DNA of 40,084 nt from Corallococcus llansteffanensis. Its GTDB lineage: Bacteria > Myxococcota > Myxococcia > Myxococcales > Myxococcaceae. The notes under the pieces were generated by a model. That model searched no databases. It saw only the letters and a list, made by a program, of their open reading frames with translations, and was not told the DNA's origin. Both the position numbers and the translations under genes were made by a program. Position 1 is the stretch's first letter; each line of letters begins with the position of its first letter. This document shows, in pieces, positions 1-40,084 of the stretch. The stretch covers positions 1-40,084 of the forward strand of contig NZ_RAWB01000016.1 in the NCBI RefSeq assembly GCF_003612055.1. The letters are read 5' to 3'.

Positions 1-28
1 CCACCAGCCATCGCTTGTAGTTCGCCAT
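1..28 (-). CDS. 5' end of a gene running off the left edge
   Basis: Only the first nine codons (MANYKRWLV) lie in the window, read leftward from an ATG at position 28. A clear ribosome binding site, GGGAGG, sits about 7 bases upstream of that ATG on the same strand, which is the main reason to call a start. The product cannot be identified from so few residues. Confidence 0.6.
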
Positions 29-188
29 CTCCAAACCTCCCTTGGATGTGCCGACCCAAGGCTGGGAGTGACGGGGCGCGGGGGCATCGTCCCGGCCATC
101 CGGGATCGCCGGCCCGCTCTCCCAGGTTGCCGGCGGAAGGGGGCTCGCCGTGCCGCCCGCCCTCGAGCAGGCGTCAATGCTCCAGGCG

Positions 189-1091
189 TCAGTGTTCGCG
201 GCGCAGCACGAGCAGCGCGTACTCCAGGCTCCCATCCAGCAGCCCCTGCTGCAGCCACAGGTGCTCGCGCTGCGACTCCATCCGCACGGCGTTGAGCGCG
301 GCGCGCAGGCCTCGCGCGTCGGTGGCCTGGGTCATGAGCTCGTGCACGAGCAGCTCCGACGTCAGCGTCCAGAAGCCCACCGCGCGCGAGGACACGTTGT
401 CATGCACCTCCAGCTCCAGGCCCGCCTCCCGCGCGGCGGCGAGGAACCCGCTCACGCTGCCCAGGTGCGTGCGCCACGTGTCGCCGGACGGGTGCACCGA
501 GCCGGGACGCACCCAGAAGCAGTCCGCGATGGCCAGCAGGCCGCCCGGCTTGAGCCAGGTGCGCGCGCCGCGCAGCCATTCCGCGCGGGGCACCGCGCAC
601 GCGTTCTCCACGCAGATGATGGCGTCGAAACATCCCAGGCCCCGCATGTCCTCCGCCGAGCACAGCCGGGGATGGATGCGGGCACCCACGCCCCCCGCGT
701 GCGCGTACCTGCGCACCTGCTCCACGTGCGCGGGCACGCTCAAGAGCGAGGTCACCGTCGCCCGGTGCTCCTGCGCCCAGTACAGCGCGCCGCCGCCCAG
801 GCCCGTGCCCACCTCCATCACGTCGCCGCCGTCCGGGAAGGGGTCCATGGCGCGCGCCAGCTCCGCCAACAGCGTCTCCTGGGAGGCCTTGAGGCGCTTG
901 CGCAGCTCCGGCGCCGGCATGCCCGGGGGCGGCAGCCGGTCCACGAGGCCCGTGTGGCAGTGCACCCGGGGGCCAGGGCCGAAGCGGGCGAGTCCGCGCT
1001 CGGCCAGGGCCTCGTGGTAGGCCAGCACCTCGCTCAGCTCCGGATCCCGCTTGGCGGGGTGCTTCTCGTGGAGGGCGCTCAAGGCAGTCAT
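189..1091 (-). CDS. SAM-dependent methyltransferase, class I
   Basis: This 300-residue protein has a Rossmann-type SAM-binding motif I, VMEVGTGLGGG, at about residues 91-101. A later acidic stretch followed by LKPGGLLAIAD is typical of small-molecule class I methyltransferases. The N-terminal HCHTGLVD element (about 44-51) resembles the region before motif I in lipid and natural-product methyltransferases, so a small organic acceptor is more likely than DNA or protein; that is inference. The ATG overlaps the stop of the upstream histidine kinase by four bases (ATGA), so the two are translationally coupled. The substrate is unknown. Confidence 0.85.
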   Translation of the reverse strand: MTALSALHEKHPAKRDPELSEVLAYHEALAERGLARFGPGPRVHCHTGLVDRLPPPGMPAPELRKRLKASQETLLAELARAMDPFPDGGDVMEVGTGLGGGALYWAQEHRATVTSLLSVPAHVEQVRRYAHAGGVGARIHPRLCSAEDMRGLGCFDAIICVENACAVPRAEWLRGARTWLKPGGLLAIADCFWVRPGSVHPSGDTWRTHLGSVSGFLAAAREAGLELEVHDNVSSRAVGFWTLTSELLVHELMTQATDARGLRAALNAVRMESQREHLWLQQGLLDGSLEYALLVLRREH

Positions 1092-2443
1092 TGGTACTCC
1101 CGGGGCAACAGGATGCGAAGCAGGGCACCGCCGCCCGGCCCGTTGTGGCGATGCAGCAGGCCCCCGCTGGCGCGCAGCAGGCACTCGCTGGTGTAGAGGC
1201 CCAGCCCCGTTCCCTGGGGCTTGGTCGTGTACAGCTCCTCCGCCGGCGCGTTGAGGCGCTCCGGGGGGAAGCCGGGTCCGTCGTCCTCGATTTCGACTTC
1301 CAGCCGACCGCTGAGCGGTTCGGTGCGCGCGCGGATGGAAACCCGGGAGGCCCCCTGTTCGCCATTGCCCTCGCAGGCATTGACGACCAGGTTCTCCACC
1401 ACCCGGCGCAGCGTGAGCGGCCCGCCCCGCAGCAGCGCGCGAGCGGGGCCCGGCGGCTCCACCCGCACGTCGATGTCCACGTCCGGGAAGCGCAGGGCCA
1501 CGTGGGCCTGCACGCACTCCAGCACCGGCCCCAGGGCCACGGCCTCCGGCTCCGCGCCGACGAAGCGGCGGCCCTTGGCGCGCACCTCCTTCACCATCTC
1601 CTGGATCTGCCGCAGGCTGTCCTGGAGCTGGCGGGCCTGGTCCGCGAACTCGGTGCGGGCCAGGGGGCCGCGCTGCGCGCCGAACGCGGCCATCAGGTCC
1701 GCCGCGCTGCCCGCGTGGAGCAGCGTCTGCTCCATGTCCTGGTGGTGGCGGAGGATCTCCGCCATCGCCTGGGTGAGCTGGCCCACGTCGCGCTCCTGCT
1801 GCTCGATGAGCTGCGCGTGCACGGCGGCGCGCAGGCGCTCCGCGTCGGCGCGGGCCTGGTCGTACCGCACGGCGAGGCTGCCCAGCGACAGCTCGGCGAA
1901 GAGGGCCGCGGGGCCCACGATGGCGAAGAGCACCCCGGGGTCCGGGCTCGAGCGCAGGGGCAGCGCGCACGCGAGCGCCGCGAGCGTGCCCACCGCGAGG
2001 AAGGGCTCGCGCCACGTCACCCGGTACTGGCGGCCGTGCACCGCGGTGGTGGCGACGAGCAGCGCGCCGAAGGCGAGCGCCCCGGGGAGCGCGGCGAGCG
2101 CCATCAGGCTCGCGAGGAAGAAGTGCAAGAGCGCCAGCCCCGGCAGCCGCCACAGCCAGCTGCCCGGCGTCAGCCGCGTGCGGCGCGCGTGCACCGCGCA
2201 GAAGGCCAGCCCGTTGACGGCGACGGGCACGAAGCACGCGAGCGCGGTGGAGAAGGGCAGGGCGAAGAAGCCGCGCACGCCCGGGGTCCACGCGACGAAG
2301 GCGAGCAGCGCGGTGCAGGCGAGGACGCAGCCCAGGCACGTCCCCGGGCGCTCGGAGGTGAGGATGCGGCCCGCGTCCTGCGCGCGCATCCAGCGGCGGA
2401 AGGCCGTCACCCAGGCGCTGGAGGACACGGGCCGGGCCTTCAT
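1088..2443 (-). CDS. Membrane sensor histidine kinase
   Basis: The protein has about 451 residues from the chosen ATG. The N-terminal half holds about six hydrophobic segments, forming a membrane sensor without a recognisable extracytoplasmic domain. The second half has a helical dimerisation segment with a candidate phosphoacceptor in LRHHQDMEQTL, then a HATPase_c domain with N box VVENLVVNACEG, G1 box IEDDGPGFP and G2 box GTGLGLY. No receiver domain is fused and no response regulator gene is adjacent, so this is an orphan kinase. An in-frame TTG at 2560 would add 39 unlikely residues; the ATG at 2443 puts the first membrane span near the N terminus. The gene is coupled to the downstream methyltransferase. 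Confidence 0.85.
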   Translation of the reverse strand: MKARPVSSSAWVTAFRRWMRAQDAGRILTSERPGTCLGCVLACTALLAFVAWTPGVRGFFALPFSTALACFVPVAVNGLAFCAVHARRTRLTPGSWLWRLPGLALLHFFLASLMALAALPGALAFGALLVATTAVHGRQYRVTWREPFLAVGTLAALACALPLRSSPDPGVLFAIVGPAALFAELSLGSLAVRYDQARADAERLRAAVHAQLIEQQERDVGQLTQAMAEILRHHQDMEQTLLHAGSAADLMAAFGAQRGPLARTEFADQARQLQDSLRQIQEMVKEVRAKGRRFVGAEPEAVALGPVLECVQAHVALRFPDVDIDVRVEPPGPARALLRGGPLTLRRVVENLVVNACEGNGEQGASRVSIRARTEPLSGRLEVEIEDDGPGFPPERLNAPAEELYTTKPQGTGLGLYTSECLLRASGGLLHRHNGPGGGALLRILLPREYQ

Positions 2444-2661
2444 GCGGACACGCGGGCGCAAGCCCCCGACGCGGTGGACTCCGCGCGAGGCCGGACAGGG
2501 CAAGGCCTGGACGAATGGCTGTCTTCGCGATGCGGCATGCTGGTCACCCCCCTGCACCAAGCACAGCCCGATGAGACAGAAGCAAAGGCGACCGGAGGCC
2601 CTCGGGTCAAACCGCGAGGCGCCGGCACTGTTGGCCAGTCCCCGTGATAGAGGGGCGCCCC

Positions 2662-3279
2662 ATGCGTGACAGAATCCAGGCGGTGTTGCGGCAGCTGGCC
2701 GGGTCCTCCGAGGTGGAGGTGCGGTGGCTGCATACGTTGTCGCTGCTGGAGTTCACCGGGGCGCGGAAGATTTCGCGCACGGTGGCGGACCGGCACCCGA
2801 CGCTGGAGGTGCTGGGGCACCTGGCGGACGAGACGCGCCACGCGTTCACCTTCAAGCGGCTGGCGTGCGAGGTGGCGGGCCGCGAGGTGACGGAGTTCCT
2901 GAGCCCGGTGGCGGCGGCCACGTGGTTCCAGTCGCTGGACCGGGAGCTGGCGGCGTGGGCCACGCAGGTGACGGGCGCGGCGGACGTGCACCTGCACTAC
3001 CTGCTCACCACGGCGGTGGTGGAGCGCCGGGCGATGGTGCTCTACCCGCTCTACAAGGCGGCGACGCGGCACCCGGCGGTGCGCGAGGAGATGGGGCGGG
3101 TGGTGACGGAGGAGCAGGGCCACCGGCGCGCCATTGAGGACGCCTGCCACGCGCATCTCTCGAAGGTGGGCGTGACGCTGGAGCCCGCGCTCGCGCTGGA
3201 GGAGCGCCTGTTCGAGGCATTCCTGACCGTGCTGGAGAAGGACGTGGCGGCGGCGCTCGAAGGGGCTCGGGCGGCCTGA
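2662..3279 (+). CDS. Ferritin-like (diiron-type) helical protein
   Basis: This 205-residue, mostly helical soluble protein carries two ExxH metal-ligand motifs, ETRH near residue 55 and EQGH near residue 152, with other conserved-looking acidic residues between them. That spacing fits a ferritin-like four-helix bundle that could bind two metal ions. A GTG at 2644 is also in frame, but GAGGGG at 2650-2655 sits at a good distance before the ATG at 2662, so I prefer that start. The gene diverges from the histidine kinase and converges with the next gene with a 4-base gap. The reaction is unknown; no signal peptide is seen, so the protein is probably cytoplasmic. Confidence 0.65.
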   Translation: MRDRIQAVLRQLAGSSEVEVRWLHTLSLLEFTGARKISRTVADRHPTLEVLGHLADETRHAFTFKRLACEVAGREVTEFLSPVAAATWFQSLDRELAAWATQVTGAADVHLHYLLTTAVVERRAMVLYPLYKAATRHPAVREEMGRVVTEEQGHRRAIEDACHAHLSKVGVTLEPALALEERLFEAFLTVLEKDVAAALEGARAA

Positions 3280-3283
3280 GCCG

Positions 3284-3991
3284 TCAGTCGTCGCCTTCCT
3301 CGCGTCCACCCGTGCCGGACAGCACCAGCGCGCCGCCCTTCCACGTCGCCTGGAGGTTGCGGGCCCGGCGCGCGCGCTTGCGGCTCAGCTCCACGCCCAC
3401 CGCGTCCATGCCCAGCGCGTTGGCCACCGCGAGCGCGGTGCCGTGGCCGCAGAACGGATCCACCACCGTGCGCGTGTGCGTCTGCTCCAGGATGAAGCGG
3501 CACGCCACCAGACACGCGGCCATCCCCATGCCGCGCGTCCACGTCACCTCGCCGGGCTCCGGCAGCACGTCCGCGGTGGACTTCCCCGGGTCCGCCTTCA
3601 GCCCCCGGCTGAAGCACAGCAGGTGCGAGTACGCGGGCCGCCCGAACGTCACCGTCCCCGGCGTCCGGCGGCACACCACCTTGTGCCAGAGCGTCTCGCA
3701 CCCCGCGGCCTCCGCCGCCTTGGACACCAGGTAGCCCTTGTCCACCCAGGCCCCGTCCTTCTTCACGTCGGACTGGTAGAACACCGCCACCCCGTCCTCC
3801 GGCACCCGCGACAACACCTTCGTCGCCGCCCCCACGAACCAGTCCTTCCACTGGGGCACCGTGAGCGACGGGAACTCCGACACGTCCGGCAGCGACGCCA
3901 CCACCGAACAGCCCTCCAACACGGGCCGTGCGTCCAACCACGCCAACGCGTCCTCGCAGAACACCGTGCGCTTCGCTTGTTCGTCCGTCAT
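3284..3991 (-). CDS. DNA/RNA methylase-like SAM-dependent methyltransferase
   Basis: This 235-residue protein ends with a typical amino-methylase FxGxG block: DPFCGHGTALAVANALG at about residues 178-194, followed by a GVELS acidic end. This order (target motif first, SAM motif last) resembles beta-class DNA methylases and TRM11-like RNA methylases. The usual catalytic (D/N)PP(Y/W) motif is not present; SLPD at 33-36 occupies the place where it is expected. It may therefore modify RNA or another substrate, or have lost base flipping. No restriction enzyme lies nearby. The start at 3991 (MTDEQ) is chosen over a GTG 39 bases upstream, which would add low-complexity residues. Confidence 0.7.
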   Translation of the reverse strand: MTDEQAKRTVFCEDALAWLDARPVLEGCSVVASLPDVSEFPSLTVPQWKDWFVGAATKVLSRVPEDGVAVFYQSDVKKDGAWVDKGYLVSKAAEAAGCETLWHKVVCRRTPGTVTFGRPAYSHLLCFSRGLKADPGKSTADVLPEPGEVTWTRGMGMAACLVACRFILEQTHTRTVVDPFCGHGTALAVANALGMDAVGVELSRKRARRARNLQATWKGGALVLSGTGGREEGDD

Positions 3992-4122
3992 TGCGCGCCG
4001 GAGTCTGCCAGAGCGCCCACCCTCTCCCACCTGTCATTTGGCCAACCCCAGTCGCATCAGGGCTTGCTACACTTCCTGTCTAACCCCGACTTCCAACCCC
4101 GTTCCTGGAGAAGGACTCCACC

Positions 4123-4911
4123 ATGCACAAGACGACCGCGACCGATGGGACGACCCTGCACTACCGGGTGCTCGGGGATGGGCCGCGTTCGGTGGTGCTG
4201 GTGCATGGGTGGATGATGTCCGGGGCGGTGTGGGACGCGATGCTGGAGAAGCTGGACCTGACGGGCCTGCGGGTGGTGGTGCCGGATCACCGCGGCACCG
4301 GGTCGTCCGGGCGGCCGTCGTCGGGGTACTCGCTGGAGCAGTACGCGAAGGACGTGCTGGCGGTGGCGGACCACGCGGGCGCGAAGCGCTTCACGCTGGT
4401 GGGCCACAGCATGGGCGGGCAGATCGCCAAGTGGGTGGCGTCCGAGGTCCCCGCGCGCGTCGCGGGCCTGGTGCTGCTCAACTCGGTGCCCGCGTCGGGG
4501 CTGCCCCTGCCTCCGGACGCGGCCGGGCTGTTCCGCACGTCCGCGGGGGACCGGGAGAAGCAGAAGACCATCCTCGGCCTGGCCTGCAAGCAGCTGTCCC
4601 CCGAGTCCCTGGAGGGAATGCTGAAGGACGCCGCCGGGGTGTCGAAGGAGGCCATCGAGCAGTGCTTCGACGCCTGGACGGCGGGAGGGTTCGCGCACCG
4701 GCTGGCGGCCATCACGGCGCCCACGCTGGTGGTGGCCACGGATGATCCGTTCCTGCCGCCGCTGTTCCTGAAGCAGGCGGTGGTGGCCCCCATCCAGAAC
4801 GCGCGCCTGACGCACCTGCCGGGGCCGGGGCACTACCCGCAGGTGGAGCGTCCGGCGGAGACGGCGGCGCTGTTGTCGGCCTTCCTCGCGGGCAATTCCG
4901 CGCAGGCGTGA
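4123..4911 (+). CDS. Alpha/beta hydrolase
   Basis: This 262-residue protein is of standard length for a single-domain alpha/beta hydrolase. HGW at 28-30 forms the oxyanion region, DHRGTGSSG follows strand 4, and the nucleophile elbow GHSMGG places the catalytic Ser at 96. A late Asp in ATDDPF and the His in GPGHYP complete the likely triad. The start has a strong site (GAGAAGGA) upstream of the ATG. No signal peptide is present. A small hypothetical gene follows within about 50 bases, suggesting an operon. The substrate could be an ester, lactone or haloalkane and cannot be told from sequence alone. Confidence 0.88.
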   Translation: MHKTTATDGTTLHYRVLGDGPRSVVLVHGWMMSGAVWDAMLEKLDLTGLRVVVPDHRGTGSSGRPSSGYSLEQYAKDVLAVADHAGAKRFTLVGHSMGGQIAKWVASEVPARVAGLVLLNSVPASGLPLPPDAAGLFRTSAGDREKQKTILGLACKQLSPESLEGMLKDAAGVSKEAIEQCFDAWTAGGFAHRLAAITAPTLVVATDDPFLPPLFLKQAVVAPIQNARLTHLPGPGHYPQVERPAETAALLSAFLAGNSAQA

Positions 4912-4958
4912 AGCACCCGTCGTCGGACACGGCAGCAAGGGAAGCAGGAGAGCGCGCG

Positions 4959-5393
4959 ATGGCCTGGAGCATGTCCTTCGAACACGACGCCGAGCACGAT
5001 GTCGTCACGGCGAACTTCACCGACTGCATCCTGGTGACGGACGAGGACGTGTACCGCTGGCGCAGCGAGGTGGAAGCCCAGTTCGCGAAGTTCAACGGCC
5101 GGGTGGACCTGCTCATCAACCTGGACGGGCTGGTGGTGCGCCACACGGCGGGGCGCACCTTCGGCAAGGAGCGGCGCGAGGTGCTGGAGCGCAACACGCA
5201 CCGCTCGTACCGCTACGGCGGCGACGAGATGACGCGCATCTTCATCAACACCAGCGGCGCCATCAACGGCGCCGCGGTGAACCACTACCCCACGCGCGAG
5301 GCGGCCCTGGCGGCGCTGCTGGCCGAGCGCGAGTCCCTGCGCCAGCGCGGCTTCACGCCCTTCAGGTCCAGCCTCCAGGGCGGCAAGACCTGA
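4959..5393 (+). CDS. Small hypothetical protein, possible STAS/SpoIIAA-like fold
   Basis: This 144-residue soluble protein alternates beta-like and helical stretches (WSMSFEHDAEHDVV, then DLLINLDGLVVRH), which gives it an STAS/SpoIIAA-like look, but I could not identify a family. AGGAG at about 4946-4950 precedes the ATG at 4959. A GTG at 4908 overlapping the previous stop is also in frame, but it would add a tail that does not look like protein. It probably lies in an operon with the alpha/beta hydrolase. Its 3' end faces the oxidoreductase gene only 7 bases away. Confidence 0.65.
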   Translation: MAWSMSFEHDAEHDVVTANFTDCILVTDEDVYRWRSEVEAQFAKFNGRVDLLINLDGLVVRHTAGRTFGKERREVLERNTHRSYRYGGDEMTRIFINTSGAINGAAVNHYPTREAALAALLAERESLRQRGFTPFRSSLQGGKT

Positions 5394-5400
5394 GCTGGAG

Positions 5401-6111
5401 CTACACCCCGGCGAACCACTCGTAGCCGCGGTCCTCCCAGGTGCCCCCGGTGGCCTCCGGGAGGAAGCTCACCTGGGTGAGGTACTTCACCATCTTGTAG
5501 CCCAGCTTCACGCCCGCATAGAGGCGCAGCGGCGCGCCGTGGCCGGGTGCGAGCGGCTGGCCGTTCATGCCGTACGCGAGCACCGTCTGCGGGTGCAGCG
5601 CGCTGGCGGCATCCCAGGAAGAGAAGTAGCCGCTGTCGAACGAGCGGAACTCCACGAAGCCCGCGCGCGGGTCGGCGCCCACGGCCCGGGCCAGGTCGCT
5701 CAAGCGCACGCCGTGCCACGACGCCACCGCGCTCCAGCCCTCCACGCAGTGGTGGCGGATCCGGTAGTCGGTGCGAGGCAGCTGCTGGAGCTCCTCCAGC
5801 GTGAAGGCGCGCGGTCGGGAGACGCTTCCGCCCACCTCCAGGCGCCAGCCCGCGGGGGCCACGGGCACGGTGTCGGAGATGAAGTAAGTGGGGAAGTCGC
5901 CGGGCGGGGTGAGCTGCTCCACGCCCTCCTCGGGCGCGAGCCGGCCGGGATGGAAGAGGGCTGCCTGCGCGTGCTGGTTGAAGCGCTCCATGACGCCGAG
6001 GAAGCCCTCGCGGGGGCGGCTGGAATCACAGGCGCTGGTGGTGAGCGCGGCGGCGCCCAGCAGCACGCGGCGGCGGGTGAGGAGGCGGCTGCGCGTCTCA
6101 AACTCAGACAT
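5401..6111 (-). CDS. Molybdopterin-dependent oxidoreductase (YedY/MsrP-like), Tat-exported
   Basis: The 236-residue product begins with an RRR cluster (13-15) followed by a hydrophobic stretch, which is a Tat-type export signal. It is followed by TTSAC at 24-28, which could be a lipobox, so the mature protein may be anchored. The sulfite-oxidase-type fold is indicated by RIRHHCVEGWSAVASW, where Cys122 would coordinate molybdenum, and by PLRLYAGVKLGYK near the C terminus. Family members reduce or oxidise sulfur compounds in the periplasm, as MsrP does with methionine sulfoxide. The ATG lies inside the 3' end of the cytochrome b gene (8-base overlap), so it is probably translated together with its electron donor. 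Confidence 0.85.
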   Translation of the reverse strand: MSEFETRSRLLTRRRVLLGAAALTTSACDSSRPREGFLGVMERFNQHAQAALFHPGRLAPEEGVEQLTPPGDFPTYFISDTVPVAPAGWRLEVGGSVSRPRAFTLEELQQLPRTDYRIRHHCVEGWSAVASWHGVRLSDLARAVGADPRAGFVEFRSFDSGYFSSWDAASALHPQTVLAYGMNGQPLAPGHGAPLRLYAGVKLGYKMVKYLTQVSFLPEATGGTWEDRGYEWFAGV

Positions 6112-6799
6112 GGGGCTTCCTTCCCCCGGTCACCATCTCCCCGAAGGTGCGCGGGTGCAGGGCGACGAGCACCACGTGGCCCACGGTGAAGAGGGCGAGC
6201 AGCGCGAGCACCAGCAGGTGCACCGCGCGCGCCGGGTCGTAGCCGCCGAAGAGCACGGTGAGCCCGCGGAGCTGCACGGGCTTGTAGAGGACGAGGCCGG
6301 AGAGGACGGACAGCGCGCCCAGCACGAGGGCCGACGTGTACGCCAGCCGCTGGAGGCCGTTGTAGAGCCCGGTCCGCGCGGGCGCGGGGCGCAGCCGCAG
6401 GTAGTACGCGAGCGTGGCCACGGCGTCGCGCGTGTCGCGGCGCGGGAGGAACAGGCGGCGGCGCCACTCGCCACTGAAGGCGAGGTAGAGCACGTACACG
6501 ACGCCGTTGAGGGTGAGGAACCACGCGAAGGCGAAGTGCCAGTGTCGCGCGCCCGCGAGCCAGTCCCCCAGCCGCAGCCACGACGGGGGCACGGCGTCCT
6601 GGAACGGATAGAGGGCGTAGTCCCGGCCGCGCGGGCCCAGGCGTGGATACGCGACGAGGATCTGCAAGCCGCTGGCGGCGAGGATGGCGAGCAGCGGCAC
6701 GTTGGCCCAGTGGGTGAGGCGGATGGGCCACGGCTGGGGACGGCGGGGCTCGGGCGGGTGCATGGGGTGGACCCCAGCATCGGAATTCGACGGGTGCAT
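6104..6799 (-). CDS. Cytochrome b561-type membrane subunit
   Basis: This protein of about 231 residues has four to five hydrophobic helices with paired histidines positioned for heme b: RLTHW near the first helix, ARHWHF, and AVHLL plus VGHVV in the last helix. This matches the b561/hydrogenase-type cytochrome b family that passes quinol electrons to an exported partner, here the molybdoenzyme whose start overlaps its end. Either ATG 6799 or ATG 6763 (MHPPEP) could be the start. The shorter form begins immediately before the conserved part, and neither has a strong ribosome binding site. Confidence 0.82.
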   Translation of the reverse strand: MHPSNSDAGVHPMHPPEPRRPQPWPIRLTHWANVPLLAILAASGLQILVAYPRLGPRGRDYALYPFQDAVPPSWLRLGDWLAGARHWHFAFAWFLTLNGVVYVLYLAFSGEWRRRLFLPRRDTRDAVATLAYYLRLRPAPARTGLYNGLQRLAYTSALVLGALSVLSGLVLYKPVQLRGLTVLFGGYDPARAVHLLVLALLALFTVGHVVLVALHPRTFGEMVTGGRKPHV

Positions 6800-6995
6800 C
6801 CCGGGCGAGCAGCGGGCTGCCGCTTGGAGAACGCCCGGGTGGAAAACTCATCGGACAACGGACGGGGAGGCGGCCCCGGAGGGCAGGACGCACACCCCGC
6901 GCGGGTCGGGCGTGGCGCGCGGCTCACGGGTTGGACGCGTCGCGCGGCTCGTGATGGTGTTCCTGCTCACAATGTCTTTTCAGGACGGTGCTGCC

Positions 6996-9620
6996 ATGAA
7001 GCGAACCCATGCGTTGCGGCTGGCGGGACTGCTGCTGCTGAGCACGTTCGGCTGCGTGGAGGAGGAGCCCGCCTTCGAGGTGGCTCCGTCCGGGGGCGTG
7101 CGGCTGGTGGTCGCCCTGCCGCGCTCGTTGGAGGCCGTCCCGGTGGCGGCGGTGACGTCCACGGTGACGCACGGCTCGGGGCCGGAGGAAGTGGTGCCGC
7201 TGGCGCTGACCCCGGAAGGCGGCGCGGCGTGGTCCGGTGACGTGGAGCCGGTGAGCTCGGGTGAGACGGTCGGGCTGCGCGTGGACGCCCTGGATGGCGC
7301 GGGCGCGGTGGTGGCCACGGCGAGCCTGGAGGAAGCGCTGCCGCTCTCGCTTCAGGGTGAGGCGCTGGTGGTGATGGTGCCGCATCCGGCGGGCGCGGTG
7401 GCGGGCCCGGGCAACACGGCACCTCGCATCCACGCGGTGGTGGCCTCGAAGGCCCGGGCGACCTTCGGCGAGGAGGTGCGGCTGCGCGCGTGGGCGAGCG
7501 ACCTGGAGCCGACCGACACCCTCACCTACGCCTGGAGCAGCTCCACGGGCTCGCTCGACTGCACGGGCGCCGAGTGCACGTTGACGGTCCTCCCCGAGCC
7601 CTATGCCGGGCTGGGGTCCCATTCCAACCTCAAGGACGGGCTGCGGGTGGAGGTCCGCGTCACGGACGCGCGCGGCGCGGTGTCCACGCTCCAGTTCCGC
7701 ATCGGGGCGGGCACCGTGGGCGCGGAGGGGTCGCTGGAGGACACGCGCTTCAACCGCTGGCCCGTGGTGCCTGCGGACGGGGAGCCCCGGCCGCTGGCCG
7801 TGGGCGCGCCGTTCCTCGTGCCGGCGGCGACCACGGACGAGGACGGGGCCTCGGATCCGCTGACGTATGCGTGGACCGCGACGTGCGATGGCACGTTCGA
7901 CGACGTCACACGGGCCACGCCCGTGTTCACTCCGACCGCGGAGCCCCTGGGCTGTACCTGCCAGTTGCATGGCGCCGTGAGCGACTCCTTCGGGGGCAGC
8001 GTGGGGCACATCGTGAGCCTGTGCGTGCGGCAGAGCGCGCCGCCGGTGCTGGGCGCCACGTCGCAGTCGGCGCCGAGCGCGCGTGCGGGCGAGCGCGTGA
8101 CCTTCACCGCGGCGGCGACGGATCCGCGCGGTGAGCCGCTGACGTTCACCTGGACGACCAACGCGGGCGCGGTGGGCACGGCGGTGGGGGACGGCACGAC
8201 GAGCACGGTGGACTGGACGGAGCTGTCCTGCGTGCCGCCGGACGTGACGCCCACGGTGGAGGTGACGGTGACGAACGCCTCGGGCGCGAGCGTGCGCCAT
8301 GCCTTCCCGGTGGAGTGGACGGACCGGCGCTGCGGCGCGCTGGCGGGCGCGTGCGCGTTCACGCTGGCGCCGGGGAAGGTGTCGCTGTCCGCGGACTGCG
8401 TGACACAGGGGCCGGTGTTCGTCCCGGACGGCTTCACGTTCGATGGCGCGGGGCACACGCTGACGGCGGTGGAGGACGCGGCCGCGGGCGAGCACTTCCA
8501 GGGCGCGGTGCTGCGCAACCGGGGCCCGGTGGCGAGCGTGCGCGGCGTGACGGTGACGGCGCGGAGCCTGTTGGACGTGTGTGACGCGGGCGCGTTGCGG
8601 CTGCGCGGCATCCTGCTGGAGGGCGCGACCGGCGCCATCGAGGACTCGGTGGTGGAGGCGCTGCACCAAGCGGGGAACCTGAGCGGCTGCCAGGAGGGCT
8701 TCGCCATCGAGGTGCGCAACGACGCGGCCGGCGCCGCCCAGGTGACGGTGGGCCTGAGGCGCAACCGGGTGACGGGCTACCAGAAGGCGGGCCTGCTCGT
8801 GGCGGGCAGGGTGGACGTGGCGGCCGAGGACAACGTCGTGGAGGGTGGAGGGCCGGTGGGCCACATCGCGCGCGTCGGCATCCAGCTCGCGTATGGGGTC
8901 TTGGGTCGGGTGGTGGACAACGAGGTGACGGGCAACGCGTACACGCCGGCCACGGACGCGGCCACCGGCATCCTGGTGGTGGGCGGCGCGGGGCGGCCGC
9001 TGTGCCACGACCTGCTCATCCAGGGCAACATGGTGACGGAGAACGACATCGGCATCAGCCTGTCGCAGGGGGAGGGCGGCTCCAGCGCGCCCTCGGAGGC
9101 CACGCGCATCCAGGTGCTGGAGAACGAGCTGAGCAAGGACACGCTGACGAACGGGGAGGGACCCGAACAGGGCTACCAGGTGGCCCTCTTCGACAACGGG
9201 GGTGCGAACCTGCTCAGCCGCAACCGGATCAGCGGTGATGGCTACGACCCGGCCGTCTTCCCGGACGAGGCGTTCGACGTGGTCGTGAAGACAGTGGGGG
9301 GCGAGCGGCAGGTGGCCTTCGCCACGCCGGCCCGCACCGTGGACGCGGGGGCCTGCTCCGAAGCGCTGGTGGTGCAGGGGCGGGACGCCGCGGGCAACCT
9401 GGCCTCGCTGGTGGATCCGGTGGTGGCGCTGGCCGCGTCGGACGCGGGAGCGACGTTCCACCTGCAACCGGATTGCTCGGACGCGGCGGTGGCGTTGGTG
9501 AGCCTCGCGGGCGCGCAGCGGGAGGGCGTCTTCTACGTGCGCTCCGGCGCTGCGGGCGTGGTGACGGTGACGGCGACAGGGGACGGCGTGAGCGCGACGC
9601 AGGAGCAGACGGTCCGCTGA
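6996..9620 (+). CDS. Large lipoprotein with Ig/PKD-like and right-handed beta-helix regions
   Basis: This 874-residue protein starts with a short signal and lipobox (LLLLSTFGC, Cys20), so it should be lipid-anchored in the envelope. Residues of about 120-440 contain three Ig/cadherin-like modules recognisable by repeats such as DPLTYAWTA and EPLTFTWTT (PKD-type YxW strands). Residues of about 470-760 hold a Cys-rich entry and then repeated short N/D-G-rich rungs (RNRVTGYQ, DNVVEGGG, DNEVTGNAY, GNMVTENDIGI, RNRISGDGY) that match NosD/pectate-lyase-like beta-helix repeats. A final beta-rich domain follows. A role in surface polysaccharide binding or adhesion is likely but unproven. ATG 6996 has AGGACG upstream; longer starts give no signal peptide. 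Confidence 0.8.
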   Translation: MKRTHALRLAGLLLLSTFGCVEEEPAFEVAPSGGVRLVVALPRSLEAVPVAAVTSTVTHGSGPEEVVPLALTPEGGAAWSGDVEPVSSGETVGLRVDALDGAGAVVATASLEEALPLSLQGEALVVMVPHPAGAVAGPGNTAPRIHAVVASKARATFGEEVRLRAWASDLEPTDTLTYAWSSSTGSLDCTGAECTLTVLPEPYAGLGSHSNLKDGLRVEVRVTDARGAVSTLQFRIGAGTVGAEGSLEDTRFNRWPVVPADGEPRPLAVGAPFLVPAATTDEDGASDPLTYAWTATCDGTFDDVTRATPVFTPTAEPLGCTCQLHGAVSDSFGGSVGHIVSLCVRQSAPPVLGATSQSAPSARAGERVTFTAAATDPRGEPLTFTWTTNAGAVGTAVGDGTTSTVDWTELSCVPPDVTPTVEVTVTNASGASVRHAFPVEWTDRRCGALAGACAFTLAPGKVSLSADCVTQGPVFVPDGFTFDGAGHTLTAVEDAAAGEHFQGAVLRNRGPVASVRGVTVTARSLLDVCDAGALRLRGILLEGATGAIEDSVVEALHQAGNLSGCQEGFAIEVRNDAAGAAQVTVGLRRNRVTGYQKAGLLVAGRVDVAAEDNVVEGGGPVGHIARVGIQLAYGVLGRVVDNEVTGNAYTPATDAATGILVVGGAGRPLCHDLLIQGNMVTENDIGISLSQGEGGSSAPSEATRIQVLENELSKDTLTNGEGPEQGYQVALFDNGGANLLSRNRISGDGYDPAVFPDEAFDVVVKTVGGERQVAFATPARTVDAGACSEALVVQGRDAAGNLASLVDPVVALAASDAGATFHLQPDCSDAAVALVSLAGAQREGVFYVRSGAAGVVTVTATGDGVSATQEQTVR

Positions 9621-9784
9621 TCCGCGGCGTGCAGGCAGTTCTCGTCGCTCCACGTGCGCGCGGAGCGACGGGTGACCGACTGGCGGTCCGGGATGCAGAC
9701 CGTCTGCTGAACCGTGGCACGAGGGCGACCCTCGTTGCTCCGAGTGCGCATGGATCGTCGGGGTGCCCGACTGGCGGTCCGGGT
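9605..9784. repeat. Two imperfect tandem copies of a 90-bp unit
   Basis: Copy 1 (9605-9694) begins with GCAGACGGTCCGCTGA, which includes the stop codon of the preceding lipoprotein gene. Copy 2 (9695-9784) begins with GCAGACCGTCTGCTGA. Both end with CGACTGGCGGTCCGGG, offset by exactly 90 bases. The middle parts are diverged but alignable, and each contains a hairpin at the same place. The unit therefore arose by duplication of the gene's 3' end and trailer. Confidence 0.85.
9641..9672 (+). terminator. Stem-loop after the large lipoprotein gene
   Basis: GTCGCTCC (9644-9651) pairs perfectly with GGAGCGAC (9662-9669) around a 10-base loop, and the stem extends by three further pairs including one G-U. 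It starts about 20 bases after the stop codon at 9618-9620. There is no T-tract, as is common for hairpin terminators in GC-rich genomes. The second 90-bp copy carries the same hairpin at 9731-9762 with two mismatches. Confidence 0.6.
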
Positions 9785-9844
9785 GGGAACGACGGACGGC
9801 ACAACGCATTCGCCTCGTGAGGACGGGCGCGGTACACGGGGCGC

Positions 9845-11737
9845 GTGCTCGGACGGACGGTCATCACCTGGGTGGGGCTCTGCCTCCTGCTGCTGCTTTC
9901 CGCGTGTGCGCCGCGCGCCGTGAGACGGGGTGTGCCCGGTGGGCCGGAGGACGTGGCCCGCGTGTACCTGGAGGCCTGGACGCGCAACGACCTCGTCGCC
10001 CAGCACGGGATGCTCGTGGAAGCGCCCGCGGACTTCGATGCGCAGCACGCGAGGTGGCGGCAGGCGCTGGGCGTCGTGGCCTCGCGCTTCGAGGGAATCG
10101 ACCTCGAGTCCGAGGACGAAGTCGCCGCGGTGGTGGTCTTCCGCGCGGTGCACACGCTGCGAGGCCTGGGGGACTGGGAGGTGGAGTCGCGGCTGCGCTT
10201 CGAGCGCCGGGGGAAGCGCTGGGTCGTGCGCTGGACGCCGGAGGTGTTCCACCCCGAGGCGCGCATCGGAGACAGCTTCGGGCGCCTGCGAGCCTGGGGG
10301 CCGCGAGCCGCATTGCTCGACGTGACCGGGGCGCCGCTCACCGTGCCCGGAGAGGTGATCAGCATCGGGGTGTACCCGGGGCGGGTGCGGGACGGCGCGG
10401 CCGTGGCCCAGGCGCTCCAGACGCAGCTCGGGCTGGATCCCACGCGGGTCCAGGCGGTCCTGAGGTCCGGGGGAGCGCAGCCCGAGCAGTTCCTCGCGCT
10501 CATCGACGTGCGACCGGAGCGCTACCAGCAGGTGCGGCCCGTGCTCGCGCCGGTGCCGGGCATCTTCTTCCGCAAGAAGACCGCGCGCCTCACCCCGGCG
10601 GAGGGCTTCGCCGCGCACACGCTGGGACGGGTGGGCGAGGTGACGGCCGAGGCGCTCCAGGCGCTGGGCCATCCCTATCAAGCAGGGGACCTCGTGGGCC
10701 TGTCCGGCCTGGAGCGCGCACAGGAGCGAACGCTGGCCGGAAGCCCCTCGGGAGAGGTGCGGCTGGTGCGCCGCTCCGGAGAGAGCGTGGTGCTGCACCG
10801 CTTCGACGGCGCGCCAGGGACACCCGTGCGCACCACGTTGCGCAGGGAGGTGCAGGCGGCGGCGGAAGCAGCGCTCCTGGACGTCACGCAGCCCTCGGCG
10901 CTGGTCGCGGTGGACACGGCGACAGGCGAGGTGCTGGCGGTGGCCAGCCGACCCCTGGGCGAAGCACTGCACCGCGCGCTGACGGGGCGCTATCCCCCGG
11001 GCTCCACGTTCAAGGTCGTGACCGCCGAAGCGCTGCTCGCGAGCGGCTTGAAGCCAGACACCCGGGTGGACTGCCCGGTGGAGGCGGCCGCGGGCCGCAG
11101 GCGCTTCCGCAACTTCGAGTCCGAGGCCTTCGGCGCGTCGACCCTGCGGCAGGTGTTCGCGCTCTCGTGCAACACGGCGTTCATCCAGCTCTCCGCGAGG
11201 TTGAACCGCAGCGCGCTGGAGGATGCGGCCCGGCGCTTCGGCTTCGGCGTCCGCTACGACGTGGGGCTGCCCTCGCCGGGGGCCACCTTCCCGGAGCCCC
11301 AGGACGACGCCGACCGGGCCGCGGCATCCATGGGGCAGGGCAGGGTGCTGGCCACGCCGCTGCACATGGCCACGGTGGCGGCGGCGGTAGACACGGGCCG
11401 CTGGCACGCACCGCGCCTGCTGGCGGATGCGGAACCGGGCCCGGAGGAGTCCCTGCGCGCGGGCACCCCGGAGGCGCTCAGGAACCTCATGCGCGCGGTG
11501 GTGATGGAAGGCACGGCGAAGTCCGCGGCGGGCATCCAGGGGCTGATGGGCAAGACGGGAACGGCGGAGTTCGGCACGCTGGTCCCGCCGGAGACCCACG
11601 CCTGGTTCATCGGCCTGCGGGGCGGCATCGGCTTCGCGGTGTTCGTGGAGGGAGGGGGCGTGGGAGGCCGCGTCGCCGTCCCCCTCGCGACGCGCTTCCT
11701 CCAGGAGCTGGACGCAACGCAATCGTCCGGGCGCTGA
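9845..11737 (+). CDS. PBP2a (MecA)-like class B transpeptidase, predicted lipoprotein
   Basis: The 630-residue product begins with a signal and lipobox (LLLLLSAC, Cys21). Residues of about 33-140 form an NTF2-like domain like the MecA N-terminal domain, about 150-330 resemble the PBP dimerisation region, and about 335-625 form the transpeptidase domain. All active-site motifs are present: STFK at 387-390, SCN at 441-443 and KTG at 570-572, so it should be able to cross-link peptidoglycan and bind beta-lactams. MecA-type proteins are normally held by a membrane helix; here a lipid anchor is predicted. The start is a GTG with a weak upstream site. A serine hydrolase gene follows 32 bases later. 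Confidence 0.85.
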   Translation: MLGRTVITWVGLCLLLLLSACAPRAVRRGVPGGPEDVARVYLEAWTRNDLVAQHGMLVEAPADFDAQHARWRQALGVVASRFEGIDLESEDEVAAVVVFRAVHTLRGLGDWEVESRLRFERRGKRWVVRWTPEVFHPEARIGDSFGRLRAWGPRAALLDVTGAPLTVPGEVISIGVYPGRVRDGAAVAQALQTQLGLDPTRVQAVLRSGGAQPEQFLALIDVRPERYQQVRPVLAPVPGIFFRKKTARLTPAEGFAAHTLGRVGEVTAEALQALGHPYQAGDLVGLSGLERAQERTLAGSPSGEVRLVRRSGESVVLHRFDGAPGTPVRTTLRREVQAAAEAALLDVTQPSALVAVDTATGEVLAVASRPLGEALHRALTGRYPPGSTFKVVTAEALLASGLKPDTRVDCPVEAAAGRRRFRNFESEAFGASTLRQVFALSCNTAFIQLSARLNRSALEDAARRFGFGVRYDVGLPSPGATFPEPQDDADRAAASMGQGRVLATPLHMATVAAAVDTGRWHAPRLLADAEPGPEESLRAGTPEALRNLMRAVVMEGTAKSAAGIQGLMGKTGTAEFGTLVPPETHAWFIGLRGGIGFAVFVEGGGVGGRVAVPLATRFLQELDATQSSGR

Positions 11738-11769
11738 AGCGTGTGTAGGCTCATGAGCGGAGAGACCGA

Positions 11770-13218
11770 ATGAACTGGAGCCCTGTGCGCCTGCTGAGCC
11801 TGTTCGCCGCGTTCCTGCTGTTCACCCCCGCCGCCTTCGCTGCCGCGCCGAAGCCGCAGGAGTTGGATCGGCTCATCACGAAGTACCACCAGCTGCGCCA
11901 GTTCAACGGCGTCGCGCTGGTCGCGGACGAGAAGGGGGTCATCTTCAAGAAGGCCTACGGCTCCGCGAACTTCGAATGGCAGGTGCCGAACACGCTGGAC
12001 ACGAAGTTCCGCATCGCCTCCATCACGAAGCAGTTCACCGCGATGGTCATCCTGCAGCTCGTCGCCGAGGGGAAGCTCAAGCTCGATGACACGCTCGTCA
12101 CCCTCCTTCCCGACTACCGGAAGGACACGGGCTCCCGCGTCACCCTCACCCACCTGCTCAACCACACCTCGGGCATCCCCAGCTACACGAACGCCCCCGG
12201 CTTCTTCGAGAAGAACTCGCGCCTCCCGTCCACGGTCGCGGACTTCGTGAAGGCGTCCGCCAGCGGCGACCTCGAGTTCGAGCCCGGGTCCAAGTTCGCC
12301 TACAACAACTCCGGCTACTTCCTGCTCGGCGCCATCATCGAGAAGGTCACCGGCAAGACGTACGCGCAGGCCGTGCAGGAGCGCATCTTCGACAAGGTCG
12401 GGATGAAGAACTCCGGCTACGACGTCCAGGCGACGGTGCTCCCCAAGCGCGCGAGCGGCTACGAGCTCCGGCCGGAGGGCTACATCAACGCCCCCTACCT
12501 GGACATGGGCCTCCCGTACGCGGCCGGCTCGCTGTACTCCACGGTGGAGGACCTCTTCCTCTGGGACCGGGCGCTCTACCAGGACACGCTGCTGCCCGCG
12601 GCGCTCAAGCAGAAGATGTTCACGCCGGGCCTGGGCGACTACGGCTTCGGCTTGTCCATCAGGAAGGTGAAGCTGAGCGACGACAAGACGGAGGTCGCCA
12701 CCATCAATCACAGTGGCGGCATCAACGGCTTCAGCTCCTTCATCATCCGCGTTCCGGAGCGGAAGGAGGTCGTCATCCTCTTCGACAACACCTCGCGCGG
12801 CGACAAGATCCAGACGATCTCGACGGACCTGCTCAGCGTCCTGCATGGCCTCACGCCCCGGCCGCCCCGGCTCGACGTCCGGGAGCTCTTGAGCGCGATG
12901 CTCGCCAAGGCGCCCGTCGCGGAAGCCATCGCGCGGTACCGCGACCTCAAGGCCACGAAGGCGGACGCGTATGACTTCTCCGAAGGCCAGCTCAACAGCC
13001 TGGGCTACCAGCTGCTGCGCTCCGGGCGCGTCACGGACTCCATCGAGATCTTCAAGCTGAACGTGGAGATGTACCCCAAGAGCGGGAACCTCTACGACAG
13101 CCTGGGCGAGGCGTACCTGGCCCACGGGGACAAGGCGCTGGCGAAGGTGAACTACAGCAAGGCCGTGGAGCTGGACCCCACCAACACCAGCGCCGCCGAA
13201 GTGCTCAAGAAGCTCTGA
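11770..13218 (+). CDS. Secreted serine hydrolase, beta-lactamase class C / PBP fold, with TPR tail
   Basis: The protein has 482 residues and a classical signal peptide ending near AAFAAAP. The class C beta-lactamase/DD-peptidase motifs are present: SITK at 84-87 (nucleophile Ser84), YNN at 178-180 and HSG at 314-316. The last 80 or so residues form about two TPR-like repeats ending with NYSKAVELDPTN. Family members include esterases, D-aminopeptidases and DD-carboxypeptidases, and a true beta-lactamase role cannot be assumed. It follows the PBP2a-like gene by 32 bases on the same strand, so the two may be co-transcribed and work on the cell wall together. Confidence 0.87.
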   Translation: MNWSPVRLLSLFAAFLLFTPAAFAAAPKPQELDRLITKYHQLRQFNGVALVADEKGVIFKKAYGSANFEWQVPNTLDTKFRIASITKQFTAMVILQLVAEGKLKLDDTLVTLLPDYRKDTGSRVTLTHLLNHTSGIPSYTNAPGFFEKNSRLPSTVADFVKASASGDLEFEPGSKFAYNNSGYFLLGAIIEKVTGKTYAQAVQERIFDKVGMKNSGYDVQATVLPKRASGYELRPEGYINAPYLDMGLPYAAGSLYSTVEDLFLWDRALYQDTLLPAALKQKMFTPGLGDYGFGLSIRKVKLSDDKTEVATINHSGGINGFSSFIIRVPERKEVVILFDNTSRGDKIQTISTDLLSVLHGLTPRPPRLDVRELLSAMLAKAPVAEAIARYRDLKATKADAYDFSEGQLNSLGYQLLRSGRVTDSIEIFKLNVEMYPKSGNLYDSLGEAYLAHGDKALAKVNYSKAVELDPTNTSAAEVLKKL

Positions 13219-13338
13219 CCGCATGCCAGGAAGCGTTGCGTCTGACAATGAACCTGGGTCGTGGCAGACAGCTTTCACTCGAATGGAAGGGAGGGCATGC
13301 TTCTCGCGTCCCCCTTTCGTGTGGTGAGGAGTCCTCGC

Positions 13339-13629
13339 ATGAAGCCTGTCCTGAGCGTCCTGGCTGCTTTGCTTGTCGGTGCTGCCGTCGGGTGTGGAGT
13401 AGGCCTTGATGAGTCTTCGGTAGAGGCTTCGGTCGACAAGGGGGGGGACGTCACGCAGTTGGCTGTCTGCGGTGACGGGGTATGCGCACCCATCGAGCGG
13501 AGGACTTGCTACGTCGACTGCGGCCCCTACGAGTCCTGCGGCGACCATGTCTGCTGTGATGGCGATACGCAGCAGAGCTGCCCCGAGGATTGTACCCGCG
13601 GGGACTTGGGGTATTGCTACAAGAGCTGA
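13339..13629 (+). CDS. Small Cys-rich lipoprotein with CGDGVC motif
   Basis: This 96-residue protein has a short signal with lipobox-like GAAVGC. The mature part holds two Cys-rich modules, CGDGVC...C..DC and CGDHVCC...CPEDC, similar to the repeats in the next gene and to secreted Cys-rich proteins common in myxobacteria. The cysteines probably form disulfides outside the cytoplasm. GAGGAG sits just before the ATG at 13339, which decides the start over an upstream in-frame GTG. The function is unknown. Confidence 0.7.
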   Translation: MKPVLSVLAALLVGAAVGCGVGLDESSVEASVDKGGDVTQLAVCGDGVCAPIERRTCYVDCGPYESCGDHVCCDGDTQQSCPEDCTRGDLGYCYKS

Positions 13630-13681
13630 CCCCTCACGATGAGGGCTCGATGTGGCACGGCGCGTCAGTGTCATGGGATGC

Positions 13682-13709
13682 CCTTGAACTGCGGGAATGG
13701 AGATACAAT
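13682..13709 (+). promoter_or_regulatory. Candidate sigma70-type promoter for the following Cys-rich gene
   Basis: TACAAT at 13704-13709 is a good -10 element and CCTTGA at 13682-13687 is a weak -35 with 16 bases between them. It lies 31 bases before the ATG of the next gene. It stands out because TA-rich hexamers are rare in this sequence. Confidence 0.3.
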
Positions 13710-13739
13710 CCGTGTGCCCTCTCCCGAAAGGCACACACC

Positions 13740-14690
13740 ATGTCCCGTCGTTCTCTCTCCCGCGCGGCGCTCGCCGCGGTCGCCACTCTTTTCTCCGTGG
13801 GCTGCGGCCCCATTGACGCGGAGCCCTCCGCGGACACGCTCGTCACGCGCGGCGACGCATTGTCCTCGGTGTGGTTCCATTACGACTTCCGTGCGGACAA
13901 CTTCAGCACGAACAGCCAGTGCAACAACGGCGTCAACGTCGCCGAGAGCAAGCGCCTCGGAGAGTGGACGACCCGCGTCAAGCTCGACACGGATTCCCGG
14001 GGCGGCGGCTGCCTGCAGACGTTCGGGGTTCAGGACCCCGCGAGCGAGTTGTCCGGCCTGGCGCTCTTTGTCGAGTTCCGCGGTGAGGCGAACCTCTCGG
14101 GCGACGGCCAGTGCGACACCCCTGGGCTCCGCGCGATTCCGGTGACCCCCAGCGGCCCGTCGCTGGCGAGCGCCTGGGGCATCGACACCGACCAGCGCTA
14201 CAAGGGGTGCGTCCAGACGCTCAGCCTCACGGGGCGCAGCGACGTCGCCCTCGACGTGAAGTTCGAGGACCAGAACTACAACGGGCAATGCGGGAACACG
14301 GGACTGCACACCGTCACCTCGACCCACCCCGTCTCCATCGTCATGGACATGGATGACCGCGCGGGGGGCTGCCTCCAGAGCTTCCGGCTCCGCAAGCTGT
14401 CCTGTGGCGACGGCGTCTGTGACGCGGGGGAGGCGTGCGAGGCCGACTGTAGCTACTGCGGTGACGGGGTCTGCAACAGCTCGGAGACCCAGCTCTCCTG
14501 CGGCCAGGACTGCGGGGGGAGCTACTGCGGGGACGGGGTCTGCGATGTGGGCGAGTTCTTGTCGTGCCTCGCCGACTGTGGCGGCGGTCCCGTCTGCGGC
14601 GATGGGCTCTGTGACCCGAGCGAGTTCGGGTCGTGCAGCCTCGATTGTGGTGGCATCGAGTGCATCAAGAACTGCTCGGGCCAGCTCTAG
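13740..14690 (+). CDS. Secreted Cys-rich repeat lipoprotein
   Basis: The 316-residue protein has a signal with lipobox LFSVGC. Residues of about 40-215 hold three copies of a repeat of roughly 55 residues marked by GQC(N/D)..G and GGCLQTF or KGCVQTL. The C-terminal third has four CGDG(V/L)C...GE....C..DC modules. The layout suggests an extracellular disulfide-rich binding protein; no catalytic motif is seen. The start ATG 13740 follows a candidate promoter. Its CGDGVC modules relate it to the small lipoprotein just upstream, and the pair probably arose by duplication or domain sharing. It is followed by a strong terminator. Confidence 0.7.
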   Translation: MSRRSLSRAALAAVATLFSVGCGPIDAEPSADTLVTRGDALSSVWFHYDFRADNFSTNSQCNNGVNVAESKRLGEWTTRVKLDTDSRGGGCLQTFGVQDPASELSGLALFVEFRGEANLSGDGQCDTPGLRAIPVTPSGPSLASAWGIDTDQRYKGCVQTLSLTGRSDVALDVKFEDQNYNGQCGNTGLHTVTSTHPVSIVMDMDDRAGGCLQSFRLRKLSCGDGVCDAGEACEADCSYCGDGVCNSSETQLSCGQDCGGSYCGDGVCDVGEFLSCLADCGGGPVCGDGLCDPSEFGSCSLDCGGIECIKNCSGQL

Positions 14691-14705
14691 CCGGCGCTGA
14701 GCCCA

Positions 14706-14729
14706 GGCCTCCCGGGTGATCGGGAGGCC
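14706..14729. terminator. Perfect 9-bp stem-loop after the Cys-rich gene
   Basis: GGCCTCCCG (14706-14714) and CGGGAGGCC (14721-14729) pair perfectly around a 6-base loop, 16 bases after the stop codon. There is no T-tract. Confidence 0.7.
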
Positions 14730-15013
14730 CGCTGGGGCTCGGGGGCAGGGCGCGAACGCCGTCGAAGGCTTTGCCTGAAGGAAGCCAAAGCCCGTCTTCA
14801 GCTCACGCTGCCCAGCCCGCGCAGGCCCCAGTCGTTGAGCTGCACGACGAGTCGCACGCACGCCAGGGCCAGCATCAATGCCTCATTCCCGCTTGGCGCA
14901 CGGCCAGTCCATGCCTGCATCGGGCCGCTCTCCGCCGGGCGGCGCCTGATCCCCTGCGAGAATCGCGACCATTCTGCTAGGGAGGGCTGGCAGTCCTTCC
15001 TGGAGGTCCCTGG
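14730..15013. other. Intergenic region, no confident gene
   Basis: No intact gene is visible. On the minus strand a short protein-like reading (QLNDWGLRGLGSVS then stop at 14798) extends to about 14920 and may be the C-terminal remnant of a lost gene, but I cannot assign it. Positions 14960-15013 hold the presumed promoter and the ribosome binding site (GGAGG) of the glutathione S-transferase. Confidence 0.4.
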
Positions 15014-15586
15014 ATGAAGCTCTATTTCAATCCCCGGAGTCGTGCGGTCATCGCCAAGTGGATGCTCGATGAGTGCGGCGTCGAGTACGAGCTCGTGCCC
15101 ATCAGCTTGGAAAAGAAGGAGCACAAGGCGCCGGAGTTCCTGAAGATCAACCCGGCCGGCAAGCTGCCCGCGCTGGAGGATGGAGCGACCCGGCTGTTCG
15201 AGAACGCGGCCATCTGTCTGTACCTGGCCGACAAGTTCCCCCAGGCGAAGCTCGCGCCGAAGCAGGATGCACCGGAGCGCGGCCGCTACCTGTCGCTGAT
15301 GGTGTACTCGACGTCCCAGCTGGAGCCCTCCATGGGCGACCACCTGATGAAGACGCCGACGGCACCCCAGCGCGGCTGGACGGACTTCGAGGGTGCGCTG
15401 AACGCTGTCGAGGGCGAGCTGGGCAACGGGCCCTACCTCTTCGGCGACTGGTTCACCGCGGCCGACGTGATGATTGGCTCCATGTTCATCTGGATGCGCA
15501 TGTTCGGAGCAACGTCTGGCCGTCCAACGATTGACGCCTACGTGGACCGGCTGCTGGCCCGTCCCAAGGCCATGAAGCTGGGCTGA
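15014..15586 (+). CDS. Glutathione S-transferase family protein
   Basis: This 190-residue protein starts with a thioredoxin-like beta-alpha-beta unit (MKLYFNPRSRAVIAKW). The GST-N signatures follow: INPAGKLPALED with the cis-proline near 56, and ENAAICLYLAD, where the Glu-Asn pair binds the gamma-glutamyl group. The C-terminal helical domain contains the GPYLFGDWFTAADVM N-capping box typical of GSTs. It is somewhat short at the C terminus (most are 200-215 residues). Enzymes of this family conjugate glutathione to electrophiles or reduce peroxides. GGAGG lies 9 bases before the ATG. It appears monocistronic, with a terminator just after the stop. Confidence 0.87.
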   Translation: MKLYFNPRSRAVIAKWMLDECGVEYELVPISLEKKEHKAPEFLKINPAGKLPALEDGATRLFENAAICLYLADKFPQAKLAPKQDAPERGRYLSLMVYSTSQLEPSMGDHLMKTPTAPQRGWTDFEGALNAVEGELGNGPYLFGDWFTAADVMIGSMFIWMRMFGATSGRPTIDAYVDRLLARPKAMKLG

Positions 15587-15593
15587 CGCGCTA

Positions 15594-15623
15594 CGGGGCC
15601 GCCCCAGGTACTGGGCGGCCCCG
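15594..15623. terminator. 11-bp stem-loop after the GST gene
   Basis: CGGGGCCGCCC (15594-15604) pairs perfectly with GGGCGGCCCCG (15613-15623) around an 8-base loop, 7 bases after the GST stop codon. The right arm directly abuts the SDR remnant. Confidence 0.75.
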
Positions 15624-15689
15624 CTCGTCGGTCCTGACGGCGGGTGGATCAACGGTCAGGTGCTGCGCGCCAACGGCGGCATCGTCTGA
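15624..15689 (+). pseudogene. C-terminal remnant of a short-chain dehydrogenase (SDR)
   Basis: The frame reads LVGPDGGWINGQVLRANGG and ends IV-stop at 15687-15689. This is the characteristic C-terminal sequence of classical SDR oxidoreductases, where GG.(W/Y)(I/V)NGQ.(L/I)...GG ends the last strand. Nothing of the Rossmann domain (TGxxxGxG, YxxxK) is found upstream, where the GST gene lies. It is therefore a truncated fragment, probably left after recombination next to the toxin cassette. Confidence 0.65.
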
Positions 15690-15849
15690 AGCCCTCCTGG
15701 AGCTTCCAGTGGATTCGGCGCGCTTGCCGCAGTTGCGCATGCAGGAGTGGGGGCTGGTGTTGTGGGGTGTCATCCACCAGCGTGCGGGGTGGAACGCCGC
15801 CGACCTCCGTGCCTCTATCTACGGCACACCAACACTGAACGCCTTCTAC

Positions 15850-16452
15850 TCAGGCACATTGCTCAGCGGGTCCTCTATCGGGTGCCGTCACACGCTCGAA
15901 CGACACTCCAAGGTTCCCGACCCTTTCGAGTGCGTCCCTGACTTCCTCTGATACGACGAATGCCGTCTTGAATTTCTTCGGCCGCAAAACATGCGCGCCA
16001 TCAGCCTTCGAGGGATCAATACGCAGGCCGTAGATCCAGCGGTATTCGCCTGCATATTCGGGAAAGAGATCCTCTTCGGAGTAGTGCTGCACTTCTCGGC
16101 AATTCGCTTCATCAATGCAATCAGCCACCTTGGTTGCGTTGACGACGAAGTACCGCTCGGATTCCCCCTCTACCGATACCGGAAATAATTGAACATTGTC
16201 GGGAGCAAGTGTCCTGAAGACGATCGCGACCGCTTCACTGATGATGGGCACTTTCTCTATCACAGAGAACACAAACGTGCGCTTCTCACCAGGATGTGAA
16301 ATCTGGGACTTGATGGGGCCAGGGTCTGGAAGGACGCGACCCTCTCCGAACATCCAAGGCTCATCGAACGCGCCACCAGAGGCCGGTACAGGAGTCGTGA
16401 CGACCCACTGTGACACATCACCGGTTCTGACCCAGTAATAATGACGTTCCAC
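15850..16452 (-). CDS. Imm11-family (DUF1629-like) immunity protein, partner of the SitA-like toxin
   Basis: This 200-residue soluble protein looks like the myxobacterial imm11/DUF1629 family. ESERYFVVNATKVADCIDEA is followed by YRWIYGLRIDPSKADGAHVLRP and FVVSEEVRDALERVG, in the order seen in that family. The start is a GTG with AGGAGG 7 bases upstream, only 10 bases after the toxin stop, so toxin and immunity are one operon. GC content is clearly lower than around it (30 of 60 bases at 16081-16140 are G/C by hand count), which suggests horizontal transfer. It is expected to bind and block the toxin in kin cells. Family assignment is from memory of the motif pattern. Confidence 0.75.
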   Translation of the reverse strand: MERHYYWVRTGDVSQWVVTTPVPASGGAFDEPWMFGEGRVLPDPGPIKSQISHPGEKRTFVFSVIEKVPIISEAVAIVFRTLAPDNVQLFPVSVEGESERYFVVNATKVADCIDEANCREVQHYSEEDLFPEYAGEYRWIYGLRIDPSKADGAHVLRPKKFKTAFVVSEEVRDALERVGNLGVSFERVTAPDRGPAEQCA

Positions 16453-16462
16453 CGCACCCCTC

Positions 16463-17755
16463 CTACTTCACAATGAAACTTCGCAACGGCGAGCCCGGCG
16501 TAAGAAGCTCATTGGCAATCTTTGCAAGCTCATTCACCAACCTGGACCGACAAGTCTCAGTCGTCCGGCATCGCTCTACGGCACGTTCAAGACGCTCTAC
16601 CACCTCTCGATGGTATCGCTCGGGGTGAGGCCCTTCATGACCATTGAGGCGCACTTTGTTTACAACGTCTTCGAGGGTCATCCCGGCCTTCTTGAAGACG
16701 TCCTCGCATCTCGGTGTCCAAGGACCGCCGGTAACAGCGGAGAGGGTGTTCTTGTTCGTGCAGATGTGATGAACCGGCCCTTTGGCATCGCCCGGAAAGC
16801 GCCCGTCCGAGTACATCGCTACGGCGGCAGCAGCCCCTGGAGCTATCGCCACGTTCAGTACGCCAGCGGCGGGCAACGCGATTGAAGTCACGCCACCGTT
16901 CAGCGCTGCCCCGAGCTGGAAGCCGCCCTCGGCCTGCGCGCGAATGGCAGCCTGCGAGAAGCCCGGGAGCTTGGGGCCCTGGGCCGCCATCGCGTCCCTT
17001 CCACCAAGCGCTGCGGTGACGAGGAGCACCAGGACGCGCGTGCCGTTCGTCCCCAACACCCTGCCGAACCGGTGCCCGATGTCCTGTAGCTCGATGACGC
17101 TCATTGCCTTGCCCGCATCATCCCACAACCGGACGAAGCCTCGCCCCATCTCCCAGACCGGCACCACTCCGAGATAGGCCACCATCGCCGCCGTCAACGC
17201 CACCGCGATGGCCTTGGTGACCGGTTCGGGAAGGGCCATGGTGAGGAGAAGGGTCAGCGCGGCCGACGTGACCATGGCCTTGAGCGCGGCCGGGTTCAGC
17301 ATCTTGCCCACCTCGGCCTCGACGCTCTCCCACACGGTATCGAGAGCGAATGACAGGGCCATGAGTGTCCGGTCCTTGCGCGAGAACGTCAGCCCCGTCC
17401 CGCCCACCAGGGACAAGCATCCGTCCGGATCGGGGCAGATGCGCGCGTACAGCGACTCAGGTGAACTCCCCGAGCCAGGATCCGCGAGTCCTTTTGAGGA
17501 TGCGAGCAGGGTCCTGGATCGCACCCAGCCTCGCTCGTCCGCCTCTTCAGCCTCTCGGAATGCAACGTCCATCCGCATGTCGAGGATGAGCTGTGTGAGG
17601 GCAGCCTTGAACTCCGCCTCGTTCACCTCGACCGGATCAACGTCCACCGATTCATGGGTGACTTGCTGACCATTCCCAACATCTACATGGACAACGCGGG
17701 TGGTCGCACATCCCGCCGCAAGAAGCAGCAGGGAGACTACTGCAACTAACCTCAT
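16463..17755 (-). CDS. SitA-like polymorphic lipoprotein toxin with C-terminal AHH-type nuclease domain
   Basis: The 430-residue product has a lipoprotein signal (LLLLAAGC, Cys16). A long middle part (about 45-310) follows, with hydrophobic segments near 155-200 and 238-250 and the stretch AMAAQGPKLPGFSQAAIRAQ typical of SitA5-type toxins. The C-terminal 110 residues look like an AHH/HNH-type nuclease: HH at 329-330 and GHEGPHPERYH at 372-382. In Myxococcus xanthus, SitA lipoproteins move to neighbours by TraA/TraB-dependent outer-membrane exchange and kill cells lacking the matching immunity protein. The immunity gene follows directly. No sitB homologue is visible upstream. Confidence 0.78.
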   Translation of the reverse strand: MRLVAVVSLLLLAAGCATTRVVHVDVGNGQQVTHESVDVDPVEVNEAEFKAALTQLILDMRMDVAFREAEEADERGWVRSRTLLASSKGLADPGSGSSPESLYARICPDPDGCLSLVGGTGLTFSRKDRTLMALSFALDTVWESVEAEVGKMLNPAALKAMVTSAALTLLLTMALPEPVTKAIAVALTAAMVAYLGVVPVWEMGRGFVRLWDDAGKAMSVIELQDIGHRFGRVLGTNGTRVLVLLVTAALGGRDAMAAQGPKLPGFSQAAIRAQAEGGFQLGAALNGGVTSIALPAAGVLNVAIAPGAAAAVAMYSDGRFPGDAKGPVHHICTNKNTLSAVTGGPWTPRCEDVFKKAGMTLEDVVNKVRLNGHEGPHPERYHREVVERLERAVERCRTTETCRSRLVNELAKIANELLTPGSPLRSFIVK

Positions 17756-17760
17756 GGAAT

Positions 17761-17949
17761 CCCCCGAAGGCGCCCCTGAGAGGCAGGAGGCGCGGCATCC
17801 TGACTTTGGGGTCTGACAACTTGAAGGGCACGTTGATCGTCCTGACGCCGGAGCGCTTCACCGTGTGCATCCCGGAGCACGTGGCGCTGGCCCGGCGCGT
17901 GCGCGAGTTGCTGGCGGGTGCCGGGCTCATGCCGTCCATGACGCGCTGA
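17761..17949 (+). pseudogene. 3' remnant of an unidentified plus-strand gene
   Basis: An open stretch without a usable start codon ends at a TGA at 17947-17949. It reads like real protein (GTLIVLTPERFTVCIPEHV, then LARRVRELLAGAGLM), has no stop back into the toxin gene's 5' end, and abuts that gene's start region. I do not recognise the family. It looks like the C-terminal end of a gene cut by arrival of the toxin cassette. Confidence 0.45.
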
Positions 17950-18073
17950 CCGCCCCTCCTTTTCCTCCCAGAGGGGGTGAGGGGAAAAAAGGGGGACTTC
18001 CGTTGGGTGGGGGCAGGCGCGAAACCGCGAGGCCGTGACGGCCGCCGGGCGCCCCCTTCCAAGGAGCAGCACC

Positions 18074-18279
18074 ATGCCCCCGCGTCTTCGTCCCGCCGCC
18101 CGGCTCACCGCCGTGGCACTCGCCGCCGTCAGCGTCAGCGCCTCCGCGGACTGCCCGTCTCCGCCGCGGGTTCGGCGGTCACCACCACCTGGGTGGGCGC
18201 GCGCTTCGTTCTCACCGCGGTGCGCCTGACGACGACGGGCGAGGTGCGGTTGATTGCCTGGGACGCGAACCTTCCGTAG
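18074..18279 (+). pseudogene. Small exported protein broken by a frameshift
   Basis: AAGGAG precedes the ATG at 18074, and the first 25 codons form a good signal peptide (RLTAVALAAVSVSASA). That frame then becomes proline/arginine nonsense and stops at about 18230. The neighbouring frame, from about 18147, continues as a plausible beta-rich mature protein (LPVSAAGSAVTTTWVGARF, then VRLIAWDANLP) and stops at 18277-18279. A one-base shift near 18145-18150 would restore a protein of about 68 residues. Either the gene is decayed or the sequence has an error there. The family is unknown. Confidence 0.5.
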
Positions 18280-18292
18280 TGGGCGGACGGTT

Positions 18293-18319
18293 CCCCTGGA
18301 GCCCTGCTTGCTCCAGGGG
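18293..18319. terminator. Perfect 10-bp stem-loop
   Basis: CCCCTGGAGC (18293-18302) pairs with GCTCCAGGGG (18310-18319) around a 7-base loop, followed by CGATTT. It separates the decayed small gene from the sigma factor operon. Confidence 0.75.
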
Positions 18320-18397
18320 CGATTTGCCCCGCTCCGCCTTGCCGCCCAGGAGGGTTTCAACGACCATCGACGCCCTTTTTCCCGGAGGCGATGCATC

Positions 18398-18946
18398 TTG
18401 GAGCTGCGACACGGCCCCCTCACGGCGGGTGCATCGCCGGACGCCGGGCTCGAAACGCTGCGACGCGACCTGGGCCGGGCCCTGGCCAGCGTCTGCCCTC
18501 CGTCCCTCGCGGACCGGCGGGAGGACCTGTTGCAGGTCGCGATGATGCGGGTGGTGGAGCTGCGCAAGCGCGACCCGGGCCACGCGCAGATGTCTCCCGC
18601 GTACCTGTACCGCGTCGCCTACACGGCGCTCATCGACGAGCTGCGCCGGGTGAACGCACGCAAGGAGGTGGCGCTGGACGAGGTGGAGCGCGCGCCCGTG
18701 CAGCCCGTGGCACCCGGAGACCCGGAGCGTTCGGCCGGCGCCGCGCAGATCGCCCGCGCCGTGCGCGACTGTCTCCAGGGATTGGTTCAGGACCGTCGGC
18801 TGGCCGTGACGCTGCACCTGCAGGGACACACCGTTCCGGAGGCCGCGGAGCTGCTCGGCTGGGAGAGCAAGCGCACCGAGAACCTCATCTACCGCGGACT
18901 CAGCGCCCTGCGCGCGTGTCTCTCCACGAAGGGAATCACGCCGTGA
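18398..18946 (+). CDS. RNA polymerase sigma factor, ECF-like
   Basis: The protein has 182 residues from a TTG start at 18398, chosen because GGAGGCG lies about 8 bases upstream; no in-frame ATG precedes the conserved region. Region 2 is DLLQVAMMRVVELRKRD...YLYRVAYTALIDELRR, with the DELRR ending typical of sigma factors. Region 4 is a helix-turn-helix (PEAAELLGWESKRTENLIY). There is no region 3, so it belongs to the ECF/group IV type that recruits RNA polymerase to a small regulon. The stop overlaps the next gene's GTG by four bases, as is usual for a sigma/anti-sigma pair. Confidence 0.85.
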   Translation: MELRHGPLTAGASPDAGLETLRRDLGRALASVCPPSLADRREDLLQVAMMRVVELRKRDPGHAQMSPAYLYRVAYTALIDELRRVNARKEVALDEVERAPVQPVAPGDPERSAGAAQIARAVRDCLQGLVQDRRLAVTLHLQGHTVPEAAELLGWESKRTENLIYRGLSALRACLSTKGITP

Positions 18947-19650
18947 GCGAACGTCGCCCCGAGGATGACTCCATCGACGCCGCGGGGGTGGAGCGGCTGC
19001 GGACGGCGCTGCGCGACGACGACGCGCAGGCGGGGGCGCCGGTGGACGCGGACCTCGTCTGGCGCGCCGTGACGCAGGACCTTCCGGCCGAGGAGCGCCG
19101 GGCGGTCATCGAGCGTGTCGCGGCGGATCCGGCCTGGGCCCAGGCCTGGCGTCTGGCGAAGGCGATGTCCCAGGCGGCCTCGCAGGCGGACGCACCGGCG
19201 AAGGTGCTGTCGCTGAAGGACCGGCGCGAGCAGCGCCCCCGCTTCTGGCAGGAGCGCCCCGTGTGGGGTGCGATGGCGGCCATGCTGGTGGTCCTGGTGG
19301 GCGCGGTGGTGGTGGTGCGGCAGCAGCAGCAGGTGGATCCGGACCGGATCCGGGGCGGCGCGGCCGAGGCCATCACGTCGGAGGTGCCAGAGGCGACGGC
19401 GCTGCCTCGCGACCGCTTCGTGCTGCGCTGGAGCGGGGTGCCCCAGGCGACGCACTGGAGCGTGCAGGTGTCGTCGGAGGACTTGAAGCTGTTCCACCGC
19501 GCGGAGCGGCTGGAGCAGCGGGAATACACCGTGCCGGCCTCCGTGCTGGCGGAGCTGCCCGCGGGAACGCGGGTGCTCTGGCAGGTCGAAGCGCGGTTGC
19601 CGGATGGCAGCATCCGGCGCGGCAGCACGTTCGTGAACCGTTTGCAGTGA
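18943..19650 (+). CDS. Membrane protein, probable anti-sigma factor
   Basis: This 235-residue protein has a soluble cytoplasmic N-terminal half, a single membrane helix at about 106-124 (GAMAAMLVVLVGAVVVV), and a C-terminal extracytoplasmic domain that reads as a fibronectin-type beta sandwich (FVLRWSGVPQATHWSVQV). The topology and the GTGA overlap with the sigma gene fit an anti-sigma factor that senses the envelope, although no zinc-finger HxxxCxxC motif is seen. The role is therefore inferred from context. The start is GTG at 18943. Confidence 0.65.
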   Translation: MSERRPEDDSIDAAGVERLRTALRDDDAQAGAPVDADLVWRAVTQDLPAEERRAVIERVAADPAWAQAWRLAKAMSQAASQADAPAKVLSLKDRREQRPRFWQERPVWGAMAAMLVVLVGAVVVVRQQQQVDPDRIRGGAAEAITSEVPEATALPRDRFVLRWSGVPQATHWSVQVSSEDLKLFHRAERLEQREYTVPASVLAELPAGTRVLWQVEARLPDGSIRRGSTFVNRLQ

Positions 19651-19705
19651 GCGCGTGAAACCACGCGGTGGGCAGTCCATTCAAAGACATGCGGAGGGGG
19701 ATGTG

Positions 19706-20215
19706 ATGAAGACAAGCAATGCGGTGGGTGGCTGGGGACGTGCGTTGGCGGTGATGACGCTCCTGTGGGGACTCACGGCGGCGGCGCAGGTCTCACCGCC
19801 CATGCTGGTGATGACGACGGTGCCGGTGTCGGGTGTGGCGAGTGACCGGGTGATTGCCTCCGTGCTGGACGTGGGCGTGAGCCAGGGCGGTACGTTGACG
19901 GTGACGTTGCGCATCCTGGCGGCCAATGGCGCCGTGCTCGCGGAGATCACCGGCCCGGTGACCGAAGGGGTCCCCTTGCGCCTGAGCGCGAACGCGCCCT
20001 CGTCCGCCGGGGTCCGTGCGCAGCTCCTCGTGCCGCCCAACACCGAAGCGCTGGCCGCGGGCGTCCTGGTCCTGGAGCGGTTGCCCGGCGGCACGCGTCC
20101 GGTGGAGCCGCCCCCCCTCTGCAGAATTCCTCTCATCTACACCATCGACCCCAGGGGCGGCACGTCCGAGCCCACCACGTCGCTGTCCTGCTCGTACCTC
20201 TACATCCGGAGCTGA
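19706..20215 (+). CDS. Exported hypothetical protein in the sigma/CHAT operon
   Basis: This 169-residue protein has a signal peptide (ALAVMTLLWGLTAAAQ). The mature part is rich in beta strands and in V/T/G, with two Cys near the C terminus that could form a disulfide (LCRIPL and LSCSYL). AGGGGG is followed by the ATG at 19706; a longer start at 19655 would lack a signal. It lies 4 bases before the CHAT gene, so it is co-translated with it. The domain may be Ig-like, and it could be the ligand or cofactor of the CHAT protein. No family was recognised. Confidence 0.7.
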   Translation: MKTSNAVGGWGRALAVMTLLWGLTAAAQVSPPMLVMTTVPVSGVASDRVIASVLDVGVSQGGTLTVTLRILAANGAVLAEITGPVTEGVPLRLSANAPSSAGVRAQLLVPPNTEALAAGVLVLERLPGGTRPVEPPPLCRIPLIYTIDPRGGTSEPTTSLSCSYLYIRS

Positions 20216-20219
20216 CACG

Positions 20220-23150
20220 GTGGCGGGTGGGCGACGGCGCCTGGCGTGGCTGGGATGGCTCCTCCTCGCGGTGGGGCTCCTCCCGCACGCCCTCGCGGTC
20301 GCCGCCGAACCTCCGGAGCCTCCGGAGCCCTCCGCGCTCGCCCGGTGCGAGGAGGGCTTCGTCGCCCATCCGGCGGGTTCGGAGACGGCGCTGTGTTTCT
20401 TCCGGGAGGCCCAGGACCTGGGGCGCCGCGACGAGGCCCGGCGCAGGCTGCGGGGCCTCATCGCGAGCCACCCCGAGCGCCCCTGGCTCCTGCTGGTCCT
20501 GGGCTACGTGGAGATGCTCTCCGAGCCACGGCTGGCGGAGGACTCCTATCGTCGCGCGGCCCTCGCGTTCCGGAAGCAGGGGGACGCGGAGGGCGAGGTG
20601 ATGGCGGGCATCAACCTGCGCAACGTGCTGGGCGTGCTGGGCCGGACGGAGGAGGCGCACACCTGGGTCCAGCGGGTGGGGGAGGTGGCGCGGGCCTCCG
20701 GTGACGCCCAGCTCCAGGTGCGTGCGCTCATCCTGGAGGCCTCCGAGCTCTCCGACCTGGGACAGGACCTGGGGCGCGCCTATCGCCTCCTCAAGCGCGC
20801 GGAGGCGCTCGCCTTCCCCGGGGGCAGCGACAGCGTGAAGAAGCAGCTGCTGAACCCCCTGGCCACCGTGAGCGCGAACCTGGGGCACTTCGACGAGGCG
20901 CAGGATGCCTATGCGCGGCTCGCGGAGCTCGCGCGGAGCACCCGCGACGTGGGCACCGAGGCCCGGGTGCGCTTCGCCTTCGCGAACCTCGCGCTCCGGC
21001 GCAACGAGGAGCGTCCCGAACCGGGAGGCCGTCCGGCGCTGCTGCGCCTCGCCCGGGAAGCGCTCGCGGCGGCGAGGAAGGCGGGGAGCAAGGCCTTCGA
21101 AGCGCAGTCCCTGCGCATGGTGGCGGAGCTGCTGGGGGACAGCCCGGAGGAGCGGAGCGAGGCGGACGAACACCTGCGGCGCTGTCTGGACCTGGCCCTG
21201 GAGGCGAAGCTGCCCGAGCGGCGCATCGCCTGTCTGTGGACGCGCGCGGAGCGGCTCGCGGGGGTGGATGCCATTGCCGCCGAGCGTGACGCGGACGCGG
21301 CCCTGGCGCTGGCCGCCGAGCACGACAACCCGCGCTACCTCGCCTCCGCGTGGCGGGCGCGCTCGATGGTGGCCTTCCGCACGCGGCCCCTGCCGGAAGC
21401 CCTGCGACAGGCGGAGCGCGCGTTGGACGCGGTGGAGGTGCTGCGCCAGTTGCAGAAGGACGCGTCCAGCCAGGCGGAGCTGTTCTCCGGCTGGGCCAAT
21501 GACTATCACCGGCTCGCCGGGCGCACGCTGGAGGCCGGGGAGACCTCCGCCCTGCCGCCCCGCGAGGCCCTGGAGCGCGCCTTCGCGGTGAGCGAGCGCC
21601 TGCGGGCGAGGACGCTGTTCGAAGCGCTCGTCGCCTCCCGCGCGCTCGCAGTCGGCGCGGACGCACCGGAGCGCGGAGAGGAGCGGGCCCGCGTGCTGCG
21701 CGGCCTGTCCGCCACGCAGCGGAGGCTGCTGGAGACCACGCTGCCCGCGTCCGAGCGCACGCGCCTGTTGGGTGAACTCCAGGAGCTGGAGCGGCGGGAG
21801 CGCGAGCTGCGTCCGGCGCCCCGGCACGACGCCGTCCAGTTCGCCTCGCTTTCGCGGACCGAGGAGGGCCTGGGGGAAGACGAAGCGCTGCTCGTGTTCC
21901 TCGTGGGCATGGACCACGACCTCCAGGGTGAGCGCGCGGGAGGCGCGTGGGTGCTGGCGGTGACGCGCGGGGGGACGCGCGCGTACCGCATCCCGGAGCG
22001 TGCGCGGCTGAGCCCCGCCGTGGCGCTCCTGTCGGGGCTCATCGAGCGTCGGGATGGTTCGGAGGCCGGGGCCGCCGCCGCGCTGTACGCACAGCTCCTG
22101 GCGCCGGTGCTGCGGGAGCTTCCGCCGAGCGTGTCGCGCCTGCTGCTCGTGCCGGATGGGCCGCTGCATGACCTGGCCTTCGCGGCGCTGCGCGAGCGCG
22201 CGGACGGGCCTCCGTTGATCTCCCGCTACGCGCTCGCGCGGGTGCCCTCCGCGAGCCTGCTGCACCACTGGCGGGAGCGGTCGGAGCCGCCACCGGCGGG
22301 CGAGGCCCTGGTGCTGGCGGATCCCGACCGCAGTGGCGCCCCGGCGGGCACGACGGTGGTGGCCTCATCGCGAGGCGGTGTGTTCGGGGAGACCGCGAGC
22401 CTGGGCGCGCTCCCCGAGGCGAGGCGTGAAGGGCGCACCGTGGAGGAGGCCCTGGAGGGCACCGACGTGCGGCCCCGGCTGCTGGTGGGGACGGAGGCGT
22501 CGGAGCAGGCGCTGAAGGACTCCCGGTTGGACGGCGTGCGCATCCTCCACCTGGCCGCGCATGCCGTCGTCGACGTCGAGGCGCCCGAGCGCTCCGCCCT
22601 GGTGCTGGCCCCGGGCTCCCCGCAGGAGGACGGCCTCCTCCAGCCCCGGGAGATCGCCGAGCTGCGGCTGCGGGACGCGCTGGTGGTGCTCTCCAGTTGT
22701 CGGGGCGCGTCCGGCGCGCTGCTCGCGGGCGAAGGGGTGTTGAGCCTCGCGAGGGCCTTCTTCGAGTCCGGCGCGCACGCCGTGGTGGCGAGCCTGTGGC
22801 CGATGCGCGACGCCGAGGCCGCGTGGCTGCTGGAGCGCTATTACAGACATCTGGCTTCAGGGCAGGGGGTGGCCTCCGCCCTGCGCTCCGCCCAGCTCGA
22901 GGCGCAGCAGGATGGCCAGCCCGCGGCGGCGTGGGCAGGGGTGGTGGTGATGGGGGATGCCGCGCTGGTGCCCGTGCGGCGGGCCGGCACCGCGGCGGTG
23001 GGAGTCCCGGGGCAGGGCGCAACCTGGGCCCTGGCCTTGCTGGTCTGTGTTCTCGTCGTGGCCATCGGCGGGGGTTGGTGGCGCCGGTCGAAGCGGGCCG
23101 CGCCCGCCTGGCCGCCGGAGGATCGAGGAGAAGGGCGAAGGGGTGGGTAG
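20220..23150 (+). CDS. TPR-CHAT caspase-like protease with membrane segments at both ends
   Basis: This 976-residue protein opens with a hydrophobic segment (WLGWLLLAVGLLPHALAVAA), either a signal or an anchor. Residues of about 40-480 are helical TPR-type repeats. The CHAT (caspase HetF associated with TPRs) domain spans about 560-920 and keeps the catalytic pair: His781 in HLAAHAVVD and Cys827 in VVLSSCRGASG. A last membrane helix (TWALALLVCVLVVAIGGG) is followed by a basic tail. CHAT proteins are caspase-related proteases that act in defence and cell-fate pathways (TPR-CHAT of type III-E CRISPR, HetF). Here it sits behind a sigma/anti-sigma pair, so a target in that pathway is a fair inference. 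The start is GTG 20220. Confidence 0.87.
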   Translation: MAGGRRRLAWLGWLLLAVGLLPHALAVAAEPPEPPEPSALARCEEGFVAHPAGSETALCFFREAQDLGRRDEARRRLRGLIASHPERPWLLLVLGYVEMLSEPRLAEDSYRRAALAFRKQGDAEGEVMAGINLRNVLGVLGRTEEAHTWVQRVGEVARASGDAQLQVRALILEASELSDLGQDLGRAYRLLKRAEALAFPGGSDSVKKQLLNPLATVSANLGHFDEAQDAYARLAELARSTRDVGTEARVRFAFANLALRRNEERPEPGGRPALLRLAREALAAARKAGSKAFEAQSLRMVAELLGDSPEERSEADEHLRRCLDLALEAKLPERRIACLWTRAERLAGVDAIAAERDADAALALAAEHDNPRYLASAWRARSMVAFRTRPLPEALRQAERALDAVEVLRQLQKDASSQAELFSGWANDYHRLAGRTLEAGETSALPPREALERAFAVSERLRARTLFEALVASRALAVGADAPERGEERARVLRGLSATQRRLLETTLPASERTRLLGELQELERRERELRPAPRHDAVQFASLSRTEEGLGEDEALLVFLVGMDHDLQGERAGGAWVLAVTRGGTRAYRIPERARLSPAVALLSGLIERRDGSEAGAAAALYAQLLAPVLRELPPSVSRLLLVPDGPLHDLAFAALRERADGPPLISRYALARVPSASLLHHWRERSEPPPAGEALVLADPDRSGAPAGTTVVASSRGGVFGETASLGALPEARREGRTVEEALEGTDVRPRLLVGTEASEQALKDSRLDGVRILHLAAHAVVDVEAPERSALVLAPGSPQEDGLLQPREIAELRLRDALVVLSSCRGASGALLAGEGVLSLARAFFESGAHAVVASLWPMRDAEAAWLLERYYRHLASGQGVASALRSAQLEAQQDGQPAAAWAGVVVMGDAALVPVRRAGTAAVGVPGQGATWALALLVCVLVVAIGGGWWRRSKRAAPAWPPEDRGEGRRGG

Positions 23151-23182
23151 CCCCTGGTGCTCCGCATCGCCACCCTTGCTGC

Positions 23183-24436
23183 GTGAGCGCGCTGGAGCCG
23201 GAGAATGAGAGCAACCCACGGGAGGATCCACGGTTGCAGGCCCTGGAGAGCCTGCTGGCCCTTCCCGCGGCCGAGCTGCGGCCCACGCTGAACACGGCGG
23301 GCCAGCTCATCTCGGAGCTGCTGCACGCCGACAAGGTGGATGTCTTCCTCATCGAGATGAGCACCCAGTGCCTCGTCGCCTTCGGGACGAGCGACACGCC
23401 CATGGCGCGGTTGCAGAAGGCGCTGGGTCTGGACCGGATGCCGCTCGCCAACGGAGGGCGCGCCGTGCAGGTGTATGAAACGGACACGCCCTTCATCACG
23501 GGCCGCCAGGAGGAGGATCCGGAGGAGCTTCCCGGCATCAAGCACCGGCTGGGGGTGCGCTCCTCCCTGATGGTGCCGTTGCCCATCGGCCAGGAGACCC
23601 GTGGCGTGTTGGGCGTGTCGTCGGCGAAGAACGACTTCTTCACCCGGGACGACCTGCGCTTCCTGGTGGCCGTGGCGCGTTGGGTGGGCATGGTGGCCCA
23701 CCGGGTGGAGCTGTCGCAGGAGCTGATGAAGCTGGCCGTGAAGCAGGCGCGCCGCGCGGCGGCCGAGGAGCTCATCACGGTGCTGGCCCACGACATGGCC
23801 AACTACCTGCTGCCGCTCCAGGCCCGCATCCAGCTCATCCAGCGGAGGGCCGCGCGCAAGCAGGACCTGGAGGACCTGCGGGACGCGGACGGCGCGGCCT
23901 CCTCGCTGCGCTCGCTCACCCGGCTCATCCAGGATCTGCTGGACGTGGGGCGCCTGGACCAGGGGCTCTTCACCCTGCGGCCGCAGCCGGTGGACGTGGC
24001 GGCGCTCGCGCGAGAGGTGACCACCACCGCGAACACCCCCGGCCATCCGGTGGAGTACCGCGGGCCGGAGGAGCTGGTGATGATCGCGGATCCGGAGCGC
24101 CTGCGTCAGGTGCTGGAGAACCTGGTGGCGAACGCGCTGAAGCACTGCCCGGAGGGGCTGCCGGTGGGCATCGACGTGCAGTCGCAGAACCGCCCGGAGG
24201 GGCTGTGGGTGCGCCTCGCGGTGACCGACCAGGGGCCGGGAATCCCCGCCGAGCAGCTGCCCACGCTCTTCGAGCGCTTCGCGAAGGGGCCCGGCTCCAC
24301 GGGGCTGGGAATCGGCCTGTACCTCGCGAGGCGCCTCGCGGAGGCGCATGGCGGCACCCTGGAGGTGACCTCCAAACCCGGGGACGGCACGCGCTTCGAG
24401 ATCGCGCTGCCGGAAGCACCGCCGTCCACCGGGTAG
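23183..24436 (+). CDS. GAF-domain sensor histidine kinase
   Basis: This 417-residue soluble protein has a GAF-type domain at about 20-165 and a HisKA region whose phosphoacceptor is His203 in LAHDMANYLLPL. The HATPase_c domain has N box LENLVANALKH, G1 box DQGPGIP, F box LFERF and G2 box GLGIGLYLARR. No membrane span or receiver domain is present. The start is GTG 23183, 32 bases after the CHAT stop, with a weak ribosome binding site. It appears to be the last full gene of the sigma/CHAT operon. The partner response regulator is not in this window. Confidence 0.87.
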   Translation: MSALEPENESNPREDPRLQALESLLALPAAELRPTLNTAGQLISELLHADKVDVFLIEMSTQCLVAFGTSDTPMARLQKALGLDRMPLANGGRAVQVYETDTPFITGRQEEDPEELPGIKHRLGVRSSLMVPLPIGQETRGVLGVSSAKNDFFTRDDLRFLVAVARWVGMVAHRVELSQELMKLAVKQARRAAAEELITVLAHDMANYLLPLQARIQLIQRRAARKQDLEDLRDADGAASSLRSLTRLIQDLLDVGRLDQGLFTLRPQPVDVAALAREVTTTANTPGHPVEYRGPEELVMIADPERLRQVLENLVANALKHCPEGLPVGIDVQSQNRPEGLWVRLAVTDQGPGIPAEQLPTLFERFAKGPGSTGLGIGLYLARRLAEAHGGTLEVTSKPGDGTRFEIALPEAPPSTG

Positions 24437-24471
24437 CGCGGCAGGCAGGCGTGGGCACACAGGAGGAGCCG

Positions 24472-24516
24472 ATGTCTTCGGTGGAGCCAGCGGGGCTGGG
24501 ACCGGCGCCGCACTGA
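24472..24516 (+). CDS. Possible 14-residue microprotein with strong ribosome binding site
   Basis: An ATG at 24472 follows AGGAGG (24461-24466), one of the best Shine-Dalgarno sites in the window. The frame encodes only 14 residues ending GLGPAPH before a TGA. It lies 35 bases after the kinase stop and may be a leader, a small peptide or the remains of a longer gene. Nothing else supports expression. Confidence 0.25.
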   Translation: MSSVEPAGLGPAPH

Positions 24517-24556
24517 AGATGTTTTGGGGGGCGCGGTGGCCTCCGCACCGGGTCGC

Positions 24557-25789
24557 TCAATCCATGTTCCCCGAACGGTTGCTCCCGGGGGCCGGACTCG
24601 CGGGCCCGTCCGGCTCCAGCTCGTGGGCATCCTGCATGTCTGGGAAGAGGCCTGCTTCCGCGAACTCCGCCCGGCCCCGGAGGACCGTGGCCTCGGAGAG
24701 AAGCCGCCCCAATTCCTCGGCGGCTTCCTTGCGCCCGTAGGGCTGGGGCTGCCTGGCCAGGGCCGCCCGCAGGACATCCCGCATCACTCCCGCCGTGGCG
24801 TAGCGCTCGGTGGGCTCCTTCCTGAGGGCCTTGTGGAGAAGGGCCTGGAGCGGCTCCGGAAGGCCCGCTGCCGCACGCTGCACGTCCTCTGGACCCAACC
24901 GCTCCATGAAGCCCTGCATCTGCTCCAGGGGCAGTGAGGGCCGCTCCTCCGGCCGCAGCGGGCCCACGGGCCTGGTGCGGGTTGCGTCCTCCAGGTCGAA
25001 GAGGTGCGCGCCCGTCAGCAGCTCCGCCAGGGTGACCCCCAGCGAGAAGACATCCGAGCGCGCATCCAGGGGCCGTTGCTGGAAGAGGTATTCCGGCGAG
25101 GCATAGGCCACATCCCCCTTGAGGAGCGTCTTCGGACTCTCCTCGCGGTTGGCCAGCAGCGAGTAGGCCGCTCCAAAGTGGGTGAGCTTCACCGCCCCCG
25201 TGCTCCCCTCCACCCTCACGTTGCGCGGGCTCACGTCGCGGTGCACCACCCCCAGGGGCCTGCCCGCTTCATCCTTCGCCGTGTGCGCGTGGTGCAGCGC
25301 TTCGGCCAGTTCGCCCGCGACGTAGAGGGCGAAGGACAGGGAGACGGGCCGACCGCGTGCTGCCGCGGCGCTCACCACCGTGTCAAGGCTGGGCCCGTCC
25401 ACGTACTCCATGAGGATGTGCGGCATCCCCTCATGCATCCGCAGGTGGTGCACCTGGGCAATAGCGGGGTGGCGCAGGCGGAAGGCCAGCTCCACCTCCT
25501 CGATGAGCCGGTGACGCCGCGGGCTGCTGGCCGGGCCCAACAGCCGCTTGACGGCGACAAGGCCACACGGCCCGTCGCGGGTGGAGCGTTGGGCCAGCCA
25601 CATCACCTCGCCAATGCTCCGGCGCTCCAGGGGTTTGATGAACGTATACGTGGTGGCGTCCACGGTGAGGGGGGACGGCGTGCGCAGGGTGACGCCCGCG
25701 CGCTCCAGGCTGCTCCACTCCGAGCGCAAGGGGGACGTGTCCTCGACGGGAGTGGGGGTGTTCGAGGGCGTGGGCGTGTCCTTCGTCAT
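24557..25789 (-). CDS. Serine/threonine kinase-like protein with degenerate motifs (probable pseudokinase)
   Basis: In this 410-residue protein, residues of about 48-340 match the Hanks-type kinase fold. VAVK gives Lys81, HRDVSPRN at 183-190 is intact, YASPE at 229-233 is the APE motif, and DARSDVFSLG follows. Two key elements are changed: the glycine-rich loop is missing (PLERRSIGEVMW at 53-64), and the DFG motif reads THFG at 203-206, so the magnesium-binding Asp is His204. No membrane helix is seen. The upstream lipoprotein gene is 56 bases away on the same strand. It may act as a scaffold or signal decoder, perhaps with the active kinase nearby. Confidence 0.82.
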   Translation of the reverse strand: MTKDTPTPSNTPTPVEDTSPLRSEWSSLERAGVTLRTPSPLTVDATTYTFIKPLERRSIGEVMWLAQRSTRDGPCGLVAVKRLLGPASSPRRHRLIEEVELAFRLRHPAIAQVHHLRMHEGMPHILMEYVDGPSLDTVVSAAAARGRPVSLSFALYVAGELAEALHHAHTAKDEAGRPLGVVHRDVSPRNVRVEGSTGAVKLTHFGAAYSLLANREESPKTLLKGDVAYASPEYLFQQRPLDARSDVFSLGVTLAELLTGAHLFDLEDATRTRPVGPLRPEERPSLPLEQMQGFMERLGPEDVQRAAAGLPEPLQALLHKALRKEPTERYATAGVMRDVLRAALARQPQPYGRKEAAEELGRLLSEATVLRGRAEFAEAGLFPDMQDAHELEPDGPASPAPGSNRSGNMD

Positions 25790-25845
25790 GGGCGGGCGCT
25801 CCGAGGTGGGCGAGGGCTGAGGGAAAGGCAAGGCAACAGCGCGGG

Positions 25846-26442
25846 CTACGGGGCGTCGTCGCCCGCAGCTTCGAGAAAGAACGCCCGGGCGGGCAGACGC
25901 GGGAGGGAGGTGTCCTCGCGGTAGCCCTCGCCCTCGCTGGCGTAGAAGGCGCCCATGCGGTAGTCGCCCGCGCGCAAGGCTCCATTCTGGGCCCCCACGG
26001 GGCCCACGCACTCCAGCGGCTTCCCCGTCATCGCCGCCACGATGTAGCCGTCGGGCCGCAGCACCGCGAGGGCCTGGAAGCGCCCGAGCCGCTCGCTCAG
26101 CGTGGTGCGCGAGACGGCCTCGCCCTTCGTCACCACTTCGGCCAGAAGGTAGTCGGCGGTGACATGGGGGCCAAAGCCGCGCAGCGAGTGGCCCACCAAT
26201 GACAGGAGAAGCCGCAACTGGCGGGCCTCCTGCACGGTGACTTCCCCGCCCCGGGGAAGCTCCTCCGGCGACAGCCCCGCGCCCATGAGCAGCATCCCGA
26301 AGTCGTCTGTCGCGGCCAGCACCGCACGGGTGCCACTGAAGACGCCTTCCGTCCTCCGGGCGCAGCCGGCGAGGCCTGGCAAGAGCAGCAGCGCGGATGC
26401 AAGACACCACGACGCAGAGACGGGAAGACGCGGACCGAGCAT
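25846..26442 (-). CDS. Lipoprotein upstream of the kinase-like gene
   Basis: This 198-residue protein has a signal and lipobox (LLLLPGLAGC). The mature part, with QEARQLRLLLSLVGHSL and LGRFQALAVLRPDGYIVAAM, suggests a helical segment followed by a small beta domain. I do not recognise the family. AGGAGGTGCAC directly before the ATG at 26442 decides the start. It forms an operon with the kinase-like gene 56 bases downstream and could supply its envelope signal; that link is inference from position. Confidence 0.72.
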   Translation of the reverse strand: MLGPRLPVSASWCLASALLLLPGLAGCARRTEGVFSGTRAVLAATDDFGMLLMGAGLSPEELPRGGEVTVQEARQLRLLLSLVGHSLRGFGPHVTADYLLAEVVTKGEAVSRTTLSERLGRFQALAVLRPDGYIVAAMTGKPLECVGPVGAQNGALRAGDYRMGAFYASEGEGYREDTSLPRLPARAFFLEAAGDDAP

Positions 26443-26467
26443 GTGCACCTCCTGTCGAGCACTGCCC

Positions 26468-26495
26468 TGATGGGCACTACCGACTATGCCCATCA
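26468..26495. promoter_or_regulatory. 9-bp inverted repeat upstream of the lipoprotein/kinase operon
   Basis: TGATGGGCA (26468-26476) and TGCCCATCA (26487-26495) form a perfect inverted repeat with a 10-base spacer. It starts 26 bases upstream of the lipoprotein ATG, where an operator would overlap the promoter. The right arm contains GACTATGCC, which recurs in the palindrome at 27406-27423. Confidence 0.5.
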
Positions 26496-26628
26496 AGTAT
26501 CATGCGGGCATGCAGGGGGTGAAGCGTTCCCCGGGGTGTTGCGCGCTGGGACGCTCCGCCAGGCGGGCCTCCCGCGGGCGTGTGCGCCCCACGGGCGGAA
26601 TGAGCGGGGACGCGTGCGCGGCGGTCCG

Positions 26629-26985
26629 TCAGCGCCGCAGCATGGCGGTGGCGACGCCCAGCAGGGCGGTGAGTTGCTCCGCCTCCAGCCTGCGCGAGAT
26701 GTAGAGCAACCGCTGCAACGTCTCATCGTCCGGCCCGCGCCCGCCCTTCTTCCCGGCGCGGGCCTTTCGCGGGGAGAAGCCCAGGGCTTCCTCGGGGGAC
26801 AGGTGCAGGGCCGCGCACAGCCGCACCAGCGAGGGCACGCTGGGCAGCATCTTTCCGCGCTCCAGGCGGCTGTAGACCAGGGGCGTCAACTGGATGCGCT
26901 CGGCGACCTCCGCCTGGGTGAGTCCCATCTTGTCCCGGGCCGCACGGGCCGCGGTGCCGATGATCTCCGCCAACTCTTGATTCAT
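26629..26985 (-). CDS. Xre-type helix-turn-helix regulator (downstream copy)
   Basis: This 118-residue protein has an HTH_3 domain at about 10-65: MGLTQAEVAERIQLTP is the helix-turn-helix and YSRLERGKMLPSV the following helices. A basic C-terminal tail (RKARAGKKGG) and a short helical region follow. It is clearly a paralogue of the gene just upstream, sharing the LERGK..PSV.....LC pattern. Such proteins bind palindromic operators as dimers. It lies 17 bases after its paralogue in the same operon and precedes the lipoprotein/kinase operon, a likely target. Confidence 0.85.
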   Translation of the reverse strand: MNQELAEIIGTAARAARDKMGLTQAEVAERIQLTPLVYSRLERGKMLPSVPSLVRLCAALHLSPEEALGFSPRKARAGKKGGRGPDDETLQRLLYISRRLEAEQLTALLGVATAMLRR

Positions 26986-27002
26986 GGCGGGGAGCGTAGC
27001 CG

Positions 27003-27353
27003 CTACGCGTCTTCCAGGGTGTCCAGGAGCGTGAGGAAGGACTGGAACCGGGCCTCCGGCAGGGCCCGCACGCGGCGGAGCAGCGCACGCAGTGAGGCGA
27101 GGTCCTCCTGGCGGGCGGCGTCCCCTGGCGCACGGGGCGCGGCGAGGTGGAGCAGGGCTTCCGAGGAGACATTCAGGGTGAGGCACAGGTCCCGCAGCAC
27201 GGCGACGCTGGGAATCAGCTTGCCGCGCTCCATGCGGGCATAGAGGGGCACGGGGAACTGGAGGGCTTCAGCGACCTTGTCCTGGCGAAGGCCCGCGCGG
27301 TGGCGCGCCTCGCGGATGACATGGCCCAACTCGGCGGCGAAGGCTTCGTACAT
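27003..27353 (-). CDS. Xre-type helix-turn-helix regulator (upstream copy)
   Basis: This 116-residue protein has an HTH_3 domain at about 10-65 (AGLRQDKVAEALQFPV, then YARMERGKLIPSV). The C-terminal part is helical (LASLRALLRRVRALPEARF) and may mediate dimerisation. The start is the ATG at 27353 with AGGAG upstream. It diverges from the Ser/Thr kinase gene across a 135-bp region that carries a palindrome and probably controls that region, its own operon or both. Tandem paralogous Xre genes are unusual and may form heterodimers. Confidence 0.85.
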   Translation of the reverse strand: MYEAFAAELGHVIREARHRAGLRQDKVAEALQFPVPLYARMERGKLIPSVAVLRDLCLTLNVSSEALLHLAAPRAPGDAARQEDLASLRALLRRVRALPEARFQSFLTLLDTLEDA

Positions 27354-27408
27354 GGGCAGAACGCTCCTGGGAGGATGGAAAGGCCGTGGGCGCGGCAATT
27401 TCCAGACT

Positions 27409-27423
27409 ATGCCTCTGAGGCAT
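27409..27423. promoter_or_regulatory. Palindromic operator candidate between Xre genes and kinase gene
   Basis: ATGCCTC-T-GAGGCAT is a perfect 7-1-7 palindrome in the middle of the divergent promoter region. The flanking bases GACT on the left complete GACTATGCC, identical to part of the inverted repeat at 26468-26495. Xre regulators typically bind such sites. Confidence 0.55.
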
Positions 27424-27488
27424 GGTTGACTAGCTCCTGAAATCCCATTCCCTGTCAAGCAAGACCACCGCTCCGCTGGAGAAAGCCC

Positions 27489-29387
27489 GTGAGGCTGAGT
27501 CCCCTGTCCCCGTCCATTGCTCCGGGCACCGTCATTGGCGGCTACACCGTGGAGCGCAAGCTGGGCGCGGGGGGCTATGGCACCGTGTATCTCGCCAGGG
27601 AGCACGAGGGCGGGTTGTTCGCGCTGAAGTTCCTCCCGGTGGAGGAGTCCGGCCGCTGGGCGGAGCGCGAGGTCTCCATCCTCCTGCGCCTGCAACACCT
27701 GTCGCACCCGCATGTGGTGCGCCTGCTGTCCCATACCCTCTGGCCGGTGGCGGAGGAGCCCGAGTTCCTCGTCATCGTCATGGAGTACGTGCGCGGGGCC
27801 CCACTGGACACGTGGGCGCGCGAGGTGAATCCCACGGCCCGGGCCGTGGCCGGCGTGGCGCGGGACGTGGCAGGGGCCCTGGCGGCGGTGCACGGCGAAG
27901 GTGTGGTGCACCGGGACGTGAAGGGCAGCAACGTGCTGGTGCGCGCGGAAGATGGGCGCGCGGTGCTGGCGGACTTCGGCGTGGGCGGCTACCCGGGCGC
28001 GCCGGGCATCACCCGCCACCCCTTCCTCCCGGGCACGCCCGAGTACCGCTCGCCCGAGGCGTGGCGACACCGCAGGGACGGCGCGAGCATCAAGTACGTG
28101 GCGGGCCCGGCGGATGACTTGTGGGCGCTGGGCGTGACGCTCTACTGGCTCTTGACGGACCGCTACCCCTTCGAGGCGCCGGATGACGTGTCCCTCGTGG
28201 ACGCCATCCTGACGCGCACGCCGTCCGCGCCACGGGAGGTGAATCCGCGGGTGCCCGAGGTGCTGAGCCGGGTGTGCCTGCGGCTCCTGGAGAAGCGCCC
28301 GGAGGCGCGGTTCGCGGACGCGGGCGCGCTGGCGACGGAGCTGACCGAAGCGCTGGCCGGAGCGGATGAGGCGTGGGACGTGCCCCTGTGTGACTTCTAC
28401 AGCGTGCACACCGCCACCACGAAGGGACGGGCCTCGGACCTCCTGGCATGGGCGGAGGCGCCGCACCAACCGCCGCGACGGGGCCCGCGTCCGAAACGCG
28501 CGGCGGCCGAAGCACCACCAGGAGCCGGAGCTGGCGGCGTGGATGGGGCCGAGGCCCGGCGGCAAGCGCCCGTGCCCGCCGGACCCGGGGCCGCACCAAT
28601 CGAAGACAGGGCGCCTTCCGGCGCGGCGCCGCCGCACCCGCGAGCGCCCATCCCGCGCAGAGGACGCCGGGTGGCGGCGGGGCTGGTGCTGGCGGTGGCC
28701 GTCGTGGTCGTGGTCGTGGGATGGGGCGCTCCATGGCAGGTGTCCGCGCCCGTCCAGGAAGTGGCGCCCCCCCACCTGCCGCTTGAAGCTGACCGGGCCA
28801 CGGCACCGCCCTTGTCAGCGGCTTCCTCCGTGGCCGCCGCGTCCAGCGTGGCGTCTCCGGAGGACAGCGCTCCCATGAAGAAGCCCCAGCCCCCCACCGC
28901 CTCTTTGAAGAAGTCGCTGCGAAACGCCGGGTGCGTGGCCGGTGCCTCCCTTGCCCTGGCCTGCACGAGTGGCGCCCAGGTGCGCCCTCCGCCGGATCCG
29001 GAGGACTGCCCGCAGGCGGCGCTCACCGCCATGGAGGAACTGGACATCGACATTGGGGACGACCGTATCGGCACGTTCACCGGCTACACAGGGAGTCCCC
29101 GGGTCATCACCGTGCATGGAGGAAGCGGCTCGATAAAGCTGGCGACCGGTGGCTATGGCGAGCAGTTCCCAGGTGGAACGGTGCTGTCCTGCCGGCTCAC
29201 CCTGGGAGAGCGCGTCTTCGGCCGCTGCCACTGGGCACGCACCAAGGCGGGCAAGACCTGGCCCGTCTGCTTTGAGTTACACGGCCAGGATGGAAAGCTC
29301 GGAGTGGTGCGAAAGGACGATGACAACGCCGACTCCGCCCGCATCTTCAACGCCTTTGAGGTGGTGCCGGTGCGCCGCTTCGAGTGA
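27489..29387 (+). CDS. Serine/threonine protein kinase, canonical, with membrane helix and C-terminal domain
   Basis: In this 632-residue protein, residues of about 15-290 hold all Hanks kinase motifs: GAGGYGTV at 26-33, Lys47 in FALKFL, HRDVKGSN at 141-148, DFG at 162-164 and YRSPE at 186-190. A Pro/Ala-rich linker leads to a membrane helix at about 394-413 (VAAGLVLAVAVVVVVVGWG). The C-terminal 170 residues form a beta-rich domain beginning with a lipoprotein-signal-like stretch. The start is GTG 27489, with GGAG upstream. The DUF2381-type gene follows, a pairing common in myxobacteria. It probably signals from the envelope by phosphorylating proteins. Confidence 0.88.
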   Translation: MRLSPLSPSIAPGTVIGGYTVERKLGAGGYGTVYLAREHEGGLFALKFLPVEESGRWAEREVSILLRLQHLSHPHVVRLLSHTLWPVAEEPEFLVIVMEYVRGAPLDTWAREVNPTARAVAGVARDVAGALAAVHGEGVVHRDVKGSNVLVRAEDGRAVLADFGVGGYPGAPGITRHPFLPGTPEYRSPEAWRHRRDGASIKYVAGPADDLWALGVTLYWLLTDRYPFEAPDDVSLVDAILTRTPSAPREVNPRVPEVLSRVCLRLLEKRPEARFADAGALATELTEALAGADEAWDVPLCDFYSVHTATTKGRASDLLAWAEAPHQPPRRGPRPKRAAAEAPPGAGAGGVDGAEARRQAPVPAGPGAAPIEDRAPSGAAPPHPRAPIPRRGRRVAAGLVLAVAVVVVVVGWGAPWQVSAPVQEVAPPHLPLEADRATAPPLSAASSVAAASSVASPEDSAPMKKPQPPTASLKKSLRNAGCVAGASLALACTSGAQVRPPPDPEDCPQAALTAMEELDIDIGDDRIGTFTGYTGSPRVITVHGGSGSIKLATGGYGEQFPGGTVLSCRLTLGERVFGRCHWARTKAGKTWPVCFELHGQDGKLGVVRKDDDNADSARIFNAFEVVPVRRFE

Positions 29388-29500
29388 GGCGCCCTGGTCG
29401 GCAGCCTCCGACGAAGTCGGCCCGGCGACGAAGGATGGAGCGAGGTGATAGGAGCCGCCCGCGCTCGCCTCTTCCTGCTCCACCCTGGAGGTCTTGTCCC

Positions 29501-30436
29501 GTGCCTGCACCTTGTTTCGCCGTGGTCCTGGCGCTTTGCCTCCTGGGCCTGCGTGCCAACGCGCAGACGCCGTCCGCATCTCTCAGCACGAGCCCCCGCC
29601 CCATCGAGTTGAAGGAAGAACCAGGTGGCGAAGTGCCCGAGGTATTCATCAGCCCCGGCAAGTCCACCACCCTGATGTTCGACGCGGAGTTGCTGCGCAC
29701 GGCGGAAGGCAAGGACACGGCAACCCTTGAGAGGCGAGAGGCTTTCGCGCTCGTGGACGCGGGCCTCACGATCCTGCGGCTCATTCCCTCCGAGGGCTTG
29801 AAGCCTGGGGACCGGCTGCGGTTGACGGTGCGTTTCGCCGGCAGGGCGGCCCCTTCCGGAGCGGCCTTCACCCTCGTGGTGCATGCGGCCCAGGCGGAGC
29901 CGATGGTGGAGGTATACCGCAATGCACGTCCGGTGGAGTCCTACCAACAAGAAGCGAGGGAAGCGCGGGCCAGGGCGGCCCAGTGCCACGATGAGTTGAA
30001 GCGCATCCAGGCGGAGCGCGCCGAGCCCGGGGGCTTGACGGGCCTTCTCGCGGCGAAGCAGCTGGACGAAAAGGGCGTCCTGCCCAAGGTCCTGACCGAG
30101 GCTTTCACCGAAGCACCGGGAAACGTGCCCTCAGTGTTTCTCATTCGGAGCTACCGGGCTGCCGGGCGTGTCGCCGTGGAACTCGAATTGAACGGACTCG
30201 CGAATGCGCCGCCCTTCGTGGTGGCGGGTGCGGCCCTGACAGGCAGGCGGGGCGCGGAGCTGAAGGTGCTGCCCGTGTGGTCATCGGGGCCCATCAAGGC
30301 GGATCCGTCCAATCCAGGGCGCGTGGTGGTGGAAGCGGAGGCCACGACAGAAGACGCCCGGGGCCCCTACACGCTCAAGCTCTGGGAGGACGGTGGAGGC
30401 CGAACCGTGCTCCTCGGCAACGTGACGTTCCCGTAG
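29501..30436 (+). CDS. Exported DUF2381-family protein
   Basis: This 311-residue protein has a signal peptide (CFAVVLALCLLGLRANAQ). The mature part follows the pattern of the myxobacterial DUF2381 family: an N-terminal beta domain with PEVFISPGKSTTLMFD, a DRLRLTVRFAG strand region, a charged helix (YQQEAREARARAAQCHDEL), and a C-terminal beta domain ending LWEDGGGRTVLLGNVTF. The function is unknown; members usually sit next to Ser/Thr kinase genes, as here. GGAGG precedes the GTG at 29501 by about 9 bases, which fixes the start. Confidence 0.8.
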   Translation: MPAPCFAVVLALCLLGLRANAQTPSASLSTSPRPIELKEEPGGEVPEVFISPGKSTTLMFDAELLRTAEGKDTATLERREAFALVDAGLTILRLIPSEGLKPGDRLRLTVRFAGRAAPSGAAFTLVVHAAQAEPMVEVYRNARPVESYQQEAREARARAAQCHDELKRIQAERAEPGGLTGLLAAKQLDEKGVLPKVLTEAFTEAPGNVPSVFLIRSYRAAGRVAVELELNGLANAPPFVVAGAALTGRRGAELKVLPVWSSGPIKADPSNPGRVVVEAEATTEDARGPYTLKLWEDGGGRTVLLGNVTFP

Positions 30437-30483
30437 GTCCTCGCGTCCCTCGCCCGGTGGGCCGTCCCCCGGCGAAGCGGTCC

Positions 30484-31106
30484 TCACCCCCGGTGCCGCT
30501 CCGCCTCGCGGAAGAAGTGGGTGAGCGAGCAGTCCAGCAATGACTGGCGGGAGCGCAGGTAGCGGCGGGCGCGAAGGAAGGGCAGCCAGCTGCGATTGCG
30601 AATCCGCACCTGGAACTCCTCCATCTTCTGGCGCGGGAGCACTGCCCGCCCAGGCGTCGCACCAGCACCCCGCCCAGGTAGGCCCCCACGGCTGATGCCG
30701 TGTGCTCGTCAATGAGCTCCCGCTTGTATCGCTCCGGGAAGTTCTCCCGCCAGAAGTGGAAGTCGAGGTCCGTGAGGGATTCAGGCGTCGCGTCGAAGAG
30801 GGAGGGCACCGAGGTGTGCAGCGCCGCGACGAGACTCTCCGCGAGGTTGTCATAGGCGCTGCGCACGTGCTCCAGATTCTCCACGTCCGAGGGAAGAGCG
30901 ACCGGGAACCACTCTTCCGGCACGGACGGCCGGAAGGCGTTGAACTCGGCGATCTTCCGCGGCCGCTCGCTGATGGCAACCCTGTCCACCACTCGCGAAA
31001 GGAGCGGCGCCACGTCCGGGTGGAAGCGAGGCTCCACGGGAGCGAGTGCGGCACTGCGCTCGCGCAGGGTGTGCAACACGGTGTCGAAGTCGAGATCCGG
31101 CCGCAA
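30484..31106 (-). pseudogene. Hypothetical gene interrupted by a frameshift
   Basis: The first 150 or so codons from a TTG at 31106 read as a coherent helical protein (DFDTVLHTLRERSAALAP to AVGAYLGGVLVRRLGG). The frame then turns into Arg/Ser-rich nonsense. The adjacent frame from about 30647 resumes as LPRQKMEEFQVRIRNRSW and ends FFREAERHRG-stop at 30484-30486. A one-base change near 30645-30652 would join both into a protein of about 207 residues. No known family was recognised. It is either a decayed gene or a sequencing error, and the start codon is weak. Confidence 0.6.
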
Positions 31107-31132
31107 GCGGCCAGTCCTGAGCGATCAGGAGT

Positions 31133-31177
31133 TGCGATCCGTTTGACCGACCCGAATGCGGTCCGTTGACCCGACCC
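31133..31177. repeat. Imperfect 21-bp direct repeat, period 24
   Basis: Copy A (31133-31153) reads TGCGATCCGTTTGACCGACC plus a final C, and copy B (31157-31177) reads TGCGGTCCGTTGACCCGACC plus a final C. The pair lies in the short gap between two divergent damaged genes and has the look of a mobile-element end or recombination scar. Confidence 0.5.
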
Positions 31178-31190
31178 CTGACACTACTAT

Positions 31191-31553
31191 GCATCCTGGC
31201 CCGCTGCGCTGGAGACGCGGCGCCTCAGCGCTGAGAACAGCGACTTCAAGAACTGCCGCGTGCCGAAAAGAGTGGTGGATGAGCGGGGGCGGACGGCAAT
31301 CCTCGCGGACTACCACACCCACCCGTGGCGCTACTCGCCGATATCCATCCAAGACCGTTGGAAGTCTCGCCAGCGGTACTCATTCCGCGTGCAGATGGAC
31401 GCCACGTGCACCGTGCAGATGTACATCCCGTACCTTGAGCAGGAGCGGCCCGGGGAGGTCTACGTGCGACAGGGGCGTCGCTGGGTGCTCATGGGGCGCG
31501 TCGTAGACAAGGTGAGCGGTATCATTCAGCCTGTGCCGGAGGTCTCCCGATGA
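31191..31553 (+). pseudogene. 5'-truncated JAMM/JAB-like metalloprotease fragment
   Basis: An open frame with no normal start reads protein-like from about 31215 (ETRRLSAENSDFKNCRVPKR). It contains ILADYHTHPWRYSPIS, which resembles the JAMM/MPN HxHP zinc-binding motif with preceding Asp. The likely upstream catalytic Glu and the rest of the domain are missing, since a stop and the short repeat lie immediately upstream. The earliest in-frame start codon is a GTG at 31260 without a good ribosome binding site, so a shortened protein of 97 residues is possible. The 3' end overlaps the next ATG (ATGA). JAB-type toxins occur in polymorphic toxin systems, so this could be a toxin tail. Confidence 0.5.
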
Positions 31554-31975
31554 CACGCGCGTCGCTGCTCGTTCTGTCGCTCGTTGCGTTGAGTGGGTGC
31601 TCCCTGTTCCAGCGCTCGACGCGCCCACCGTATGCGCCTCCCGAAGAGGCCCAGAAGTTCGTCTTCCCGCCCCTCCCCTTTCAGGAGGGCCGGACAACAC
31701 TCCTCAGTGGGGACATCGCGACCGCCGTCCAACTCGCGATGGATGACTTTCTCCCCTTGGACCGCAAGCCACCCAAGGACGCAACGCCGGTCGAGCTGTG
31801 CCTCTTCCGTCGCGACATCTATCAGGTGTCGGTGGAGCAGCTGCCGGACGGCATCGTCCTGGTCGGCATCTACGCGCACACCGAAATTTGCGACCCGAAC
31901 GACACAGCCACTGATGCCGGCGGGCTCTACGCCGTCGATGTGCGACGCGGCCTCATCGTCGCTCAACAGCGGTAG
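31550..31975 (+). CDS. Small lipoprotein coupled to the JAMM-like fragment
   Basis: This 141-residue protein has a signal and lipobox LSLVALSGC. The mature part is of mixed alpha/beta character (SGDIATAVQLAMDDFLPL; GIVLVGIYAHTEIC). No family was recognised. The ATG overlaps the stop of the preceding frame, so it was translated with that gene. If the upstream fragment is a toxin tail, this would be its envelope-located immunity protein; that is inference only. Confidence 0.62.
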   Translation: MTRASLLVLSLVALSGCSLFQRSTRPPYAPPEEAQKFVFPPLPFQEGRTTLLSGDIATAVQLAMDDFLPLDRKPPKDATPVELCLFRRDIYQVSVEQLPDGIVLVGIYAHTEICDPNDTATDAGGLYAVDVRRGLIVAQQR

Positions 31976-31982
31976 GGATTCG

Positions 31983-32095
31983 CCCACCCTCAAGGGCCTC
32001 CACCCGGTAGAGGGCGAGGATGAAGTCCAGGGCCTCGCGGGCTTCCGGCGTGGTGGGCAGCGCCTCCAGTCACAGCTTCCCGCGTACCAGGACGG
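31983..32095 (-). pseudogene. Possible IS66 transposase remnant
   Basis: On the minus strand one frame reads GKL-stop-LEALPTTPEAREALDFI followed by LALYRVEALEGG. This resembles the RKxxEA...EA..AL..I..LY.VE segment of IS66 TnpC transposases. It contains an internal stop and is not continued on either side. The rest of 31976-32304 holds no gene I can support. Confidence 0.3.
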
Positions 32096-32304
32096 TCCGG
32101 TGGCCCAACTGCTGCGACACTTGTTGAAGAAGACGGTGCGTTCCGTGTTGATCACAAGGCCGTTGACATCCGGGCTCCAGAAGTCCGCGTCGGGCTTCTC
32201 CAACGCGGCCCTTTGCCCGACGCCGACAACCGGTGGTCGGATGACCTGAGCAGGGCCGCGCACCCCGGCTATGGTCCTGGGTCCCCACCTTCCCCCAGGA
32301 CCCC

Positions 32305-34098
32305 ATGGCCCTCCGGCAATGGCTTTCCCTCGTCGCGCTCGCCACGACCTCGCTCCTGCCGAACCTGGCCGGGGCCAACACCCTCTACGGTGCCTGGCAG
32401 GGCTCGGGCGGCCAGAGTCCCTCCAGTCCGGGCAACCGCGTGTTCCTGCTGGACTCCCCGTCCGCTGGCACCCCGGTGGTCTTCACGCTGACCTCTCCGG
32501 CGGATGCCTGGCTCTACCTCCTGGACGCGAACGGGACCGTGCTCGCCCAGGACAACAACGGCGGGGGCGGCACGAACGCGCGGCTCGCCGTCACGCTCGC
32601 CGCCGGCGGCTTCAAGGTCGTCGCGGCGACCGCGCTCTCGGGCCAGAGCGCCGAGTTCTCCCTGAGCGCGGACACGCTGCCCCTGCGCTACCCCAAGGCC
32701 CTGGAGGTCAAGCCCTGGAGCCGCTTCGCCTGGGTCTACGATGATCACGGCACCGGCGCGACGAATGACATCTCCGTCTGGCGCCCCGACCTCTCCCAGG
32801 CGCCGGGCTTCTTCTCGCTGGGCGATGTCGCCATGCCCAACCGGGGCCAGGCCCCCGCGACGACCTTCCTCGTGCGCGGCGAGGGCGACCTGCTGGCCCG
32901 GCCGTCCAACTACAACTGGATCTGGAGCGACTCCGGCTCGGGCGGCACGCACGACGTGTCCTTCTGGGAACCGGTCGCGCCCGCGGGCTACACCTGCCTG
33001 GGCCACGTCGCCGTGCTGGGCTACTCCAAGCCCTCCACGGACCTCCTCCGCTGCGTGCGCAGCGAATACGTCCTGCCCGCGAACCCTTCTTGGATCTGGG
33101 ACGACAGCGGCTCCGGCGCGAACGACGACATCGGCGTGTGGCAGGCGGTGGTGCGCGACCACCGGGGCCTGCCCGCCTCCACCTTCGTCTCCCGGCCGAG
33201 CCACGGCGACACGGGCGGCAACCGCTACCAGGTCCTCAACAAGAGCGCCACGTCCAACCCGGAGCTGCGAGGCCAGCCCGTGGACGCGCAGACGGTCGCC
33301 ACGTTCGCGCCGCGCGTGTGGCTGCACCCGGACGAGGCCTACTTCCCGTCCTCCACGCAGTTCCACCTGGCCAACGTCCACGAGGAGAACGGCCACCTCG
33401 TGACGAACCAGGCGCTGGGCTGCGACTCCTGCACGGATCCGCAGTTCCTGGACGGCCAGCGCCCCAATCAAACCTCGGTGCCCGTCTACGCGCAGCTCAT
33501 CCCGCGCACCCAGGGCGGCCAGCCGACGAACGTGACCGACGTGCTGTATTGGAACTTCTATCCCTACAACAATGGCAAGCGCGTGTGCATCGGCTGGTAC
33601 TCGCCGTGGGGCTGCGCGGGGGGCTACTCCACCTTCGGCAACCACGTGGGCGACTGGGAACACCTCACCGTGCGCTTCATCGACGGGCGCCCCGCGCGGG
33701 TCTACCTGAGCCAGCACGCCAACGGGCAGGACTTCGCCTTCGGTGACAAGGCGGTCTTCTTCACGGGCTGGCACCCGGAGGTCTTCTCCGCCCAGGGCTC
33801 GCACGGCCTCTACCCGGACGCGGCCCGCCACATCTACGAAACCATCTTCAACGGCGACTTCCTCGCGGACGACACCGGCGCGGGGCTCGCGTGGGACACC
33901 TGGAACAACCTCGTGTCCATCCCCTGGCAGCCGGCTGGCAGCTACACGGGCAGCCTGGCCTGGATGAACCTCACGGCGTACTGGGGCAACCCCGAGGGCG
34001 GCTGCGACAACCCCACGGGCTACTGCGTGAACAGCGGGGGACCGTCCCCGCTGCGCAACCGGTCGGTGTATCAGCCGGAGTACATGACCCTGGAGTAG
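32305..34098 (+). CDS. Vps62-related secreted protein
   Basis: This 597-residue protein has a signal peptide (WLSLVALATTSLLPNLAGA). Residues of about 30-125 form a beta-rich pre-domain. The Vps62-like (DUF946) region follows, with repeated W.DSGSG..DDIGVW motifs (about 208-285) and FAPRVWLHPDEAYFPSS, DVLYWNFYPYN and GNHVGDWEHLTVRF further on, in the order seen in that family. In yeast Vps62 is linked to vacuolar sorting; bacterial members are exported and of unknown role, possibly binding carbohydrate or membrane surfaces. AGGA precedes the ATG at 32305. An ABC ATPase gene starts 12 bases after the stop. Confidence 0.8.
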   Translation: MALRQWLSLVALATTSLLPNLAGANTLYGAWQGSGGQSPSSPGNRVFLLDSPSAGTPVVFTLTSPADAWLYLLDANGTVLAQDNNGGGGTNARLAVTLAAGGFKVVAATALSGQSAEFSLSADTLPLRYPKALEVKPWSRFAWVYDDHGTGATNDISVWRPDLSQAPGFFSLGDVAMPNRGQAPATTFLVRGEGDLLARPSNYNWIWSDSGSGGTHDVSFWEPVAPAGYTCLGHVAVLGYSKPSTDLLRCVRSEYVLPANPSWIWDDSGSGANDDIGVWQAVVRDHRGLPASTFVSRPSHGDTGGNRYQVLNKSATSNPELRGQPVDAQTVATFAPRVWLHPDEAYFPSSTQFHLANVHEENGHLVTNQALGCDSCTDPQFLDGQRPNQTSVPVYAQLIPRTQGGQPTNVTDVLYWNFYPYNNGKRVCIGWYSPWGCAGGYSTFGNHVGDWEHLTVRFIDGRPARVYLSQHANGQDFAFGDKAVFFTGWHPEVFSAQGSHGLYPDAARHIYETIFNGDFLADDTGAGLAWDTWNNLVSIPWQPAGSYTGSLAWMNLTAYWGNPEGGCDNPTGYCVNSGGPSPLRNRSVYQPEYMTLE

Positions 34099-34110
34099 GG
34101 TGGGGGCGCC

Positions 34111-34905
34111 ATGAGCGAGAGCCACAACGGGACGGCGCCCAAGCTGACCATCGAGGTGAAGGACCTCCACAAGTCCTTCGGCGGGCAGGCGGCCCTGCGG
34201 GGCGTGGACCTCGTGGTGCCGGAGGGCACCACCTGCGTGCTGATGGGCGTGTCCGGTTCGGGCAAGACGGTGCTGATGAAGCACATCATGGGCCTGATGC
34301 GGCCGGACCGGGGCGTGGTGCTCGTGGACGGAGAAGAGGTGGCGCGGATGAACGAACCCGCGCTCAACCAGATGCGCCGCAAGCTGGGCATCCTCTTCCA
34401 GGCCAACGCCCTGTTCGACTCGCTCAACGTCTTCGACAACGTGGCGTTCCCGCTGCGCGAGCGCACCCAGACGCCCGAGGACGAAATCACCCGGATGGTG
34501 AAACAGACGCTGGAAAAAGTCGGCCTGTCGCACGCCGCCACCCGCTTCCCGGGCGAGCTGTCCGGCGGCATGCAGAAGCGCGTGGGCTTCGCGCGCGCGA
34601 CCATCCTCCAGCCGAAGATTCTCCTCTACGACGACCCCACCGCCGGCCTGGACCCGCTCACCACGGCCGCCGTCAACGAGATCATCACCAAGGGCAAGCA
34701 GCAGCTGGGCGCCACGTCGCTGGTCATCACCCCCGACGTGGCGTCCGCCTTCGGCACCGCCGACAACCTGGCCCTCATGCACGAAGGCCAGGTCGTCGAG
34801 TACGGCCCGCCGGACCACTTCAAGCAGTCCCAGCACCCGGAGGTGAAGGCCTTCCTGCGCAACTGGCTCAGGCGCCGCTCCGAACAGCGCCCGCCCCCGG
34901 CCTGA
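34111..34905 (+). CDS. ABC transporter ATP-binding protein, MlaF/Mkl-like, with altered catalytic residues
   Basis: The 264-residue ATPase has Walker A GVSGSGKT at 46-53, a Q-loop in ILFQANALFDSLNVFDNV, signature LSGGMQKR and D-loop GLDP. This is the layout of the MlaF/Ttg2A family that drives phospholipid trafficking. Walker B reads ILLYDDPTAGLDP, with Asp in place of the catalytic Glu, and the H-loop reads VITPDVAS, with Pro where His is normal. ATP hydrolysis may be slow or lost. No MlaE permease or MlaD gene is adjacent. GGTGGGGG precedes the ATG. Because of the 12-base gap it may be co-transcribed with the Vps62-like gene. Confidence 0.85.
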   Translation: MSESHNGTAPKLTIEVKDLHKSFGGQAALRGVDLVVPEGTTCVLMGVSGSGKTVLMKHIMGLMRPDRGVVLVDGEEVARMNEPALNQMRRKLGILFQANALFDSLNVFDNVAFPLRERTQTPEDEITRMVKQTLEKVGLSHAATRFPGELSGGMQKRVGFARATILQPKILLYDDPTAGLDPLTTAAVNEIITKGKQQLGATSLVITPDVASAFGTADNLALMHEGQVVEYGPPDHFKQSQHPEVKAFLRNWLRRRSEQRPPPA

Positions 34906-34913
34906 AGCCGGGG
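34895..34913. terminator. 7-bp stem-loop between convergent genes
   Basis: CCCCGGC (34895-34901) and GCCGGGG (34907-34913) pair around a 5-base loop that contains the ABC stop codon. It lies between the convergent ABC ATPase and M23 peptidase genes and could serve both. Confidence 0.5.
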
Positions 34914-34938
34914 ACGGACGCGGGGACGTAGCAAGCCG

Positions 34939-35589
34939 TTACTGGCAGGTGATGCCGGGCAGACCCCGGTACGCACCCTGCGCGGTCCAGCGCGTGTAGG
35001 GCGTGCCGCAGGAACCCGCGTACGGATCATCCGTGCCGTAGCCCGGGACCCAGTACTCGAAGTGCAGGTGCGGGCCGGTGGAGGCGCCGGACGAACCCAC
35101 GCGGGCAATCCAGTTGCCGCACGCCAGCGTCGTGCCCCGCGCGAACTGCTGCGTGTAGGCCTTCAGGTGCCAGTACCAGGTCTGCGTGTTGTCCGGGTGC
35201 CGCATGATGATGTAGTTGGCCGTGTAGAGGCCGCAGGCCGCGTAGGGATTGGCCTGGTCCCAGTAGTTGCACCGGTCGTAATACCCATCCACCGACGCCT
35301 CGACGTAGCCGCGGGCCGCGTTCATGGCCCAGACGCCGTAGTCCATCTTGCTGAACCCGCCGACCAGCGCGTAGTCCGTGCCGGTGTGCCCGCTGTAGCG
35401 CACGCCGCCGCAGGCGTAGTCCCTGCCGCCGTAGTCCTTGTACGCGCTCACCGTGCAGCCGCCGTTGCCACACTGATCCGCGAGCTGTGAGGCGGGAAAG
35501 CGGAACATCGTCTGGGCGGAGGACACCGCCGGCAGGGCCAGCAGCACGAAGGCCAGCGCCAGGGTGAGCTGTTTCATCTTCGCGCGCAT
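34939..35589 (-). CDS. Secreted M23 metallopeptidase (LasA/lysostaphin-type)
   Basis: This 216-residue protein has a signal peptide (LTLALAFVLLALPAVSSAQ). The M23 zinc site is complete: GHTGTD gives His68 and Asp72, and GPHLHFE gives His174 and His176, with His141 in WYWHLKAY as the probable catalytic residue. Eight or more Cys suggest disulfides, as in secreted LasA-like enzymes that cut peptidoglycan cross-bridges or Gly-rich peptides. It is likely to be a lytic enzyme used in predation or wall remodelling. ATG 35589 overlaps the upstream stop (TGATG), so it is coupled to the beta-propeller-like gene. ATG 35577 is an alternative start. Confidence 0.88.
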   Translation of the reverse strand: MRAKMKQLTLALAFVLLALPAVSSAQTMFRFPASQLADQCGNGGCTVSAYKDYGGRDYACGGVRYSGHTGTDYALVGGFSKMDYGVWAMNAARGYVEASVDGYYDRCNYWDQANPYAACGLYTANYIIMRHPDNTQTWYWHLKAYTQQFARGTTLACGNWIARVGSSGASTGPHLHFEYWVPGYGTDDPYAGSCGTPYTRWTAQGAYRGLPGITCQ

Positions 35590-36455
35590 CACTTCCCACC
35601 TTCCACATCCGGAGCCGCCTGGCCCGTCCGCACGTTGAGCTTCCAGAAGGCGCCGCCACCGGCGTTGTAGCGAAGCACGTCGTCGCTCAACCACTCCATG
35701 TGGTGCGTGGAGACGGGCGGGGGCACGAACTCCTTCGGAGGGCCGCCGAACAGCATCCAGTTCTCCAGCCCCACGTTGGTGAGCTGCTTCGCCTCCGCGC
35801 CCTCCACCGTCGTCACGTAGAACGACGCCACGCTGGTGCGGCCGGACACGAACACCACCGTCCTGCCATCGGGAGAGATGCTGGGCGTCGCGTCCACGCC
35901 GGGCCCATCCGCGAGCACCTTCACGCGGCCGTTCATGTCGATGATGCCCACCGCCGTCTGGTGCGGCCCCTCGCTGCTCATCAGGAGCGTGGCCACCAGC
36001 GCGTCACCCTTCGCCGTGGGGAACAGGTCGCCGCCCACGCCCCGGGCCAGCAGCCGGTCCTTGCCGTTGGCATCGCGCATGCGCAGCGTGCCCTCGCCAT
36101 CCAGCAGCGCCACGTCCGAACCCACCGTGCGCGCCTCGCGGTACTTGAACTCGCGGTCCACCACGCGCACCGCGCCCGTCGACTCGTCGTACTTCACGAT
36201 GGCCAGCAGCGGCAGCTCGTCCGTGCCAAGCGCGTCCGAGGGAATCTCCGCGACGACGCCCGCCAGCATTCCCCGGCCCTGGCCGAAGAGGTGGATGAAG
36301 CGGGCCTTGGGCCCGAACTCCCTGGCGACGGCGGGGACCAGGGACTCACGGGCCTTGGTCACGCGGCGCAGATCCGCCGGGTTCATCGGGTCCGCCGCCA
36401 GGGCGCTGGTGGCTGCCAGCGTCAGAACGGTGAGCGTCAGCAATCGCTTTTTCAT
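35589..36455 (-). CDS. Exported TolB-like beta-propeller protein
   Basis: This 288-residue protein has a clear signal peptide (MKKRLLTLTVLTLAATSALAA, 21 residues in all). The mature region contains strand repeats of the WD40-like/TolB type, most clearly DATPSISPDGRTVVFVSGR, preceded by VALLDGEGTLRMRDANGK. A six-bladed propeller is possible, although only three to four blades are obvious by eye. GGAG lies 5-6 bases before the ATG. It is translationally coupled to the M23 peptidase, suggesting a chaperone, inhibitor or substrate-binding role for that enzyme. Confidence 0.7.
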   Translation of the reverse strand: MKKRLLTLTVLTLAATSALAADPMNPADLRRVTKARESLVPAVAREFGPKARFIHLFGQGRGMLAGVVAEIPSDALGTDELPLLAIVKYDESTGAVRVVDREFKYREARTVGSDVALLDGEGTLRMRDANGKDRLLARGVGGDLFPTAKGDALVATLLMSSEGPHQTAVGIIDMNGRVKVLADGPGVDATPSISPDGRTVVFVSGRTSVASFYVTTVEGAEAKQLTNVGLENWMLFGGPPKEFVPPPVSTHHMEWLSDDVLRYNAGGGAFWKLNVRTGQAAPDVEGGK

Positions 36456-36534
36456 CTCACTCCAGGGGAAGGGGAAACCATCGAGGGGCCAATGTGACGA
36501 CAGGGTTTTCCCTCCGAGCTTTTTTCAGTTGCTT

Positions 36535-36565
36535 GGAAAGTGGTTATTTCTGGTTTGTGGAAAGT
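36535..36565. promoter_or_regulatory. AT-rich divergent promoter region with repeated GGAAAGT boxes
   Basis: GGAAAGT occurs at 36535-36541 and again at 36559-36565, 24 bases apart, inside a markedly AT-richer segment (36508-36570). The region lies between the divergent beta-propeller and ferritin-like genes. It could hold activator sites for either; no clear -35/-10 pair is seen. Confidence 0.3.
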
Positions 36566-36640
36566 TGAAGTCCGGGCGGGTGGCCGTGGCAGACTGCGGG
36601 GGCCTGGGCCGGCAGGTCTGTGATTGACGAGGGTGTCTTC

Positions 36641-37597
36641 ATGTCCCGCCGAAAGCTCCGCCGTGCGTTCTCCCGACTGCTGCTCCTCGCGCCTGTCACC
36701 ACCCTGGGGATGGCGTGTTCCTCGACGTGGGGCTGCGAGTCGGGCTCCACTCAGCAGGAGAGGCGCCGCATCGCCAACATCCAGTTGAGCGACGGAGGCA
36801 CGGCCACGGCGAGCACGTCCTGCGAGGAGCTGTGCGCGCTGGTGGGCGGCACCACGCCGTGTTCGTTCCACCGCTCCTCCGAGCAGCTCCCCGAGCCCGA
36901 CGAGGTGAGCTGCCAGATGGCCTACTTTTGCGAGGGGCGCCGGCCGGAGGGGCTGTGCAGCGATGGCGCGGTGGCCGGAGGGACGCCGGAGCTCGGGGCC
37001 CTCTTCGCGAAGATGGCGCACCTGGAGGCCGCGTCCGTCCCGGCCTTCGAGCGGCTCGCGGACGAGCTGGCCGCGCACGGCGCGCCGGAGCGGCTGGTGC
37101 GGGCGGCGCGTCGTTCAGCGGGGGAGGAGGTGCGGCACGCGCGCGTGATGGAGGCCCTGGCGGTCCGGCACGGGGCCGCGATGCCGGAGGTGGCGGTGGC
37201 GCCGTTCCAGCCCCGGTCGCTGGAGGCGCTCGCCATCGAGAACGCGGTGGAGGGCTGCGTGCGTGAGACGTTCGGCGCGCTGCTCGCCCAATGGCAGGCG
37301 CGGTGCGCGGAGGATGCGACGGTGCGCGCGTCGCTGGGCACCATCGCGCCGGATGAGCTGAGGCACGCGGAGCTGTCCTGGGCCATCGACGCGTGGGCGC
37401 TGGGCCGGCTCTCCTCCGACGCCCGGGCGCGGGTGGAGGCGGCGCGCCGCGAGGCGTGGCTCGCGCTGGAGCGTGACGCCGAGGCGAGCCACCTGCCCGG
37501 AGCGGTGGCCCTTCAGTCCGGGCTGCCCTCGCCGGAGGTGGCGCGGCGGCTGGTGCGCGAGCTGTCGCAGGCGTTGACGGCGCCCCTGCCCGTGTAG
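36641..37597 (+). CDS. Ferritin-like lipoprotein
   Basis: This 318-residue protein has an N-terminal signal with lipobox-like TLGMAC. A Cys-rich linker follows (SCEELCALVGGTTPC; CQMAYFC). Residues of about 120-290 form a four-helix ferritin-like bundle with HLEAASVPAFERLADEL, GEEVRHARVMEAL, ENAVEGCVRETFGAL and PDELRHAELSW. These give two E....ExxH pairs suited to a diiron or dimetal site. It would act in the envelope, perhaps as an oxidase or metal store; no substrate is known. GAGGGT precedes the ATG at 36641. The other ferritin-like gene at 2662 is unrelated in detail. Confidence 0.75.
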   Translation: MSRRKLRRAFSRLLLLAPVTTLGMACSSTWGCESGSTQQERRRIANIQLSDGGTATASTSCEELCALVGGTTPCSFHRSSEQLPEPDEVSCQMAYFCEGRRPEGLCSDGAVAGGTPELGALFAKMAHLEAASVPAFERLADELAAHGAPERLVRAARRSAGEEVRHARVMEALAVRHGAAMPEVAVAPFQPRSLEALAIENAVEGCVRETFGALLAQWQARCAEDATVRASLGTIAPDELRHAELSWAIDAWALGRLSSDARARVEAARREAWLALERDAEASHLPGAVALQSGLPSPEVARRLVRELSQALTAPLPV

Positions 37598-37602
37598 CGC
37601 GT

Positions 37603-38319
37603 ATGCTCCGGCGCATGCCCTCCGCCGCGCGCAAGCGTCCTCCACGCCTCTCGCGGGACCTCGTGGTGGAGGCCGCCGTCGTGCTCGTGCGGGAGCAGGG
37701 ATTGCGGCAGCTCTCCATGCGGACGCTGGCGGAGCGACTGGGGGTGACGCCCATGGCTGTGTACAAGCACGTCGAGCACCGCGACGCGCTCGTGCTCCTC
37801 ACCGTGGAGGCCATCCTGGGCACCGTCGCGCTCCCGGAGGAGCGGCTGGAGCCGGTGCCCTGGCTCCGGGGGCTCGCGGGCCGCGTGCGCGCCGTGGGCC
37901 TGGAGCACCGGGGGCTGATGGACTTCCTCCTGGACGAAGGCCCCACGGTGCACACGGCGCTCGTCATCCTGGATAGGACGGTCCGCAAGCTGCACGGCGC
38001 GGGCATCCCGTGGAAGGAGGCGGGAGCGCTGCACAACACCTTCTTCTCGTGGCTGGCCGGCGCGGTCCGCAGGCAGGAGCCGTGGGACGCAAGCGCCCGG
38101 GGCACGCCCCCACCGTTCGAGAAGTTCTTCGCGGCGGCCGAGGCGCTTCCCGCCGCGGACTACCCGGGCCTGGCCCACAGCGTGCCGCACATGCGGGCCA
38201 CGGACGTCGGGCGGGAGTTCGAGGCCAGCCTCGGCTTCATGCTGGAGGGAATCCAGCGGCGCATCGACGCAAGACAAGAGGCCGTGCGCAAGAAGCCGCC
38301 CCGCTCCCGCCCGAGTTGA
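37603..38319 (+). CDS. TetR-family transcriptional regulator
   Basis: This 238-residue protein has the TetR N-terminal HTH at about 18-62: DLVVEAAVVLVREQGLRQLSM, where the recognition region follows as LAERLGVTPMAVYKHV. The C-terminal part is helical and of the TetR_C_1-like type, a ligand pocket of unknown specificity. ATG 37603 or ATG 37615 could be the start; neither has a strong site, and the gene begins 5 bases after the ferritin-like stop, so coupling is possible. It ends directly against the convergent amidohydrolase gene, whose promoter holds a palindrome of the right type for this regulator. Confidence 0.87.
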   Translation: MLRRMPSAARKRPPRLSRDLVVEAAVVLVREQGLRQLSMRTLAERLGVTPMAVYKHVEHRDALVLLTVEAILGTVALPEERLEPVPWLRGLAGRVRAVGLEHRGLMDFLLDEGPTVHTALVILDRTVRKLHGAGIPWKEAGALHNTFFSWLAGAVRRQEPWDASARGTPPPFEKFFAAAEALPAADYPGLAHSVPHMRATDVGREFEASLGFMLEGIQRRIDARQEAVRKKPPRSRPS

Positions 38320-39714
38320 TCACGCGTCCTTCGCGGCGCCCAGCTCCCAGTGCTCGGCGAGCGCCTCCCGTTCACCGAGGAGCGCGGCCGGTCCGCCCAC
38401 GCGGGCGAGCACGGCGTCACGCGCCTGCACGACCCGGCGTCGGACCGCCGCCACGTCCACGTCGACGAGCTCGCCCTGGAACTTCGCCCACCGTCCACGG
38501 ACCATCACCGACTCGACGTTGCCCGCGTGCGCCTGGAGCACCACCGCGTCCCGGGGGCGGTTGAGCGGCGTGAGGTTCAGCGCATCGCCAGCGAGCACGA
38601 TGAGGTCCGCCTCCTTGCCGGGACGCAGAGAGCCCGTGATGCGCCCCAGTCCCAGGGCCTCCGCGGCGTCGAGCGTCACCATGGGGAGCATGCGCGCGGC
38701 CTTGAGCGCGAGGACCCGGGACAGGCCGTCGCGCTCGTGGGCCCTGGCGCGCTCCACCTGGAGGGCCAGCCGCATCGCGGTGAACAGGTCCCCGCCGTTG
38801 CTGGAGACGACGTCGCAGCCGAGCGTCGTGCGGACCCCCGCGCGCAAGGCGCGTCCCGTCACGGGGAAGCCCATGCCCATCTGCAGCTCCGTCTCCGGTG
38901 TCACCGCGATGGAGCCCCCGCTGTCGGCGATGCGTCTCAGGTCTTCATCGGAGCTGAACGTGCAGTGGACGAAGAGCACGTCCGGGCCGAGCAGCCCCTC
39001 GGCCGCCATGCGTTGGACCTCGCTCGGGCCCGACACGGGCCACGCGGAGCAGTGGGCGGTGAGGGGGACGCCCAGCTCTCGGGCCGACAGGATTTCCGCC
39101 CGGCTCTGCTCCCAGGGGACCTGCATCTCCGTCAGGGCGATGCCCATGCGGATCCGCCCGGTGTCCGACGCCAGCCGCGTGGTCCGCAGACGGCGGGCGT
39201 CCGCGAGCCGGCTTGTAGGCGTGGGCAGCGTGGCGCTCTCCCGGGGCCCCGCCGCGAGGCCATAGGCGAAGAGGGCCCGGATGCCGGAGTCTTCGAGCGC
39301 CGTGAGCGCGGCGTCCGCGTGCCCGGGAGACTCGATGCAGTGCGAGTAGTCCACGAGGGTGGTGATGCCCGCGTCCAGCGCCTCCAGCGCCCCGGCGAGG
39401 TTCGCGGCATGCACGTCCTCCGGCTGGAACGCGGGCGCGAGCTTCACGCGCACCGCTGCCAGGTAGTCCATGACAGTCCAGTCCGCCCCCAGGGCGCGCA
39501 GGGGCGTCTGCCAGGTGTGCCGGTGCGCGTCGATGAGGCCCGGCAGGAGCAGCTTCCCGCGCAGGTCGACGACGCGGCAGTCACTGACGTGCAGCTCGGG
39601 CCCCATCGCGACGATGACCCCGTCCTCCACCAGGACGTCGCCTCGCGGCAGGTCCTCCTGCGCGGGGTCGCAGGTGATGACCTCCGCGCCACGAAGCAGC
39701 CATCGGTCGCCCAT
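38320..39714 (-). CDS. Amidohydrolase (SsnA/AtzA-type metal-dependent deaminase family)
   Basis: This 464-residue protein has the length and layout of cytosolic metal-dependent amidohydrolases. HRH at 64-66 (DAHRHTWQ) is the HxH metal site, PLTAHCS and VLFVHCTFS supply later His ligands, and LGCDVVSSNGGD gives the Asp. The C-terminal LRPGKEADLIVL belongs to the beta-sandwich domain. Relatives deaminate or dechlorinate guanine, N-methylated nucleosides or triazines; the substrate here is unknown. AGGAGG before the ATG is strong. A perfect palindrome 31 bases upstream suggests control by the convergent TetR gene, induced by a substrate-like ligand. Confidence 0.87.
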   Translation of the reverse strand: MGDRWLLRGAEVITCDPAQEDLPRGDVLVEDGVIVAMGPELHVSDCRVVDLRGKLLLPGLIDAHRHTWQTPLRALGADWTVMDYLAAVRVKLAPAFQPEDVHAANLAGALEALDAGITTLVDYSHCIESPGHADAALTALEDSGIRALFAYGLAAGPRESATLPTPTSRLADARRLRTTRLASDTGRIRMGIALTEMQVPWEQSRAEILSARELGVPLTAHCSAWPVSGPSEVQRMAAEGLLGPDVLFVHCTFSSDEDLRRIADSGGSIAVTPETELQMGMGFPVTGRALRAGVRTTLGCDVVSSNGGDLFTAMRLALQVERARAHERDGLSRVLALKAARMLPMVTLDAAEALGLGRITGSLRPGKEADLIVLAGDALNLTPLNRPRDAVVLQAHAGNVESVMVRGRWAKFQGELVDVDVAAVRRRVVQARDAVLARVGGPAALLGEREALAEHWELGAAKDA

Positions 39715-39744
39715 GCGGTGTTCCTCCTGTGAGCGGAGTGCTCA

Positions 39745-39761
39745 GGTATACAGCGTATACC
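39745..39761. promoter_or_regulatory. Perfect 7-3-7 palindrome, likely TetR operator
   Basis: GGTATAC-AGC-GTATACC lies 31 bases upstream of the amidohydrolase ATG, where it would overlap the promoter. TATAC/GTATA half-sites are typical for TetR-type repressors and very unusual in this GC-rich sequence. Confidence 0.7.
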
Positions 39762-39971
39762 TTTCGGACCGGGAGGCGCACCCTGCCTGTGACAAAGGTG
39801 GGCGGAGGTGTATCGGCCGGAGTCCAGGACCCGGGGGTGGGGAAGGGGCGACTACCGGAGCGGGCCTTTTTTCATGTCGACACCTGATGTATTCACCCCA
39901 GGGGGATGCCGGGACTTCGGCATGTGTCGGGCGCGTCCGGACCCGTCGGACGTATGCAAGGGGGAGCACGC

Positions 39972-40084
39972 ATGGCTGGTTCAATCCGTGGCGGCACGCC
40001 ACCGGCACCTGTTGTCATCAAACCGCAACCGGCGGCGACGCAAGCCGCCCCGCCTCCGCCCCCACCCCCCGCGGTGTGCGCGGT
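39972..40084 (+). CDS. 5' end of a proline-rich protein, cut by the window edge
   Basis: The ATG at 39972 follows AGGGGGAG (39957-39964). The 37 visible codons read MAGSIRGGTPPAPVVIKPQP and continue with Gln/Ala and a run of seven prolines, with no signal peptide. This looks like the disordered N-terminal tail of a larger cytoplasmic or secretion-substrate protein. The product cannot be named. The 210-base region between the operator and this start holds no gene I can support. Confidence 0.65.
   Translation, partial: MAGSIRGGTPPAPVVIKPQPAATQAAPPPPPPPAVCA

Follow-up and report, generated by a model that had tools for sequence, protein, structure and literature searches.

Short tandem duplications arise spontaneously in bacterial intergenic DNA, and the locus presented here is compared with them, with intrinsic terminators and with dispersed palindromic repeats. 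Clusters of hairpins have been reported or proposed to act as terminators with no requirement for a U tract (PMC8355165). This report addresses a repeated stop codon and hairpin in a window of 40,084 nucleotides (the whole stretch of DNA that was analysed) from contig NZ_RAWB01000016.1 of Corallococcus llansteffanensis. We read the repeat as one old tandem duplication of spacer DNA, which, whatever the age of the event, is very probably drifting neutrally. Among the matches listed in our literature searches, no paper on this spacer could be recognized by its title or the start of its abstract, and none of those listed for one of the searches named Corallococcus.

The spacer lies between two genes. 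The upstream gene (6684 to 9620; + strand, as are the downstream gene, the promoter-like block, the copies, the hairpins and the inverted repeat described below) encodes an Ig/PKD-domain-like protein, for which the Pfam model Big_9 passes its cut-off while PKD_4 does not. The true start of the gene may lie at an internal ATG (6996), where, by eye, a lipoprotein-like signal begins. The downstream gene (9845 to 11737) encodes a PBP2-like transpeptidase with a MecA_N-like N-terminal domain, matching Pfam Transpeptidase (2.5e-40) and PBP_dimer (2.9e-18), with MecA_N below the cut-off; the NCBIfam model pbp2_mrdA gives 5.8e-64, yet is also below its cut-off. Directly behind the transpeptidase gene, at 11770 to 13218, lies a serine beta-lactamase-like gene whose C-terminal TPR matches fall short of their cut-offs.

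The repeat consists of two head-to-tail copies, at about 9605 to 9694 and 9695 to 9785, with 68 of 90 aligned bases equal and one gap of a single base. The unit comprises the end of the Ig-domain gene, of which the last 4 codons and the stop (TGA 9618-9620) are inside copy 1, and most of the spacer before the transpeptidase gene. Both copies open with GCAGAC(G/C)GTC(C/T)GCTGA, bearing out the element with its TGA that the earlier note had described. The vestigial TGA of copy 2 (9708-9710) is downstream of, and in frame with, the TGA at 9618-9620, with 29 open codons between them. The earlier note had called the whole an exact-period 90-bp tandem duplication; the two adjacent copies are where it placed them, but the period is not exact, as the spacing is 90 over most of the unit and 91 in a 23-base stretch close to its end. 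Without gaps, at lag 90, 57 of 90 bases agree between the copies.

These adjacent direct copies are far above the chance level. The local score between the copies is 91, whereas 2000 dinucleotide shuffles reached no more than 55, and 658 adjacent pairs taken every 60 bases elsewhere in the window no more than 46. Tandem Repeats Finder, at a minimum score of 30, did not include the duplication at 9605-9785 in its output, and a gapless scan of lags 60-399 placed it third, below lag 368 (61/90) and lag 69 (58/90) elsewhere in the window. An assembly error is an unlikely source of the repeat, given that roughly one position in four differs between the copies. The search of the genome for the 90-bp unit that the earlier note had proposed found no further copy: beyond the locus and its own inverted match, nothing was better than E 0.02 (40 of 58 first-look candidates scored). 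A dispersed repeat, REP-like or MITE-like, was rejected on this search of the own genome.

The orthologous spacers of the genus are a means of reading the repeat. The genus set comprises 16 genomes including the source genome, G000, and the locus was found in all 16, with an orthologous spacer in each, although of variable length. The nearest relatives in the set are G002 (taken as Corallococcus sp. CA053C) and G005 (C. sicarius CA040B), with 727 and 722 of 800 bases of the downstream gene (9861-10660) identical to the window, and about 86% for the next relatives. Both carry one unit at the orthologous site, and these single-copy orthologues match both copies. When each of the 16 spacers was compared with itself, this duplication appeared in G000 only (score 91; maximum of 60 shuffles 39, the shuffles being split at a coarser set of points than the real sequence, a difference with a slight bias toward repeat detection). 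In 14 of the 15 other genomes, no spacer self-repeat rose above the shuffles, and the remaining one, G014 (L038), has a different tandem duplication (score 52; shuffle maximum 38). The G014 repeat carries a second, diverged copy of the promoter-like block discussed below. We take it as an independent event, because it involves that block and not the stop codon.

A further observation concerns G007 (L032), in whose spacer the stop codon is followed by 129 additional bases, predicted to form a strong stem. The best of 10 comparisons of these bases was with copy 2, for which 5/1000 and 2/1000 dinucleotide shuffles reached the score, followed by G002 (40/1000 and 29/1000). There was no resemblance to the proximal unit of G007 itself (479 and 276 of 1000), to G013, taken as C. 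terminator CA054A (905 and 789), or to G009, taken as C. praedator CA031B (899 and 713). With 300 single-base shuffles, the copy 2 score of 37 exceeded the shuffle maximum of 35, while the copy 1 score of 32 stayed below its shuffle maximum of 34. We regard the resemblance of the G007 bases to copy 2 as borderline. The unit itself, which the earlier note had suggested looking for in relatives, is there as a single copy in G002 and G005 within a spacer orthologous in 16/16, but its duplication was seen in none of the 15 others. The earlier note had named a lack of conservation in relatives as one part of what would speak against its reading, and for the duplication such a lack is what the 15 other genus genomes present, with G007 as the one borderline resemblance.

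The hairpin of copy 1 (9643 to 9670) has 12-base arms, 9643-9654 and 9659-9670, which form 11 of 12 pairs in a stable, G+C-rich stem with a single A-C mismatch, so that the first stem, reported earlier as intact, is nearly so. Its damaged counterpart in copy 2 (9733 to 9760) can pair at 9 of 12 positions; with the alignment read by eye, it has three mismatches and two G-U pairs rather than the two mismatches previously counted. The best local hairpin of copy 1 is at -24.5 kcal/mol and that of copy 2 at -19.4, and the predicted fold of copy 2 relies on pairs other than those of 9733-9760. The duplication also created an inverted repeat (9604 to 9708), in which 9604-9617 is 93% complementary to 9695-9708 and encloses hairpin 1, because GCAGACCGTCTGC is itself palindromic (by eye). 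Folded as a whole, 9600-9800 has a z of -3.71, with 0/200 shuffles as good, a value that includes the stem between both copies of the palindromic unit start. Single copies alone, against mononucleotide shuffles, give z of -1.55 (copy 1) and -1.32 (copy 2). In the 13 other genomes with usable rows, only the spacer of G004 (-2.18) folds below -2; the rows of G013 and G009 were not used as they included extra downstream sequence, the G013 row having the lowest z of all (-2.49).

The covariance analysis of the stem proposed in the earlier note found no covarying pairing among seven sequences, namely the two copies plus one sequence from each of 5 other genus genomes (of 15), selected because their spacers align with the unit. 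The stem pairs in 73.8% of cells, compared with a column-shuffle mean of 73.4, with 272/500 shuffles reaching the observed value, and one pair is changed on both sides compared with a shuffle mean of 2.0. Sliding the stem along the alignment gives lower pairing, 26-57%. In more distant relatives, the core pairs with different partners in the predicted folds (by eye). Most of these G+C-rich spacers are predicted to form some stem, none of them covarying. Within the arms of hairpin 1, three private changes were read by eye: one creates a pair from a mismatch, another replaces G-U by C-G and the third breaks a pair; hairpin 1 appears strengthened.

The age of the copies was addressed with an alignment and trees of the unit, comprising both copies and the 5 of 15 other genus genomes with spacers alignable with it, the other 10 being left out. 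Copy 1 and copy 2 are identical at 68/89 positions, copy 1 and G002 at 70/87, copy 1 and G005 at 74/88, copy 2 and G002 at 72/88, copy 2 and G005 at 72/89, and G002 and G005 at 76/88. Private changes number 8 in each copy, 5 in G002 and 4 in G005, and the equal numbers in the two copies fit drift. From these comparisons, the duplication may date to around the split from G002 and G005, before or after it. Since the copies differ more from each other than from the single-copy orthologues (80-84% identity), the event may predate that split, with later losses. It is possible, albeit doubtful, that the copies are older than the split and that recombination between the repeats later removed one copy from each of G002 and G005, a matter of age only that is compatible with neutrality. 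The tree uniting the copies scores worst of the four tested (AU p 0.075), and of three informative sites, one joins the copies, and the other two group copy 1 with G005 and copy 2 with G002. Against this greater age stands the need for losses, either in each of the two relatives or in an ancestor that they share. The informative sites number only three, and none of the four trees is rejected by the AU test.

Functional readings of the repeat, as a double terminator or a small RNA, had been offered in the earlier note. As a double transcription terminator, two successive hairpins without U tracts would terminate the upstream transcript and serve as an insulator of the transpeptidase gene. The site just behind a stop codon and ahead of the promoter-like block suits this role, as do the two local hairpins and the excess folding of 9600-9800 over shuffles; and because hairpins without a U tract have been proposed as terminators (PMC8355165), the reading keeps some probability. 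On the other side, terminator-like sites with a T run number 0 in 9300-10100, and neither stem is followed by a T run; since just 0.1 site is expected there by chance, the missing site is mild evidence. The second stem is damaged, the pairing in the seven sequences is at the level of column shuffles, and single copies and all but one of the usable relatives' rows fold unremarkably. We consider a double terminator unlikely. The description of a duplicated stop-codon and terminator module holds for the DNA, in that a stop and a hairpin were copied, but the role of terminator is without support.

A structured small RNA, or one derived from the 3'-UTR, that was duplicated would be in keeping with the whole-region fold of the 201-base stretch, but no Rfam family matches 9000-10300 even when hits up to E 1 are admitted, covariation is absent among the seven sequences, and the copies alone fold weakly; a processed small RNA is very improbable. 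As far-fetched is a division of labor, in which copy 1 would have tightened to a strong terminator without a U tract or a stabilizer of the 3' end, while copy 2 and the palindromic junction would form an enclosing stem capable of switching with hairpin 1 and so of setting the read-through into the cell-wall transpeptidase gene. The remnant of a longer repeat-protein tail, also raised in the earlier note, was rejected, as the protein ends at one common stop, at the same position (TGA 9618-9620) in 16/16 aligned genus genomes, and the copied DNA is mostly spacer. The duplication adds no function that is supported here.

Outside the duplication, a promoter-like block of the downstream gene (9809 to 9834) carries TCGCCTC in 16/16 aligned spacers. 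Positions 9809-9841, with the block TTCGCCTC...GCGCGGTACACGGG right before the transpeptidase start, are among the best conserved parts of the spacer, and the exact pattern of the block occurs once in the genome. The block may act as a promoter, in which case the transpeptidase gene would be leaderless or nearly so; a sigma-70 scan of 9300-10100 found no promoter.

We propose that one tandem duplication event, spanning about 90 bases, gave rise to a second copy of the upstream gene's last codons together with most of the spacer, and that it ended short of the promoter-like block. Template slippage or some other illegitimate event in replication is its probable origin. Slippage on a heptamer common to the gene end and the unit end is, by eye, unlikely, because the junction keeps both surrounding sequences. 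The original stop still ends the upstream gene, while all of copy 2, its stop and hairpin included, would represent neutrally drifting spacer. Neutrality is suggested by the untouched state of both the true stop and the promoter-like block ahead of the transpeptidase gene. Hairpin 1 might still help to end or stabilize the upstream mRNA, as it might in a single-copy spacer. Against this account count the divergence of the copies, which is greater between them than from the single-copy orthologues, the fold of 9600-9800, to which the duplicated palindrome contributes, the apparent strengthening of hairpin 1 and the borderline match of the G007 bases to copy 2. Given the single-copy spacer in the closest relatives, the duplication looks like ordinary wear of the genome and not like a new element, and the different duplication in G014, together with the variable spacer length, is as expected for loosely constrained DNA.

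In itself, the repeat in this soil bacterium is of little importance. It illustrates that a stop-plus-hairpin repeat that looks designed can be recognized as a one-off spacer duplication through orthologous spacers. A possible wider use lies only in the conserved block ahead of the transpeptidase gene, a candidate for its promoter.

Compared with known systems, the repeat shares with an intrinsic (Rho-independent) terminator a stable hairpin behind a stop codon; however, there is no T run here, no covariation among the relatives compared, and the second copy is damaged. With REP-like and other dispersed palindromic repeats it shares a short palindromic intergenic unit, but no further copy was found in its own genome. 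With spontaneous short tandem duplications in bacterial intergenic DNA it shares the head-to-tail copies, the single copy in the nearest species examined, the unchanged coding genes and the symmetric drift. It differs from them in being old, its copies only 76% identical, so that the breakpoints and any homology at which they joined are no longer reliably readable.

Follow-up and report, generated by a model that had tools for sequence, protein, structure and literature searches.

A conserved sigma, anti-sigma, exported-protein and TPR-CHAT gene unit of Corallococcus as a candidate regulated-proteolysis circuit

The window, meaning the whole stretch of DNA that was analysed, comprises 40,084 nucleotides of the 10.5 Mb genome of Corallococcus llansteffanensis. 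It has five open reading frames on the + strand between positions 18398 and 24436, which encode a sigma factor, a membrane anti-sigma factor, a small exported protein, a TPR-CHAT protein and a GAF histidine kinase. A check of the open reading frames confirmed the positions claimed for them in the first-pass annotation. The spacings given there also hold, with a 4-bp overlap between the sigma and anti-sigma genes, a 4-bp gap before the CHAT gene and a 32-bp gap before the kinase gene.

The histidine kinase (23183..24436, +; Pfam GAF and HATPase_c) is judged to be a neighbour that lies outside the unit. It is found 3' of the CHAT gene in G000, G005, G007, G013 and G015, 5' of the sigma gene in G001, G003, G008, G010, G011 and G012, and about 9 kb away in G009, where it is displaced further downstream. 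Among the 16 Corallococcus species it was not found in G002, G004 and G006, which carry the unit, and it is present in G014, which does not. Since neither its location nor its occurrence follows that of the unit, the kinase is ruled out as a fifth member. The five-gene unit of the first-pass annotation is therefore reduced to four genes (sigma, anti-sigma, exported protein and CHAT), which do keep their order. On the other side of the unit (15850-17755, -) are genes for a lipoprotein-like protein with a C-terminal AHH nuclease domain (PF14412, E 1e-22) and then for Imm11 (PF07791), which are likely an interbacterial toxin-immunity pair. A Ser/Thr protein kinase gene (PF00069; 24557-25750, -) is convergent with the histidine kinase and is kept beside the unit in G002 and G005.

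The sigma gene (18398..18946, +) has a TTG start and encodes 182 residues. The protein matches PF04542 (Sigma70_r2) with 26.7 bits (cut-off 24), PF08281 (Sigma70_r4_2) with 30.0 bits (cut-off 25.7) and the sigma70-ECF model TIGR02937 with 53.9 bits (cut-off 42.9). As is characteristic of an ECF-type sigma factor, it contains sigma-70 regions 2 and 4 only.

The second gene (18943..19650, +) encodes a protein of 235 residues. No Pfam family fits this protein, and a search against PDB sequences returned nothing useful, with one chance-level match only. The AF2 model has four helices in an N-terminal domain (13-82), a transmembrane helix at about 108-126, a low-confidence stretch (125-139) within a disordered linker (125-145) and a confident domain (160-234) whose best structural matches in Foldseek are FN3 modules. 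A single hydrophobic segment is present in all 43 family members examined. Five distant homologues (L131, L132, L133, L048 and L129) have HxxxCxxC at the aligned position, and one distant homologue exceeds the cut-off of PF13490 (zf-HC2). The motif is absent from the Corallococcus and g37 proteins, in which the gene pairing with sigma is retained. Because of the HxxxCxxC and zf-HC2 matches of the homologues, the N-terminal domain is assigned by homology to the zinc type of anti-sigma domain, with the metal ligands lost in Corallococcus and g37. The helical N-terminal domain, the single transmembrane helix and the gene overlapping that of sigma are those of a class I membrane ZAS-type factor, so the earlier description of a membrane anti-sigma-like protein stands.

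The linker of the anti-sigma factor contains a candidate cleavage site at Arg137-Gly138 (19351..19356, +). The arginine is invariant in 29 of 29 homologues and is followed by glycine in 27 of them. Mean column identity in the linker is 48% and the length before the arginine varies from 5 to 15 residues; the alignment of these 29 relatives has only nine invariant columns, and Arg137 is one of them. The residue is a candidate for the site of a CHAT cut, or it could serve in assembly or orientation.

The third gene (19706..20215, +) encodes a small exported protein of 169 residues with a signal peptide. The ATG at 19706 is most likely the start, rather than the GTG at 19655, because the residues upstream are not conserved and a putative ribosome site, GGAGGGGG, lies ahead of the ATG. 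The AF2 model has strands at 34-126 in a predicted beta-sandwich, and a fold search gave only weak beta-sandwich likenesses, none at E <= 0.001. The protein is conserved in Corallococcus, g27, g37 and g25 and is the fastest-evolving member of the unit (30-76% identity).

The fourth gene (20220..23150, +) encodes a protein of 976 residues with an N-terminal signal sequence, TPR-like repeats (weakly detected by Pfam), a CHAT domain at 619-913 (PF12770, 203 bits, E 7.9e-60) and a C-terminal transmembrane segment at about 933-951 followed by basic residues. The His781/Cys827 pair named in the first-pass annotation is exact; the predicted catalytic His781 (22560..22562, +) and Cys827 (22698..22700, +) are invariant in 16 of 16 aligned CHAT proteins, and in an alignment with Csx29 they fall on its His and Cys. 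The hydrophobic segments noted at both ends are also present in most relatives. The TPR and CHAT parts are predicted to lie in the periplasm, as are the linker and FN3-like domain of the anti-sigma factor. Since the CHAT protein has a signal sequence and a transmembrane segment and the anti-sigma factor has a single one, protease and linker would meet in the periplasm, where CHAT may be active. Asp646 and Asp864, putative equivalents of separase pocket residues, are nearly invariant in the CHAT proteins of the unit. They support a preference for Arg, although many other CHAT proteins share them and they are thus not specific to this family.

The host genome has 18 CHAT matches, and four of them outscore the window protein on the CHAT-family score. 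No convincing sigma gene adjoins any of the other CHAT loci, which were rejected as parallel sigma-CHAT units. The CHAT genes of L039 and L045 at first seemed to carry premature stops; these were dismissed as well, being only a natural end that comes earlier, after the transmembrane segment. Close CHAT relatives occur at L146-L149; L149 has an exported lipoprotein-like ORF ahead, and L146 has changed residues at columns of the catalytic region. G009 has a truncated extra CHAT fragment (L041 13151-13510, +), a frame of 145 aa, about 4 kb downstream of its intact unit.

The order sigma, anti-sigma, exported protein and CHAT is kept in 15 of the 16 Corallococcus species, the units of G004 and G005 being split across contigs. 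In the sixteenth species, G014, a search with three proteins of the unit found none of them. Identical four-gene order is also present in g27, g37 (probably Myxococcus) and g25, and outside Corallococcus the order runs through two further genera of the Myxococcaceae and recurs in a single species of another genus and in a distant family. In that distant family (G053), sigma and anti-sigma are followed by an exported ORF without recognisable similarity and then by CHAT. Sigma, anti-sigma and CHAT abut in G042, and the sigma-anti-sigma pair of g7 adjoins CHAT in divergent orientation; no homologue of the exported protein was recognisable at the G042 locus or near the g7 loci. The anti-sigma gene abuts or overlaps the sigma gene in nearly all units compared. 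An arrangement kept over such distances, even where sequence identity falls to about 30%, is not a product of chance. Matches to the CHAT gene at 78-92% identity came from Corallococcus genomes and one Myxococcaceae MAG, and a plasmid search gave only CHAT-domain matches of 26-36% and zero anti-sigma matches.

A promoter-like motif, CTTGC-N12-TTTCAACGACCAT, is located at 18338..18367 (+), 30 nt 5' of the sigma start. The wider pattern CTTGC-N12..15-TTTCRANNACCAT, derived from the sigma upstream regions themselves, lies about 30 nt ahead of sigma and is common to otherwise diverged upstream regions of Corallococcus and Myxococcus-type genomes. The only match in the host genome is the site before sigma. 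The Corallococcus form of the pattern has one match each in 10 of the 16 Corallococcus genomes, always before sigma, and several species retain the downstream half only. Among the 26 g37 genomes, 15 of 16 matches sit before sigma. The joint pattern has 23 matches in 96 Myxococcaceae genomes, of which 21 precede the sigma gene of the unit, one precedes an exported-protein/CHAT pair in G122 and one is a stray in G108; 22 of the 23 are thus at such units, counting the sigma-less pair. The reversed control pattern has no match in the same 96 genomes. The motif is not recognisable at the distant loci of g7, G042 and G053. On the simplest reading, the motif would be the promoter of sigma and the operon its main target, and the sigma factor itself may recognise the motif. 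Since gene order is conserved across the family and beyond and a private promoter motif is shared, the functional link between sigma, anti-sigma and CHAT that was proposed earlier is strongly supported by the comparison of genomes.

The pair in G122 (L145 7441-10999, -) is a second exported-protein/CHAT pair in which the motif is kept and no sigma or anti-sigma gene adjoins. A weight matrix built from the sigma upstream sites only gives its site 29.1 bits, and the next-best separate site in L145 reaches 13.6. Its CHAT protein is 93% identical to that of the G142 unit and the two are sisters in the tree; therefore, the pair is probably a full unit that has lost sigma and anti-sigma, with promoter, exported protein and CHAT intact.

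The reading we prefer, to which we give a little under an even chance, is a self-contained, autoregulated ECF circuit in which periplasmic CHAT cuts the anti-sigma linker and produces positive feedback. In the resting state, sigma would be kept at the inner membrane by the N-terminal domain of its anti-sigma factor. The trigger may be an envelope signal, sensed perhaps by the secreted beta-sandwich protein, by the TPR repeats or by the FN3-like domain of the anti-sigma factor. The membrane-anchored TPR-CHAT protein would then cut the linker after Arg137, and sigma would be freed by general intramembrane and cytosolic proteolysis. Freed sigma would activate its own promoter and yield more of all four proteins, giving a positive-feedback switch. 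It is plausible, as the first-pass annotation had proposed, that CHAT cleaves the anti-sigma factor. Csx29 is a precedent for a CHAT protease cleaving an anti-sigma factor (PMC10028731), and the clan CD relative separase cleaves unstructured stretches on the C-terminal side of Arg, with the help of a conserved acidic pocket residue (PMC10317155). Cleavage after Arg137 is the most specific testable model because of the shared predicted periplasmic side, the invariant linker Arg, the Arg cleavage by separase and the acids of CHAT. It is a tentative proposal, with a fair amount of doubt attached, that membrane-anchored periplasmic TPR-CHAT is an operon-encoded site-1 protease that cuts after this Arg, as an outward-facing, CRISPR-independent counterpart of Craspase.

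The main rival to the cleavage model, a possible reading of which we are doubtful, is that the exported protein and TPR-CHAT are only outputs of the circuit. Ordinary site-1/site-2 proteolysis or unfolding of the anti-sigma factor would then free sigma, and CHAT would act on other envelope or foreign targets. The G122 pair retains the motif without sigma and anti-sigma, like a regulon member; however, it is weak as independent evidence since it looks like a full unit after the loss of these two genes. Related CHAT proteins also occur alone (L146-L149 and L047 are without the sigma of the unit), and there are almost no other motif sites, which makes the operon the apparent main target. These observations fit an output, but an output role leaves unexplained both the invariant Arg of the anti-sigma linker and the genes staying together over large distances.

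It is unlikely that CHAT mainly processes the exported protein, or is activated or inhibited by it, with sigma setting the dose only. Such a relation would suit the persistence of the pairing after sigma loss at L145 and the rapid evolution of the exported protein, as a sensor, substrate or inhibitor would be expected to show; however, the G042 and g7 loci have no recognisable exported-protein homologue. The first suggestion, that the histidine kinase belongs to a five-gene unit for cell death or phage defence, is very improbable. CHAT proteases are known in defence and CRISPR systems, and PADLOC gives matches (BovA, TPR, PD-T4-6), but these matches are weak and partial. The kinase is uncoupled from the unit, and near-universal presence in Corallococcus with no close plasmid match is unlike mobile defence islands. 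No pointer to a role in phage defence or cell death was found.

CHAT proteins abound in large bacterial genomes and, to our knowledge, few have a known substrate. The comparisons made here suggest which substrate, and which site in it, one conserved CHAT family is likely to cut. The private promoter offers a simple reporter, and as g37 carriers look like Myxococcus, there may be laboratory strains that are easy to work with. If the preferred circuit is true, anti-sigma cleavage by CHAT, as in Craspase, would belong to a signalling theme that extends beyond CRISPR, and the circuit could illustrate how a relative of caspases in bacteria turns genes on by cleavage of an inhibitor.

The literature searched contained no dedicated membrane-anchored CHAT-sigma version outside CRISPR and nothing joining Myxococcus with "CHAT domain". 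The initial statement that no such system had been described was nevertheless too strong, since Craspase (PMC10028731) and ECF54 loci with CHAT genes (PMC8999054) are known. Protease-regulated anti-sigma factors are likewise known, and links between CHAT and sigma factors are known from these two systems. The type III-E CRISPR system Craspase/DiCASP consists of Cas7-11, the TPR-CHAT protein Csx29, the anti-sigma factor Csx30 and CASP-sigma, and sigma is set free there once Csx30 is cleaved (PMC10028731). The unit resembles it in a TPR-CHAT protein with a His/Cys dyad encoded alongside an ECF sigma factor and its inhibitor. However, Csx29 works in complex with an RNA-guided effector and has His and Ser or Asn in place of the acids at the Asp646/Asp864 positions, whereas the CHAT protein of the unit bears a signal sequence and a transmembrane segment and its anti-sigma factor spans the membrane and has an FN3-like domain. 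None of the five proteins of the window matched a CRISPR family in Pfam, NCBIfam or PADLOC; with no CRISPR parts and no Cas7-11/gRAMP effector or Csx30, the unit was rejected as a Craspase. The ECF54 loci also have an ECF sigma factor with CHAT or other protease genes nearby, but they are described as without an anti-sigma factor (PMC8999054), which sets apart the unit, where such a gene adjoins sigma. The parts of the HetF paper drawn on here (PMC8406250) describe a membrane-associated CHAT/TPR regulator of heterocysts and division in Anabaena, similar in its regulatory role; the CHAT part is at the N terminus with one transmembrane segment, and those parts mention no sigma/anti-sigma partner.

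RseA/DegS is the classical model of regulated proteolysis. The unit shares with RpoE-RseA-DegS an ECF sigma factor, a single-pass anti-sigma factor, a predicted periplasmic protease and probable autoregulation. It differs in that its protease is a caspase-like CHAT protein of the same operon rather than an unlinked PDZ serine protease, in the additional exported protein, and in the loss of the zinc ligands from the Corallococcus anti-sigma factor. By analogy, the unit looks like a blend of the Craspase, ECF54 and RseA/DegS systems, and it is a real, well-conserved unit and a candidate variant of regulated-proteolysis sigma signalling.
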